Shown here: one piece after another, positions 1 to 64,000 of the stretch
Numbering within the stretch: the first letter of the stretch is position 1
Layout: each line of letters opens with the position of its first letter
From: Dacryopinax spathularia
Taxonomy: Eukaryota > Basidiomycota > Dacrymycetes > Dacrymycetales > Dacrymycetaceae
Assembly (NCBI GenBank): GCA_037974965.1
Contig: JBBPFI010000008.1
Span: 868,001 to 932,000, forward strand
Length of the DNA: 64,000 nucleotides
Direction of reading: 5' to 3'
Made by a program: the position numbers and the translations under genes
Notes under the pieces: model-generated
What the model was told of the DNA's origin: nothing
The model's database searches: none
The model's input: only the letters and a program-made list of their open reading frames with translations

Positions 1-1767
1 CGCCGAACAGCTCTTGCCGCCGCAGAAAGTGCTTCATGGCAGGAAGTGGAGGATCTGATCTCCCGCGAGTCAGACATGAAAGGAGAAACTGCTGTGCTCC
101 TAGCACGACTCGGCGTTCTGGAGACTGAAACGACCAGGCTCAATGACTTGCTTCACCACACAAAGAATCGCTACAATGCCGTGGCTGCTTCCTTACAGGA
201 CGTAGATCGACTCCTGAAAGTCATCGACTCTGCTGGCTTTCCCATGCAAGATCTCCCCTCTGACATCGCCCGAATTATCTTTGAACAAGCTGCAAGCGAG
301 GATCACCAGTTCAAAAACATTGCCATGAGCGTGTGCAAGGCCTGGCGGGCTATCGTTTACTCCACCCCGTCTTTCTGGCGCCGCATCGAGGTCACATTAA
401 ACGATATCACCCCGCCAACGGTAGAAAACTTGCGCACAGCGCTCACGTGCGGAGGTGACTCAGGTCTCGAGTTGCACCTGCTGTTCAACGCGTTAAGGCA
501 GAACCCCAACCGTCACGCTCATCTCCCGTCTTCTCCCTACACACCTCAGAGATATGATTCCTCCCGCACGCGAAGCTATCCTCAAGTAGACTGGTTTTCC
601 CATACTTGGCCAGGAGCCCACCCCGACGTTTGGCAGAATGAATACCGACATCATTGGCTCTCCCCTCCAGCCGAGAACTCCTGGGGGCAGTGCAACTACG
701 AGCATACCATGGAGGCAGTCAATCGGATCGCTCCCCATCTGCATCGCTGTACCAAGCTCTTCTGGGACGTATCCTCGCGTTCCCGAGGCTTCTGGACGTG
801 GGACGCGTGTTGGCTCGCGCGGAGGATGGAACTGGTGGACTTCTCGCGATTGGTCGTCCTGCGCGTTGACCTCTTGGCGCTCCTTCCAAATGCGGACGGT
901 CATCATGAAAGGGCAATCAGCATCATATGCCGCGCAGCTTCGAATCTCGGCCGACTTTCCATGCGCCACTCGCTCTGGCATCCGCTGACCACCACGTCAT
1001 TGGATTGTCTCGAACTGACTGATTGTTCTCCAACGCTTAACGAACTCTTGGACTGTCTCTCCATGCAGAAATCGCTTCGTACTCTCAAACTCTGGCAAGT
1101 CTTTCCTACCTTTGCCAGAACACAACCCATCGACGACGCTGCTGGATGGTCGACGTCGTGGTCTGTTGCCCGACCCGTCCTCTTACCACAACTGAAAGAG
1201 TTCTTCCATTATGCGCGACCACTTGACTATGCTAGCTCTGCTGGATCCGATGCATTCCTCTCAAAACTCGCTTGCCCGCAACTGGGACGTGCCATAATCA
1301 AGACGACAGCCTGGGCAACAACCCTGGACGATACTATCTCGTTCTTCGTCCGCTCGCCTGCGCTGGACCAGCTTGCACTTGGAATCTCATCAGCCAATGA
1401 CCTTCGACCTGTCTTCCAAGCTCTCCCTTCCGTTCGAGATTTCGTTGGTATTCATGAGCAACGTACTTACGACGCAATTGGTTTGGACACGGTCTTTTTC
1501 GACTCATCTGCTTCCCTTGGCTACCTCGACGCATTGGAGCATGTATCCTTAACATTCGCCTGCGACCAAGTCCGCCTGCGCGATTGGCTGGAAGCGCGGA
1601 TCAACACAGGCAGGGCAATCAAGTCCTTCTCTTGCTACCCTCCAGTAGTTGTAGGCGCCTGGGGGTCGGAAACCGACGATCAAACATGGACGACAACACT
1701 GGAAACGTTACCTGTGGAGAATAAGGCTGTCGAGTGGATTAAAGAGATTGACTGGCCGTTTATGTAG
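1..1767 (+). CDS. F-box-like protein 1 (5' partial)
   Basis: The reading frame is open to the left edge and ends with TAG at 1765-1767, giving 588 visible residues. The residues before the first ATG align with the second F-box gene, so the true start lies outside the window. Visible order: an N-terminal coiled coil, an F-box-like stretch at about residues 83-130 (core LPSDIARIIFEQAAS, then a VCKAWR segment), then about 450 residues of degenerate leucine-rich repeats, ending in AVEWIKEIDWPFM. The family normally links substrates to an SCF ubiquitin ligase through Skp1; the substrate cannot be inferred. It is the first of four tandem paralogues and pairs with the next gene by its coiled coil and its C-terminal WPF motif. 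No introns are seen. Confidence 0.85.
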   Translation, partial: RRTALAAAESASWQEVEDLISRESDMKGETAVLLARLGVLETETTRLNDLLHHTKNRYNAVAASLQDVDRLLKVIDSAGFPMQDLPSDIARIIFEQAASEDHQFKNIAMSVCKAWRAIVYSTPSFWRRIEVTLNDITPPTVENLRTALTCGGDSGLELHLLFNALRQNPNRHAHLPSSPYTPQRYDSSRTRSYPQVDWFSHTWPGAHPDVWQNEYRHHWLSPPAENSWGQCNYEHTMEAVNRIAPHLHRCTKLFWDVSSRSRGFWTWDACWLARRMELVDFSRLVVLRVDLLALLPNADGHHERAISIICRAASNLGRLSMRHSLWHPLTTTSLDCLELTDCSPTLNELLDCLSMQKSLRTLKLWQVFPTFARTQPIDDAAGWSTSWSVARPVLLPQLKEFFHYARPLDYASSAGSDAFLSKLACPQLGRAIIKTTAWATTLDDTISFFVRSPALDQLALGISSANDLRPVFQALPSVRDFVGIHEQRTYDAIGLDTVFFDSSASLGYLDALEHVSLTFACDQVRLRDWLEARINTGRAIKSFSCYPPVVVGAWGSETDDQTWTTTLETLPVENKAVEWIKEIDWPFM

Positions 1768-2063
1768 CTCAGGAAGGTTACAGTAGTGCATACAATTACA
1801 TGATCATTGTAATGCCCGGCTCTGAATCCATGTATTGATCTCCAAACCTTTGCTCTCGAAGTTAGGCTCATTCCAACGCTGTTGGAGCCTGCCAGGTCAT
1901 TTGCGGCCACAAGTACGACCCTGAAAGAAGCACCACCTCGAGGCCGCAGAAGGACTCTTTCACGTGCTACCCTCATTCAGATTGTGCCAGCAGGTCGTAG
2001 GCCTGCGGCTGGCTTGCTCGGCCCATCCACTGCAGCCCGCGTAGAAGGTCAAACATCGTTGCT

Positions 2064-3829
2064 ATGCCTCGGGATCGGCAATGGGTTGATGATCTCCGAG
2101 CACAGCGGCCTCGCCTGCTTCACCGCCAAGCCGCTCTGGCAGCTGCCCAAGCGGCAGCCTCGAAGGAGCGAGAGTCCCTCAGCACCCGGAGATTCCAGCT
2201 TGCCAAGGAGACCGCACTGCTGAAAGAACGGTTGAAGGAGATTGAAAGGCAAAACGAGGATCTCAATGCTTCACGACTAGACGCAAATTCGCGCTACGAC
2301 GCTGCAGCGACCAGTCTGAAGGAAGTCGAGTCATTTCTTGAAGTCATCGATCATGCTGGACTTCCTCTCCAGGAACTTCCATCCGATTTACTCCGTCTCA
2401 TTATGGAACAAGCTGCCAGCGAGGACCCGCACTTCAGATGGGTTGCAATGGAAGTTTGTAGGAAATGGCGGGAGATCGCACAATCCACGCCTTGTCTGTG
2501 GTCGCACGTTGAGATCGACTTCAACTGTACAAGCATCGTTGAGCTCAACAGGGCGCGAGTAGCCTTCAATTCCGGCGGCAACTGTTCTCTGGACCTTCGT
2601 TTATCTTTCGACCCGGTTTGCGAAGAGGAGAGATCGTCCAACGCGTCTGCCCATGACCAAGAACAAGCGCAACCCGTCCGAAACCAGCCGGTTCACCACC
2701 TCGATTGGTTCACACATTCTTGGCGGCCCGGAAGGGGGAAGTGGGCTACAGAATATGCCACAGGTTGGGGTCCAGCTCCTGCCGTGTACGGGATGGAGGG
2801 CAACCACGAGCTTACGTGGGACCTCATAGGCATCCTGGTCCCTCACTTGTCCCGAGTCACGAAACTTTATTGGCAGATCTCCGACGCCACTTCGAGTTCT
2901 TGGACATGGGATGCATGTTGGATCGCACGACAGATGATGACAGTCGAACTTCCTCGTCTAACCGTCCTCCGCATCGACCTCAATGGCCTCATTCCGAAAC
3001 GCGACGGTCACCACGAGCGAGCTATTCGGACGATATGCGGCGCGTCAGTAAATCTTGCTCGGTTATCGCTGCGTCACTCATATTGGTTCCCGTTGGCGTC
3101 GACGTCCCTGGAGTGCCTCGAACTCACTGACAGCCGCCCTAGTATGAAGGAGCTCCTAGAATGCCTATCTTCCCAGAAGAATTTACGAGTTCTGCGACTC
3201 TGGCAAGCGCTTCCGCCGACAATGACCTTCGAAGCCAGCGATGTTCCACCCATTGTTCAGTTGCCGAGCTTGAAGGAGTTCTTCCATTGCTCCCAGTACG
3301 ACGAAAACGCAGAGGTGGATGGATTCCTCCTTTCTCGGTTGGCCTGTCCTCAATTACATCGTGCGATCATCAAGAGTCACACCTGGGAACACATCGTGGG
3401 CGATATGGTGTCTTTTTTCTTGCGCGCGCCGCATCTCGAACAGGTCGCGCTAGGGCTTTCATCCGCTACTCACCTTCTGAGCGTGTTCCAAGCCCTTCAA
3501 TCAGTTCACGATTTCGTTGGGATCGATCTCGATAACGGCTGGGGTTCTCGCGAGCCAGCAGACTTTTTTGCGGCGGCATCCGCACCGGGCGCGTTGGATA
3601 GATTGGAGCGGGCATCGATCCTTCTGCCATGCACGGACGCGACTTACGTGCGTGGTTAAGGGATCGCGAAAACAGCGGACGTCCCCTGAAAGCGTTCTAT
3701 GGTTGGTCTGCATGGGGGGACTGGGGACAGCTCTCCGCGCAGGAGCTACGAGCGGCGGCATTCGAGGACTTGGGCGTGAAGAACGAGGCGGTGGAGTGGT
3801 TGCGGGAAACAAATTGGCCGTTTTACTAG
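2064..3829 (+). CDS. F-box-like protein 2, with a one-base frame change near its end
   Basis: Starts at ATG 2064. The first frame runs to a stop at 3657-3659, but the conserved C-terminus (RAWLRDREN... to NEAVEWLRETNWPFY) continues in another frame to 3829. Compared with paralogue 1, the stretch between LE and the WL motif is 41 nt instead of 42, so one base appears missing between about 3610 and 3650. No GT-AG intron fits there. Order: coiled coil (about 20-95), F-box (about 102-150, LPSDLLRLIMEQAAS), then leucine-rich repeats. It is either a recently damaged gene with a shortened C-terminus or a sequence error; the rest looks well preserved. Role by family: SCF adaptor, substrate unknown. 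Confidence 0.75.
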
Positions 3830-4639
3830 GCTGGCTTGTCGTGTAGTACGTTTTGCCGGGGGACTAGTGGCCTGGGTACATATTCGAACAAAAGAACGGG
3901 GATCGTGCCCACTCCGCCGTAAATGAACGCGTCTGCGCGACGCGTCTGGCGCAGATCACGTGCACCTCCTGATCATTCCAAGCAGACGGTACCAACTCTG
4001 TATCCCGAAGCACCCTCCTCAGATTGTACCCTCCGCTCCACCCTCACCCTGTCCGACCAGACTCGGTACAGTAGTATACTGCAACCAAGATGAAGCCTGC
4101 GAACACGCGTAAACCGACCCAACTACGTCGAGATCCGGATCTACTCGGGCATGCAGGGAGTCACGAGTTGAGATAAAGAGGGAAGCATACGGAATGCGGC
4201 TACTTCTTGCGCGGGGCCCACAAGGTTCGCATGCTGTCTCTGCCGAACTCGGGCTATCCGCTCAGTACGATTCTTCGAAAGAAGAGTCCAAGACGAATCT
4301 ACACGAGCTGTTGGGGACCATATTTGGCGATGTGACTGTTCGGCGCAGACATCGAGGCCGTGATGTGACTGTGCCGTCTGATGACGGGACGCAATCGAAC
4401 ATGCCGCATCCTCGCGCTATTGCTGCTTTCAGCGTCCTGGTCTTTCCGCGACTCGATTCTAGGACTTCACCGTGCGCAATTCTGCTGGATCATAAGTTTT
4501 GTGTGACTGGAAGCTAGTCGAGGTGCGTCTCGATATAAAGCCACGGCATAGTGGACGTGCTGCTTACGATCTATCAGCTTCCGAAGTAATATCGCGCTGG
4601 ACTTCACCACCTTCAGTCGCTCGAACCCATCTCACCGAC
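3830..4639. other. Intergenic region upstream of F-box gene 3
   Basis: About 810 nt with no supportable gene. Around 4328-4400 there are two copies of GTGACTGT, followed by GCCGTCTGATGACGGGAC and a CAATCG block. A similar arrangement lies upstream of F-box gene 4 at about 7028-7105, so promoter sequence was probably copied together with the gene. Confidence 0.5.
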
Positions 4640-6363
4640 ATGACAACCCGAAGTGCTTGGCTTCAGTACGTGAACGATGAACGCTCCCGTTTGGAGCGAC
4701 TTTGCGTACAACTGCAAAGTGCTGTGGACGCGTCATGGGTGCGGCAGGATGAGATCGATGCTCAGGCTCGCATTGCTGCGGACGAGCTATCGACACTACA
4801 CGACAAGATCAAGGAGTTGACTGTCCTGCGGGAAAGTCTATTCCGCGAACAAGACGCGGTGCGAGCCGAACGTAAAAGCCACGTCGACGCGCTTGCGGCA
4901 GCGCGCACACATCTGCACGAGTTCGACTACGCCGAGCTGCGAATTCAAGACTTCCCGTACGATATCCTCCGGCTAATCTTCCAGCACGCGACGTGCTCAG
5001 TGCGCCGGTTCGCTGGACCGCCATGGCCGTTTGCCGCGAATGGCGTGCTGTGGCCCTATCCACCCCGTCCCTTTGGTCACACATCAAGGTTTCGCTCTGG
5101 TCTCCGTCCGAATCGAGCTTCCAAGCAGCCTGCCGAGCATTTGAACTGAGCGGCCACAGGCCTGTCCATCTGGTGCTGCACTTCGCTCGCCATCATTCGC
5201 GCCGGCATACTTCGCAGGCTACCCTAAACGCCTGGGAAGAAGAGGCTGCGCCCTGTGCAGACTATCAGTTAGCATGCGAATATGTGGATCAAGTTGGCCG
5301 ACATATCGAACGATGCCAAAATTTAACTTGGGACGCATCGTATTTCTGCAACTCTTGGGCGCCATGGACTCTCTCTCTCGCAGCACACTGGTTGTACCGC
5401 AGGATACAACGGGCAAACTTCAAGAACTTGCAGCGACTTAGGGTGGTCCTCTCGGACAACTCCGGCAGTGCGCATAGAACCCAACACGATGCACTTCCGG
5501 TACTTCTCAACGGGGCAACGACATTGGTCGAGCTTGCGCTTACTTCTTGCCACTGGCAGTCTCTTTGTACGGTCTCCCTCAGAGTCCTAGAGCTCACGAA
5601 TTGCAGTACATCTCTAGACATCATCTTGGCGTCCCTGGCTTCGCAAAAGTGCCTTACGTGTCTCAAGATCAAGAATCTCCAATTGGGGGCGACGGCTGCC
5701 CCTTCGAGCTCGGACGACGGATCGGCTGCCTCAAGCGAGGATGCTGGCTCCCCAGTTGTCCTGGAGCGTCTACAGTATCTATGGTATACGCAGTACTTGG
5801 GATCGTCCACTCTATGTCTTCTCGAGCGACTCTCGTGCCCGGTCCTGACTCGCGCGGTCATTCAGCACATGGGTGGAAGGGGTTGTCAATGTTCGGCCGT
5901 GCAATGGAACCTCTATTCCAGGGCTCCTCTACTCAGGGAGCTGGCGCTTAGTCAGCCTTGGGAGAATGTGGAACTTATTTTCGGACATCTGACTTCGCTC
6001 CGTAATCTCTGGTGCATGGTTTCGAACAACGAGGGATATTACGCGCATATATCCCACTTATACGAGTCTCTATCGTCAGATGGAATCCTACCGGAACTGC
6101 GACATCTTTCGCTCATTGAAACAAGCTCTGCAGATATTGTTCTGGAGACGATACGGAACCGTATTGCATCTGGTAGCCGAACGCTGCGGTATCTCTCATG
6201 CACTGCCGAGCGCCCGCAGGCCAACGGTGGAAGCGAGAAGTGGGACCCGTCGACGTTAGCTCCGACGTTGCGCGACTTGGGCATTCAACTGGTTGAAGAG
6301 ACTGGATGGACGGAGGAGGAGTTGCACTGGCGGAGAGGAACGTCAGAAGCAGACGATGAGTAA
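4640..6363 (+). CDS. F-box-like protein 3, with a one-base frame change in the F-box
   Basis: Start ATG 4640 (MTTRSAWLQYVNDER) is set by alignment to paralogue 4 (MTDRNTWLEEVKEER). A coiled coil covers about residues 10-95, and the F-box begins LRIQDFPYDILRLIFQHA at about residue 99. The frame then changes: RWTAMAVCREWRAV and everything downstream to 6363 lie in another frame. The interval is 26 nt against 27 in paralogue 4, so one base is missing between about 4988 and 5016. The downstream frame encodes about 450 residues of leucine-rich repeat with an acidic Ser-rich insert (SSDDGSAASSEDAGS), and a C-terminus (ETGWTEEELHWRRG) matching paralogue 4. It is a fresh pseudogene or a sequence error. 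No intron consensus resolves it. Confidence 0.75.
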
Positions 6364-7359
6364 GCGACCTCTACAGGATCCTCGGCTTCTTAGACTACGC
6401 GTAGTTATGTGGATGATCATTCATGCTTTGGCGGAGTGGAACGTTGCACGCTACGCACTTTACTGTACGCTGCTGTCGAGCGACCGGTGGGGCGGCGCCT
6501 CGAGCCTCCCGCGTTGATAGCACGGGACGCGGGCTGGGCGGGCTCAAAAGGGGTGTCACGTAACAGCGAAGTGCGATGGTTCCTTACCCAAAGCGTCACT
6601 TCCTCGCTCATCGGCACCGAACAGCACGAACAGATATCTGTTTGTGCTCCTTGCGTAATGTCGTGATGAGTTGATCATCCAGCAGCAATCATATCCATTA
6701 CCCCATACATCCTTGTCCCATTACTCGCCAATACAAGTTCGCAGCACCTCGCCGATCGCGAAGGCGTCCAACAACCCCCATGGCGCTTGGGGAGCGGACA
6801 GCTCCAGCAGACAATCACATGAACGACTATAGGCCGCTTACGATCGAGATAAGGGGAAGCGATGGGACGGGGAAGGTGCGGTAGGGCGGTGAAGGGAGTG
6901 TACCAGGTGCGCACGGTTCTTCGAGCCGACCTGCGCACCCTGGCTCAACGATTCCCAAAAAGTAGTGCCTTTGTCAGTCACCACATTGTAAAGGGCTTGC
7001 TGCCTCATGGCATTCGAACTCGCATGTCGATGTGACTGTTTGTGTCATAGCAGAAGCGCGTCTGACTGTGCCGTCTCTTCTCTACAACGAGGCAATCGGT
7101 CGTTCTCCACATCAGCAGTACTGAATACGACCGTTCTCGCTCTTCTAGAAGACTTCTGTAACTGGTGTTGCCGGCTGTCCGGAAGCCGCGGGCCCTCACA
7201 CCATTTAGCACGGTACACGTAAAGCGGCGTGACTGTGCCTATCGAACGAGATACGTCGGTACGTATATCAGCTCTCAGGCTCAGGTCCAGTGTTGACCCG
7301 CGGAGTCTAGTTGAAAGTCGACGCGCCCTGTATCCACCGTCTTGGCTGTCCCCTACAAT
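6364..7359. other. Intergenic region upstream of F-box gene 4
   Basis: About 1 kb without a supportable gene. The only structure seen is the block at about 7028-7105 (GTGACTGT, later GACTGTGCCGTCT, then GAGGCAATCGG), which resembles the upstream region of F-box gene 3, and a further GTGACTGTGCC at about 7229. Confidence 0.5.
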
Positions 7360-9126
7360 ATGACCGACCGCAATACCTGGCTGGAGGAAGTGAAGGAAGA
7401 ACGAATCCACCTTCAGCGATTATGCGATCAACTGCAAGAGGTTGAAGATGCCTCTTGGACTGAGCAAGCTCGAGTCGACGCGGAGGTCAATGCCATAGCT
7501 GACCAGCTCTCGACCCTACAAGACAGGATCAACGTCTTGCAGATAACTCGCGACAGGCTGTTTCGTCAGCAGGACGATCTGCGACTTGAACGGACCACTC
7601 GACTCAAGGCTATCGACAAAGCCAAGGGCCGCTTGCGCGAACTCAGCTATGCTTACTTGCGTATCCAAGACTTACCCTCCGACATTCTTCGCACGATCTT
7701 CCACTTGGCCATTGAGTTCGATGCGGAGTTCTGCTGGACGATCTCAGCCGTTTGCCGGGACTGGCGCGCGCTAGTTATTGAGACGTCTTCGTTCTGGAGT
7801 CGTCTCCACGTGCAATTGTTACACCCATCTCTGCAACGCCTCCGAAAGACCAGTCATCAACTCGCTCTCAGTCGGAACTGCCCGCTCTTTGTGACCCTGG
7901 ATTTCAATTCGTGTGATCCCAATGTTGCCGTCGGACACGATGGCTGGCCTCAAGCGGAAGATCCGTCATGGTCGATCTCTGGGCTGCCCTGCGATTACGT
8001 GGACGAGACGGCTGCCCACCTGCACCGTAGCGAGAGAATGTTGTGGGATGCTCGCACGACGCGGCCCACATCTCCTCCCGGCGCCGCTTACTGGGCAGCG
8101 ATCTTGCTCGCTAGGAGAATCAAGATTTCTGGCTTGACCACGCTCAGGCGACTCCACATAGCTCAACAGCCTTACGGACCCTTTGCTACATGGCAGCCAA
8201 GGAAAGATCAGGAATCCCCGCTCAATATGCTGGTTGAGGCGGCTCCAAATCTTACCCAACTCTCCCTCATGGGTTGTGCCTGGCCCCAAATTGGCAACAC
8301 TCAATCGCTGAAGACGCTGAACATAGTGAACTGCTCTGTGGACATGGACCTTCTTTTGTCAGCTCTAGCTGCGCAACCGCATCTCGTCTATCTGAAAATC
8401 GCGAGGCTCTTCTGTACTTCCAAGAGGAAAGGGGGAAAAGCCTTATCTCGCCGGGCTTCCCGCAGCGGTTCTTCGACCCACGATGCTCAAGGACCATCGC
8501 CATCGACAGCGCCTTTGATTACTTTGCATTCGTTGCAATATCTGTTTTACGAGCAAACGGACACACCTTACCAGTCTTCTCCCTGTCTCCTTAACCGTTT
8601 GGCGTGCCCGGAACTTCGAAGAGCGGTCATTGCCGAGGCACCGTCGGTTCACTCTATGGAAGCCGAAAACCTTGCAAATTTCTTCGCGAGGACCCCACTA
8701 CTACGAGACCTCGCATTCAACTTGCCCCAATACGATTCGCTGCATATTGTTCTCCAGAGCTTGACTTCTCTCCGTAGTCTTCTCTTCCCCATCATAGAAC
8801 AACCTAGCTGGGAAGCTTTTCCCAGTGGCGTATGCACAGCTCTATCGACAAATGGAGCATTGCCCGAGCTCCGACATTTATCGCTCCAAATGACGTTGGA
8901 CGAAAGTGAACTCGTCAAGATGCTGGACGCTCGCATCGCGTCGGGTCGACGCACATTGCGCTCGATCTCGTGCTCGGTCGAGCGCTCAAGCCTCGACCCT
9001 GAACGAGAAAGTGGAACGCCTTCGACCTTTGAGGAGAGATTGCGCCATCTAGGGGTGCAGAGAGTCGTCGAGACTGGATGGAGTGATGAGGAGCTTCAGT
9101 GGTCGAAGGGACAACTTGACATGTAA
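7360..9126 (+). CDS. F-box-like protein 4
   Basis: A complete single-exon gene of 588 codons. ATG 7360 is preferred over an upstream in-frame TTG because MTDRNTWLEEVKEER aligns with the start of paralogue 3. A coiled coil spans about residues 10-95; the F-box starts at about 100 (LRIQDLPSDILRTIFHLA, then VCRDWRAL). The remainder is leucine-rich-repeat-like with a basic Ser-rich insert (SKRKGGKALSRRASRSGSS) where paralogue 3 has an acidic one. The C-terminus ETGWSDEELQWSKG matches paralogue 3. It is the only one of the four that is both complete and unbroken in this window. Family knowledge suggests SCF ligase substrate recognition in nucleus or cytosol. Confidence 0.9.
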   Translation: MTDRNTWLEEVKEERIHLQRLCDQLQEVEDASWTEQARVDAEVNAIADQLSTLQDRINVLQITRDRLFRQQDDLRLERTTRLKAIDKAKGRLRELSYAYLRIQDLPSDILRTIFHLAIEFDAEFCWTISAVCRDWRALVIETSSFWSRLHVQLLHPSLQRLRKTSHQLALSRNCPLFVTLDFNSCDPNVAVGHDGWPQAEDPSWSISGLPCDYVDETAAHLHRSERMLWDARTTRPTSPPGAAYWAAILLARRIKISGLTTLRRLHIAQQPYGPFATWQPRKDQESPLNMLVEAAPNLTQLSLMGCAWPQIGNTQSLKTLNIVNCSVDMDLLLSALAAQPHLVYLKIARLFCTSKRKGGKALSRRASRSGSSTHDAQGPSPSTAPLITLHSLQYLFYEQTDTPYQSSPCLLNRLACPELRRAVIAEAPSVHSMEAENLANFFARTPLLRDLAFNLPQYDSLHIVLQSLTSLRSLLFPIIEQPSWEAFPSGVCTALSTNGALPELRHLSLQMTLDESELVKMLDARIASGRRTLRSISCSVERSSLDPERESGTPSTFEERLRHLGVQRVVETGWSDEELQWSKGQLDM

Positions 9127-9332
9127 GGCTGGCGCACAAAGGTCTCACAAATATAGTACTCGGAAACGAAGTTACTATTGTAATAACCTTAGCGGATAGG
9201 GATGTTCTCTGACTACTATGTACACCAGGGAGTAGTGCCTCTTACGCCGCTCCCGATCCAGCGCAATGAGCTCCGGCGCGCGGCCCGATTGGTTCAGGGA
9301 CAGACGACATTCCTTCTTGCTTCCTTACGACC

Positions 9333-11787
9333 ATGGAGGGGCGTAATGGGTCGAAGCAGGCTCATCTCCCCCATGAGGAACTTGCCTCAGCTGATCAGAC
9401 GTCTCGACGTCCATGGCGGAGCTTGCTCAGCCTACGAACTGCCATGACCTTGGCGTGGCTAGGTATGCTCACGATCGGAATCTATGCTCCCTGCACTGTC
9501 TACCGTTTGGTACCGTTGGCGCGCTTATTTCCATCTCGACACATTGTGGATACGGGATATGCCAGGTTTCTGGGCAGGCAAACAACGGAAAATACCGTAG
9601 TCTACTTGGGTATTCCTTATGCTCAACCGCCTCTTGGTAAACGCATCATATTTGGATCTTGTTACATGTACGCAACTGAACGTCCTATCAGGACCGCTGC
9701 GCTTTCGGCAGCCCGTCCCTGTAGACACGAGTATAGTAGCGATTGGAATCCGTGACGCAACACAGTATCCCGAGTTTTGTGTGCAAGGGTATGCACCTTG
9801 GGCAGGCGAGTTGGACTCTGCAAGGCCTGGATGCTGGGCGCAGTCTAATTGACTGTCGCGTCTTAAAACAGGACCAGATGATAGAGGGGGCGCGGGCTCG
9901 GAGGATTGCTTGAAGGTCAATAGACCAATCTCTCGGCATTTAACACGCTGAAGCTCACATGTGCACAGGTGAACGTGTTCACTCCAGTGTGCGCTAGGCC
10001 CGGAGACAAGTTGCCTGTGCTGGTTTATATTCATGTGGGTACCAAATGCACCTCTGGCTCCTTCATACGGCGCTAACGGCATACTTCGGAAGGGAGGAGG
10101 ATACTTGTAAGCCGGAACCCTATTGGATAGATGCACACTTATCGCGTACAGCAACGGAAATCCGCGCAACTGGTAAGGATCCTCTGCTTTCGGTTGAACT
10201 GCGCGCAATGACTGAGTTCCTGCTGTGGCAGGCCGTTCGACCGATGGTGGGCCAGCGTACTTCCACTACATTGGATCACTAGGCTGAACTTACGATTGAA
10301 AGGGTGAACGACTGTCCGAGCTTCATCGGTAGGTGATTCCCCTCTTGCAGAGCCAACAAGGTCCTGAGTGAAGACGAGCCGTACAGGTGTACTACCGGCT
10401 GACTGCGTTCGGCTTCCTGGCCGCACCCACCGACTCCGTCGACCATAACGTGGGATTGCATGATCAGCGCGCTGCACTTCGCTGGGTCCGGGCACATATC
10501 GCGGCCTTCGGCGGAGATCCCGACAAGGTTACCATCATGGGACAGAGCGCAGGAGGCGGCAGTGTCTGGTACCAGATGCTTGCTGATCACGCGACCGGAG
10601 AACAGCTATTCCATGGAGTAATCGGCCAGAGTGTCGCCAGGACACCGACGCCCAAGCCTGAGCAGAAGGAGGTGGGCGTACGCCGACCTAGACATCGGGA
10701 GCGTTCTAGCTGACTGGCCCTACACGGTAGCCTGCGTTCCGGGCTCTCGCCGCGAAAGCTGGATGTGAGCGACAAACCATCGAGGAAAGTGTCACATGTC
10801 TACGTGAAGCCAGCATCAGTGCGATCATACGTGCATCCGATGATCTCATGAAAGAGTGAGCCAGACCTTCACCTTGCTCGTCAGGGTGGGTCACCCAATA
10901 TGACACTTGACCAGGAGCTCGCACGCTTACAATCGATGGATGCCGGTAGTGGACGGAGAGTTGATCACGGACTATCCAACCCGTTTGATGAAGGAGGGAA
11001 AATTCTCCCAAGTCAGATTGATTGTCGGGTACGAGCCCTCCTGCAATGGATTGACTAGTGGCTGAACATGGTGAGTCTAGGCATACGACAGATGATAGCG
11101 GCCCGCCGGACGGATCCCTGCGAGACACATTTAGACTGAAATTCCCTCTTGTCACGGAAGATGAACTCGACACTTACGACGGCTTGTATCCCGAGAGCCT
11201 GGAGAACCGCGCTGGATATGCTATAGGCGAGGCGACGCTGCGTTGTAGTGTAAAGTAACTCCTTTGCCCCGTCTCACCTACTCTGATAAAATGGTTCAGA
11301 CCCATCTTCTAGGTATGGCACTTGGAAGCGGATATGCGTACCGATGGAATCAACCCACTCCTCCACTCCGCCTTCCCGCCCGTGTTGGGCACAGCTCGGA
11401 TAATTGGATGATGTTCGACGGAACGGAGACCGGGTATGCGCAATCGAGCTAATGGACCTTAGCTCAAAGCTCACACGATGAAGATCGAATGGCACCACGG
11501 TTTTTCATGAGCTAACAAAGGAGCAACGAGACTTCTTCCACGAGATGCTCGCCTATTTCGTATCATTCGTTCGTTCCGGAAATCCGAACACATACAAGCT
11601 CGAACGCTCCCCGGAGTGGCCGCAGTATGGCGACATACACGAGAGGCAAGTACTTCAGCACCAGTTCCAGAGTGAACTGGAACGCGATGCCAGCGAGGGA
11701 GAGGGCACCACTGCAATCTGGCTTGAGCGCTTGGCTGAAGACGAAAAGACGAGATGCGAGGCTTTGTTCGATCTGAGCGAAAGCTGA
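9333..11787 (+). CDS. Type-B carboxylesterase/lipase family protein, multi-exon
   Basis: Pieces of a type-B carboxylesterase lie in order on one strand and splice in frame where checked. Exon 1 is 9333-9636: a hydrophobic N-terminal segment (LAWLGMLTIGIY), then YLGIPYAQPPLG. A 55-nt intron (9637-9691) leads to GPLRFRQPVPV, then SEDCLK, NVFTPVCARPG and LPVLVYIH. The exon from about 10387 holds the nucleophile elbow GQSAGG (Ser near 10546). Later exons include 10732-10855, 10915-11028 (RWMPVVDGELITDYPTRL), 11081 onward, a VGHSSDNWMMF segment that probably holds the catalytic His, and a last exon ending TGA at 11787. Exons around 9789-10386 and 11250-11510 are uncertain. The hydrophobic start suggests a secreted or membrane-anchored hydrolase; the substrate is unknown. 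It may be intact with micro-exons or slightly decayed. Confidence 0.7.
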
Positions 11788-12054
11788 GCGATACCCGCAG
11801 AAACGCTCGACACCACGGGCCTACAGTGGATTGCCGCGGCGTTTCCCCCGTTTCTCTGTTGAAATGTAGCACCCACTCGCGGGGCCGCTGTAGTTCAGAT
11901 TATAGTATAGCTTCAAAGTGAAGCTGAATGTTCCAATGGGAGATGACATTCCAGTTGTCGGAGGTGCGGCTCGGAGAAACGTCAGGGTCTTCCAGTTCAC
12001 CGCTGCTGGACGACGACGACGACGACGACGACACGACTATACCCAACTACTGTA

Positions 12055-13470
12055 ATGTCCACGCTGTCGAGCGTCGTATCAAAGCTAGTACGGGCCTCTC
12101 ATGGAAGCGCAATACCCGACTCTGTGCCAGATGAAGACCTTGACCGTGTCGTGGCGGACCTTATTTTAAAGGAAGCCAGGGACAAGGAGATCAAGTATAC
12201 CAAGGAAGGCATTGGCGCGTATCTGCCCAACGGTGGACTGTGAGTCCCGCATCAAATTAGGTCTACGTTGCCCTGATATCAAATAAACAGCGGCGATAAT
12301 AACCTACCGAAAGCAAACAAGCGCTTTCTGACTGCCATCCTACGAAATGTGGACGAGCACAATGCCAGCGTTATCCGCCAGCAACAGCTCGCCGCTGAGC
12401 TTGCGCGCGAGGAGCATGAGAAGGCAGAAATCTGGGAGCGAATACGAGAGGACGAGGAGCGTGAAGATCAGCTCGAGAAGGACAGACGGGAGAGGAGGAG
12501 AAAAGATGCTGATCAAGCGAAAGACAGGATGCGGAGGTTACTGGGGAACAACCTGCGGCGAGACGAGGGACGGGGTCGAAATGCGCAGGACCATGCGAAT
12601 CACCGTAATCGCGACCGACGAAAGGAGGAAGATGAGTATCACCCTTCCAGGCGGTCTGGAAGTTCCAGTCAGCTCGATGCGGGCACTCGAGACCGACGAA
12701 GACGCCGGGACGGGTACGAGTCCTCACCCCGGCCTAGCAAGCGTCGGCGCGAGGGTCGGGATTACGATTCCCCCCCACCTGCTCGCAAGCGATATGAAGA
12801 GGACAACGACTCGCCACGCCGTGCATCACGTCCACACCGACGGGGAGATGACGACTCGCCTCCACCTCGCCGGCGGCGAGAGCTAGCGTCGGACGAGGAT
12901 GAAGATGTGTGGCGGCCGAGCAGGCGGAGATCTCGTTCACCTCATCGACAAAAGTCTCCTGGGAGACTTGTCTCCAAAGACGAAGAAAAGGTATCAACGA
13001 GCAAGTCTGCACTTCCTCTCCATCCTGCACTCCTAGATCTGGACGACGAGCCGGCCGGACCTGCTTCCCCACCCATGTCCAAGATGGACCGATACTTCGA
13101 CGAGTCGTATGACCCGAGATTGGACATTCAAGTCTCCAAAGAAGGATTTATCGAGCCAGGCCAGTTCGAGGGGTGGGATCATATGCTCGAGATCCTTAAG
13201 CTTCGGAAGGAGGAAAAGCGTCTGAAGGAGTGGCAGCGGGCAGCGGAGGAATACGCCGAAGACCGCAAGGGGAAGAAGAAGAAGCGGACTAAGGAGGAAC
13301 GGGAAAGGGAGAGAGAGATTGAGGAGCACGGGAAGCCGATCCAGGAGCTACTTGAGGAGAATCGGCGCAAGTTGGCAGAGTTCGAACAGAGGGAGAAGGG
13401 TCTGATGGATGTCGTCTATAAGAAGAGAGGGGAGGCGAGGGAATGGGATAAGGGGAAGGTCACGTTCTAG
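12055..13470 (+). CDS. Arg/Glu/Ser-rich nuclear-type protein
   Basis: Two exons, 12055-12239 and 12291-13470, join across a 51-nt intron (GTGAGT...AACAG) to give 454 residues. The N-terminus (residues 1-95) is predicted helical and includes LTAILRNVDEHN, which faintly recalls the conserved N-terminal motif of animal NKAPD1; that link is a guess. Residues about 95-290 are highly charged and rich in RR, RS, SPPP and DSPP, as in splicing-associated disordered proteins. A conserved-looking block MDRYFDESYDPRLDI follows at about 345, then a Glu/Lys/Arg coiled coil to the end. The composition points to a nuclear RNA-processing role, but no catalytic domain is seen. Confidence 0.75.
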
Positions 13471-13563
13471 GCTTGGCAACATTGGACACCCATTGTATTC
13501 TTCACACCCTCTTGTCGACAGGCACTCATTCTTGTACATCAGTGTTGTATACGATGTATAGTA

Positions 13564-14841
13564 TCAATCATCGTCCTCGATGTATCCATCCTTTCCGACC
13601 TTCCACCCCATCTGCTCCATCGTCCAGCCCGCGATCGAACCGGGCACGCGGTTGGTGAACCGATCCAAGCTGCGATGCTTGCCCGGCTGCTTGTGCAGGT
13701 TATCAATCGTATCGAAGTCCTCCTTGGACAGCTTGATCAGCTACAAGAGACCCAATCAGCCTGCTAACTCCCAGTGAATCTCAATGCACATACGGTAATG
13801 TTCTGCTTCAACCGTTCCGGGTTCGAGCTCTTCGGCACGGGGATGATCCCCCGCTGCACAAGCCAGCTGATCGCCACCTGAGCAGGAGTGACGTTGTTCT
13901 TCTCAGCAACCTTGACCACCTCCGGATCGGACAGGAACGTATTCTGATACTGCCCAAGCGGACCATATGCGGTGATGGTGATTCCCTTGGATTTGCAGTA
14001 TTCCTGGAGCTTGTGCTGCGGGTAGTAGACGTTGCATTCCACCTGCCGGGTTTGTCAGATGTGAAGATTATGCCCGTGAAAGAAGCGCACTTGGTTGGTG
14101 ACGGGTACGATCTTCGCTTGTGGAAGGAGTTCCTCAAGTGTCTTGATCGAGAAGTTGGATACGCCGATACTGCGGACCTTGCCTGGGCACGCGATCAGCG
14201 CTCTACCCCTTTCCTTCAAGGTGCGAAATGAAGCGGACGTACCAGTCCCAATCAACCCCTCCATATCCTTCCACGTCTCCACAAACGTCGGACTCTGCCC
14301 ATACGGAATCGGGTTCCCAGCCGCATCGCTCGCGTTCGGCCAATGCATGAGATACAAATCGATATATTCAATGTTGAGGTTCTTGAAGCTCATGTCGAAC
14401 CCCTGGGCAACGGAACCGTGGTGCGAGTTGGTGAGCTTGGTGGTGACGAAGATCTCGGAGCGGGGAATGCCGGATTCGCGGATCGCGCGACCGACGGCTT
14501 GCTCGTTACCTATGCATTCCTTCTCAGCTTGATGGAACTTCGGAAGTGGGTTGAGCGTGCGTACCATAGCCATACGCTCTGTTTCGCCGTTCGCAATGAG
14601 TCCCTCTACATCTAGGGTTATTGTCCAAGGACTCACGTATCAAAATGCCGATATCCGATCTGTTACATATGTGAGTAATGAATATATTGAGCAAAGCAGG
14701 TGCGGGACATACATTCAAAGCCGTTTTGACCATCTCGTACGTCTCCTCCGCCGCGCCCTGCTGCCCCATCCAGCACCCCAGGCCAACACCAGGCATCTTC
14801 TCGCCATTATTGAGCGTCACGTAGGGGATGTCGGCGGCCAT
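13564..14841 (-). CDS. Aldo-keto reductase (copy A)
   Basis: Seven exons splice to 316 residues: 14841-14713, 14659-14637, 14578-14565, 14509-14243, 14182-14091, 14042-13794 and 13740-13564. Exon lengths add to 951 nt in one frame. The full AKR catalytic tetrad is visible: Asp50 (IGYRHFD), Tyr55 (AYGYGNE), Lys80 (VTTKL) and His111 (LMHWP). The cofactor-end segment IPVPKSSNPERLKQN is also present. The family reduces aldehydes, ketones or sugars with NADPH in the cytosol; the substrate is unknown. Exon 2 (23 nt) carries the Asp and exon 3 (14 nt) the Tyr. It lies tandem with a second AKR of the same orientation and near-identical exon plan. Confidence 0.95.
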
Positions 14842-15168
14842 CTTCGTCAACTAGAAGCAGGAAGGAGAAGGTGGTGGTAGCTCAATAAGCAACGCTCGAC
14901 AACACTAGTACTCGCCTGCTGAAGTCGGCGAGTGGAGTCGCGAGAAGGCAGCGGAATTAGGCCGCGTTACTGATCGCAGTCACGTTATCCCCGACTGCAA
15001 TCGGTCCGAGCCAGGGTCCGAAAAGAAGCGCCGGGGTGTTGTTACCCCGCAATCGCGATCATCTCAAGCACATCAGGCACAGGGCAGAGATCGTTCTTTC
15101 GAGTTCTGATGGTTGTGACGATCAGATCAATCTGAACACAGATCACTCTCATGCTCCTTATGGGGTCT

Positions 15169-15350
15169 GTCCATCGATATCATCACTTCCCACGCCGTTG
15201 ATCCATCGATTTCATTCATTCCCACGCGCTCATTTATCTTTATCCATCTTCCTTTCACAGTTCCATCGACATCATCAGTTCCCATGCGATTTACCCATCG
15301 ATTTCGTTCATTCCCACGCCCTCATCAATCTCATCCATCTTCTTTCACTT
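15169..15350. repeat. Two-copy tandem repeat of about 91 bp between the AKR genes
   Basis: 15169-15259 and 15260-15350 are diverged direct copies. Each holds CCATCGA, a TTCCCAYGC block, CCCATCGATTTC or its variant, CATTCCCACGC and CATCTTCTTTCAC-like sequence. They lie downstream of the stop of copy B and upstream of copy A, so could be part of the promoter of copy A. The function is unknown. Confidence 0.7.
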
Positions 15351-15404
15351 GTCCATCCACGTATCCCACCGTAACCCGTTATCGCCGCAGCCTAAAAGGC
15401 CAGC

Positions 15405-16902
15405 TTACTGATCGTCCCCGATCGTCCCGTCCGGCCCGACATGCCAGCCCATCTCTTCCATCGTCCATCCCCACACGCTCCCGGGGACTTTGAGGGTCAT
15501 CCCGTCCGAGCTGCGGTGCTTGCCGGGCTGCTTATGGAGGTATTCGATCTTGTTGAAGTCTTCTTCTGCGAGGGTTACGAGCTGCGTGCGGCATTAGCAC
15601 CCCACACCCATTGAATACAGGTCAAGGAAGACGGGAGAGAGTTAGATGCCGAGAATGAAGGCGCCGGGCGAAGGACGGGAAGAGGAGGAAAGCACGCACC
15701 GTGATATTCTGCTTCAACCGATCCGCATTCGAGCTCTTCGGAATAGGGATCGTCTTCCTCTGCACGGCCCAAGAGATACAGACTTGCGCGGGCGTGATTC
15801 CATATTTCTCAGCGACGGCTAGGACCTCGGGGTCTTGCAGGAAGGTGCGGCGCGTTTGGCCCAGGGGGCCATAGGCGACTATCTGGATTCCTGATCATTT
15901 GGTCAGTCTCGATCCACCGAGCCGGGGAACAATCTGATAGCAAGATGGGACAGCAGGTGGAAGGAGACGGGGAGGGGGAGCGGATGAAAGAGAAGGAAGG
16001 AAGGGGCGTACCCTTTGACTCGCAGTATTTCTTCAGCGGGATCTGTGGATGATACGGATTCACCTCGACCTGATTGACGAGCGGCACAACCTTGCATTTC
16101 GGCAGGAGGATCTCAAGGTTCTTGATCGAGAAATTCGACACTCCAATATGTTTCACCTTGTCCTTATCTTCCTTTCAAGTCAGCCCACCGCCTCGCCAAC
16201 CGAACGTGGAGGAAGGAGGGAAAGAACCGAAGGAGAGAAGGGCGAGGACGTACGGGTTTGGAGAAGGGACTCCATATCCCTCCAAACATCCACAAAATCC
16301 CTCCCCTCCCCCGAACTCAGATCGCGTCCAGTGTCGTCCGCCGCACAGGGCCAATGCATCAGATACAGATCGATGTAGCCGATATCGAGGCTCTTCAGAC
16401 TTGCTTCGAACCCTTGGAGGACTTTGTGATGGTGGCCGTTGGCTAGTTTGGTGGTGACGAAGATTTCGGACCGGGGGATTTGGGAGTCGCGGATCGCGCG
16501 GCCGACGGCTTCTTCGTTGCCTGGGGAGGGGTTAGCAGCTGCGGTCTTAACAAGTAGACGTAGGAGCAGGAGGTGTGCTGGCGCAGAATGGAGGGAATTT
16601 TAACGGAGTACCGAGGGAAGAAGACGTACCATATCCAAATGCCCTACCCGCCCATCATCAGCACGTCTCTCCCGCACAAGCAACCAACGACGGGACTCAC
16701 GTGTCGATATGCCTATACCCCAGCTACGCCGGCCCTTATCAGCCCCTCTCAATCCCTATATACAACGAGATGAGGGACGCACCTCCAACGCCTGCCTGAC
16801 CATCTGGTACGCTTCCTCCCCTCTGCCTGGCTCGCCCATCCAGCAACCGAGGCCGACGGCGGGTATGCCGTTGTATGACGGGACTGGGATTGGGCTGGGC
16901 AT
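15405..16902 (-). CDS. Aldo-keto reductase (copy B)
   Basis: Seven exons give 315 residues: 16902-16783, 16723-16701, 16643-16630, 16520-16254, 16167-16012, 15890-15700 and 15581-15405 (948 nt, in frame). The start is ATG 16902 (MPSPIPVPSYNGIPAVGLG), not the upstream in-frame GTG. The tetrad is conserved: Asp in LGYRHID, Tyr in AFGYGNE, Lys in VTTKL and His in LMHWP. The first four exons and the last have the same phases as copy A, and exons 2, 3, 4 and 7 have identical lengths. The internal introns differ: copy B lacks the intron after NQ and has one after ESKG. Tandem duplication followed by intron loss or gain is the simplest reading. NADPH-dependent reductase, substrate unknown. Confidence 0.95.
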
Positions 16903-17512
16903 ACTTGCTGCTAGTTCTGGTTCACTCGGTTCAGAGGATCGGAGGAGTGTTGTTGAAAGGGAGAGGCGACTCGGACAAGAGGAGGATATATGCGCTGGCG
17001 AGCTTTGGGAGAGCGGCACCGGTGTGGTGGAGGCGTATGAGATAGGGATAGTCGGCGTTAGACTCACATTTCAGGTAAAGCCGAAATGAGCGGCGTTTCC
17101 CGTTTGAATCGGAGTTAAGCCAGTTTTCCCGCCAAGTTATCACGAACTCGGCGTGGAGTGCTCAGCAAGCTCCTTTGGCTGCTTTTGCTCCAAAGCAGAA
17201 GTCCATGAGACCTCTTCTTGGTCCTCCATCTGAGGAGGGCAGATGAGCAAGCGGCTTTTGTCCCGACCGCCTTGCCAACTTGCATGGCAACCAGCCCAAA
17301 AAGTCACGTGCAGTGAGACCCTGTCGCGGAAGATCGGTCGGCAGTCACTCGGCGCGCAGCAAAGCACCGCATTCCATCCAAAGTCCATCAAACGTCCTCT
17401 CCCGGCCAGCAACGGCTTTGCTCTTCACAAGAACCCTCTCTCCTGCTTTGCTCCTCCTCCTACCACCAGCCTAAACGACTGCATACTGGTTATTGAAAGA
17501 GAAGTACGAACC

Positions 17513-18259
17513 ATGGCAGCCCCATACATCGAGCATATCATCGCGCGCATCACGGCCGACCTCGAATTCCTCGAATCACAATCAGTCATCACAAAAGCAG
17601 ACAAAGACGCCGCCCTTGCTCGTCTCCCCTCAGCGGACGTGCTCTCAGTCGACAGGAAGCTGAACGGGCTCACTCTCTCCGCCGCGGCCAACAGCACCAC
17701 CACCACCAATATCAATCCAACGCAGCGCACCGTCCCGCCTCGGCCTATTCCCCCTGCTCAGCCTGCCCAGCCGGCGAAACAGATGGCCAAGGCGAACTGG
17801 GCATATAATTCCGGCGATGCGCAGGACTTGGCGTTCGAGGAGGGGGACGTGATCGAGATCCTCGAGGAGTCTAACCCCGACTGGTGGAAGGGAAGGCTTA
17901 ATGGGAGGGAAGGCCTGTTGCCCGCTAATTACGTGACGAAGCTGTGCGTCCCCCCCTCCTTTTCCCTCTCACACCCCTCTTTCGGGAGGGAGAAATAGTT
18001 TCGTAGAGGGATGGACGCTGATATATGCGCATATAGCCCACCCCAGCCGGCACGCTCGCCCAACCCTCCCGCTTACTCCCCAGCCCAAGGGTACACGAAC
18101 GAGAAATCCTATCGACCTCCCCTTGGTCCCGCCCCCTGGCAACAACAACAACAGCAGCAGCAGCGTCAAGTCGCCGCTCCCCTACCTGCGCAGTATCAGC
18201 CCCCTCCCCCCCAGCCACAATGGCAACAACAGCCTCCCCCTCAGCCCGTCCAGCAAGAT

Positions 18260-18290
<31 letters not shown>

Positions 18291-18403
18291 GGCAGAGCAG
18301 GTTCGGAGGACTGGGGAGGATAATGGCTACTTCTGCCGCTGGGGGATTGGGCTTTGGAGCTGGAGCGGCCATTGGAGGCGATTTGGTCAATGCGATCTTC
18401 TAG
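17513..18403 (+). CDS. SH3-domain protein of the LSB1/PIN3 type
   Basis: Two exons, 17513-17943 and 18037-18403, give 265 residues. The N-terminal ~75 residues (ITADLEFLESQSVITKAD) are helical, followed by a PRPIPPAQPAQP linker. A classical SH3 domain follows at about 88-143 (ANWAYNSGDAQDLAFEEGD, NPDWWKGRLNGREGLLPANY). The C-terminal half is Pro/Gln-rich with a run of ten glutamines and ends in a glycine/alanine-rich hydrophobic tail. In yeast, Lsb1 and Pin3/Lsb2 share this order, bind the WASP homologue Las17 and tune actin patch assembly; Pin3 has prion-like behaviour. The same role here is inferred from architecture. A 93-nt intron splits the gene just after the SH3 domain. Confidence 0.9.
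18260..18289 (+). repeat. (CAG)10 trinucleotide run coding polyglutamine
   Basis: Ten uninterrupted CAG codons in the Gln-rich tail of the SH3 protein. A pure codon run of this kind is expected to vary in length between strains. Confidence 0.95.
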
Positions 18404-18849
18404 CCTGTTTCAGCCTGCCGTTTGTTCGTTTGGTCTGGCTTGTGCGGAGGTTTGGGTGGGCGTTGGAGGGGTATGTGGGGGGGAGGAGGGAGGGAGGCGG
18501 AATGGGTGGTGTGTGGGGCTTTGGACTGTTGGCTTGGTTTGATATCCTGTTTGTGTGGTTCGTATATCTTTTAGAAGGTGTGACTCATAGTTTTATGCAG
18601 TTGCATTTTGCGTAGCTATCTGATAGACCCCTGGTCTGTTTCTTGTGGGATTTCCGGCTCGCTTTCCCCAACCGCAAGACGATCAGTATTACGTACCCAT
18701 GCTACATAAGCGAGAGAGCGATCAGATGTCTGCGCTTAACTTTCCGTCCATGATAGACTTGCCAGGTTTGCAGAATGGATCATCATTAGCACAAGAAGAA
18801 TAGGTTCGAAAGAAAGGAAAGGAAGGAAGTAGTTATACAAAGTGCATCA
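18404..18849. other. Intergenic region between convergent genes
   Basis: About 450 nt between the stop of the SH3 gene and the stop of the orphan gene on the other strand. No gene or structured repeat is seen. Confidence 0.5.
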
Positions 18850-19743
18850 TCAAAAATCATCGACAGAGTCGTAGTTATCCAGCCTGATCCAATCCCCACA
18901 CTCTCCGGCATTCAGGGGCCAGCGGTCCCCACTCCTCCCATCGAGAGCCTCCCACATCCCGTTCAGCAGCGCCCCATCCCGCCCCAGCTCTTACCGCATC
19001 GTCCATGCCACCCATGACGCATAGGAGCACCATTCTGTCCCCCTTGCTCCGCCGTAGGGCCGCGGTTCCAAGACCGATTCCACCCAAATCCCCTCGGTAC
19101 ATCCCGCACGAGCGTATTCCCATCATCAACCCTCCCCGCTACCCTCATGCCATGCACCTCGGACACATCCGGCGCTTTGCCTGCCTTCCGACCACCACAG
19201 CATCCTCCTCCCCTCCTTTCCTGCCTGTGCTCGTGCCTCATAGCACGACGAGCGGCTCTACGCTCTTTCCGTGCTGCACGACGCGCGGCCCTGCGTTCTC
19301 TTTTCTGGGCTTTATGCAGTCTGAGGCGCTCGAACAATCCCATAAGACCCGCCAACCCGGAGCACGCCGGGGCGCGCGAGACTGCCGGTGCAGGTGCACG
19401 AGGACTGGTGGAGGTGAGCGGAAGTTGGGGGACAGCGGTTGGTCTCCTACGTATGTGGTTGATCAGTATTGGTCGATAGAGCATGCAGAGGGAAAAGGAA
19501 GACGGACTTCTCATCGGTCGTCTTCTCGGACCCGAAGGAAACGGCGGTCGATGTCTGGGCGGAGTCCTCTTCTCGCAGAATAGGAAGAGAGGGCAGGAGA
19601 GAGTCTCTTGGTCCGGGCTGGAGGAGAGCGGCGTCGTATGTCGGGAGTTCGGTGCGTATCGAGTCGGCACGAGTTGGGCTTCGCATGGGCGCGGGCTCAG
19701 CGCTCACGCCGGCGGTAATTTTGTCGGATGAGGAAAATATCAT
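18850..19743 (-). CDS. Orphan protein with basic repeat, spliced
   Basis: Not recognised. Exon 1 (19743-19508) starts MIFSSSDKITAGVSAEPAP and contains ELPTYDAA. A 61-nt intron (19507-19447) with a TACTGAT branch-like site joins in frame to exon 2 from 19446 (RPTAVPQLPLTS...). Exon 2 contains a very basic stretch, AQKRERRAARRAARKERR, then GGGCCGGRKAG. The last exon, 18948-18850, encodes ALDGRSGDRWPLNAGECGDW and ends DNYDSVDDF; it joins in frame to an exon ending at 18995. One more small intron is needed around 19125-19200 and was not resolved. The in-frame junctions at both ends and the non-random C-terminus are the evidence that this is a real gene. Confidence 0.5.
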
Positions 19744-20279
19744 CTTGCAAGTCTGTACAGGGCTCGTAGATGTGACCCAGTGATGGCGGAAGATCGGTTG
19801 TCGGCGAGGATGTGCTGTTCACGACGAGGCTTTATACTCCTTGACATCCTGTGCCATCATCCATGGGCCAGAAACCCGCGCATCAAGCTTCTCGCCGCTC
19901 ATCGTTTGGAATGACAGAAAAGCAAGCGCGCAGCGCGCAGTCAGACTTCCATCTTCGAGTTTAAGGCGACCCGCAGTAACGTTGACAGCGGATGGTTGGT
20001 CGCTATTACCCGTTATGGATAACTGCGAAGGAGGTTGGAAGGAAGGCGATGCGAGAGAAAGCTGCGCGCTGTGCAAGCTGGATCACGTGCCTGCTGTACG
20101 TGATGTTTTGTGAAGGCGCGGCGCGTTCGGCGGTGTCTCACTAACTTGAGTTCGACGATGACTCGTGGGCAACCTTATGGCACGTTAGTCTTTGGCTGCA
20201 GTGGTGGGATATGGCAGGGCCAGAACCTAGCAGTGGACGGTCATCAAACTGTGATCAACGGACAGGGACGGGGCGTGGA

Positions 20280-20930
20280 TGCTGGATACTCCGGTGGCTC
20301 CCTGCGTTTGGGCCTTGCCGTTATGCCCAGAGATTCAGCAGCTAGGCACCCCGTTTGGTGGTGGAGGCTGCTTTTGGAGCTTGCGGAGATCCTGCGTTTA
20401 CAAACCCGATATGACGGCGCCCTACGAATGCTTGAGCAGGCGAAGACTGTGGCCAAAAACAATCGGCGATGGTGTGGAGGCGGAGTACCGGCGCAGAGAG
20501 GCAATCTCTATCGCATGCAGGGCAGGTGCGCCGAGGCGGCGAGAAGGCTAGGGCAAGCAAGCGTGGCTTTTCAATGCTATGGAGCGCGCCGGGACGAGGC
20601 AGAGTGCATGCGGAAGATTGGCGAGATGATGGGGCAGTAGAGGCGGCATAGCGATGCGAAACTTTCGACAAGCTCGGAGCAGGCCTCGTCCCTGTTTGAG
20701 TGCACTGAACGGCTGAAAACAGTCGCCCTGTGTCAGTCGAGCCTTGGCGATAGCGTGGACGATCAAGGTCGACCTGAGGCAGCACTCTTGTACCTTCAAC
20801 AAGCTATAGACTCGTACGCGCTACTTCAGTATGAGGAGACAAGAGCCGCTGAGTGTTAAGGAGGGCTCGGAGAAGTCTGCTTTTCCCTGCGCCGGTATGA
20901 AGACTCGGCCACCCCACCCCCGCCTTAGAG
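20280..20930 (+). pseudogene. Relic of a TPR-repeat protein
   Basis: Remnants of tandem 40-residue TPRs like those of the STAND protein at 60-64 kb. One frame gives LLELAEILRLQTRYDGALRM and an AEAARRLGQAS-like repeat, ending at 20640. About 70 nt on, another frame gives LGDSVDDQGRPEAALLYLQQ, a stop after TRAAEC, and then LGEVCFSLRRYEDSA. No start, NTPase domain or continuous frame remains, so this is a decayed end of a related gene. The LGEVCFSLRRYEDSA piece matches AEIYFSLRRFKEAS of the intact gene. Confidence 0.75.
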
Positions 20931-21308
20931 CATCCTAAGCCAGTATTCCGCAGAGTGAACGATCGACGGTGGGAAGCGTGGTGCTGTGGGATTTTGGTCC
21001 AAGTGCGTAGACAGTACGGGACTCGATACAACGGCTTGCCCTGCAGCAGCACCGCATATCTCGGTCTGGCAAGAATATCATCCGTATTCTCTCGTCTCTT
21101 TTCATAAATCTGGCATTTGCCTCTATCAGTACAAAGCACAGTGACCATTACCTGCCCGAATGCTGTCAATCTGTGTGAGCGCCCGAAAGTCGATGAATCT
21201 GTTCGCAGCGGCACATCCATCAAGCAAGCGCCAGCGTTTAACCCCTCTCGACGACCACAGCTCAGTGCACAGTACCCTCCATATCTCTCCATCCTCTCTC
21301 AACCGCTC
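20931..21308. other. Intergenic region upstream of the HIT gene
   Basis: About 380 nt with nothing recognisable apart from its position between the TPR relic and the HIT-family start codon. Confidence 0.4.
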
Positions 21309-22173
21309 ATGCCAACCGGGCCACGCTTCCATTTCTCAACGTTTGATGTTACGAGACAAGTATTTTACCACACCCGCCTCTCGTTTGGCCTCGTCAACCT
21401 CAAACCCATCGTTCCCGGTCGTGAGTCCCCGGTCCATTGACAACTTCTCCTCCTCCTTGCTCGCCTGCGCGTCCTGCTCCCCAGCTACGACGAGGCGAAT
21501 GAACTGGCTCCGGTTCAGCAAATGAACACGAGCTGACTCGAGCGATTAGATGTACTCGTTGTCCCGCGTCGTGTCGTGAAGCGCTTAGCGGACCTGACGG
21601 GGGAGGAGATGACAGACGTGTTCGAGACAGTCCGACGGTACGCCCGCGCTCTATCACATCTATGCTCTGCACCGTGTGCATCTAGAGTTTCGCTGACATG
21701 AACAACAGAGTCGGACAGGTCGTAGAGCGGGCATATCAAGGAGAGGCATTGACGGTCGCTTGTCAGGTACGCTCCTCCCACTCCACACCCCCACGACGCG
21801 TTACTCGTACTGACGCGTTCTATCTTGCGTACAGGACGGACCAGCCGCGGGCCAGTCAGTACCCCACGTCCACATACATGTCCTACCGCGCAAGTTCACC
21901 GATTTCGGAGGGAGGAACGATGATGTCTACCCTGCGCTGGAGGCGCACGAGGCTCAGCTCGGGGAGGGTCTGGATACGGAGGACGGTGTGCGGGGTTCAG
22001 AGCGGGCCGGTAACGTGCGACCGCCAGCCCGGGGGGCACAGAGCAAGAGGAACGAGCTTAGGGTGGATGATAAGAGTCGGCAGGCGAGGACGGTGGAGGA
22101 GATGGAGAAGGAGGCCAAGTGGTTGAGTGGGATGTTCACCCAGACAGGGGAGGGCGGTAGAAATACTGTATAA
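21309..22173 (+). CDS. Fhit-type HIT hydrolase (bis(5'-adenosyl)-triphosphatase)
   Basis: Four exons (21309-21420, 21550-21637, 21709-21766, 21835-22173) splice in frame to 198 residues. The N-terminus has the Fhit-like strand SFGLVNLKPIVPGHVLVVPRR interrupted by intron 1. The HIT signature is in exon 4: GQSVPHVHIHVLPRK, with the active-site histidine in HVHIH. The family cleaves diadenosine polyphosphates such as Ap3A to AMP plus a nucleotide, probably in cytosol or nucleus (yeast Hnt2, fission yeast Aph1, human FHIT). A charged insert follows the HIT motif before a C-terminal helix (EEMEKEAKWLSGMF), as in fungal orthologues, which makes the protein longer than human FHIT at 147. Confidence 0.95.
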
Positions 22174-22295
22174 TGAGATGCGGGTATGTATCGTGTGCAT
22201 TAGAGCTGCTATGGGTATAGACATAATGCGCTCATGTAAGTCGTGTATGGGTATATCCTCCTCTCATGCTTGCCTGACAGTAGTGCGAGACGCAT

Positions 22296-23815
22296 CTAGA
22301 CAGGCAATGTCGCCCCCGTATACTGTACATTCTCGCCCTCCCGCACGCCCAGCATACCCAGCGGGTAGTCGTCCGCCTCCTCCCACGCACGAGGGATAAG
22401 CACGAGCGGTAGGAGCCACGTCGCGCTCAGCTTGACACCCAAGCCCTTGTCGAAGCTCTTTATCCCGGCCCAGGCCGCGCTGATCGCTGCGCCCAACGCG
22501 GTCAGCAGGGGGATGAGAGTTCGGACGATCTTGATCGTTGCGGCTGCTTGGGGCGGTAGGCCCTTGGTGGGCAGCTTTTGAAGTATCCATTGGAGCGAGG
22601 CGAAGATCATTGCGGATCGTTTGGCGGCCGTGAGGTGCGTGTCGTTCAGGATAAGGAGCACCGGTGGAGGCAGGTATCTGTTCGCATGCGTGGTCAGTCA
22701 CTGAGGGCAAAGGCGGAATGCAGTTGTACGCACATGGTGAAGCCCCACCAGGTCGCTTTGAACGAGATCTTCTCCTTGGAAGGAACGAAGATTCGGACCT
22801 TGCGAGCTTTCTCCTTTCCCTTCCCTTTCTCACCATCTGGCACCGTAGCCTCCGTGCCGTCCTTGCCATCTGCGAGCAATACAGCCTTCTCCCCGTCCGT
22901 ATCCGGTAGCTCAACCTCCTGACCCTCTTCAACCTGCACCTGATCCTCGCCTTCCGCCCCAAGAGGCGCAGTAACCATGACTGTTCCCTCGCCCTCCTCC
23001 TGACCAGACTTCACAGCCCTCTGTCGCCCCGCAGCCTCCAGCGCCTCCCACACGCTCTTCGCCCCGCCCTTCCCATTCATGATCTTCGGATTTGACAGAA
23101 GCTTCAACACATCAGGGTTAGCGAGCGCCACTGTTTGTGCAAAGCTAGCGCTGGAGAATGATGTCGACCCAGCCAGCGCAGGCAGGGAATAGAGCGCACT
23201 CGAGATCCGCTGCGCCAGTGTGCTGGCAGTCACATCCTTCTCCGGTGCGGGAGGAAGTTCTTGAGAGGGAGTGGATGGACCGCTTCCGGGCGTATCGCAC
23301 ACCACGATCGCTTCTGGTTCGCCTTTCTCGGAGACGGGGATTGCAGGGTAGGGAGTCGGGGCGTCTGACGAAGTGGGCAGTCCTTCGATTGGTGGGGTTG
23401 AAGGTCGTGAGGTGGAAGATGTCGGGGTGGAGGGGCGTCGACCGAGGAAAGCAAGCCGTTGGAATACTGTCGGTTTGTGTGTTGTGGAAGTCGTAGTCGT
23501 AGTTTCGACGGTCGCCGGTTGGGAGGCCGATGCTGTCGCAATTGCAACCGAAGAGGTCGACGGCACTGTTTGCGGGACCTCTCCTCCGATCTTTTCCTCC
23601 TTCCGCTCCTCCGTCTTATCTTCCTCCAGTCTCTCTGCCTCGCTCTCAGACCTCATCTCAACCGCTGCGGCTGGCTCCCCACTTTCCTTCGTGGGAATTT
23701 GGCTCGTCGCACCCTCTGCTGCCCAGTGAGCCGGTGGGAACTGGGCTTTCGGCTTGCGAGTGAACCATTTCTTCATTGTCTCCTTGGCAGACTTCTTTTC
23801 TTTTGTCTTGGCCAT
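22296..23815 (-). CDS. Unknown acidic protein with hydrophobic C-terminus
   Basis: Two exons, 23815-22734 and 22677-22296, give 487 residues. ATG 23815 (MAKTKEKKSAKETMKKW) is the first true start; a longer frame upstream begins at a non-ATG codon. Residues about 40-210 are low-complexity and rich in Glu, Thr, Ser and Pro. A moderately ordered part follows (FAQTVALANPDVLKLLSNPK). The C-terminal 150 residues look conserved: FKATWWGFTIYLPPPVLLIL, ILQKLPTKGLPPQAAA, then a hydrophobic span LIPLLTALGAAISAAWAGI and WLLPLVLIPRAWEEAD. One or two membrane-associated helices are likely near the C-terminus. I do not recognise the family. Confidence 0.75.
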
Positions 23816-24748
23816 TGATGATGATGGAAGATTTGGAGAAATGATCAAGAATAAACAATGTCTGGGTATACCACGTCTAGGGGATATCGTTCAACGATGT
23901 GGGGTCGAGGAGCGCTTACCATCCGGCGCGTGACGTCAGCCAGTGGTGGTGAAAGCATTTTTGATCAATGAGGAAGCGGCCGTCTGCATGCTGCGCGTGT
24001 TGAAGAACGACCATCATCTGAGTGCCAACTTGTTGCAACAACCAACTCTACACAGTTTGGTGGTTATTATGGAACTGGCCTGGATTCCCCTACAACGTGG
24101 ATCTGAACTGCTCTTGCTTACAACCTTTGGCGACGCGCATAGCGGTCCATAACTGCAACAATCCCTACTGGCGAACGATTCTGGGCGACTAGCACGCTGC
24201 TCGGTTGCGCATCCGAGTGGGCCATCAACTCCATTACGCCTTCCAGGAACCCCTACATCGAGGAAGCCCGTACCAGTGACAGGCTCCACTGCGTGCGGTG
24301 CGGCGCCAGTGCTTCTGGTGCCCCAATCTCGGAGTTTCTGCGACTATCGAACGGTCACGATCCCGCAGCTCTGATAGGCAGGCACTTGTGCGGCGTCTCG
24401 TGCATTTCCGAAGGCGGTATCACCCTCTTGTCCGCATTGTGCCTTGTTAACGGCTATGTCCGTGCCTGACCATTTGCAGGCACAGGTGTCACAGGGCGAA
24501 TTCTAAACCCGGCTAGACCCTTGATTGTGGCGTCCTTGACATTCCCGAAAGCAGATCAGTGGACGCTCTCTGCTCTTTGTTTTGTCGCCTCCCGGCCTTG
24601 ACAGCATGTCTATTCTTATCCTCTCCCCCACTGTCGGCGGATCGGAGGAAGATGAGGCGTCCGGAAAAGCCTGACAGGAGGCTTGGCGTCCACCTTATGC
24701 CCTGCTGGGACGTTTACATGGGACATGACCGCTGGACGTCGGCGGCGC
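23816..24748. other. Intergenic region between divergent genes
   Basis: About 930 nt between the start of the acidic protein gene and the TATA box of the surface protein gene. No gene, RNA or repeat is supportable. Confidence 0.4.
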
Positions 24749-24757
24749 ATATATAAG
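24749..24757 (+). promoter_or_regulatory. TATA box of the surface-protein gene
   Basis: CATATATAAG lies about 90 nt upstream of ATG 24847, a usual spacing for a fungal TATA promoter with a short leader. TATA boxes are otherwise rare in this window, which fits a strongly regulated gene. Confidence 0.6.
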
Positions 24758-24846
24758 GAGGTTCGAAGACGGCGCCTAAGCAAAAACCAAGGTTCCTCGT
24801 TCTTGCGTTCTCTTCCCCCCACTTCCCAGCAACACGATCGGCCGCG

Positions 24847-26022
24847 ATGATGCCGCACATCCGAGCCCTGGCTACTCTTCTTGTGGTCGCGACGGCGATG
24901 GCGCAACAGAAGTTCCCCTTCACGTCCGATGGCTGCGTCGACCCGTCTGGCTTCGAGACATGCATGTCCGGCGTCAGCAACCAAGCTGCCACCCTTTTCG
25001 CCCAGAACTGCCGGTCTGGTGCCTGCACCACGCCCGATAACTGCTATACCAACGACCCTACGGGCACCTGCGCTCCTTCGGTGATGTGCGCTGCGTACTC
25101 GGGATGGATCAACTGCGCCATCTCCCACTGCTGGAATCGGGCCTACTCCTGCGAATATCAGACGCTTGCCATCAACGCCATAGCGAACTGCCCGCTCGCC
25201 ACCCAGATGCCACCCTATGCCCTTGCCCCACACGATGCGCCAGGCGGATGCAGTTGTCAAATCGCCTGGGTGTACAACAACTACCTCACATCCGCCAGGA
25301 ACTACAACAACCAATGTCAGAACAGCGGCGGCAAATCCACAGTTTGCAGTTGCTGTGCTCAAGCTGCCTCCCTGAGCACCTGGATCGACCTATGTCCAAA
25401 TACGAGTCCGAACGCTGTCTCGTGGTATAACGACCTCGCCCCGAGCTTAACGAGCACGAATTGTCTTTCCGCCGTCCCCAACGCCGCAGCTTGCTCTCCA
25501 GTACCGTACAACCTCCAGAGTATACTGGGGACGGCGCCGTTGTACGTGGGAAACAACCTTCCCCAACCCGGCTCGAATTCGATATCGGATAACCCCGGCC
25601 AGATGACGAGCATGCTCAGCGCTCCTGGAGGTGTCATGACTTGGAGCTTTGCCTCAGGTCTCGTCGCCACAGCACGTGCTTCTATCACAACGATCGGCGG
25701 CGCTGGTGCAGGAGGTACGACGACTGCCGCGGGGGCCCAGCCAACAACAACCGCTGGGTCACACCCCACTTCCGCAGGCTCCCCACCAACAAGCGCCGCA
25801 CCAGCTCCGAGCCCGACCTCCGGTTCTGGGGCATCCGCAGGGGGCGCCCCATCCGCATCGGCAGGAGGATCGTCCGGTGGCTCTTCCGGTGGCTCTTCCG
25901 GAGGTAGCACTCCCACTCCCCATTCGGGTGCCCAAGGGCAGAATGCTCTGACCGGCAACGCCTTCCTGGTCACATTGATCGGTGGTGTCCTGGCCCTTGG
26001 GTCCGTGTGGGTGCTGCTGTAA
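24847..26022 (+). CDS. Cys-rich secreted protein, probable GPI anchor
   Basis: A single exon of 391 codons. Residues 1-19 form a signal peptide ending AMAQ. The mature part to about residue 230 holds more than 20 cysteines (GCVDPSGFETCMSG, SVMCAAYSGWINCA, CSCCAQAA), so several disulfides are expected. Residues about 285-365 are a Thr/Ser/Pro/Gly-rich stalk with GSSGGSSGGS repeats, typical of O-glycosylated cell-wall proteins. The C-terminus is a hydrophobic tail (NAFLVTLIGGVLALG) after a small-residue region, as in GPI-anchor signals. The likely location is plasma membrane or cell wall. The cysteine domain is not one I can name. It has a TATA promoter and lacks introns. Confidence 0.85.
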   Translation: MMPHIRALATLLVVATAMAQQKFPFTSDGCVDPSGFETCMSGVSNQAATLFAQNCRSGACTTPDNCYTNDPTGTCAPSVMCAAYSGWINCAISHCWNRAYSCEYQTLAINAIANCPLATQMPPYALAPHDAPGGCSCQIAWVYNNYLTSARNYNNQCQNSGGKSTVCSCCAQAASLSTWIDLCPNTSPNAVSWYNDLAPSLTSTNCLSAVPNAAACSPVPYNLQSILGTAPLYVGNNLPQPGSNSISDNPGQMTSMLSAPGGVMTWSFASGLVATARASITTIGGAGAGGTTTAAGAQPTTTAGSHPTSAGSPPTSAAPAPSPTSGSGASAGGAPSASAGGSSGGSSGGSSGGSTPTPHSGAQGQNALTGNAFLVTLIGGVLALGSVWVLL

Positions 26023-26851
26023 CTTGGTTGTAAATGTCGAACCACCAATTTGCGGACATAAGATCACGGCCATATAGCACTGTGACTGTGATTTCTATCC
26101 GCGCTCTGTATATTTTATTGGCAATAGGACATGAGCTGATGCTCGAACTGACCTGGAATTGTGGAGGGTGCCCATCAACGCGGGAATGAGCGAATGACAC
26201 GGATGACCCCTTCGCGACGTACGCGAAGTCTAGGCCAGAGTCTTCGCAGGAAAGGCAAGCACCACTGGAGAGCGGCATCGCGTGTCTCGAGACGCTTTCT
26301 TCGCTAGGGAGGAGCCTTGTTCGTGTCGGTGAATCGGTTCGGATTTGGAGCATAGATTGCCGTTAATGTGATGGCCATTTGAAAGTAGAGCCGGTCAAGA
26401 TGCGTTAGTAGGCTCTTAGATGGACCAGTACTAATTAACCGATCGAACCAAGGCTGGCTGCCCTCCCCCACATTCGGTGGTCGTCGCCGTTAAGGGATCG
26501 GTCCCCAACGGGCTGACCCCGCGTTCCGATGCCAAGCTGGCGGCCGTTGTCCACAGAGCAAAGCAAAAGTCAGTTGCTCGCAAGTTATCGTCGCCCTCTC
26601 GGCATATCTGCAAGTGCTTGTGCAGAACGGTTTCTTCGTACACGCTGCGGGACGATAACACAACTCGACGCCCGGAGCTCTCCTCGCATCAGCCCAACCG
26701 AGACGCCGACCCCAACCATCGCGACTGCCCCCCTCATCTCCTGTTGAGTACGTGTGAGCGCTGTCCTCATGAGGTACGAGCGTCTGCTCACGGTTTAATA
26801 GTCGTGCTACTGTCCTGCGTACGCCTGGAGAAAATTCGCATATAACACCCT
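26023..26851. other. Intergenic region
   Basis: About 830 nt separating two plus-strand genes. Short open frames exist on both strands, but none has a start context, domain or splicing support. Confidence 0.4.
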
Positions 26852-28720
26852 ATGATGGCACCGGTATCATCGGAAGCCAAACCTGCTACCTTCTCTATGG
26901 CGACGGCCTCAACATCGAACAATTCCACAGCCAACGTGTACCGACCACCTCGCCGTACATCGATACCACCTCCGCCTACAATCTTGTCAGTTCCATCACC
27001 ATCGCCCGCTCCGGAGTCTACACGAGCATCCGCACGTCCTCAGGCGCCAAAGATCCAGCTACCTCGTACCTCGTCATATCGGAAAGACCGCGCTCTCCTG
27101 ACAGCGTACGGTGATTCGTTCGTCGGTCCGCTGGAACTACTGGGTGATAAGGTCGTGGTAAAGAAGTATTCCGGAGCTAGTGCAAAGGTGCGTGTTTCCG
27201 CTCGGAGACTGCAAATGCGTTAGTTGACAGCCATTGAAAGGGTTTGAACAATCCGAAGAGCGTGAGCCAGACTGGGCAGGAGTTGTTATTCCACCTCGAC
27301 CGCTTTAGACCTTCTAGAGGTGCGCATACTGCGGCTCCCGAGCATGGCGCATATATCTGACTCTGCTCTACTAGTACTGCTCATATTCGGACACGTCGAT
27401 CTACAAGTGGTATACCTATTCAAGGTCTCAGAGGCAGAACGACTGTGTACCGCGCCGCCAGATCCTGATGCATGGGTGAAAACGGTCTTTGACGCCTACG
27501 CGACGTATCTGCGAGAGAAGATTCTGCCGCATGTCGCCCTCTCTTCCTCCACTCCTGCGGCAGCGAACAGCGACGCCCCTGCTGAAGGTGATCCGGATCG
27601 GTTCATCACTCAACTGTACATCGCCTCCGTTACCGCCCCCACCGTCCCAGACGACCACCTCGACGAGTGTAGCGAGAAGTACAATGAGTCTGCGGCGGCG
27701 GCATGGCAAGAGAAGGGCATTAAGCTCGGCTCTGCGCGGGCACCGACCGACCTCGCAACACGGCGAAAGATGATTGTCGATTTCAACAAAATGCTCGAGG
27801 ACTTCTGCGAGGAGGTTGGCGCACCTGTACGATACGTTGACATCAACCCTCGAATTACCGACTCGTCCACGGGGGAGGTGCTACCGCCCTATCTTGTGCC
27901 GGACAAGTCGACTATCCATGTTGTCTGGGAGACAACGATCGGGTTCTGGGTCGATGCGCTACGCGACACGGGATTATCAGAGGCTGATATCCCACCGGAC
28001 CTCGAGGAGAGCTTGAAGAGCTACGAGGAGGACAAGAAGGGAAGGATGCAACGCCGAAGCCCGACGCCGAGGAAACATATGCGATACTCATCTGCCAATC
28101 CGAGCACGAACGGAGCTAGCAGCTCCAGCCCTGCTACGCCTACACAACCGGGGACGCCATTCGGCTCCGGACCGGGCCGGGATGGTTCTGTACGCACTCC
28201 GTTTGGAGAGCCACGAGCGAGTCCGTTTGGAGAGAGCAGCAGGGGCTCGGCGTTTTCTCATATGCAACCGCGAAACCGAGACAGCGCTGGAGAGGAGAAG
28301 AGAGCAGTGTACCGACCGCCACATTCACGCGCTTCGGCCTCGTCTTCGGCAGTACCCAGTCTAGCTTCGCCTACTTCTGCAGTCTCGCCGACGTCCACCT
28401 TGACTCCTACGCCAACATCCGCTGTCTCTGCCACGAGTTCCACCGCTAACGATTCGGATGCGACCAGTGGCCGACCACGGGTTTCCGGAAGGTGGACGAA
28501 CGTTGTGCCTCAGGATGATCCGCGCCGGAAGGGTAGCTTCGTGCACGGTTTCAGCTCGCACCGACGGCAGATGGGTAGCATCGGTGGCAATAGTGCTCCG
28601 GGTGCTTCTCCGCTGGAGAAACCGATGCGAGGGCTTAATTTGCTTGATGCGCCGATGGGCAGTATCGGCTCGCAAGCGCCCCGTGACTCCCTGCCGGCCC
28701 GGAAGGACGAGAAGGCTTGA
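26852..28720 (+). CDS. SGNH-hydrolase-like protein with disordered C-terminus
   Basis: Three exons (26852-27187, 27241-27319, 27375-28720) give 586 residues. After a Pro/Ser-rich N-terminus of about 80 residues comes LLTAYGDSFVGPLELLG, resembling block I (GDS) of SGNH/GDSL hydrolases. KYSGASAKGLNNPKSV is like block II, and LLIFGHVDLQVVYLF sits where block III (GxND) is expected, with His-Val-Asp instead. A late segment (LVPDKSTIHVVWETT) may hold the block V Asp/His. The last 190 residues are low-complexity (Ser, Pro, Arg). The fold is inferred from motif order only; the changed block III makes catalytic activity uncertain. No signal peptide is seen, so it is probably cytosolic. Confidence 0.75.
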
Positions 28721-29593
28721 GTGGCTCCTGCTCGGAGGTTCCCTGCTCGGAGGGTTGGGTTCAGAAAGGTTCTGCCCAGGAGAAGCATTGCTGTGCACTT
28801 CACAATGTGTGGCAATGCTGTAGGGGTCTTTCATGGATGTCTCTTCAGCGGTATTTCTGTTTGTTCCATGTATTTGTGATGTCACGTCATCAATGGGGTA
28901 TTGTTCGCTATTTCCGTCGTGCGTGAATGGCGTGGGGTGCCGGCGGTCCACAATGTCCGGTCCCGCGCAGGGGTGTACATTCTGATGGTACGCTGATTAG
29001 CGTGACTGGCGATCCTGTGAGTGATGATCTCCATCAACTGACCCTACTGACTTATACGTAATAGAGAATCGGAAAGAAGCATGTAGAATACGAAAGACAG
29101 AGCAACAATGACCTTCACGGGCCCACGGCTTTCGGCCATGGCTCGGGCGTGTAGCTTGCAGTTCTCACGTCGATGCTTCTCCGGTGATCCATGAACGCCG
29201 GCATTCAAGGGCTCACGCCCGCCGAACCTTTCGAAGTCCTCTGAAAGCCACTAGCGTCCGAGACACCACAATTAGGGGAGTTTCTGCACGGGTCGAGACG
29301 ATCAAGTGAGTCTAGTACTAGCTTCTTGTGTGAATATGGACAGGGATAGCTTGGCATTTGTGCTCACGTCTAATGGTGGCCCGATAGGGGATGAATACCT
29401 CTTTTGGATCTCTTTTCCCAGTCGCGCCCAAGCTGCGGAGCAGCAAAGGCTCATAAGGGCCAGTGCCAGACGTGTGCCAGTGACCACGCTCAACCGACAC
29501 CATTTACTGTTTCGACAACAACACATCCGGTGTGTTGCCGTCTCTCTCTGTTCATTCTTCGTCGTGGCTCACGCAGAGCAGCGCAATCTTATC
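28721..29593. other. Intergenic region
   Basis: About 870 nt. A frame upstream of the next gene is open from 29306, but its composition and lack of similarity to the neighbouring duplicate suggest it is leader sequence rather than protein. Confidence 0.4.
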
Positions 29594-30139
29594 ATGATCG
29601 TGGGTTACAGTGCGACTGACATGGATGGCCATGGTGCCGATGACCGCTGGTTGCACGATCGCATTCTGAACTGGAAGTTCTCCCGCGACTCGAGCTTCGA
29701 CATGGCTGCGACTAGGATTTGGGTTCGCGGCAATCCGCCCAATGGCCCAGGAGATGCTGCGCCTCCCGGTACCGCGAACTGTCTCTACCGTCACTACGTC
29801 CCTTACAAGTGGATCTTCGAGTATATCACCGACGACTTAGCGAACCGGGAACGCAGGCACATCATCGACCGACTGGACGCATGGTTCCGGGCCCTGAACA
29901 TCACCCAGGACTGGGGCTGGAACCATGTGCGCGACAACCGATTCTATTACGACGGTGCCATCGAGTGGGCGATCGAAGCGATCTGCGACATCAAGGAGAA
30001 TATCTACTGGGGCCCTGGCCAGGGTGACGGTGGGGGGACGAGGATCGACATTCCGAATGGGCCCACAGCAGCTGCCCAGCTGGCGCGATGTGATGCAGCA
30101 CGAGTCAGGCTGAATGCTGTTCTGGGCTCGAACTTCTAG
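29594..30139 (+). CDS. Orphan 181-residue protein
   Basis: Single exon. ATG 29594 (MIVGYSATDMDGHG) is chosen because the nearby truncated copy has the same ATG and MIVGYS start; an upstream in-frame start at about 29306 would add 96 residues without such support. The sequence is aromatic-rich and looks like a small globular protein: RHYVPYKWIFEYITDDLANR, TQDWGWNHVRDNRFYYDGAI, then the conserved tail GPTAAAQ and VRLNAVLGSNF. No signal peptide, membrane segment or known motif is recognised. A second, broken copy lies 800 bp downstream on the same strand. Confidence 0.65.
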   Translation: MIVGYSATDMDGHGADDRWLHDRILNWKFSRDSSFDMAATRIWVRGNPPNGPGDAAPPGTANCLYRHYVPYKWIFEYITDDLANRERRHIIDRLDAWFRALNITQDWGWNHVRDNRFYYDGAIEWAIEAICDIKENIYWGPGQGDGGGTRIDIPNGPTAAAQLARCDAARVRLNAVLGSNF

Positions 30140-30929
30140 CCCCATACCTACATGTCTTTCATGCTCACCAAAGCTCTATGGACCGACTTAGCCTTTGATA
30201 CGCTAAAAATGACTTGTCCGTGTGATGTGCGGATGATTGCTGAGACCGCTTGTCCCCATATCTCCGATATCCGGATTTTTCGCAAATTCCTGCATTCTGA
30301 TCGCGCCCTTCTTCCGGTGACCTAGAACCTGGCAAGCACCCGTCTTTATCCGGTGAAGCTCAATGACTTCCTTCTAGAAGCCAACGAAACCCGTGGGATG
30401 GGGTTTCAGAAGTACAAGTACGGCTGAACTACAACAATGGAGACTAGCGGCTGGCCTGCGGATGATTCTTCCAAACTACCCAAGTTTCTCGCTTACAGCC
30501 ATGCTTCTTCGGTGTTTCGTCAGTACCGGTATCACTCCACAACGAGCAGACGGAATCAGGCTGTATATAGGGCAACTAGCTTCAGTTGTGAGCACCACCT
30601 GAGACCCGCTCTTGAACGACTTTCTTCCTCGTGTGGAGCTGGTCAGTTGAGAACGTAATTTCTTGGATTGTTAACGCTATAAGCCTATAACCACCGGACC
30701 ATCCATATCCATTGCCAACCATGCTGTGCGGCCCCCATGGTTGAACGGCTCTTCTTCCTGTTTCTCAAACAATCCCTCGCAATGCTCGCGTGAGGAAAAG
30801 GGATAAATAGGTGAGCACACCCTCCTACCGTCAACTGCAGGCCTCAACGAACCGCACTGAGTACGTTTCCAGTCACGTTCGGTGCGATATCTCCCTGCTG
30901 ACGCGGTTGCTTTGAATGCCGACCTCGCC
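30140..30929. other. Intergenic region between an orphan gene and its broken copy
   Basis: About 790 nt with no supportable feature. Confidence 0.4.
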
Positions 30930-31197
30930 ATGATCGTGGGTTACAGCGGGACGGGGTATCGAGGAAGATCCAGGCTGGCCGACTATAAGACAAGATCGGT
31001 CCGCGTATGACGGAGCTATCGAGTGGGCGATAGAGTCCATCTGCGACTGGAGGGAGAATACCTACTACGGGCCGGGCCAGGGCGACGGCGGTGGGACCAA
31101 GATCGATATTCCCACTGGGCCCACGGCGGCTCTGCAGTTGTGGCGTTGTGATGGAGCCCGTGTTAGGCTTAACAAAGTACTCGGTTCAAACTTCTGA
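30930..31197 (+). pseudogene. Truncated duplicate of the 181-residue orphan gene
   Basis: It begins with the same ATG context and MIVGYSGTG as its neighbour, then jumps to the C-terminal part: YDGAIEWAIESICDWREN, GPGQGDGGGTKIDIP and RVRLNKVLGSNF, stopping at 31195-31197. About 90 codons of the middle are missing, and the two conserved parts are in different frames. The conserved tail keeps high protein similarity, so the duplication is not ancient. Confidence 0.8.
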
Positions 31198-31973
31198 CTT
31201 GTCTCAGTGTAACAGAGACGTGTTAGCTACCCACGGCTAAGTTATGTACCTGCTGGTAGGAATGATGATTGCTGTTGGAGTAGAGCGCACGTGTGGCATA
31301 CCTCGGCCTAGGAGGTTCGATTTGAATGAACTGCCAGCAGCCCGTCGTCCGGCAACCCAATGCGGCCCAACGGCCCAAACGTCCTGTTCAGAACGGGCCA
31401 CAGCCATCAGAACCCCAAGTCCGACAGGCCAAGGAAGAGCTGCGAAACATCCACCCGCAGACGAGCACAACAAACGATTACTTTCAATCAGAAAATCAAC
31501 GAATGACAGCCAAAGTACTGTAGTGTACATCCAAAGTTACACCGAGGCAACCAGCGCTTGTAGACCCAAAGAAAGCTTCTTCACCACCAAACTCCTGCCC
31601 TGGGCCTCGAACGGGCAGCGCGAGAGCGCGGACCGGGAAAAGGGATCCTGTCGTCCCTCACCTTCTGTCTGCTGCAAGAGCAACCTCCATACTCCGCCGC
31701 GCACAACCCCCCTTCTGAGTCATCAAGTCCTCCCAAGACCATTTGAGGTGTTGTCGACCGATGCACCAGCCCATCCTCATCTCAAGCCGTCATTCTGACG
31801 CTTAGGGCCCTCTTGCTCGTTTTGTCCCCAAGCTGATCTTCTCCCTCCCTAGACCAGCCGACTCTTCCTCTTCCTCTTCCTCGTCCAAAGGCCACCAACC
31901 CGTCTCTAAGGCCTGCCGCATGATACTCCACCCATCCCAAAGCCCCAGCCCAAGCTGATCCTCTCAGCAAGCG
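31198..31973. other. Intergenic region
   Basis: About 780 nt between the broken copy and the 3' end of a minus-strand gene. No feature seen. Confidence 0.4.
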
Positions 31974-33880
31974 CTACTTCCAAATACTCTCCAACGCCAG
32001 CCCGCGCTTAGCCATAACAGCATACCACCCCTCCGGCTTCTTCCCATTTCCCTCTGTCCCCATCCCCATCCCCGTCCCCGTCCCAACCCCAGATCCGGAT
32101 CCGGATCCGGACCCAGCTGCTCCAACCCCAACTCCCGGAAGAGGAACAGCCCAATCCCACGTCTGCCACGCCCTCACAACCCTCACAACCTCAATCATCT
32201 CCCTCACACTGCCCCAGAACGCCTCTTGGTCCGCACACCATCTATCGAGCGGCTTCAGGTTCACCCTCGGCCAGACACAGGCCAGCCAAGCGGCCACCTG
32301 CGCCGCCTGGTTGAGGTTATGTGGGGTACGGCCGACGCGGAACTCGAATGCGTGCGTTTTGGGCGGTTGGGCTGGCGGGGGCAGGGGATGGGAGGGAGAG
32401 GAGGCGAGAGGGAGATGGGCGTCGAATGATTCTAGGACTAGCTGGCGGAGTTGGGGGCAGTTTGAGGCGAGGTGATGCAGCGCTTGAAGGGTTAGGTCGG
32501 ACTCGTTTTGCAGGCCGTAGGTCGAGCCGTGTCGTCTTAGCCAGTCTATCTCGAGCGTGCGCAGGTATGGCCAAGCGAGCGAGAGGTCCAGGATGTCCGA
32601 GTTGGTCAGGATGAGCGAGGTAGAGGAGAAATAGTTGAACGTGAAGTGCATCATCCATGGGCACTGGAACAGAGGCGAGAAAGTGGAGAATGCTATGGGC
32701 GTCTGGCGTTCTCTTTCCCTGAAACAGAGTTCGAGTCTGCGCACGGTGCGATGATGGTCCCGCACCGAACGGGCGATGGAGGAGAGCTGGTAGTCGGTGA
32801 ATCTGTCTTCGGGGTAGAACCGGAGACAGAGGTCTTCGCATTCTGTTCGCAGGACGTCGAGCAGGGACTGGATGACGGAGATCGATTCGTGGATATGCAG
32901 CGTCTTGAGTGCTGGAAAGCTCCAGGGCGTGACAGTGCTCGCAAAATCGATCCGAATTTCCGGGTCGTCCGTCACGGCCTCGCTGCCCAGCTTATCGAAC
33001 GTAATAGCGCCAATCTGGAGCGCCTTCAAGATCTTGCTCTGCGCCAAATGCTTGAACACGTTCTTGTCCAGGGCGAGCGTCTCGCACCCCAGCGCCGTTA
33101 GGGGCATGCGTTCTACGGTCTCGGCGAGCGCTTCGAGGTGCCGGGGGGAGATCTTGAACCCCAGCCCGAGCTCGCGCAGGTTCGGAGAGCGCACGGGGAC
33201 GAGCTCGAGCATGCATGCTATCGGGAGCGCCCAGTCCTTCTCGGGGTTATCGTCATCGGGAGGATTCGCAACAATCTCCAAATGCTCCAGTTCCGGCCCC
33301 AAAAACAGCATCGCCCCCGCGAGGTCGTGTGGCTCGCGAGCGTAGAAAGACAGTTTCCGCAAGTGTGGGAGCAAGGGACATTGACGCCCGAACACGGCGA
33401 GCGCGGCGAGCAGGTCTCCAACCTCGATCTCCTCTTTTTCGCTCTGCGGCTGCGGCCTCCCATCCGCCGGCGGAGGAGGAGGGGGGTTCATGAGGTCCAA
33501 AGACCGCACATGTTTTGCATAGTGCTGGAACCGCTTCCAGTTCTTCGTTAGGTTTAGCCGCTGGGGGAGGTCCTGTTTCCCCCCAAGAGAGAAGAAGGAA
33601 CACTTAGCATTCTTTGTTACTGTTTGCCCCCGCTGGTAGGAAAGGAGGTGGAGGGGGGGGGGTGACGCACCATACTATCGTAATCTGTGATCCAGAGCCC
33701 AGTGAGTGCTTTAAACGACCGCACGCCGCCATGTCGCCAGAGACGGCGCATGGACGGAGGGTTGAACGTCGTGCATGTCCTGCCTAAGCGGGCAAGGTCT
33801 GCCGGTTCGAGGTGGTCGATGATAATGTCGAGTACGTCGGGGATGAGCAGTGCGCGGTGCAGTTGGGCGGAGGAGGACAT
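31974..33880 (-). CDS. F-box/leucine-rich protein (second type)
   Basis: Two exons, 33880-33671 and 33572-31974, give 602 residues. The N-terminus is an F-box-like segment: LLIPDVLDIIIDHLEPADLA then LGRTCTTFNPPSMRRLWRH. It continues with leucine-rich segments such as LLPHLRKLSFYA, ELEHLEIVANP, LKTLHIHESI and CPQLRQLVLESF. A proline run and a Gly-Ser run (encoded by GGATCC-type repeats near 32096) interrupt the solenoid. It lacks the N-terminal coiled coil of the tandem F-box genes at the left end and belongs to the common basidiomycete type with the F-box at the very start. A probable SCF adaptor; the substrate is unknown. Confidence 0.85.
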
Positions 33881-34407
33881 CGTGCTCCTCCTCCTCGTCG
33901 TACGTTCAAGATGGGTCGGTGTATGCGGTCGATGAGCAGGGTGATGATCAAGTTGGTTGGTCAAGGTGCAAATTTGAGGGGTGTTGAGGGTGATCAAGAG
34001 CGAGTGATGGGAGTGCTGCTGGGTATGCTGTGAAAGGGGATCACTCAGGAACACCGCACAGCATTAATCGGGTTCGACCCATAAGGGAAGGCACTGCCAC
34101 TAAAATCAACTCCGCTCACTTATAATAAGCGCCCATATGCTGCGGAGTAAATCCCTGACTCGGAACAAGTTGGCAGGGAGATGCACTGCGGTCTGACACT
34201 TTGCTGCTCATGCGGATACAGTGTCATCGTTGAGAACCTACCTTCACTCTCACATAGGGAGGGACCGGTGAAGCAGCTATGCAGTATCATTGATTCCATT
34301 CATACACTTCGTTTTACAGTATCTCTTCGTATCCGACTTCGTTGAGAGTCGGTCACAGTAGCATCACACTCCGCACACACCCGACACAATCCCCCCAACT
34401 CCTCCAG
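33881..34407. other. Intergenic region
   Basis: About 530 nt between the start of the F-box gene and the stop of the FAD monooxygenase gene, both on the minus strand. No feature seen. Confidence 0.4.
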
Positions 34408-36320
34408 CTAATACCCGCCCTTCTCCAGCTCGGCCAACTCCCTCTCCCCCACCTCCCTCCACCACCTCTCCGCCTCCCTATGCGCATCATACCCAAACTG
34501 CGCCCTACTCTTCTTCCTATCCGCCCACTGGTTCGCACTCCCCTCCGCCTCCAGTACCCTCCCCTCCAGCTCGGCCCGCATGGCCGCGCGCATATCCTCG
34601 TCCCTCGCCTCTTGCTCGGGTCCGTCGGGGAGATGGAAGATCTTTTGGTTTAGCCGGGCTTGGGCTTGCGTGTCGGTGCACCGGGCATGCCGGAGTTGTT
34701 CGTAGGCGCGGAGGAAGAAGGGGATTTGAGCGGGGGAGGTGAGGTGCGAGAGGAGCGTGCCGAGCACGGCGGCGTCTTCGACGGCCATGGCGGCGCCTTG
34801 GGCGCGGTAGGGCTTCACGCGTGCCTCCGTCAGTAGTGGTGTGAGAGAATGGGGTAGAAAAAGAACGTACGAGCATCGGGTGGCACGCATCACCCAGCAA
34901 GACCACTTTCCCGCTCTTGTGTATCCACGTCTCCAGCGGACCGCGATCCATCAGCTTCCACTTCAACGTGCTGGGCACAAACGACAGCAGTTTCTGGATT
35001 CTACACCGCACATCAGCCGCCCATCCCCGTACATACCCACAAAAGCGAGTCAGAGAGAGAGAGCCCGGACGCACCTCGGTTCCCACCCCTCAAAGTCCTT
35101 CCTCATCTTATCCGCGCTCCCCTCCGCCGTCCAGCTCTCCACACTCCCATCATCCGGATGCAGCAACACAAGATTATACTCCCTCTTCGCCCTAATACAA
35201 TACCCCATAATATGTCTCCCCGGGCCCATCCAAGCCGTCATCTCCGGGTTCTCCACGAAACCCCTCAGATCCTCCTCGGCTAGCATCTTGCTCGTCGGGA
35301 TCGTAGCTCGGTACGCGGCGTCCCCTGTCGGGACGGGCGCGTCCGGCTTGCCGACGATTACCTCGCGGATCATGGATTTTACACCGTCGGCGCCGATCAG
35401 CAGGTCGCAGGAGAGTGTTTCGCCGGAACGGAGTGTCACGCTGGGTGTGTCGGGGTCGATGGAGGTCACGGTGGAGCCGAGCCGGATCTGGACGCCGGCG
35501 CCGAGGGCGAGGTCGTAGAGCATCTTGTGGAAGTCGGCGCGCTGCGCGTTGGGGGGTTAGTCTAGGCCATAGCCAGAGGAAGAAGAGAGGAGGAAGGGGG
35601 GGAGGAGAGAGGGGTAGAAGAGATGGGAAGAGGAGGGGGAGAGGGGGAACGTACGTGGATGTGACAGTATGGAGCGCCAAAGTCTTGTAGCATGTTTTCC
35701 CAGTTCGTGTACCCCACACGCTCGCCCGTTTGCCCTATACATCCCATCAGCACGCCGTGCGACGCTGCGAGGTTGAGGCAAGGTACTGGTACGCACATCG
35801 CCTAAACACAATAGCCCTCGGGATAACCGCCGTCCTCTCCAACTGCGCCCCCAGCCCCCACTGCAACAGGATCCTACTCACATTCGGCGTAACCTGGATC
35901 CCAGCCCCGACCTCGCCGATCTTAGGCGCTTGCTCGAGGATCACACATGTGTGACCGGCTTTCTGGAGCGCGAATGCGGCTGCTAGGCCGCCGAGGCCGC
36001 AGCCGACGATGAGGATGCGGAGGGGGGAGGGGGAGGGGTGGGCGTAGAGGGTTGTTGTCTGGAGGAGGGGTCAGCTACTGAATGAGCCGGCATGGCATGG
36101 GTGGGATGAGGACGCTAAGCGACATGGCGTGGGGAGCGGGGGGAGAGGGAGAGGGAGGAGGACGTACCTGGCCTGTACGGAGCGCAGAGGCCGCTTCGTC
36201 CGCCTCTGCAAACTCGGGGTGGGACGGCTTCTCCTGGGCGTCGACAGCGGGAGCCGTAGTGGGCAGATCACCGTTCGTCGCTGGAGCATTAGCCGTAGCA
36301 GTGGCGGTCGTGGTTGACAT
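34408..36320 (-). CDS. FAD-dependent monooxygenase, salicylate-hydroxylase-like
   Basis: Six exons (36320-36168, 36058-35797, 35734-35655, 35541-35075, 35000-34871, 34812-34408) splice to 498 residues. The class A flavin monooxygenase motifs appear in order: ILIVGCGLGGLAAAFALQKAG (FAD GxGxxG), an acidic end at VILEQAP, then RWQTGE, DLLIGADGVKSMIR (DG motif) and VVLLGDACHPM (GD motif). Such enzymes hydroxylate aromatic substrates with NAD(P)H and O2; salicylate 1-hydroxylase is the closest named type, but the substrate is not fixed by sequence. The first 51 residues are Ala/Thr/Pro-rich with no clear targeting signal. The large transposon is inserted 224 bp upstream of its start codon. Confidence 0.9.
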
Positions 36321-36543
36321 TGTAGGAGCTGTGGAGGTAGAACCAAGTAATTGTCGTATGTACAGGCGTTACAGGATGAAGTCGTAGTAGTAGTCGGTCG
36401 TCGTCCTCGTCGTGGCAGTCGTAGCAATCAAACAGCAAGCACACCCGGGTCAGAGCTCATCCCTTCCCCCCTCTCAAAACGGTGCGTATATACCATCCGC
36501 TCCTGTCAGGCCGACCCATTACACTCCCTCGCTCACTGTCATC

Positions 36544-36551
36544 GAAAGTGG
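36544..36551. repeat. Left target-site duplication (GAAAGTGG)
   Basis: GAAAGTGG precedes the left end of the element and is repeated directly after its right end at 47204-47211. An 8-bp duplication is what I would expect for KDZ/Zisupton-group elements. Confidence 0.85.
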
Positions 36552-36557
36552 GGGAGC

Positions 36558-36583
36558 TGACAGGATAGGGGCGAGAACGGCCA
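36558..36583 (+). repeat. Left terminal inverted repeat (26 bp)
   Basis: Begins TGACAGGATAGGGG and ends GAACGGCCA. It is the exact reverse complement of 47172-47197. Immediately inside, CGGCCAGAA and TTCTGGCCG form a 9-bp-arm hairpin. Confidence 0.95.
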
Positions 36584-36870
36584 GAATATAATCCCGTTCT
36601 GGCCGACGGAGGTAAATTTTTAGATTAGATCCCGTATATAGTAATTTAATTCCGTTTTAATCCCGTTTGCTTCCGCACCGGATTCGCGGGAAACCAAAGG
36701 TACCGCCGGTACCGCAGGTACCGCGTGTACCGCACGTGTAAGAAGCACGGAACCGCATGTTTTGCGCTTCCGTACTTCTGTTCTCTCTGCGCGCTGCGCC
36801 TCCTTTATCTCGTCTCCTCTCTCCTCGTTACCACCACTAGCTTAGCCCTCAACGTCGTCAACTGTCAACA

Positions 36871-38619
36871 ATGCCCGGCCCTACCAACCCCAATCGCCGC
36901 ACCACTCGCAGTACCGCGCGAACCGCGGATACCGCGCCTACCGCGCCTAGCGGGACTGCGACGGCCCCAGAGCGCACTCCGTCGCAGCTGATCGCGGAGG
37001 CCGAGTACGCCGACCTCCGCAAGCAGATGAGGGACAACTTCGACGGCCTGGAGGCGGATGCTGGCTCGGATCAGCTTGGAACCTACAGGGTAAGCGCTAT
37101 CTTTCTACCTCCATAATATCTACTAACGTTTGAATAGTCTTTTGCGGTCTCAGCGGCTCGTATTGCGCCGCACAGGGTGGGGGAGTGGGCGGAGAGGGAG
37201 GCAAAGCTGCTCGGCCCTAACTTGCAGGCTGTCTGGCTGTTTCAGCAATCGGTGCGCCCATTGCGGTATCCGCGGTACCTGCGGTACCGGCGGTACAGGC
37301 GGTATCTATCTTACTAACTCTTACACTCAGGAGGAGGTGAAGGCCAACTTCAAAAGCGCCAACATCCCTGTGGGCTCCGCCATTGGGCTCGACATCTCCG
37401 CCCTCGAGATCGGCAAGATGGCGAAGGCCCCCAAGGCCACCACCACCACCACCCTCCCCACCGCCCCAGCCACCCCAGCGACCACCGCAGGGGGGAGGAC
37501 GCCCGCTCAGACGGATGTTCCTCTCCCCGCCGACACGTCTGACGTTCCGGAGGGCCGTCCCCGCCGCGGTGCTGCTCTGGCAGCTCGTGACAAGACTGCC
37601 GCCATGCTCGGCGGTAGTCGCGGTACACGCGGTACCGGCGGTACCAGCGGTACCACCGGTACGGGCAAGGGCAAGGGCAAGGGCAAGGCTGCCCCTGAAT
37701 CCTCCTCCGACTCGGGCGACGATCGCACCCAGGACAAGAGCTACGAGCCGCCCGTGCGATCTGGCAAGGAGAAGAAGGGGAAGGGGAAGGAAGCGGGAGA
37801 AGAAGGAGGAGAAGAAGGAGAAGAAGATGAGGATGAGGCGCAGGAGGTGAAGAAGAAGGCGCGTACGACGGCGCCCGTTACCCCCAGCCGTGGGCACAAG
37901 CGGGGAGTGCCCAGCGAGGACAATGGTGCGATTCGCGCCATGGGAGGGCCGTACGACGTAAGTGCGGTTTCCGCGGTTTACGCGGTATCTGCGGTAGCTA
38001 CGGTACTGATACTCTGACTTAGGACTTGATTGAGGATGGTGTCCTCCGCCCGACCCAGAAGCTTGCAGGGCGTAACAAGGACCCAGCAAGCGTTCCCATT
38101 CCGCCCCCAGACCAGCGCCGCCTCTTTCCCACGAGGGTAAGCATTGTTATCATTGAATTACTAATATTTAAACTAACTACTACCTCTCTAGTGCACTCAC
38201 TGTATCCAAAAGGGTACTTACTGCTTTCGTGCACCGGGTGCACTGAGCAAGGCGTGCTGGACGTGCCGTTGCTTGGGCAAGACCTGCGATGTGGCCCAGA
38301 AAGGTGAGCGGTATCTGCGGTAGTCGCGGTATCCGCGGTACTAACATGTTTCTTAGATGGGCGTGCAGGGCGGTGGATTCCGCCCGAAAAGAGGACAAGG
38401 GTTACTCCCTCGTCCTCTCGTAGTACCGGTCATGTGCAGGACATGCTGGACAGGGCGGAGCGGGAGCTGGAGCGGATGGAGCAGCTGCCGGAGGAGGAGG
38501 AGCAGCAGAAGGAGACGGAGCAGGAGGAGGAGGAGGAGGAGTGGAAAGGACTGGCAAGTGACGGGCCGGAGACGGAGGATGGCCACAGCACGAGCACGCT
38601 GACCTCGCTCGAGGGGTGA
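36871..38619 (+). CDS. Transposon-borne six-cysteine-cluster protein (left, plus strand)
   Basis: Six exons (36871-37089, 37138-37251, 37331-37957, 38023-38136, 38192-38303, 38357-38619) give 482 residues in one frame. The N-terminus is rich in TA/RT, coded by the 9-bp repeat. Then come a helical part (QLIAEAEYADLRKQMRDNF), a Thr/Pro linker, a second repeat-coded stretch (GGSRGTRGTGGTSGTT) and a Lys/Glu-rich region. Next is the cluster CTHCIQKGTYC...ACWTCRCLGKTC with spacing C-x2-C-x6-C-x10-C-x2-C-x6-C, then an acidic coiled coil. The spacing resembles but does not equal fungal Zn2Cys6 factors; DNA binding is an inference. Introns 2, 3 and 5 hold the repeat arrays. The CDS could continue past 38619 through another intron. 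Confidence 0.75.
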
Positions 38620-40693
38620 GCGGTAAGTGCGGTAGTGGCGGTAGCGGCGGTAGAGGCGCAACGGGGGCCAGAGGGGCGGAAGTTAGAAATGCCCTGGTGT
38701 TTGTGTAGGAGTAGGTCGGGTGCAGTAATGCCATGTGTTTAGCCCGGAATCCCCCCTCTTTTTAGTTGGCAAAGCGTGCGAGCCAGGCGTATAACACGTG
38801 GGGCGGTTTGTGCGGTAACTGCGGTAACTGCGGTAGATCCATGCGTGATTTGCTTAAGTCCTTTCCATGGTATGATACCGACGATACCGCGCGTACCGTG
38901 GATACCGCGGAAACCGCTGGTACCGCAAGCAGTTGTTCTTCCAGCCTCACCTGTCAACAGGGTGTGCTTGTAGTTCAAGAGCACTCCTTCCATTGCTTTT
39001 GCAATGTGTTGGCCATGGTGGATTCAATGACATGCTACAGCTGATATTTTCCTGTTGAAGGGTCATGATGAACATCTGTTCCTGTTAGAGACTGGAGGCC
39101 CATTGGTCTTCTTCATTTGCATATATGCAGTTTGCCAGACATTCTCTTGTGAGTAGGGTATGATGAACATCTGTTCCTGTTAGAGAGCAGATGTCTGTTA
39201 GCCTGTGCATGCAGGTCTTCTTCATGAGCATATATCCTATTTGGACAATGTAGATCAAGCAAGCAACCGGTTCGGTATCTGTCTGCCTAAATGACACTCA
39301 TCTCTCTATCCATCTTCATGCATGAAGATGGACATTGGCATGGTTGGATGGACTTGGGAGGCAGAGGGCAGAACTGGAAGTGCTGCCCTATCATCTGGTC
39401 CATCTGAGAGGGGCAGGCAGTAAGGTGCAGTGCGGTATAGGCAAGGATGAACACACACAGGTAATCAGGCTAGGTGGGTGCCGACAGTTGGTACAAGATG
39501 TTGCAGCAGCAATGGCCACTGGCCAGGCTCCCACTGCAGGACAACATTCAGAGAGTACCTTTGGGTGCATACTGGAATATTATAGTGACTGGCACACCTC
39601 CCTCACCAATGAAGCCATGGAATGGTAGTGAGATCTGGTGCAGCCTTAGAGCACGCCACTTGAAGTTCAAGTCCAATGCTTCCCAGCTCCCTAACTCCCT
39701 GGTGATTGAAGCAGCGAAGGGTCGATTGCTGTAACAGAACTTGTGGGAGTAGTTGGTACGGGGCTCAGCCTGTGCTGAGGCCCAAAAGATACTTTGAGGA
39801 CGTCGTAAGGGTCAGCCAAATGCAGGCCTTTGCTGCCTTCGGTCCCTATAGGCATCCACGGGTCCGGAAATACAAGTTCAAACAGGGTGCAATCCCCACT
39901 CAGGGGCAGTGGCAGACGCGGGTTGTCAGGTGGGCCTCAGCTGCTCCTGGGAGGAGAAGTAAGCAAAATATCCTGCAGCTCAGACAAGCTAGCTCACCGG
40001 CGATTGAAGCAGCGAAGGGTCAATAGCTGTCACAGAGCTCCCTGGCAACACTGGCCATGAGGTGGGGGATATGGTGTGAGCTGCACCGTGACATTCAATT
40101 TTGTGCTGTGTCTTTTCCCTTAGCATGATCCCAATTGATGTACCAGTGTGTGTTGTCTGTCTAAGTAACATGCTCTTCACTGTCAATTTCATTTTGTTCT
40201 CTGTTACTTTGCACGTGGCATGGATTATGCGCTCAGTCTCGCATTGGGGCTTCATCTGATCTGGGGCTGCCTCTTCTTGCTGTGCAACCTTGTTTGAAAC
40301 AAAGTACATAAGTACATTTTGCAAATAACCACTTCTCCTTTGCTGGTTTGGGCCCATCCTCACCTGGTGATCGGCCTGGCCAGATGAGAACCATCGAGGA
40401 TATGTGGCAGGTGGGTGTGCACAGTGTCAGTTGTCAAAATGCATGGTGCCCAGCATACTGGAGGCCCAGGCTGGACGTCCATGCGGTATCTGGGCCATCT
40501 GCGGTAGAAGGGTTACGGCTGTCCAGGGGCGAGTCGGCCGTCCAGGTACCGCAGATACCGACGGTACCGCCGGTACCGCTTGTACCGCTTGTACCTGAGC
40601 TACCCATGATGGGACATGGAGCATATAACTACTCAGACTACGTTACCGAATACCACATTACAATGATCATCAGGTATTACATGGCAGTCCCAA
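38620..40693. other. Transposon interior without a supportable gene
   Basis: About 2 kb. It holds GCGGTANNN tracts (38624-38657, 38806-38932, 40480-40592) and two pairs of direct repeats. One repeat pair includes ATGAACATCTGTTCCTGTTA at about 39066 and 39161, followed in each copy by TCTTCTTCAT and GCATATAT. The other includes GATTGAAGCAGCGAAGGGTC at about 39703 and 39999. Open frames here lack splice or domain support. It may be untranslated or regulatory DNA, or decayed nested elements. Confidence 0.5.
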
Positions 40694-41355
40694 TCATGGC
40701 CGCTGGCTCTGCATCCCACTCGTGGCCTCGAGCACACGTTGCAGAGTGCGGTTGGCTCTCTCTTGCGCGTGTGCCGCCTGTTTGAGTTCCTCCATAGTCT
40801 CTGAGAGCAGGGCCGCTGGGACAGATTGAGTACCGCCGGTACCGCACCTACCACAACTACCGCACGTACCTAGCTGGGCCTGCATCACATTGCTAGAGAC
40901 TCCGGTAGATACCTCCAAATCCGGCAGAGGGTGTTGAGGTGCTCGCCGAATCACACGGCCACGGCGTGCGTCTCCAATCCATCAGTCGAGTGGGGTATGC
41001 ATGCAAGAGTGGAAATACCGTTTGTGGGCCCGGCTGAACACTGTTTCTGCGCCCTTTGGCAGTGCCAACACGCTTTGAAGCGCTTACCTGGCTGCCGAAA
41101 GCATTCCAATCCACGCCTCATGCAGTATGAACACTGGAAGGCAAAACAGTGAGTGTGATGTCTGCGTGACACAGCGCAATACCCTACAGGAGTGGCCATC
41201 GGTATCCGTCGGCCCACATCAGGCTCAGAGCCTCTGAAGCGCGGTAGAGCGGTAGCTGCGGTACCAGCGGTAGACGCGGTACCGGCGGTAGTTGTTCCCG
41301 TGCTGGTTGCTGTATTGATGGGTTGGTTTCGGGAGTAACCAGCGTTACGAGGCAT
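40694..41355 (-). CDS. Transposon-borne six-cysteine-cluster protein (minus strand)
   Basis: Three exons (41355-41019, 40941-40870, 40815-40694) splice in frame to 176 residues. It starts MPRNAGYSRNQPINTA, followed by a repeat-coded Thr/Ala/Gly stretch. The cluster is CSYCMRRGLEC then ACWHCQRAQKQC, with exactly the spacing of the left gene (C-x2-C-x6-C-x10-C-x2-C-x6-C). The C-terminus is a helix (LLSETMEELKQAAHAQERAN) that may form a coiled coil, again parallel to the left gene. Intron 2 (40816-40869) is made almost wholly of the 9-bp repeat array. The two genes are probably ancient duplicates within the element, possibly DNA-binding helpers of the transposase; that role is inferred. Confidence 0.7.
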
Positions 41356-41736
41356 TTCTTTTGGTTTTTCTGAACAAATGCCGGGAATCACTGCTGAGCA
41401 AAGGGCTTAAGGATGAGAGGCTAGAGAGGAGTCACAGCGCCAGTGGAATACCTGAGAAGATGGTGGTTGGCGGTAAAGGGTTAAGCTGGATTCCAGTCAT
41501 CGGTCCGGTGGCTTTGATCAGGGTCCAAGGGGCGGTTGGGCGGTTGTCCAGATCCGCTGAACCGCAGATACCGCGGCTACCGCCGGTACCGCAGGTACCG
41601 CAACTTCCAATCGTACTTTGTGAGGTGCGCTGCTCACCTACCGCGGCTACCGTAGATACCGCATCCATCTAGGCGAGAAAACTGGGCATTTCTATCTACC
41701 GCCCGCAACAAAGTGTTCTGTCTACGCGCGCCCGCA

Positions 41737-43892
41737 TCATACCTCCTTCTTGGATACCTTCCCGGCGTCCTCAACCTCTGCTATGAACTGAACCCAGCGC
41801 CGATGGCCCCAACGAGATGTCCACTCATGCAGTAAAGTCAAGGGCGCATGCTTCCAGTTCCTGTAGTGACGGCGTAGCGTACGCTCAGGAATCTTTCTGC
41901 CAGGGAAGGCGATGCGTTGGGCTTCCCCTACCAGAGTGCCACTGCGGCGAAGGGCGTGGTACCGCTCCATTTCACGATTGACATCGCTAAAGGAGCAGCC
42001 CCTGGGCCACGTTGCTCCTTTGTTGCGCTCTGACTCTTCAAACGCAAGGGGTGAAATCACCAAAGGCTCATCATCCGAGCTGTCAGAGATCACAAGGAGA
42101 TTGAGCATTGAGGGAGATCGAGCCTTCTTGGTGGGTGTCTCTGGCAGGTGGAGGGATTGCTGACTGGTGGAGCGAGGTCGCTTAGCCCTGGGGACACATT
42201 GTTGCACAGAAAACAGTTGGAGCTCCTCCTAAACATGCTCATCATCGAGAGGGAGAGCGGTAGGGCTGATGACGATGTGCTCCTCCTTGAACAGGGAAAT
42301 GACCTGGCCGGGACCAATCTCCACCCATCGTTCTTTCTTCTTGTCCAGCACAGGGACAGTCCAGGCATGGGAGGATGTATCCACACCACAGGTTTGCGAA
42401 ATGCGCCCCAGGACCGAAGGGAGCCAGTGTTCCATCATCGTAAACATGGAGGGGGGGCGGCCGCGTGCTTGCAGATTGGGTAGCTCGACCGGTTGGCAGT
42501 TCTGGAAAGGAAGGTGATCAGAAACATGCAATTCGCTTGTGGGCGGTATCTGCGGTAGCGGCGGTAGCGGCGGTAGCTTGTTTTTCCGTGAGGTCAACAT
42601 GGTACCGCAGATACCGCGTGTACCGCCAATACCGCTGTTGAAAACAACACTCACTGCTTGGAGGATGACTATTGTGAACAATCGGGACGCTTGGTCCTGC
42701 TCTCCCGCTCGCTGTATGGCCTCCACTGGGCTTCCGGAGGGCAGGCCTCCCCCGGATAATCTCTCCCCCCAGGATGGGTGTAAGGCTTTGCCAACATACT
42801 GGGGAGTGACATTTCCAGCCAGTGTAGGGCGGCGGTATCGAGCAGAGGAGGGTCCAAGGGGCGCTCCTTCACCACCAGCATTACTGAAGGAGGATGAATC
42901 AGGAGCGCCTCCACTGTTCTTTCCCTTCACTGTTTACCGGTGAGCAATGCACGCTCCAATACACGCGGAGGCACTGTCTCACCTGAGTGTCCTGGGGCTG
43001 GGCAAAGACGACCCATAGTACCGCAGGTACCGCGCCTACCGCAGGTACCGCAGAAACCCCCTTCATCGACTTCAGGGTTGTTGCACCCAGTGGTCTTCTG
43101 GTGGGCAATGCAGCAAGCCTTGCACATGTTGCGAGTACACTTGGTGTGCGGTGGGCGGGTCCTGCACTGGCTGCACTTGCCTGGTGACGCCACAGCTGGG
43201 ATGCCACTGGAAATCAAGTGAGGCAAGGGGCCCCAGTGGATTCCACGAGGTACGCCATTATGCCAGTCTTGCACAGGCTGCTGGGAACCCACAGAACGAT
43301 CAGGAGTGTCTTGAACATCCACAGAACCGTCGTAGATGTTCTGGAACACCTCCTTCTGCAGCTCAGGCATCTGCTGGGACACCCAGACAAACACATGGCC
43401 CCAGTAGCACTGCATGGTGCGGATCAGCGCCCCTGCCACCCCAGCCTACTATCCCTGGCGCACCTTAGTGAATAGACATCCCCAATGGCCTGCAGTAAAT
43501 GCCACAGTGACAGGCATGCAGCGGCGCCCACACTTCTCACAGTACCAGTTCTCCACATCCTCCACAGCACAATTCATCAGCTCTCGATGCTCCTTCCAGT
43601 ACTGGAGGATGCCCTCTCTTTGGAGGTCCTTGAGTGCAGACATTGAGAACACTGTGTAAGTTGATGGCACCGAGAAGGACTTGGAATTCGTTGGAAGCCA
43701 CGGAAAACCGCCGGCGGTTAATTGGAACCGCCTTACATAAGGCCGCCACGCGAGGGCCCTAGCCAGATTGGTGGAGGTGGGCGGCGGTATCTGCGGTACC
43801 CGCGGTATCTGCGGTACCCGCGGTATCTGCGGTACCCGCGGTATCTGCGGTACCCGCGGTATCTGCGGTACCCGCGGTATCTGCGGTACCAT
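41737..43892 (-). CDS. Transposon-borne Cys-rich protein(s), structure uncertain
   Basis: A run of minus-strand exons between the transposase and the small cluster gene. The first possible ATG (43892) enters the 18-bp array, read as VPQIPR repeats. It is followed by SMSALKDLQREGILQYWKEH, a CEKCGRRC motif and, across a short intron near 43450, RTMQCYWGHVFVWVSQQMPE. A cysteine cluster, KCSQCRTRPPHTKCTRNMCK then ACC, lies near 43130. An exon ending 42655 (VILQA) joins in phase to one starting 42501 (NCQPVELPNLQ) across an intron filled with repeats. The last part, 42190-41737, ends WGHRRWVQFIAEVEDAG. It could be one gene of roughly 600 residues or two. I do not recognise the domains; a zinc-binding role is suggested by the cysteines only. 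Confidence 0.5.
42543..42617. repeat. Hairpin repeat in an intron of the Cys-rich gene
   Basis: GCGGTATCTGCGGTA at 42543-42557 is the exact reverse complement of 42603-42617. The spacer contains GGTCAACATGG. Both arms lie inside the intron 42502-42654. Confidence 0.85.
43784..43890. repeat. 18-bp tandem array, six copies
   Basis: Unit GCGGTATCTGCGGTACCC (two 9-bp units), five full copies and one of 17 bp, with no base differences. A reverse-oriented tract at 43921-43951 pairs with its first part with about two mismatches in 32, across a spacer containing CATGTTGACTT. Perfect identity implies recent expansion. Confidence 0.95.
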
Positions 43893-43997
43893 GTTGACTT
43901 CTCGGAATTTGGTTCAGCAACCGCAGGTACCGCGTGTACCGCAGATACCGCCGCAAACGGAAAGCGTGGGGACATTGGTCATTATTACAGAATAGTA

Positions 43998-46381
43998 CTA
44001 CTGCCTTTGTAGAACCTCTGCGGGAACCCTGTGGGGGTTCATACCTCTTTGGAGGAGCTGTCTCTCTACAAACCGGTTTCTTTCCTTTACCATCTCATCC
44101 AAAAAGAACTCAGCACACACAGCATCAAGTTCTCTGACCATGGGATGGTAACCATTAATCCAGGCGTTCACCATCTCCGCTGCAGAAGAGTTGAAGTGCC
44201 ACTTGTGCTTCTCAGCATCATAGATGTCTGGGAAGAGTAAAGGGTTGCAATGTTGACCACAGTAGAGATCGCCTTCGCTATGCTTGGCTTTGAAGTGGAA
44301 CACATCGACTGGTTGACCCATCCCTTCGAAATGGGCGTCTCCAAGAGCTTGCAGATGTCGTCGTAGTTGACAATTGTTGTCATAGAAGAGGATGTCAGGA
44401 ACCGATCCTTTGGTGGGGAAGACCGCACGTAACATATCCTGGAAGGTGGTCTATGAGTATTCGTAGACACCTGCTTCAACGACATACCGCTACTGAGGAA
44501 ATCGCCTCGGCACCATAGAAAGTGGCCCTAGCCACAATGATACCACAAGGACGGACAATCAACTGCTCATTGTGCGTCCAAGCGCGAGTGAACTGAGCCT
44601 TTTGTGGTCGTTTCCCCCCGGAAATTCTAGAATCGACCTGGAGTAGGTGCGACAACGACTCGAAGCCTTCCGGAAGGGCAAGGAGGGGAGTGGTGGAGCT
44701 GGGTACGGTACTTGCGGTAGGGGCAGTAGGCGCGGTAGAAGCGGTAGTGGCGGTAGTGGCGTTGTTCTGCTGTTGGACCTCCAGCTGTCTGGACCCATTG
44801 AGAGCCAGTCGTCGAGCGAGCTGAAACATGGATTTTGCCTGCTCATCGTGGGCATCTTCCATAGCCTTATGCGATGAGTCTTTGCATGTCAAAGCGCCTG
44901 TGCGGACTGTTTGAGTGCACCCCTCAACTGCACACACTTGATTAAGTTCTTGATGCATGGGGCAGAAGCGGGATGATATGGGTGACAGTTCCCCATGGCA
45001 GTTGTGCACAGCACAGCAGGGATGACTAATGGCTACACCATCGGTGATAGCTGCATGAATGGTGTCTGTATTGCAAAGGTCAGTGCAATACTGTGGGGAG
45101 GCGGGCAGAACAAGCTAACAATGGGTGCCACCTCGCTCAACCACACGCAGGCAGCCGTCACAGGCATGAGCATAAAGCTCCTGACCAGTGCCAGCCATGA
45201 AAGCATTCCTCACTCGTAAGGCTTCCTTGAGTCTTGCCCTTTGCACGCCTGCTGGGTTGCCATGTTCAGGGTGCTCCAGAAGGACGAGGATACTGCCCTG
45301 CTCATCATGATGCTGGAGCAAGGCATCGAGGTAGAAGCAGTCCCAAATGTATTGGAGACGGAGGCTGGGAGGATGACAAGTGCCAATATCGGAGCGGTAA
45401 GACAGAGATTCCATATAGATACGCTCCAGTGCTTGTCCACTGGTACTACGGAGGAAGTTAGCTTTGTCTATCGGGTTCGAGGCAGACAGAATGTAGAGGC
45501 GGTACCTGCGGTATACGCGGTATGCGCGGTACACCGAAAAAACCCAACGTGGTTCCGCAGGTACCGCGGATACCGCGGCTACCGCGTATACCGCAGGTAC
45601 CGCATGGGCTATGACGATGGACTTACTGAGCATGCAACATTTGACGCTTGAAGTGAAAGGCCAGTTCGCGGTCAATTAGAACGTGCTTCTCAACCTGGAC
45701 AATGGCCGGCCGTCCAAGGTAGTAGTAACGCCGTTGAACACCGTCAGAATCCATTCTGCGGACATAGTTGAGGAAATATGTTGAATGACAGCCTATGACA
45801 CATTCAGGGCTTGGTTCAGAGGGACTGGTATGGTACATACGCTTGCATCGGAGGCAGGTGATAAAGACAGGCAGCACACCCTGGTGCAATGTGTAAAGGT
45901 GGGCGGCAAAGCGGCGTGCATCAACGAGTCGTCCAGGTGTTGGGCAGTCTTCTTGTGTGCAGACGCGAGTAGGGGGGAACAACTCTTCAACACCTGCAAG
46001 GTGTCAGCAATGGGCGATTAATTTAGACAGACAGTTACCCATGTCGACTTGGGGAGCAGTGGCAATAAGAAGTTGGACAGGGTTGAGCAGAGAAGGTGTC
46101 TGCTGATGTCCCACTGGACCGGTTTGCCACACGAGAGGAAATAGTGCCCCCCAGAGAAGCTGGACGTCCGGGATTGCAATGTGGAAAAGCGTGGATAAGC
46201 TTGCAGAGAGTGCAGGAGGGAGAACTCTTGGTGGGGAGTCCTCAGGCAGGGAAGCGAGCCATGTAAGTAGTGGTTGCCAGTGACGAATGACAGAAAGAAG
46301 GTTGAGAGCTATGTGGGCGGGAAGATGACCAAGGCGTGACAGATGAGGCCACAATGAGTGAACAAGCTGATGAAGATTCAT
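43998..46381 (-). CDS. KDZ transposase with CxC5/CxC6-like cysteine clusters
   Basis: Five exons (46381-46039, 45993-45627, 45445-45145, 45090-44488, 44450-43998) splice to 688 residues without a stop. Order: an N-terminal helical part; a CxC5-like cluster (FPPTRVCTQEDC, GVLPVFITCLRCKRMYH, RRYYYLGRPAIVQVEKHVL); SGQALERIYMES; HACDGC; then a CxC6-like part (HPCCAVHNCHGELSP, CAVEGCTQTVRTGALTCKDS). The RNase H-fold region follows: WTHNEQLIVRPCGIIVARAT, LFYDNNCQLRRHL, VDVFHFKAKHSEGDLYCGQH, WHFNSSAAEMVNAWINGYHP and EFFLDEMVKERNRF. These strings match the KDZ transposase family as I know it. Exon 4 contains a repeat-coded Thr/Ala stretch. Intron 2 (45446-45626) holds a long hairpin. It probably catalyses movement of the element in the nucleus. 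Confidence 0.9.
45499..45603. repeat. 24-bp perfect inverted repeat inside transposase intron 2
   Basis: 45499-45522 (GCGGTACCTGCGGTATACGC then GGTA) is the exact reverse complement of 45580-45603, with a 57-nt loop that itself begins and ends with further repeat units. It lies fully inside the 181-nt intron 45446-45626. Confidence 0.9.
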
Positions 46382-46536
46382 TGGGAGAACGGAATCTGCG
46401 GTAGGTGCGGTAGGTGCGGTAGGTGCGGTAGGTGCGGTAGGCGCGGTACAACGCGGCTGTGCTGGGGGAAGCAGAAGACTAAGGAAGCCAGGTAGAGCGG
46501 AAGCAAAGCTTTTTGAATTTCACTACTTCTAATTAC

Positions 46537-46589
46537 TTCCGTCGGCCAAAAAATACCTCCGTCGGCCAAAAAAAAGTTCCGTCGGCCAA
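46537..46589. repeat. Three subterminal copies of TCCGTCGGCCAAA
   Basis: Copies begin near 46538, 46558 and 46577. The middle one, extended to CCTCCGTCGGCCA (46556-46568), occurs in reverse orientation near the left end at 36600-36612. Placement near both ends suggests transposase-binding sites. Confidence 0.65.
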
Positions 46590-46660
46590 ACGGTGCAGTA
46601 CATCCAGGTTCCGTGCAGGTTCGTCCGGCGTGCCGGACGTCCGGCCGGAACCAAAAAAGG

Positions 46661-47035
46661 AAGCATTTGCTTCCATCTTCGTCAGCATGGAAGCATCTCG
46701 CTTCTATGCTGACAAATATGGAAGCAAATGCTTTACTAATCGATTTTCTGAACTTAGGGTTTTTGCGGCTGTGCGCGTGCACAGCCGCAAAAGCCATTTG
46801 TTTTAATTCGTTTTTTACTCGTTCAATTTCATTCAAATTTTCAATAGAACTAATATTGGTTAGAAATTTGGTAATTAAAAAGTGTGATGTATAAATTAGA
46901 GTACCCAAGTACTAGGATTTTATTACTTTCCCTTTTCGCGTTTGCTTCCGCTTGTGGCTGCGCTTTTTGTTTGCTTCCATAGGACCCTTGGAAGCGGCTG
47001 TGCGCACAGCTGCTTTCAAGGGTCCTATGGAAGCA
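46661..47035. repeat. Cluster of long palindromes near the right end of the transposon
   Basis: Three are clear. 46661-46733 is an imperfect 73-bp palindrome with AAGCATTTGCTTCCAT at one end and its complement at the other. 46761-46792 has 14-bp perfect arms (TTTTGCGGCTGTGC) and a 4-nt loop. 46971-47035 has 25-bp arms with one mismatch around a GCTGTGCGCACAGC centre. GGAAGC/GCTTCC recurs throughout. The segment is much AT-richer than the rest of the element. Confidence 0.85.
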
Positions 47036-47171
47036 AAAAAAAAGCGCCTACCGGAAGCAGAAATGGACCCTATATTCAAACTCAGCTCGTCCGGCGCGTC
47101 TGGTGTCCGCCGGACACCGGACACGCCGGACAAAAGTTCACGTTATCTGTATGTTCTCAAACGGTGGCCGT

Positions 47172-47197
47172 TGGCCGTTCTCGCCCCTATCCTGTCA
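47172..47197 (-). repeat. Right terminal inverted repeat (26 bp)
   Basis: Exact reverse complement of 36558-36583. Six further bases (CTTCTG) separate it from the target duplication. Confidence 0.95.
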
Positions 47198-47203
47198 CTT
47201 CTG

Positions 47204-47211
47204 GAAAGTGG
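47204..47211. repeat. Right target-site duplication (GAAAGTGG)
   Basis: Second copy of the 8-bp duplication, directly following the right end of the element. Confidence 0.85.
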
Positions 47212-47975
47212 TGCACATGGTGTAGGCTTGTGACTTCCCGCTCCCTCACTCTCCCGCCCGCTTCATCTTTTAGCCGCTACCCCTACCGGGCACAGATGCG
47301 CGGGGAAGCGCGGGGCGTCGCCAAGCTCCGGGCGGACTCTGGAGGCGTTTGGCATTTGGCAGCGAGCTGGTATGTATGTCATGCTCCGAGAATGTGAGGG
47401 TGTTAGAGTCTTACTTCCCGCACCAGCTTACCGGCCGAAGTTCGTCTAACCGTCCTTTAGTCCTTGGAAGATAACAGGAAACTTGCAGGCTATCTCCTCG
47501 GCCTTTCATAGGAGATAGCGGGGGATATTCAGCTGGTATTACTGATGTATTATGTACATCCTCGACAGAAATTGGAGAGAGGAAAGAGGATGATTCATTG
47601 TATTGCCTGCCTCTAGGCTGGAGCGACAAAGGGGGACTATAACCGTTCAACCCAGGCTGGGTTGATCGGAGCATGCAGGACGGGGATCATGCACAGTGCA
47701 GAGCCCGTAGGACGAAGGGGTAGCATGGCTTTACTATGAATGAATATACATTGTGTGCGATGAGGGGTTCATTTCAGTGCCTAACTTACGATCTGCTCTG
47801 GATTGTGCCAGAATCGGTACAGAATTACGCTCGAAAATCGGAATCCAACTGGCCTTACATTGCAAGTGGTCGCTGCCGTTCAATAACTCACTGGTCGATT
47901 CCACAACAATACGCACTCGTTTGCCCACCTTCACTACACGAGCCGAACGACCATCAAGCAGCCTCGCCCACGTCC
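47212..47975. other. Intergenic region right of the transposon
   Basis: About 760 nt of host DNA between the insertion and the 3' end of the DUF1479 gene. No gene or repeat is supportable. Confidence 0.4.
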
Positions 47976-49640
47976 TCAGAACCCCAGAATCTCATTAGCC
48001 CGCCTAACGACCTCCCTCTCCCCCTCCCCCATCCCAGGCAGCTCGACCCACCTCTCCAACCCCAACGCCCTCCTCCCCTCCACGCTCCTCACATTCTCCT
48101 CCCCAGCCCTCCCAGCAAACCCAGCCTCTCCCTCCCCGGGCGCACTCTCAAAGTCGGGCGGCTTCGTACCTTTCTTGAACGCTTCCCTTTGTGCTACGAG
48201 GTACCGCGCGTTGGACTCGGTTAGGGGGAGGGCGGCGATGTACATCACTGAGCTGTCGTTCGGGCCTATATGGTCTTCTTCCACCGCGTGTGGGATATCT
48301 GCCTTCTCATCAGCATGTCCTGACTAGGTTGGTGCAGCTGCGAGGGGACGCGTACCGTTATGCCAGAAGACCATGTCCCCCGGCTCGACCCTAGGCACAC
48401 AAACCATACACTCCCCCAACCTCAAATTCGGGTGCGCATCTTCCTCCAGCCTGATACTCAACCCGGGGTACACACCGGGGAAATGAGCCGACTCAGGCGC
48501 GAACTCCCAGTTCTCTGCTTGCAGGGGATCTAGGGTTGGGGAGCGAAGACGGAAAAAGGGACGGAGGAGGATGTAGGCGTTTGAGAGGGCGATCCGCGGG
48601 TAGACTTTGAGTGTCCCTTCCCCTGGCCCGGTGCTGGAGAGGGAGAGCCAGCCTTGAAAGGCGGCGAAGCAGCTGCCCTGTAGTGCAGCCTACTTGAGCG
48701 CCTGTCTGGAGGAGGAGGCAGGAAGGAGAAGGAGAAGGAGACGTACGACAGTCTGAGGCGCGACGTCCCATTTCCCCTCGGCGCTCTTCGCCCTCACCCG
48801 TCTCTCCGCGTCAAACGCGTCGTTCTCCCTCCATTTCCCCTCAAAGATCTTATCGTAGCACCCGCGCATACGAGCGTCGCTCCACCGCCCGATACTAGGG
48901 CCGTCAATGTGCGGCGGATGACGTGTCCATTTGCCTCGCTGGGGGAGACGGATCCGGAACCGGTCTGCCCAGGTGATGGGCGTGCGGAGCGAGACGGGGT
49001 AGTCGCATCCCTCGGGAGTCGGCGTCCAGAGGGAGTTGAGGTGCGCCACGGTGGCCAGGACCGAGGGATGGGAGCGGGCTTCTATCTGTGGCGGGGACCA
49101 GCTGAAGTACGGATTACGGCATCAACCTCGTGCATCCCGAGGAGAGAGGATGAAGGACGCACTAGATCTGGAAGAACTGCTTGTCCTCGTCTGGATGGCC
49201 AACGCACTGCGGGTTCTTGGCGACGTACTCCCTCAGACCGGCCTTCCACGCCAGCGCCTGCTCGTCCGGTACCACATTCCGCACTACCACACTACCGACC
49301 TTCCGGATCTCTGCCTTCACCTCCTCCGACAAATTGGGTAGGTCGGCAAACTCGACCTGGGGGATGATCTACCCACGCACGCAACCATACGGTTAGCCTG
49401 TCGATCAGAGAGCAAGGCAGAAGAAGCCGGATGCACCTCAGACCCCCTCTCCTTCACCTCCCCATACAGCCCCTTCAACTCCTCGATAATCTCTGTCCAG
49501 CTCTGGATGACCGCAGCCTCGTTCTCCGGCCTTATGATACCCCGTTTCAGCTGAGCGTACGAGTCGTCAAAGTTGGGCGAATCGGCTTTTGCGAGACGTT
49601 CGGCTCGGGTGGTGGGTTGGGCGGGGGAGGGGCCGTTCAT
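47976..49640 (-). CDS. DUF1479 (YbiU-like) putative Fe(II)/2-oxoglutarate dioxygenase
   Basis: Five exons (49640-49437, 49368-49163, 49101-48747, 48677-48356, 48298-47976) give 469 residues. Recognisable family segments: IIPQVEFADLPNLSEEVKAE, VGSVVVRNVVPDEQALAWK, QIYWSPPQIEARSHP, HPPHIDGPSIGRWSD, CFAAFQGWLSLSSTGPGEG, MVFWHNDIPHAVEEDH and MYIAALPLTESNARYL. HIDG supplies the expected His-x-Asp metal ligands, and the His of IPHAVE the distal His of the double-stranded beta-helix. The family is widespread in fungi and bacteria; substrates are not known to me, so the reaction is inferred from the fold. Probably cytosolic. It shares a 900-bp upstream region with UBA3 on the other strand. Confidence 0.85.
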
Positions 49641-50542
49641 CGTGAGCTGTTATGCCTGGTGCGGAGAAGGAGTGTGCCCTTGATTTGTGAATGTCGATAA
49701 AGGAAGGAGGTTATATGCCTCTAGTCGATAGGTACAAGGCGGCCTCCACCGAGTCCACCCGGTCTCGGTCCCGAGCGTATGAGGTGCCCACGGTTCGAGA
49801 AGGTAATACATGCGACGCCATCTTCGGGGAATAGAGTCACGTCAACCTGACGGATTTGGACAATTGGCGTAAAAGTGCGGGGTAACGAGTGTGCCGGGGG
49901 AGGGAAGGTGCCGATGCGGGGTAAACCCGTCGGAGGGTCGGGCCGAGCGGTTGCGGGCGGGGTCTGCTCGGATTTTATGGTGTGTTGCAATAGTGACTCC
50001 CGGACTTTTATAGTTCGGTATCATGGTTCTTCAGAACAGGATGGAAGTTCATCGCGCTGTTCATCGTTGCTGCTCTTCTTTTCAAGTCGGTTGAAGAATG
50101 GGCTGCATCGTCCTGTTCGCCTGAGTGCTCCAAACTCGTCCAAATAGAGGTCGGCGGGCGGGTCGTCTTTGAGATCGGGATGGCTTTTGTTGCCGGATAT
50201 ATCCGGCCTACCCGCCGAGTAGTGCGACGAAGATGCTCGACTGTAAGCTGAGGAGTGGAAGTATATAATCGTCTGATGATCAATATGATCGCCGGTTTAC
50301 AGCAGCAACCTGCAGCATCAAAGCAACAACCGCAGGTTGAGCGGGACTCCGAAAGACAGTTTGGGACCCCGTAATGTATGACTAAGCGTTGAGATCGGCA
50401 TTTAGGGGTGTCATCGCCCAATCGATCTCAGTACTGCCCACAGCTCATACCGCATACCGCATACACACAACCCGCTGTCCTACCCCGTCTGCCCATCCCC
50501 GTTCGCTGCAAACCCAACCTCCTAGAGCAGCAGCATCACCCA
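49641..50542. other. Shared upstream region of divergent genes
   Basis: About 900 nt between the start codons of the DUF1479 gene and UBA3. No TATA box, RNA gene or repeat is obvious; it should hold both promoters. Confidence 0.5.
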
Positions 50543-52017
50543 ATGGGCGACATATCCCTCCCCACTCCCCTCCCCGCACCAGCATGGCCAAACCGGTTCC
50601 AGCACGTCGACACCCTCCTCGACGCTCCCGGCCCATCCACAGACCCAGACTTCGTGGGCGGGGACGCGGTCAAGCAGTTCCTCCGCGAGCAGTGTAAGGT
50701 GCTCGTCATTGGTGCTGGAGGACTGGGGTGCGAGATCTTGGCCAATTTGGCGTTGATGGGGTTTGCGGATATTCATGTGATCGATATGGATACGATCGAT
50801 ATTAGCAATTTGAACCGGCAGTTCCTTTTCCGGTGCGCCTGGCCCATTCTTCCTGCCTCTGCTTGATTCTTATTTGAGTATGTATGCGGCAGACCGAAGG
50901 ATGTGGGCAAACCGAAAGCGATCGTCGCTGCGGAATTTGTGATGTCCCGTGTCCCAGGCACCAAAGTGACGCCCTACTTCGGCAAGATCCAGGACAAAGA
51001 CGAGTCCTACTACATGCAATTCAACCTCGTCATCTGCGGCCTGGACAGCGTCGAGGCCCGGCGATGGATGAACGCGACGCTCGTGAACATGGTCGATCCC
51101 GAGAACCCCGAGAGTCTTAAGCCGATGATCGACGGCGGGACGGAGGGGTTCAAGGGCCAGGCGAGGGTCATCTTGCCGACGATTACGAGCTGCTATGAGT
51201 GCAGCTTGGACATGCTTAATAAACAGACTGTCTTTCCGATCTGTACGATCGCGAATACGCCCAGGCTGCCGGAACACTGTATTGAGTGGGCGAGCGTGCT
51301 GGAGTGGCCTCGCGTTTTCCCTGGTGCGGTTCACCCTCCCCCTCTCCCCGTTACACTAGCAGCAGCGGATTCTGACCAGCTTGATGGGTAGATAAGAAAC
51401 TCGACACGGACGACCCGGACCACATCCAATGGCTGTACGAGAAAGCCGCCTCCCGCGCGCGCGAATTCAAGATCGAAGGCGTGACCTGGTCGCTCACGCA
51501 AGGCGTAGTAAAGAACATAATCCCCGCGATCGCGAGCACGAACGCGGTCATCGCCGCGAGCTGCTGCACCGAGGCGTTCAAGATCGCGACGAGCTGCGCG
51601 CCGCATTTGAACAACTATTTTATGCTGATTGGCACGGATGGCGTGTATTCGTATACGTTTGAGCATGAGAGGAGGCCGGAGTGTCCCGTTTGTGGGGGGG
51701 AGACGATCGATATGCCCGTGAAGAGGGAATGGACGCTGGAGAGGCTGATAGAGGCGTTGACGGAGAGGCAGGATATGTGCGTAGCCCCCCTTGTCTACTG
51801 TGAGCGTACTAACACGCGCGGCAGACAAGTCAAGAAGCCGAGCTTGTCGGTAGAAGGCAGGAACCTCTACCTGCAAGCCCCGCCCCAGCTCGAAAAGCTC
51901 ACCCGCCCAAACCTGGAAAAGAAACTGAGCGAGGTAGTGAAAGATGGGGACGAGCTAACAGTCACGGCCAGCTCGTTGCCGTTCAACCTCACCCTCCGGG
52001 TTATCCTCAAAGACTGA
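50543..52017 (+). CDS. UBA3: NEDD8-activating enzyme E1 catalytic subunit
   Basis: Four exons (50543-50832, 50893-51323, 51392-51776, 51825-52017) splice to 432 residues. The adenylation domain has the nucleotide loop [35 protein letters not shown] and the metal-site [13 protein letters not shown]. The catalytic cysteine lies in [20 protein letters not shown] pair of CxxC motifs (TSCYEC and ECPVCGG) binds the structural zinc. The C-terminal ubiquitin-like E2-binding domain ([18 protein letters not shown]) is complete. With its partner ULA1/NAE1 it adenylates NEDD8/Rub1 and passes it to UBC12, so activating cullin-RING ligases, including the SCF complexes that the local F-box proteins would join. 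Length fits the family. Confidence 0.97.
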
Positions 52018-52145
52018 ACCGTGCTGTACCTCCGATTCAGGCGATGAGTGATTATGACGATGGTATAGATAGAGGATAGAGGGTTGAGAGACGTATGTAT
52101 GAATAAATCAATGATACCAGTTGTACATCCTAGAAAGGTATAGTG

Positions 52146-54697
52146 CTACGTGGATATAGGCGCCCAAGGCGGCGGGGAGAGGCTGTCGATGAGTGAAGAG
52201 CCGTTCACGATCGACGTCGTGCATATGAGGTATTTGCGACCTGCGGGAGAAGGTCAACAGATGTCAGGGAAAAGAAGAGCCTGTGGGACGCACCTCGGGT
52301 TTGGCGGCTCATCCATCTTAGAGCGGCGATTTCGGTGTACGTACATCCGCCAAGGAAGAACACGACCGTCGTAGTCGAATGACCTTTCGGCAACACTAGC
52401 ACAACCAGTGTCAACCCAGCTCATAAAAGCAACATGGAAACGACCCACGGTCCACCTTCCCCTGCCCGTCCCCCTCCGGCCTCTGGATTTCATCAAACGT
52501 CTCCCCCGGCACACTCCTCACAATCTCCTCAAACCCTTTCCAACCCATTATCGGATGTGCACGCGGCATGACGAGCTTCCCCTCTTTCTGCTCGCTGCCG
52601 GGGAGGACCTTCTCCCCCATCTCGGCTGCTACTACTGCCGGCTTCATCGTGACGCACTGAATGAGCCTGATGGAGAGCGGCGCATAGCCCGAGTAGGTGT
52701 ATGCGATGTCCGTGGGGGATTGTTCGGAAATATCGTCCACCAATAACCGGAGATGTTTCCTCAGGGACTGAACGGGGAAATGCTGCGCAGGAGCCTTGCA
52801 CAAAAGGTTGAGGGAGGCCAGGTTGAGTAGGAGGGGGAGATACTGATAGCCGTAGGTCTGGAGGATATCACGTTTTGTCGTTTCGAGGGTCTTGGCCTTG
52901 ATGCCCCCGACGGTTATGCTGTATAGGCAGAGGAGGCGGAGGATGACGTGGAGAGGGGCTTGGCGGTTGATGAGGTCTTCTATTGTTGAGTATTGGGCGT
53001 TCACGTCATAGCCTGCGATCAAGTCTGGCCGGCCGGATCAGCGCATATATCGACGGATGCGGGACGGTACGCACTTTGTTGCACTTCGAGCGACTTGTTG
53101 AATACCTCCGTCTGGGTCATCGGTACGATCTGCTCCGACAACCCCGTATCTACATCACTCATCAGCACCATCCCTCACACCCGCACACCAGAGTGGAAGA
53201 ACGCACGTAACCTCAACGACTGATGCTCCGACTGCAACCCTCCCAACTTCCCCACAAACTCTCTCAGCTGGTCCACAGTCTGCGCCCTATGTCGCGTCTC
53301 GTAGTCCTCGTTCAACCTTTTCGCCAGCCGGTTGAGATGAGAACCGACAACGGCGAAGTTCAGATCGCGCAGTTCGGCAAAGACGGTATCGGAGGAGGCT
53401 TGAAGGAGGTGTTTTTTCTTTTTGGGTTGGGTGGAGGTTGTCCCTCCTAGTGCTGGGGTCGTGGCGGATTGTTGGGCGCCGGGAGCGGGTTGGGGTGCGG
53501 TGGAGAGGAGGGAGGCGTCTACTTCGACGTAGGCTGGTGCTCTGGTCAGCTACGAGCAGTGCTTGGGCGGAAAAGAAGGGACTCACAGTTCCGGATCCCG
53601 ATCAACTCGTCAATCAGCCCCTGGTACGTCAGTTGCGTACAGAGCGGAGTGAGCATATCCGTCTGCCGATCCACAATGACCAGCGAATCGAGCACAGTAC
53701 TCGGTAAACTCAACGCCGGCGACGTAGGGTCTTCCGCGAGCCCTGCTTGTCGCATTCGGAGTAGAAGGTCGCACAGCCGTTTTGAGCCGTCGCCCTTGCC
53801 TATTATGCGCGGGAATAGGCCGAAGGCTTGTTGGACTGTCATAAGGGCTTGGGCGGAGTAGTAGATCGCGGTGTGGTCGCCGTCCTTTCCTCACTCGTCA
53901 GAATCGAGTTTCACGGAAGATTGGTAATGCGACGCACTAGGAAGACCTCTTTGTATGTGTTCTCCATTTCTAGGCTGAGAACGTCCTCCTCGAGCGGTAT
54001 GAACTCGAGCTTCAGCTGACCGATCGTAAGGTCGCCAAAGACACCTTCCTCCTCCAGGATCCTGTCACAAAGGATAGTTCGTCTTGGCACAAGTAGCAAG
54101 GTATAGGAGTGTCGTTCGTTCGCGGATGTATGCCTCTTGATTTGGTCTGCTTAAGGTATGAGGGCTCCGGACAGCGGTGGAGAGGAAGAAGGGCATACCG
54201 GCAATTATCTTCATCCACCGGATTTGGGGACGGCAGAGGTAGATTATGTTCTGCGTTTGGGCGGTCAAGGGGCCGGCTTCGAGCCAGAACATCTTATCTA
54301 CTCCATGTTGCTAACACACCGTCAGAAACGAATGGCACTTAGACGCATATACATACCTTGAGCAATGACACCTCCGTCACCAGTCCGAGAGGACCAGCTA
54401 ATGTGGGATCAAGCACGAGCGTCTTAGCCCCTGCTACCTGAACGACGTTCAGCCCACAGCCTCTCGCATAATCGAGCATTCACAGCTTACGGAGTTCAGT
54501 GCCTCGATTAACCCTGTCCTCGCTAACTCTTTCAACACGGCCACGTCCACCCCAGGATCTGAAGGCTCCGGCTTAGGCTCGTCCGACGGCGGGTCTGAAG
54601 ACATCGGCGCTGGCCGGATGGGCGGTATTGATGGGCCAGGTTGTGGAGGCACTGGAGACCGTGATGGTGGAGGACGTGCGACTGCTGCTGATGCCAT
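52146..54697 (-). CDS. VPS33: Vacuolar sorting protein, Sec1/Munc18 family
   Basis: A multi-exon gene; exon 1 is 54697-54491 and the stop is at 52146-52148. Segments in order: a Pro-rich N-terminus, LKELARTGLIEALNS, VAGAKTLVLDPTLAGPLGLV, VDKMFWLEAGPL, IIYLCRPQIRWMKIIA, LVPRRTILCDRILEEEGV, AFGLFPRIIGKGDGSKR, DSLVIVDRQTDMLTPLCTQL, FAELRDLNFAVVGSHLNRLA, YSGYAPLSIRLIQ, VLVLPKGHSTTTVVFFLGGC, TYTEIAALRWMS and a last exon RKYLICTTSIVNGSSLID. These match Vps33, the SM subunit of the HOPS and CORVET tethering complexes, which guides SNARE assembly at the vacuole and endosomes. The Ser/Thr/Gln/Lys-rich insert (QPAPGAQQSATTPALGG) is a variable loop. It converges on UBA3 with 128 nt between stops. Confidence 0.93.
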
Positions 54698-54952
54698 CGT
54701 TGTGTTTGGAGAGTGAGAGTCAGACGTTCACTCACTACTAACGGGCCCCTCGACTCTTGGTATGGGGACGACGGGGAAGCGCCGAGCGCTGTTGGTGGCT
54801 GTGACGACGATGCTTCCTTGCGCATGTTCCTCGGCGCCTCGCGTTCAGGTCGCCTCTTCCCCACCGCCGCACAACCCCCGCCTTGGACACCGACTCTCAT
54901 ACTCTGGTTACATTGAAACTACTGTATAAGCTTGGACTTAGAGGTTGGAGGC

Positions 54953-56093
54953 ATGGCGAATATGCAGATGCAGCAGATGATGGGGAGGACAGCGGGGGAC
55001 GACATTTCTAGCGGGAGCGAGTCAGATTATGCAAAGTGCGCCTTCACTCACTCTCCCTATATGCATAGCTGACGTGCATTTAGCTCGGTACGATACGACG
55101 GTCGTATGGTGATATATTCGTGTGTACTTACGGGATTGATTAGTGGATATCATGGTTCTTGTCAACGAAGGGGAACGAGTACTTCTGCGAAGTAGAGGAG
55201 GACTATATTCTCGACCGGTTCAACCTCACCGGCTTGAACGCCGAAGTTCAAAACTACGCCCAAGCGCTCGACCTCATCAACGATAACCTTGGCGGTACGC
55301 GATCGCTGCTTTCGTCCTTCAAAAGCTGCTGACCGTCGTACAGATGACGATATTGAAGATGAGATGCGTGCAACGATCGAGGTGAACGCTCGGTTCCTTT
55401 ATGGACTGATACATGCCCGATGGATCGTCACTTCCCGAGGACTGGCAAAGATGGTGCGCCCTCCTCACCGCTTATTACCTCAGACTAATGTCTTGTTGCA
55501 CAGTTGGAGAAATACAAGAAGGCAGACTTCGGCCGATGCCCACGCGTCTTCTGCTACTCCCAGCCTCTCCTCCCTGTCGGACTGACCGACGTCCCGTACG
55601 AGAAAGCAGTCAAGCTCTACTGCCCGCGCTGCGAAGACATCTACACCCCCAAGTCTTCAAGACACGGCTCGATCGACGGTGCCTACTTCGGGACCACCTT
55701 CCCCCATATGTTATTCATGGTCTATCCACATATGGTACCTCCCAAGAGCGCGCCGAATGCTGGTCCTGCTGGGTCAGGCCCACAGGCGGGGGCGGCGAGG
55801 GAGGGGCCGGTGGGACCAGCAGGGGTGGGGACTGTGAGTACGGCTGCGGCGGCTATGAAGGCCGAGAGGTACAAGCCGAAGATTTTTGGGTTTGGGGTGC
55901 ATGAGACGGCCAGGTGGCAGAGGTGGCAGGAGGCGATGAGGGATAAGTGCGTGTTCATTACCTTCCTTCCATCCTTTTTGCGTTCAGTGTGACAATGACG
56001 CTGATATGTGATGATAGGCAAGTAGCACGGTTAGAGGCGTATGAGCGGGACGAGGATAGTAGGCGGCAGCGAGATATTGGCCGTGGCCGATGA
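54953..56093 (+). CDS. CKB1: Casein kinase II regulatory (beta) subunit
   Basis: Six exons (54953-55035, 55084-55087, 55144-55294, 55344-55453, 55504-55946, 56018-56093) splice in frame to 288 residues, including a 4-nt micro-exon needed to join SDYAN to [15 protein letters not shown]. Family marks: [38 protein letters not shown], the zinc finger ([15 protein letters not shown] and [10 protein letters not shown]), [13 protein letters not shown] and the end of the folded domain [14 protein letters not shown] fungal-type Gly/Ala/Pro insert separates the last two. It forms the dimer core of the CK2 tetramer, a nuclear and cytosolic Ser/Thr kinase. A partial copy of this gene lies 2.4 kb downstream. 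Confidence 0.95.
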
Positions 56094-57289
56094 TTGTATG
56101 GTCTGCCACCACCCGAATTCCATCCTGTCTTCTGTGACCGCCCTCGGGCTGATCGCTGCGTCTGCACGAACTTGCGGAATGTGGGCGCGAAATGATCCGG
56201 GCTAGTCGTGCTATACCACTGCCATGAGACGACGGGAAACTCTGCTCGGCCTGCTCTGGACCTTTCTTTTTGCATTCTGCTCTCCAAGTCCGTCCGCAGA
56301 ATTGGAACAGCGGACAGCCTTGCTGCGCGGCTCTGGTATGTTCCACGAACCCGGAGGAGTTGCGTCATTCTGTCACACTTCCTTGCCCTGAATAGAGTTT
56401 AGACGGTGGCAGGGAGTATAGTATCTATCTCACCAATTATTCGACGATTTGCACCGAAAAGTGCATCTGTGTCATATGACTACTGTTAGAAAGGAGTATA
56501 GAGACGCTCATATCCGTTTGAGGTGCACACGACCAGTCGGTTACCCATACCCAGGTCATCAGGATGTGGAACAGGGTTGGCCAAGCGCAGCAGACAAGCG
56601 CTCACGATTAGATGTAAACTCAACGTACTGACAAGCGTGGGAAATTGTTATAACAACTGAAAGTCGGAACGGCAACACCCCGGCTAAGTCTATGTTATCT
56701 ATTCTTAGATACAAGGAGCTTGAAGCGTAGTCGTTCCAAAATTAAGTAAACATCCATGTTTCATCTTGGTCAGCACGAGGTTCTGTGCGACTGTATTGGT
56801 CCACGCACAGCTACCGCAACCTGCGTTCCTGCCGCTTCCCGTCTACCAGCGCCTCGAATTATGTTGCGGTCGCGTGCTGCTGACCTCATACCTGAACACC
56901 TAAGGAGAAGCGACCGTGAGTACCCACGCTCTCCAGCTTGGACTTGCTTCTTTCTTACCGTAAGCATTTCATAGAGTAGCCGCGGATCATGAGGTCTATG
57001 CCGGCACCTGATGAAACGCAGGAGTGCTGCACGGTGACGCTGTATGGATCTATGCGATCTCCAAGAGCCGGAACTCATGCGTTCTTCAAGCTTTGGTGGG
57101 TGCGCAGACCTATAAAGGCTCGACTGCTTCACCTGCAGCATCCTCACTGAGCTGGTCTCCAGTCACACTCCCTCACACTCGTTCAACACCACGGTGCAGG
57201 ACACCACGCCCCTCACTCTCGCACGCTTGCTGTACCCCCGTCTTCCTACAAACCTTATATCGCATTCCCCTCACCCTTCACACCGCGTC
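56094..57289. other. Intergenic region with TATA promoter at its right end
   Basis: About 1.2 kb without a supportable gene. TATAAA at 57111-57116 lies about 175 nt before the start of the small secreted protein gene, followed by a CT/CA-rich leader. Confidence 0.5.
57111..57116 (+). promoter_or_regulatory. TATA box of the small secreted-protein gene
   Basis: TATAAA in the context ACCTATAAAGGC, upstream of a pyrimidine-rich leader and ATG 57290. Confidence 0.55.
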
Positions 57290-57832
57290 ATGTCCTACAA
57301 GTCGTTCGCTGTTATCGCCCTTCTTTCTGCTACCGTACTTGCCGCCCCAGTCGAGCAGTTCGGCCAGCGTGCAGACGTCATGGTATCGGAAGGTCGCTCC
57401 AGCCTGTGAGTCATATATGGGATCAGTCACGAAGATATTTTGATCAATGCCACTTACAGGGCCGCCCGCTCATACGATCCGTACGAGATCCCCAGCGTCT
57501 TTGCTCGCGCAGACAAGCACACCCAGTACCAGAACCAAGTAAGGGAGCTCGACAGCCTATATCATCAGTGGTGCCACGCCTTCGATGATGCCACCGCTGC
57601 CGTGAGCGCCGCCTCGAGAGAGATGGACGTCCAGAAACAGCTCAGGATGACCAATTCTCCACACTTCAGCCAAGCTGCCTACAATGCTGCCTACGCCAGG
57701 TTCCAGCAGGCGACGGCAAACCAGGCTCACGCACAACAGATGTGCGCCCGCTACCGCAGCCAGCTGCAAGCGCTGAAGCCTCCCAGGGCTAGAAGGTCAA
57801 TCGATTTCGAGGGTCTCGATGGGCTGGATTAG
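57290..57832 (+). CDS. Small secreted protein
   Basis: Two exons, 57290-57405 and 57460-57832, give 162 residues. A clear signal peptide (MSYKSFAVIALLSATVLA, then APVEQ) is followed by a probable propeptide with an R at the end of EQFGQR. The mature part is mostly helical and Ala/Gln-rich (FDDATAAVSAASREMDVQKQ, ARFQQATANQAHAQQMCARY), with only two cysteines, ending RRSIDFEGLDGLD. I do not recognise a domain. Small size, secretion and a TATA promoter would also fit an effector-like or developmental protein, but nothing in the sequence proves this. Confidence 0.8.
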
Positions 57833-59676
57833 ATAGCGGTGATCATGTATGTCGCGTCTTTGGGACCTATCTTGTCCTCAGTGTTTGTAGAAAGTGACCG
57901 GCAGGATGTGCGTGATATAATGGTATCAGCAGTGCAGCAACCAGTTGGGGTACAGCATCGCCAGAGCCTTAAGGTTAGGGCAATCCAGCGGATTAACCAA
58001 CAGCTTGTTACGCACGGTGAATACTCAGCGCGGAGGATGCCCTTTCTTTGACTAGAGTGTACCAAACATACTACCATCCCACAAAGTGTCGGCTTATGGC
58101 GTCTGGACTGACGGTGTGTGCTTGAAAAAGGTCGAAGCGAGGAACGGCGGACTCAGGACGTGTTACGGACAGAGTTGACGAGCGATTGTTCAAGACGCGC
58201 TTTTTCGGGCGCTTGTTTTGGTCCAATCAGAGACGATGCAAGTAAAGACTGCACTGCCACTCAGTCTCAGCCTCTCGGTTGCGTTTCCTTGGCGCTCTGG
58301 AGTCAAGGACGAACTTCCCAACGGGAACCGTACATGCTGTGTCGTTTCCGAAAGCCCTCAAGCTCTACTGTCATCGATGTGAAGATCTGAACTGCTAAAC
58401 CGACGCTTCTTGGATCGGCCCGCATCGTCTTCCTCGATGCCATTCTCGCGCCGGAAATGGGGCACTGTGGATCGATACCGCAGTAGGAAAGGTTCGCACG
58501 AGGCATAGGTTGAGGCGATTTGGAATGGGTGGACGGAACGGAATGTTGTCGTGGTGGACATCGCACAGGTGCGCAGTTCTACTATTGCCGCACAACACTA
58601 TCATCTAAGCTGGAATAAGTAGCACGGTTAGAGCCGTATGAACGGGGAGAAGGCTGCACACCCCAAGGGCCGATGCCCTGAGCCGCTGGTTCTACCGGGT
58701 GAAGAGCGGGGAAACCGCTTTCGAGCAACGGGGTGTCGAGCCAGGGAAGCAGGTCTATTCGGATCCTTCCCAATATCAGTTTGCCAGGCGCCGTCCTATG
58801 AAACCGATCTAGTTGCGAATCTTCTCTTTTGTGTGTCAGTTGCCCGCCAGCGTCATTGCGCTGTGCTGATCTGGGCGATACAGAGGTATGTCAAAGCATA
58901 TAACATGAATGTTGAATATTTTCAAATAACGTCGAGCAATCACGCCAGCGAACGATAGAAGCCATCCGAACTCTAAAGCATTGTCCCATCTTCTTGTCAA
59001 TGCATTCCAGGCTTTGCATGGTCTGGGGCTGATTCACCGACGCATTGAGCCCTCAGAGTGAGCTTTCAAGAACTTCCTTGCAGCATTCGACAATGCAGAA
59101 ATTTCTGGGATCTGCTTCTGGTCTTCAAAATCTATGCATCAACATCCTTGTCGAGTCGGTCCGACGAGCAGCGTACGCATGCTTCCGCTTGCCAGCTGGC
59201 AATGCGCTAACGTACAGCAGGCTTCGAGGGGCAGTGTTCTCGCGGTGCGCGCATCAGCATGTTCGCGATTCTGTGGGCCTCAATTCTGCTCTAGGCTAGG
59301 CCATCCAGCCGACGGTGGAGACCCAGATCTATGCCGCGCGGGACTGGGCCACATGCACAGTAACCATGATTGCTATCCTTCTGATGCCCTCTTTGGATAC
59401 CGGTGCATCTATCTGATACCTGTGCAGAGCCTCCGAAACGTGCGAGGCACCCGCGCTAAGGCGTTGTATGCCAGCGTACTCGGCTCCTATTACTGGTGCA
59501 ACCATGGAGGCTGTTCGATAGCGCCAATCTCACGGCCACCACACAGCACAATACTGTACATCTTCACCGCCCCATTGCTGTTCCCTCAAGCCGGTGGGTG
59601 TGATGGCCCGCCTGCGTGACACCATATCAACTCGCTCTCCGCCGTCCTGCCAGCACCCCCAACGATCATCTAAGCA
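57833..59676. other. Intergenic region with a CK2 beta fragment
   Basis: About 1.8 kb. Apart from the CK2 beta fragment at 58340-58660, no gene is supportable. A frame at 59134-59619 is open for 161 codons, but its composition is not protein-like and no splicing model improves it. Confidence 0.4.
58340..58660 (+). pseudogene. Fragment of a duplicated CK2 beta gene
   Basis: Two pieces resemble the intact gene 2.4 kb upstream, in the same order and strand. Near 58353-58393 the DNA reads KALKLYCHRCEDL, matching [14 protein letters not shown] of the zinc finger. Near 58617-58655 it contains AAGTAGCACGGTTAGAG, closely matching the start of the last exon (56020 onward, [13 protein letters not shown]), including bases of the intron border. 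The rest is unrecognisable, so this is a decayed tandem copy. Confidence 0.6.
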
Positions 59677-62600
59677 ATGAGCCCCTCTAAATCCACCAAT
59701 ATCGGTCTGCGCGCACGAACAGAGTCACTTCTCGCAACCCTTGACAAGCTGCAGCAGAAAGTTGACAACCGCTGGTCCTCCTTTACGGATAGAGCCGCAC
59801 AAGTAACAAGTGACGTCATTGGTCTCACCCAAGTACGTCCTACAACCTGTGCACGCCCGGCGGTTCCCCAGATTCATCACTTCTTGCAGGACGTTAAAGA
59901 GCAATGGCAGGATGAAATGCAGCTGAGGGAAGATCTAGCCTGGGTCACGCAAGCAATATTGGAGCACGGACAGCAACACACAAGTGATCCGGATACTCTT
60001 AAAGCCTTGAAAGAACTCGAAGAGTGAGGACACCAATGCCTTGAACGCCCGTCCATCGCTCATGGAGCCTGTCAGGGTGGTGAAGGAGGCCAAAACTCTT
60101 CAAGCAACCAAGCCAGAGCGAATGAACGCTCTTCTATCTACCCAGCGTGCTCACGATGTCCAGCGGACTCAGCAAAAGCTGGAACGTATCCGAGTCAAAT
60201 ATCTCGTACGTCTATGTATTTGTGGCTTCTTTGAGCAATATTCATGGACATTAGGAGGCGCATTCCACTCATTGGTCGAGCCGTATCTTGCACGAGGCTG
60301 CCCGAATGGATGAGTTGGAGAACAGGGTATGTTGGCTCTTCATGGTCATGCTGCGGTTGATGGTAATGATAACCAGCTGTCGGACCTGCGCAGCCTGCCA
60401 ATGTGAGTACCTTCTCTGAGTTACCTGAGCGCAAACTCACATCGCGCATGCACAGAATACGTGATCCCACCCGTATGCAGTTACCAGCAAAGCCCCTCGT
60501 CTTCCACGGCAGAGAGGAACTCACGGCTTCCATCGTGCATCTACTAACGGAAGATCGACCGGTGCACATCCCTTTGCTGGGTACTGGGGGAATAGGAAAG
60601 ACGACTGTCGCTGCAGCGGTCATTAACGATACTCGGGTTAAGGAGAAATTCGAGGAACAAATTTTCTTTCTCAGCTGCGAGGGGCTGGCATCAGCAGAGG
60701 CCGTAGTCCAAGAGTTAGCCGCTGCCTTTGGAGTCGAACAAGGGTCGAACGCGATTCGCGACCTCTGTAACGTCTTGACATCCCGCGGCTCACTCCTCCT
60801 GGTGGTCGATAACCTCGAAACACCGATGTACTCATCCGACAGCAATCGTGTGGACTCGGTTGCTCGTGGAGTCGACGCTGTGGAGAAGCTCCTGGCAAGT
60901 TTGGCAAGTCTTCCGCATTTATCGCTGATCATCACCATGCGAGCCACTGTACCACCCGAAAACGTCAACTGGGAGAATATCGAGCCGCTGCAGGCTTTAT
61001 CGATGGATTGCGCTCGCGAAACATGGGTTCATTTGGGCGGGAAAATAGACGACAAGCTGAACGAGCTCCTCGACCACTTGGGCGGTTTGCCTCTTGCCAT
61101 TCATTTGGTTGCACGACAGAGCAAATTGCGTCGGATGGCTCCCGCACAGCTGCTGGTCGCATACGAGAAAGAAGCCTACAAACTCATCGAGCGTGGTGGA
61201 GGAGGACACCTCGGCAGCCTGGAGTTTTCGGTCCGTCTTTCACTTGACTTACCCATGGTACGGAAGGAACAGCACGGGCTAGGGGCCTTCTCCGCTCTGT
61301 GTCTGCTGCCGGATGGTGCACCCTTCGATCTGCTCCCCGATATGTTTCGATCCGTTGCAAACATACAACAAAGTATATCCCCCTTCCTGGAAGTCGCACT
61401 CGCCACCCTCGACGAAGGCAGTCAAATTCGTGTATTACCTCCAATTCGCGACTTCATTTTGGCCGAGTTGCCCCCTGGACCGCCATGCCTGGACGACATG
61501 AGACGATGGTTTATTGCTCGCGTGAACGAAGATGAGGGAAATATTACCACAGCGAAGCTGGAAGCCTGGTCGACCCGATGGAGAAATACCAATGCTGTTC
61601 TGCTTCATGCCTGGCAGCACTTGCCGCCATCAGCGGACATGTCTGCACTTCTTGAAGCGACGATCGGCACAGCGTGGTGTTCATATTACCGCTACCCTGG
61701 AGATGCAACTCCCCTCCTGGCTCGGGCGGGGAAAAAACTTGAGGAGGTTAACGACCAAGGGGGGGTTGCTAGGTGCCTCTCTCTGCTTGGGGAGATTCTC
61801 CGCGGGCGGGGCCGATACGACGAGGCTATCCAGGCCCTGGAGCAAGCAAAAGCGTCATATCATGCTATAGGCTCCATTCGTGGAGAGTCCGGTTGCCTGC
61901 GGAGCCTTGGCGATGTCCTCTATATTTTGGGTCGCTACACGGAGGCCGTATCTTTGCTGGAGCAAGCAAAGATTCTAGCAAAAGCGGCGGGCGATCTGAG
62001 GGGCGAGGTGCAATGCCTCCTCAGCCTGGCCCATATAACCTCCGTGCTATACCAGCGACATAAGGAGGCAATTGCAATGACTGAGCAGGCGAAGGCTGCT
62101 TGCCACGCGGCGGGTTTCCCACACGGAGAAGCGCACTGCATGCGTATCCTGGGTGAGATATTCGCCAATGAGGGGCGATTTGAAGAGTCTCTCGACATGC
62201 TAGAGGCGGCGAGGACTTCCTTCCATTCCATTGGCAACCGACGAGCAGAGGCACAAAGTATGCTCAGCCTGGGTGAGTTGTTCCACAAGGTAAAGTCCTA
62301 CGAGCGAGCGGTTGCCATTCTGCAAGACGCAAAGGCGATCTGGCACGAAGTTGGTGATGCCGTGGGCGCGGCCCTCTGCTTGCAAGAGCTCAGTGGAGTT
62401 TTGAGGGAGCAAGGGCAGCTGGATAAATCACTGGCCTTGCTGCAGCAGGAAAGGGCATCCCATCATGCTTCCATGGATAAACACGCGGACGCCATATATC
62501 TCCTCAGCCTGGGCGACATTTTCCGTTCGCAGAAGCGAGTTAAGGAAGCAACCACCACATTGGAGCAGGCACTCAGAACTTTCCGAATCATACGCGACAT

Positions 62601-63732
62601 TCCAAACGAGAGACATTGTTTGCATAGTCTGGGCGCTCTACTTTACATGCAGGCTCAGTATGGCCGGGCGATTGCGCTACTGCAGCAGGCGAAGACGATG
62701 TACGGGGATCGTGGCACGTACATGGGCGAGGCGCACTGTCTCTGGGTCCTTGCCGAAATCTTCCGCGTCCAGAGCCGATATGGTGAAGCGCTTGCGTGTC
62801 TCGATGAAGCAAGAGCATGCTACGGATCCAACGCCATCGAGCCGCAAGTTGAGGCACACTGGCTGAGGAGCCGGGCCGATATCCTCCGGGCGAAGCATCG
62901 CTATGATGCGGCTGTTCCCCTCCTGGAGCAAACGGCTGCCGCCAGCAGTTCAGCCGGCGACGAACCTAACAAGGCGGGGTGCCTTTGGAGCTTGGGGAAT
63001 GTACGACGGGTGCAGAACCGCTATGAGGAGGCTATTGAACTGCTGAACGAGGCGAAATCCGGTTTCCAAGGCATTGACGACCCATTGGGCCAGGGAGATT
63101 GCTTGCGGAGCCTTGGCGACACCCTCCGACTTCAGCGCCGATACACCGAGGCAGTCCCTTTGTTGGAGCAAGCTTTGGAGCAATATCGCGACTTTGGCAA
63201 TCCTCAAGGCGAGGCCAAGTGCGAGTGCAGCCTCGGCGAGATCCTCCATCAACAGGGCCACCACGCGGATGCTATGGTCAAAATGGAGAAAGCGAAAGCC
63301 GTGTTCGAGTCGATTCAAGTCCCGAGGTGGGAAATGCACTGTACGCGAAGCATTGCCATCATTTTGCACGCTCAGGGCCGGTCGCTCGAAGCGATCTCGC
63401 ACTTGGAGGAGGCGAAGCAGGTGTACGCGAGACTCGAGCTGGAGGCGGAGGCGGCGGAGTGCGACTTACGGCTCGCAGAGATCTATTTCAGCTTGAGACG
63501 ATTCAAGGAGGCGAGCAGGGCTGCCGCACAAGCTAAGGATGTCTTTCTGCGCTTCGACGAGCCCACGGCACTGGCACGCTGTTACCTGCTGCTGGGGGAA
63601 GTCTGCAAGGTTCAAGGAGACGATGAAGAAGCCCGACTTGCGCTGGTCCAGGCCAGGGATCTGTTCCAGAAGGCCGGTGAAGTGGAGGAAGAGACGCGAT
63701 GCGAGGAATTGTTGAAGGAGTTGGGCGGTTGA
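59677..63732 (+). CDS. STAND NTPase with about 16 TPRs (NLR-like)
   Basis: Six exons (59677-59832, 59890-60023, 60076-60205, 60255-60326, 60377-60402, 60456-63732) splice to 1264 residues. The N-terminal ~170 residues are helical (TESLLATLDKLQQKVDNRW, ERMNALLSTQRAHDVQRTQQ), perhaps a signalling or coiled-coil domain. The NTPase core has Walker A LLGTGGIGKTTVAAAV (about 212), Walker B SLLLVVDNLE (about 295) and DHLGGLPLAIHLVAR like the GLPL motif of NB-ARC proteins. From about 610 to the end are 16 TPRs of 40 residues (pattern CLRSLGDxLxxxxRYxEAxxLLEQAK). Such proteins act as ligand-triggered switches, and fungal members include non-self recognition and programmed cell death genes. That role is inferred. 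Near-identical repeats may allow repeat shuffling. Confidence 0.9.
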
Positions 63733-64000
63733 AACGGCCGCTCAGTCCAAGAGACACCAGCCTCATTCTCCGAAACAGCAGGCAGTCAGCAGGACTAACG
63801 ACCGAGGGTCCCGGAGCTAGCAGTCGGGCCGTCGGCAGTATGACGGTGCAGTAGGATACGACGGCGAAGCACAGAACTGCGGGAGGACCGCAGCCGCACT
63901 AGTTCCATCCTCATCCTGGAGTAAGACAAAAGCCAACAATAATACATCGCAGTTTCGTCCAGAGGACTCCAAACAAATTTTCGCCGGGTCATCGTCAAGA

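Follow-up and report, generated by a model that had tools for sequence, protein, structure and literature searches.

The window, a stretch of 64,000 nucleotides of the Dacryopinax spathularia genome, contains one complete DNA transposon with terminal inverted repeats, flanked by an 8-bp TSD (Table 1). Full-length siblings (C4 and C10) have TSDs of their own, and two short gene-less derivatives (mini-elements) are carried by C1 and C16. The TSDs are perfect in the window copy (W), C10 and the C1 mini-element, with one mismatch in C4. The CxC5 and CxC6 domains of the transposase-like gene both exceed the cut-off, and 28 CxC6 loci were found genome-wide. An earlier note on this DNA had assigned the element to KDZ; however, the scanned exons gave no KDZ Pfam match (PF18758 matched none of the ORFs scanned, nor this place among its 52 matches in the genome), and it is instead a CxC5/CxC6 element, a group described by Pfam as KDZ-associated. 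The consulted part of PMC12730594 describes KDZ transposons with TET/JBP as fungal, some of them having 8-bp TSDs; the window element shares both features but has neither PF18758 nor TET/JBP matches. An element-encoded TET/JBP was rejected, since the genome search returned four sub-threshold hits only, none of them in the window. In the element ORFs submitted to Pfam, CxC5 and CxC6 were found and no Mutator domain.

Table 1. Features of the transposon, in positions of the window
Feature	Position	Strand	Basis or remark
Complete transposon with terminal inverted repeats, ends GGGAGCTGACAGGATAGGGGCGAGAACGGCC ... GGCCGTTCTCGCCCCTATCCTGTCACTTCTG	36552..47203	.	full-length siblings on C4, C10 with own TSDs
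Left TSD GAAAGTGG	36544..36551	.	identical 8 bp at 47204-47211
Right TSD GAAAGTGG	47204..47211	.	read from sequence
Gene 1, low-complexity protein; Zn2Cys6-spaced cluster CTHCIQKGTYCFRAPGALSKACWTCRCLGKTC in exon 5	36871..38619	+	open in 3/3 copies; regex, genome search
Gene 1 exons 1-3	36871-37089, 37138-37251, 37331-37957	+	
Gene 1 exons 4-6	38023-38136, 38192-38303, 38357-38619	+	
Gene 2 Zn2Cys6-spaced cluster CSYCMRRGLECFRQPGKRFKACWHCQRAQKQC	41032..41133	-	paralogue of gene 1 cluster, 44-47%
Protein B gene	41737..43445	-	ORFs 43445-42927, 42933-42229, 42228-41737
Transposase-like CxC5/CxC6 gene	44007..46384	-	PF18718 E 2.7e-19, PF18721 E 7.6e-24
Conserved exon blocks T1, T2 (CxC5), T3 of CxC5/CxC6 gene	46384-46022, 45997-45626, 45450-45118	-	
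Conserved exon blocks T4 (CxC6), T5 of CxC5/CxC6 gene	45066-44485, 44441-44007	-	
Array, 4 units, upstream of gene 1	36701..36733	-	pattern scan
Array in frame, gene 1 exon 1	36912..36949	-	gene 1 frame
Array, gene 1 intron 2	37263..37310	+	gene 1 frame
Array in frame, gene 1 exon 3, GGSRGTRGTGGTSGTTGT	37611..37662	+	gene 1 frame
Array, gene 1 intron 3	37961..38008	+	gene 1 frame
Array filling gene 1 intron 5	38308..38341	+	last unit enters branch-site-like TACTAAC
Array immediately 3' of gene 1 stop	38620..38658	+	
+ array then degenerate - array, head to head	38812..38926	.	
Array, intergenic	40545..40595	-	
Array, about the whole of 54-bp gene 2 intron 40816-40869, GTACGT...CAG	40816..40870	-	by eye
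Array in open frame upstream of gene 2 cluster exon	41241..41291	+	
Array between protein B and gene 2	41549..41602	-	
Head-to-head array pair, protein B intron	42543..42635	.	
Array in frame after protein B Cys cluster	43019..43051	-	NNN identical in 3/3 copies
Head-to-head array pair	43784..43951	.	one arm 12 units in window copy versus 4 in C4
Array in frame inside T4	44714..44761	+	T-A-X peptide repeat
Head-to-head array pair, intron after CxC5	45499..45603	.	other motifs in same slot of sister loci
Array 13 bp upstream of T1	46398..46448	+	slot common to L038, L042, L043

Throughout this 10.65-kb transposon there are arrays of a 9-bp unit, GCGGTANNN, made up of the hexamer GCGGTA and an NNN spacer. 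A pattern scan of the window found the two-unit GCGGTAN3GCGGTA 67 times, always inside 36701-46448, with no array of the unit elsewhere in the window; 100 dinucleotide shuffles of the window gave none. The window copy has 21 strict arrays of 2-12 units (12 on the + strand, 9 on the -), plus degenerate edges, which bears out the original observation of more than 20 short tracts, all in the transposon. Across the whole genome (29.2 Mb) there were 128 three-unit matches and 0 for a reversed-pattern control; 123 of the 128 fall inside the three full-length copies (46 in the window, 39 in C4 and 38 in C10) and 3 in the mini-elements (1 in C1, 2 in C16), leaving 2, one of which lies in a host stretch (L037). 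The genome scan proposed in the earlier note thus finds the arrays not equally common in host DNA, and with only two matches left over, the suggested tiny self-mobile repeat is not upheld. The looser pattern CGG(N6CGG)3 was rejected as a general genome feature, with at least 296 matches versus at least 183 for its reversed control.

That the arrays lie repeatedly in introns, as had been claimed, is correct in part. Seven array-bearing predicted intron sites were recognized in the window element, the seventh being 43784-43951, and the six listed before are all plausible as read from frames, splice signals and exon neighbors. Those at 37252-37330, 37958-38022 and 38304-38356 follow from the gene 1 frame (483 codons in the window, open in 3/3 copies); the predicted intron 42502-42654 lies within the protein B gene (by eye), and 45446-45626 extends from the CxC5 exon to the next conserved exon. 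Exons, UTRs and intergenic DNA are also used. Five arrays occupy open coding frames (36912-36949, 37611-37662, 41241-41291, 43019-43051 and 44714-44761), in agreement with the claim that the unit is elsewhere translated in frame, about six are in UTR, promoter or intergenic positions, and gene 1 introns 37090-37137 and 38137-38191 have no array. Because arrays also occur in coding frames, in UTRs and between genes, intron location is not their essence. An introner-like element is by definition one whose intron is present only where the repeat is; here, by contrast, the homologous T2-T3 gap exists array-free in six of 13 other loci (L040, L041, L044, L045, L048 and L050). With the exonic and intergenic arrays, this gives no support to a spliceable insert, an idea of the earlier note, as the essence of the arrays. 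An RNA-level function, with intronic arrays serving as splicing enhancers or hairpins, is very improbable: the seven intron sites are compatible with it and head-to-head pairs could fold, but arrays are also found in intergenic and exonic positions, in gene-less derivatives and on both strands, and gene 1 itself, like the sister loci, has array-free introns. NNN complementarity between the arms slightly exceeded the random level in C4 and in C10 (p about 0.02, non-independent) but not in W (p 0.27); RNA hairpins from head-to-head arrays were rejected on this weak complementarity.

Array positions are mostly fixed among the copies. Nineteen of the 21 strict arrays in the window overlap one in both C4 and C10, and C4 and C10 have 22/22 in common, so the comparison of sibling copies called for previously finds the tracts largely present in all of them. 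Between C4 and C10 (98% identical), NNN differs at 30/210 positions (14.3%), the hexamers at 3/558 (0.5%) and other DNA at 159/9412 (1.7%); the p value is about 6e-15 for hexamer versus NNN and 0.036 for hexamer versus elsewhere. The fast NNN divergence consists mostly of single-base changes and is seen in coding arrays too. Unit replacement by conversion was rejected as its source because random replacement would mostly give 2-3 changes per triplet, whereas the 24 triplets changed among 62 comprised 19 with one base altered, 5 with two and 0 with three. Cytosine deamination was rejected given the broad spectrum of changes, as was selection against identical neighbors, there being no depletion of identical adjacent triplets (5/46 in W, 5/39 in C4 and 3/38 in C10, versus 6% expected). 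For the L044 family, only 5/1500 bases are changed in the sibling stretch, leaving few differences for a comparison of spacer rates. It is unlikely that the arrays are a functionless mutational by-product, with slippage-prone repeats piling up in tolerated transposon DNA. Units are indeed gained and lost (12 versus 4 at 43784, and 9-bp differences between the C1 and C16 mini-elements), but neutral arrays would be expected neither to hold the hexamer while NNN changes, as in the C4-C10 comparison, nor to keep most sites in all copies, nor to persist in the gene-less derivatives, each of which keeps three.

The element also encodes Cys-cluster proteins. The Zn2Cys6 spacing C-x2-C-x6-C-x(5-14)-C-x2-C-x(5-8)-C gave six hits in the genome, two per copy in W, C4 and C10, and none in the unspliced frames of 14 other loci or 53 kb of host. 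PF00172 (Zn_clus) scored 13.6 bits (E 0.075) with gene 2, under the cut-off of 21, the gene 1 cluster had no Pfam match in its true frame, and a PDB profile search with the Zn2Cys6-type cluster returned 0 matches. Zn2Cys6 proteins typically bind CGG triplets, according to the consulted part of PMC5559640, and CGG is the core of GCGGTA, so spacing of this type would suit the motif. Protein B, whose three ORFs presumably form one gene, has a Cys cluster, CSQCRTRPPHTKCTRNMCKACC, as well as a C-terminal domain that also occurs in array-bearing sister loci; in the window, the domain was detected by profile (E 4.3e-8) and the cluster by regex and eye only (profile E 7.2). Predicted structures were poor (pLDDT 63 for the Zn cluster and 55 for the window protein B C-terminal domain).

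Thirteen of the 25 other CxC6 loci were read, at 10 kb each, plus 1.5 kb of L051 as a 14th. Dispersed arrays of a locus's own motif are present in 10/13 and absent from 3/13, with periods mostly of 15 or 18 bp, and some of these arrays occupy intron or exon slots that the window element also uses. The intron after CxC5 holds the 9-bp array in the window, an 18-bp array in L038, L042 and L043, a 15-bp-type array in L039 and L046, and arrays also in L047 and L049; the six loci without an array in this slot include the array-bearing L044, L045 and L050. A count of eight family words across W, C4, C10, L038-L046 and three stretches of host DNA (a matrix that left out L047-L050) showed them to be mostly private to their own family, although the 18-bp loci have some motifs in common and two of the words recur in host L037. 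Whether L042 and the weak loci L044 and L050 are labelled array-bearing is a matter of judgement; commonest-7-mer counts in L044 (2) and L050 (3) do not set them apart from L048 (2) or from the low-complexity host stretches L035 (3) and L037 (4). Since many relatives have different tags, often at the same places, each family is suggested to mark its own copies for its own proteins. Protein B was identified in 9/10 array-bearing sister loci and, by its C-terminal domain, in 0/3 without dispersed arrays, an association drawn from loci related by descent, L042 and L047 being close relatives. It was first found in W, L038, L039 and L043-L046; among loci fetched later, it was present in the array-bearing L047, L049 and L050 and absent from L048, which is without dispersed arrays. 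It was not found in L042, though arrays occupy two of its slots, and a short, weak match to the Cys-cluster profile (18 positions, E 0.0014-0.0026) occurs in array-less L041.

The earlier note knew of no comparable repeat family, but close analogues exist. As described in the consulted parts of PMC5735166 and PMC10398659, VANDAL21/VANC21 and VANDAL6/VANC6 of Arabidopsis are systems of anti-silencing by transposon-encoded regulators, in which a 9-base motif forms same-orientation runs in introns, intergenic DNA and terminal non-coding DNA, differs between related families and changes rapidly in repeat number. The arrays described here likewise repeat a short motif densely in tandem; the motif belongs to one element family and changes between related families, although the 18-bp loci share part of theirs. 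VANDALs are plant elements of the Mutator-like kind, and VANC is not known to be related to the proteins here. By contrast, the window carriers are fungal CxC5/CxC6 elements, with no Mutator domain in the ORFs submitted to Pfam, their motif joins a constant hexamer to an unconstrained spacer, and their arrays also enter coding frames. In VANDAL/VANC-type systems the protein binds the motif and removes DNA methylation; for the window element both activities are putative. The second analogue is an insert in poMSH4 of Pleurotus ostreatus, comprising a multicopy CxC5/CxC6 ORF and a microsatellite cluster with a BC5NWY signature, whose units vary in number and composition by copy; its authors describe a single cluster and link the insert with Copia elements, and the consulted part of the paper describes no element-long arrays, family-specific motifs or accessory protein (PMC7641404).

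The arrays are probably family-specific binding tags for element-encoded proteins, in a system that is best likened to VANDAL/VANC but would use unrelated proteins. Of the three options in the earlier note, the self-mobile repeat and the spliceable insert find no support, and a binding array for the Cys-cluster proteins is best supported because the arrays are specific to the element, persist in its gene-less derivatives, give way to other motifs in sister families and occur alongside Cys-cluster proteins; the binding itself, its agent and its effect stay putative. Element-encoded DNA-binding proteins would recognize dense GCGGTA runs, every 9 bp, along their own copies, and recognition of the tag would restrict their action to copies of the same family. 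Candidate binders are protein B, found in almost every array-bearing locus that was read, and, for the window family, the two Zn2Cys6-type proteins as well. The likeliest outcome would be VANC-like protection from silencing and support of expression along the full element, with help to the transposase in recognizing copies nearly as likely. Arrays would be tolerated in introns, in UTRs and in permissive linkers of proteins.

A role in transposition only, in which the transposase or a partner binds the arrays to assemble the ends without any part in silencing, is possible but considerably less likely. The model would be CACTA/En-Spm, whose subterminal repeats are bound by element-encoded TNPA and kept in defective derivatives. 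Such a role would account for arrays in gene-less derivatives, which need cis sequences alone, and is consistent with head-to-head pairs within 200 bp (3 in W, 5 in C4 and 5 in C10, with 0 tail-to-tail) and with CxC5/CxC6 clusters that could bind DNA. Unlike the CACTA/En-Spm repeats, however, the window arrays run along the whole 10 kb and through exons with no concentration at the ends, and none of the five conserved CxC5/CxC6 exon blocks is missing from the three loci that lack dispersed arrays. Under the preferred reading of binding tags, selection on binding sites leaves the faster-than-background NNN divergence unexplained. One tentative proposal, somewhat less likely again than a role in transposition only, is that, beyond serving as tags, the arrays are sites of locally targeted mutation, where NNN mutates several-fold faster than the DNA around it with the hexamer fixed, in introns and exons alike. 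A bound protein could protect the hexamer while leaving the spacer exposed or nicking it, and the element would diversify its arrays yet retain the tag.

Collectively, fungal DNA transposons are suggested to have reached the Arabidopsis VANDAL strategy independently. As each family would have its own tag at many sites and its own proteins, relatives sharing a nucleus could avoid cross-reaction. The hyperdivergent spacers pose a different puzzle, itself measurable, on mutation beside bound DNA, and the eleven array-bearing lineages, with shared slots and different motifs in one genome, provide a natural experiment on protein/site co-change.

All 67 GCGGTAN3GCGGTA matches in the window fell within 36701–46448, compared to none in 100 shuffles, and tandem-repeat finding was concordant with the pattern search; this bears out the observation in the earlier note that arrays of a 9-bp unit (a GCGGTA hexamer and an NNN spacer) are confined to the transposon. 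That note also proposed a genome scan and a comparison of sibling copies, and both were performed. In the 29.2-Mb assembly (24 contigs), a three-unit pattern gave 128 matches versus none for its reverse. Three full-length copies of one element carry 46 (window copy, on C8), 39 (C4), and 38 (C10) of these; the others lie in two mini-elements (one in C1, two in C16) and a host stretch, L037 (one), with one lacking a location. Among strict arrays, 19 of 21 in the window copy overlap one in both C4 and C10, and the latter share 22 of 22, 19 with equal strict unit number.

C4 and C10 are 98% identical, and the window copy is 79–96% identical to them, depending on the stretch. W–C4 alignment (W, window copy) gave ~24–33% divergence at about 40480–42000 versus ~2–9% over the leftmost 3.5 kb, as though element parts had different histories through recombination between element lineages. 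Gene 1 (+ strand) has six exons and, in the window, 483 codons including stop, with an open frame in all three copies; the CxC5/CxC6 gene, the protein B gene, and gene 2 occupy the − strand. The CxC5/CxC6 gene matched PF18718 and PF18721 in a Pfam scan that found no KDZ domain in the window element, so the former label of "KDZ element" was not upheld; in Pfam's description, both CxC5 and CxC6 are linked to KDZ transposases. KDZ-domain matches (52, several with stop codons) occur at other genome places and form a separate element group. Near its right end the window copy has ~570 bp with palindromic stretches, absent from C4 and C10, which may be a nested small element. A 20-bp tandem unit inside the right end of the full elements, also found at that of the C1 mini-element, is perhaps part of the end recognized in transposition.

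Locations of the element copies, their features, and arrays at sister loci (L038–L050)
Feature	Location	Detail
Window copy	36552–47203	TSD GAAAGTGG on both flanks; one end GGGAGCTGACAGGATAGGGGCGAGAACGGCC, other the matching inverted repeat
C10 copy		TSD CCGTTGTG
C4 copy		TSD CCTTCTTC/GCTTCTTC
C1 mini-element	L036 4889–5663	775 bp; both ends; perfect 8-bp TSD GGCTCCGC
Window-specific segment	46600–47150	~570 bp
20-bp tandem unit	46534–46590; L036 4926–4983	TTTGGCCGACGGAA...
In-frame array, protein B gene	43019–43051	three NNN
18-bp units	L038, L043, L044, L045, L050	
Mixed units	L042, L047	
15-bp-type units	L039, L046, L049	with 12-bp or multiples
Further repeat	L042 2076–2653, 6804–7041; L047 7109–7427	core GTGTATGGATA/ATATCCATACAC; longer units

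Three of gene 1's five introns, two introns of the CxC5/CxC6 gene, and one each in gene 2 and protein B account for seven array sites. Another five are within open coding frames, and about six occupy UTRs, promoters, or intergenic DNA; the − strand introns were assigned by eye and open frames, except that between exon blocks T2 (CxC5) and T3. Arrays make up nearly all of gene 1 intron 5 and of the gene 2 intron. In one coding array, directly after the protein B Cys cluster, the three NNN triplets do not vary among the full-length copies, which may reflect constraint at the protein level. A genome search with the left end returned five places: the three full copies, C1, and C16. The C1 mini-element, too small for the genes, carries three arrays; the same three occur in C16 within the ~635 bp covered, its right end lying beyond that stretch. 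Two of the three differ between these mini-elements, by whole 9-bp units. Because gene-less derivatives retain them, the arrays are more than intron by-products.

The spacers diverge faster than their surroundings. Between C4 and C10, differences affected 30/210 NNN positions (14.3%), 3/558 hexamer positions, and 159/9412 positions of other aligned DNA, counted outside gap columns, none of which fall within arrays for this pair. Relative to the intergenic stretch 38940–40480 alone (47/1716), the NNN excess was 5.9-fold in odds (p 4e-11). Outside arrays it decayed to background within ~5 bp (6.3% at 1–5 bp, 2.1% at 6–10 bp), and spacers of degenerate units showed a weaker excess (5/88). Private changes, polarized with the window copy, numbered 24/210 in NNN versus 126/8919 in background, and coding arrays showed no reduction in NNN differences (9/48, versus 21/162 outside them). 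Whole-unit swapping is an unlikely source, since 19 of 24 changed triplets are single-base changes. Assembly error at repeats might still contribute to the excess, which was measured in one young copy pair from one genome, though the changes appear unlike copied units. The older pair, W–C4, differed at 77/210 NNN, 14/558 hexamer, and 994/9163 other positions, with 24 NNN and 54 hexamer positions set aside as gaps.

CxC6 was found at 28 genome loci, as was the transposase exon: three of the window family and 25 others, 46–54% identical in that exon. Among 13 of these 25 (10 kb each), ten contained dispersed arrays of other motifs; such arrays were absent from L040, L041, and L048, the last having two adjoining 36-bp arrays. 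L042 and L047 contain a further repeat besides the 18-bp type arrays. An eight-word matrix covering the three window-family copies, L038–L046, and three host stretches showed each motif concentrated in its own family, except for words common to L038, L042, L043, and L044 and for two matches per 10 kb in host L037 for each of the window-copy and L044 words. The post-CxC5 intron holds arrays in the window copy, L038, L039, L042, L043, L046, L047, and L049 and lacks them in L040, L041, L044, L045, L048, and L050; the intron is therefore independent of the array. A slot 13–35 bp upstream of block T1, assessable where T1 lies clear of the stretch edge, is filled in the window copy, L038, L042, and L043, and block T4 (CxC6) carries arrays in the window copy, L044, L046, L047, L049, and L050.

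Protein B was first recognized as homology among at least L038, L039, L043, L044, L045, and L046. A C-terminal-domain profile constructed from four loci matched L045, L043, window ORF 41737–42228 (E 4.3e-8), and C4 (E 1.2e-5), with no match in L036, L040, L041, L042, or 53 kb of host DNA. On four later loci it matched L047, L049, and L050 and not L048, and a Cys-cluster profile was concordant there; the latter reached only E 7.2 in the window and gave a short weak match (E 0.0014–0.0026) in array-less L041. The Cys cluster weakly resembles DUF702 (E 0.01–0.07). By the C-terminal domain, arrays occur in 10/10 protein B families (nine besides that of the window) and protein B in 0/3 array-less loci (Fisher p 0.0035, or 0.011 with L042 as array-bearing without it); these values are too optimistic because of relatedness among the loci, whose tree requires just three changes. 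TRF arrays of period ≥9 numbered 5–24 in protein B families, 11 in L042, 1–3 in array-less loci, and 0–12 in nine host stretches.

Two paralogous clusters with Zn2Cys6 spacing were found in the window family only. PF00172 scored one at 13.6 bits (cut-off 21) and did not match the other, and a PDB search gave no match. Zn2Cys6 proteins typically target pairs of CGG triplets in inverted, direct, or everted arrangement (PMC5559640); the GCGGTANNN arrays are direct CGG repeats with six bases between.

The closest known system appears to be VANDAL/VANC, a likeness in function and not homology, in which the 9-base YAGTATTAY motif forms arrays within introns and in intergenic and terminal regions, varies among families, and serves to recruit an anti-silencing protein (PMC5735166, PMC10398659). 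An earlier trace comes from Pleurotus, where a CxC5/CxC6 insert is described as carrying BC5NWY microsatellites variable among copies (PMC7641404). Anti-silencing and transposition roles cannot be separated by sequence. In the simplest account, proteins encoded by the element would read the arrays, a predicted binding by which they would locate copies of their own family.
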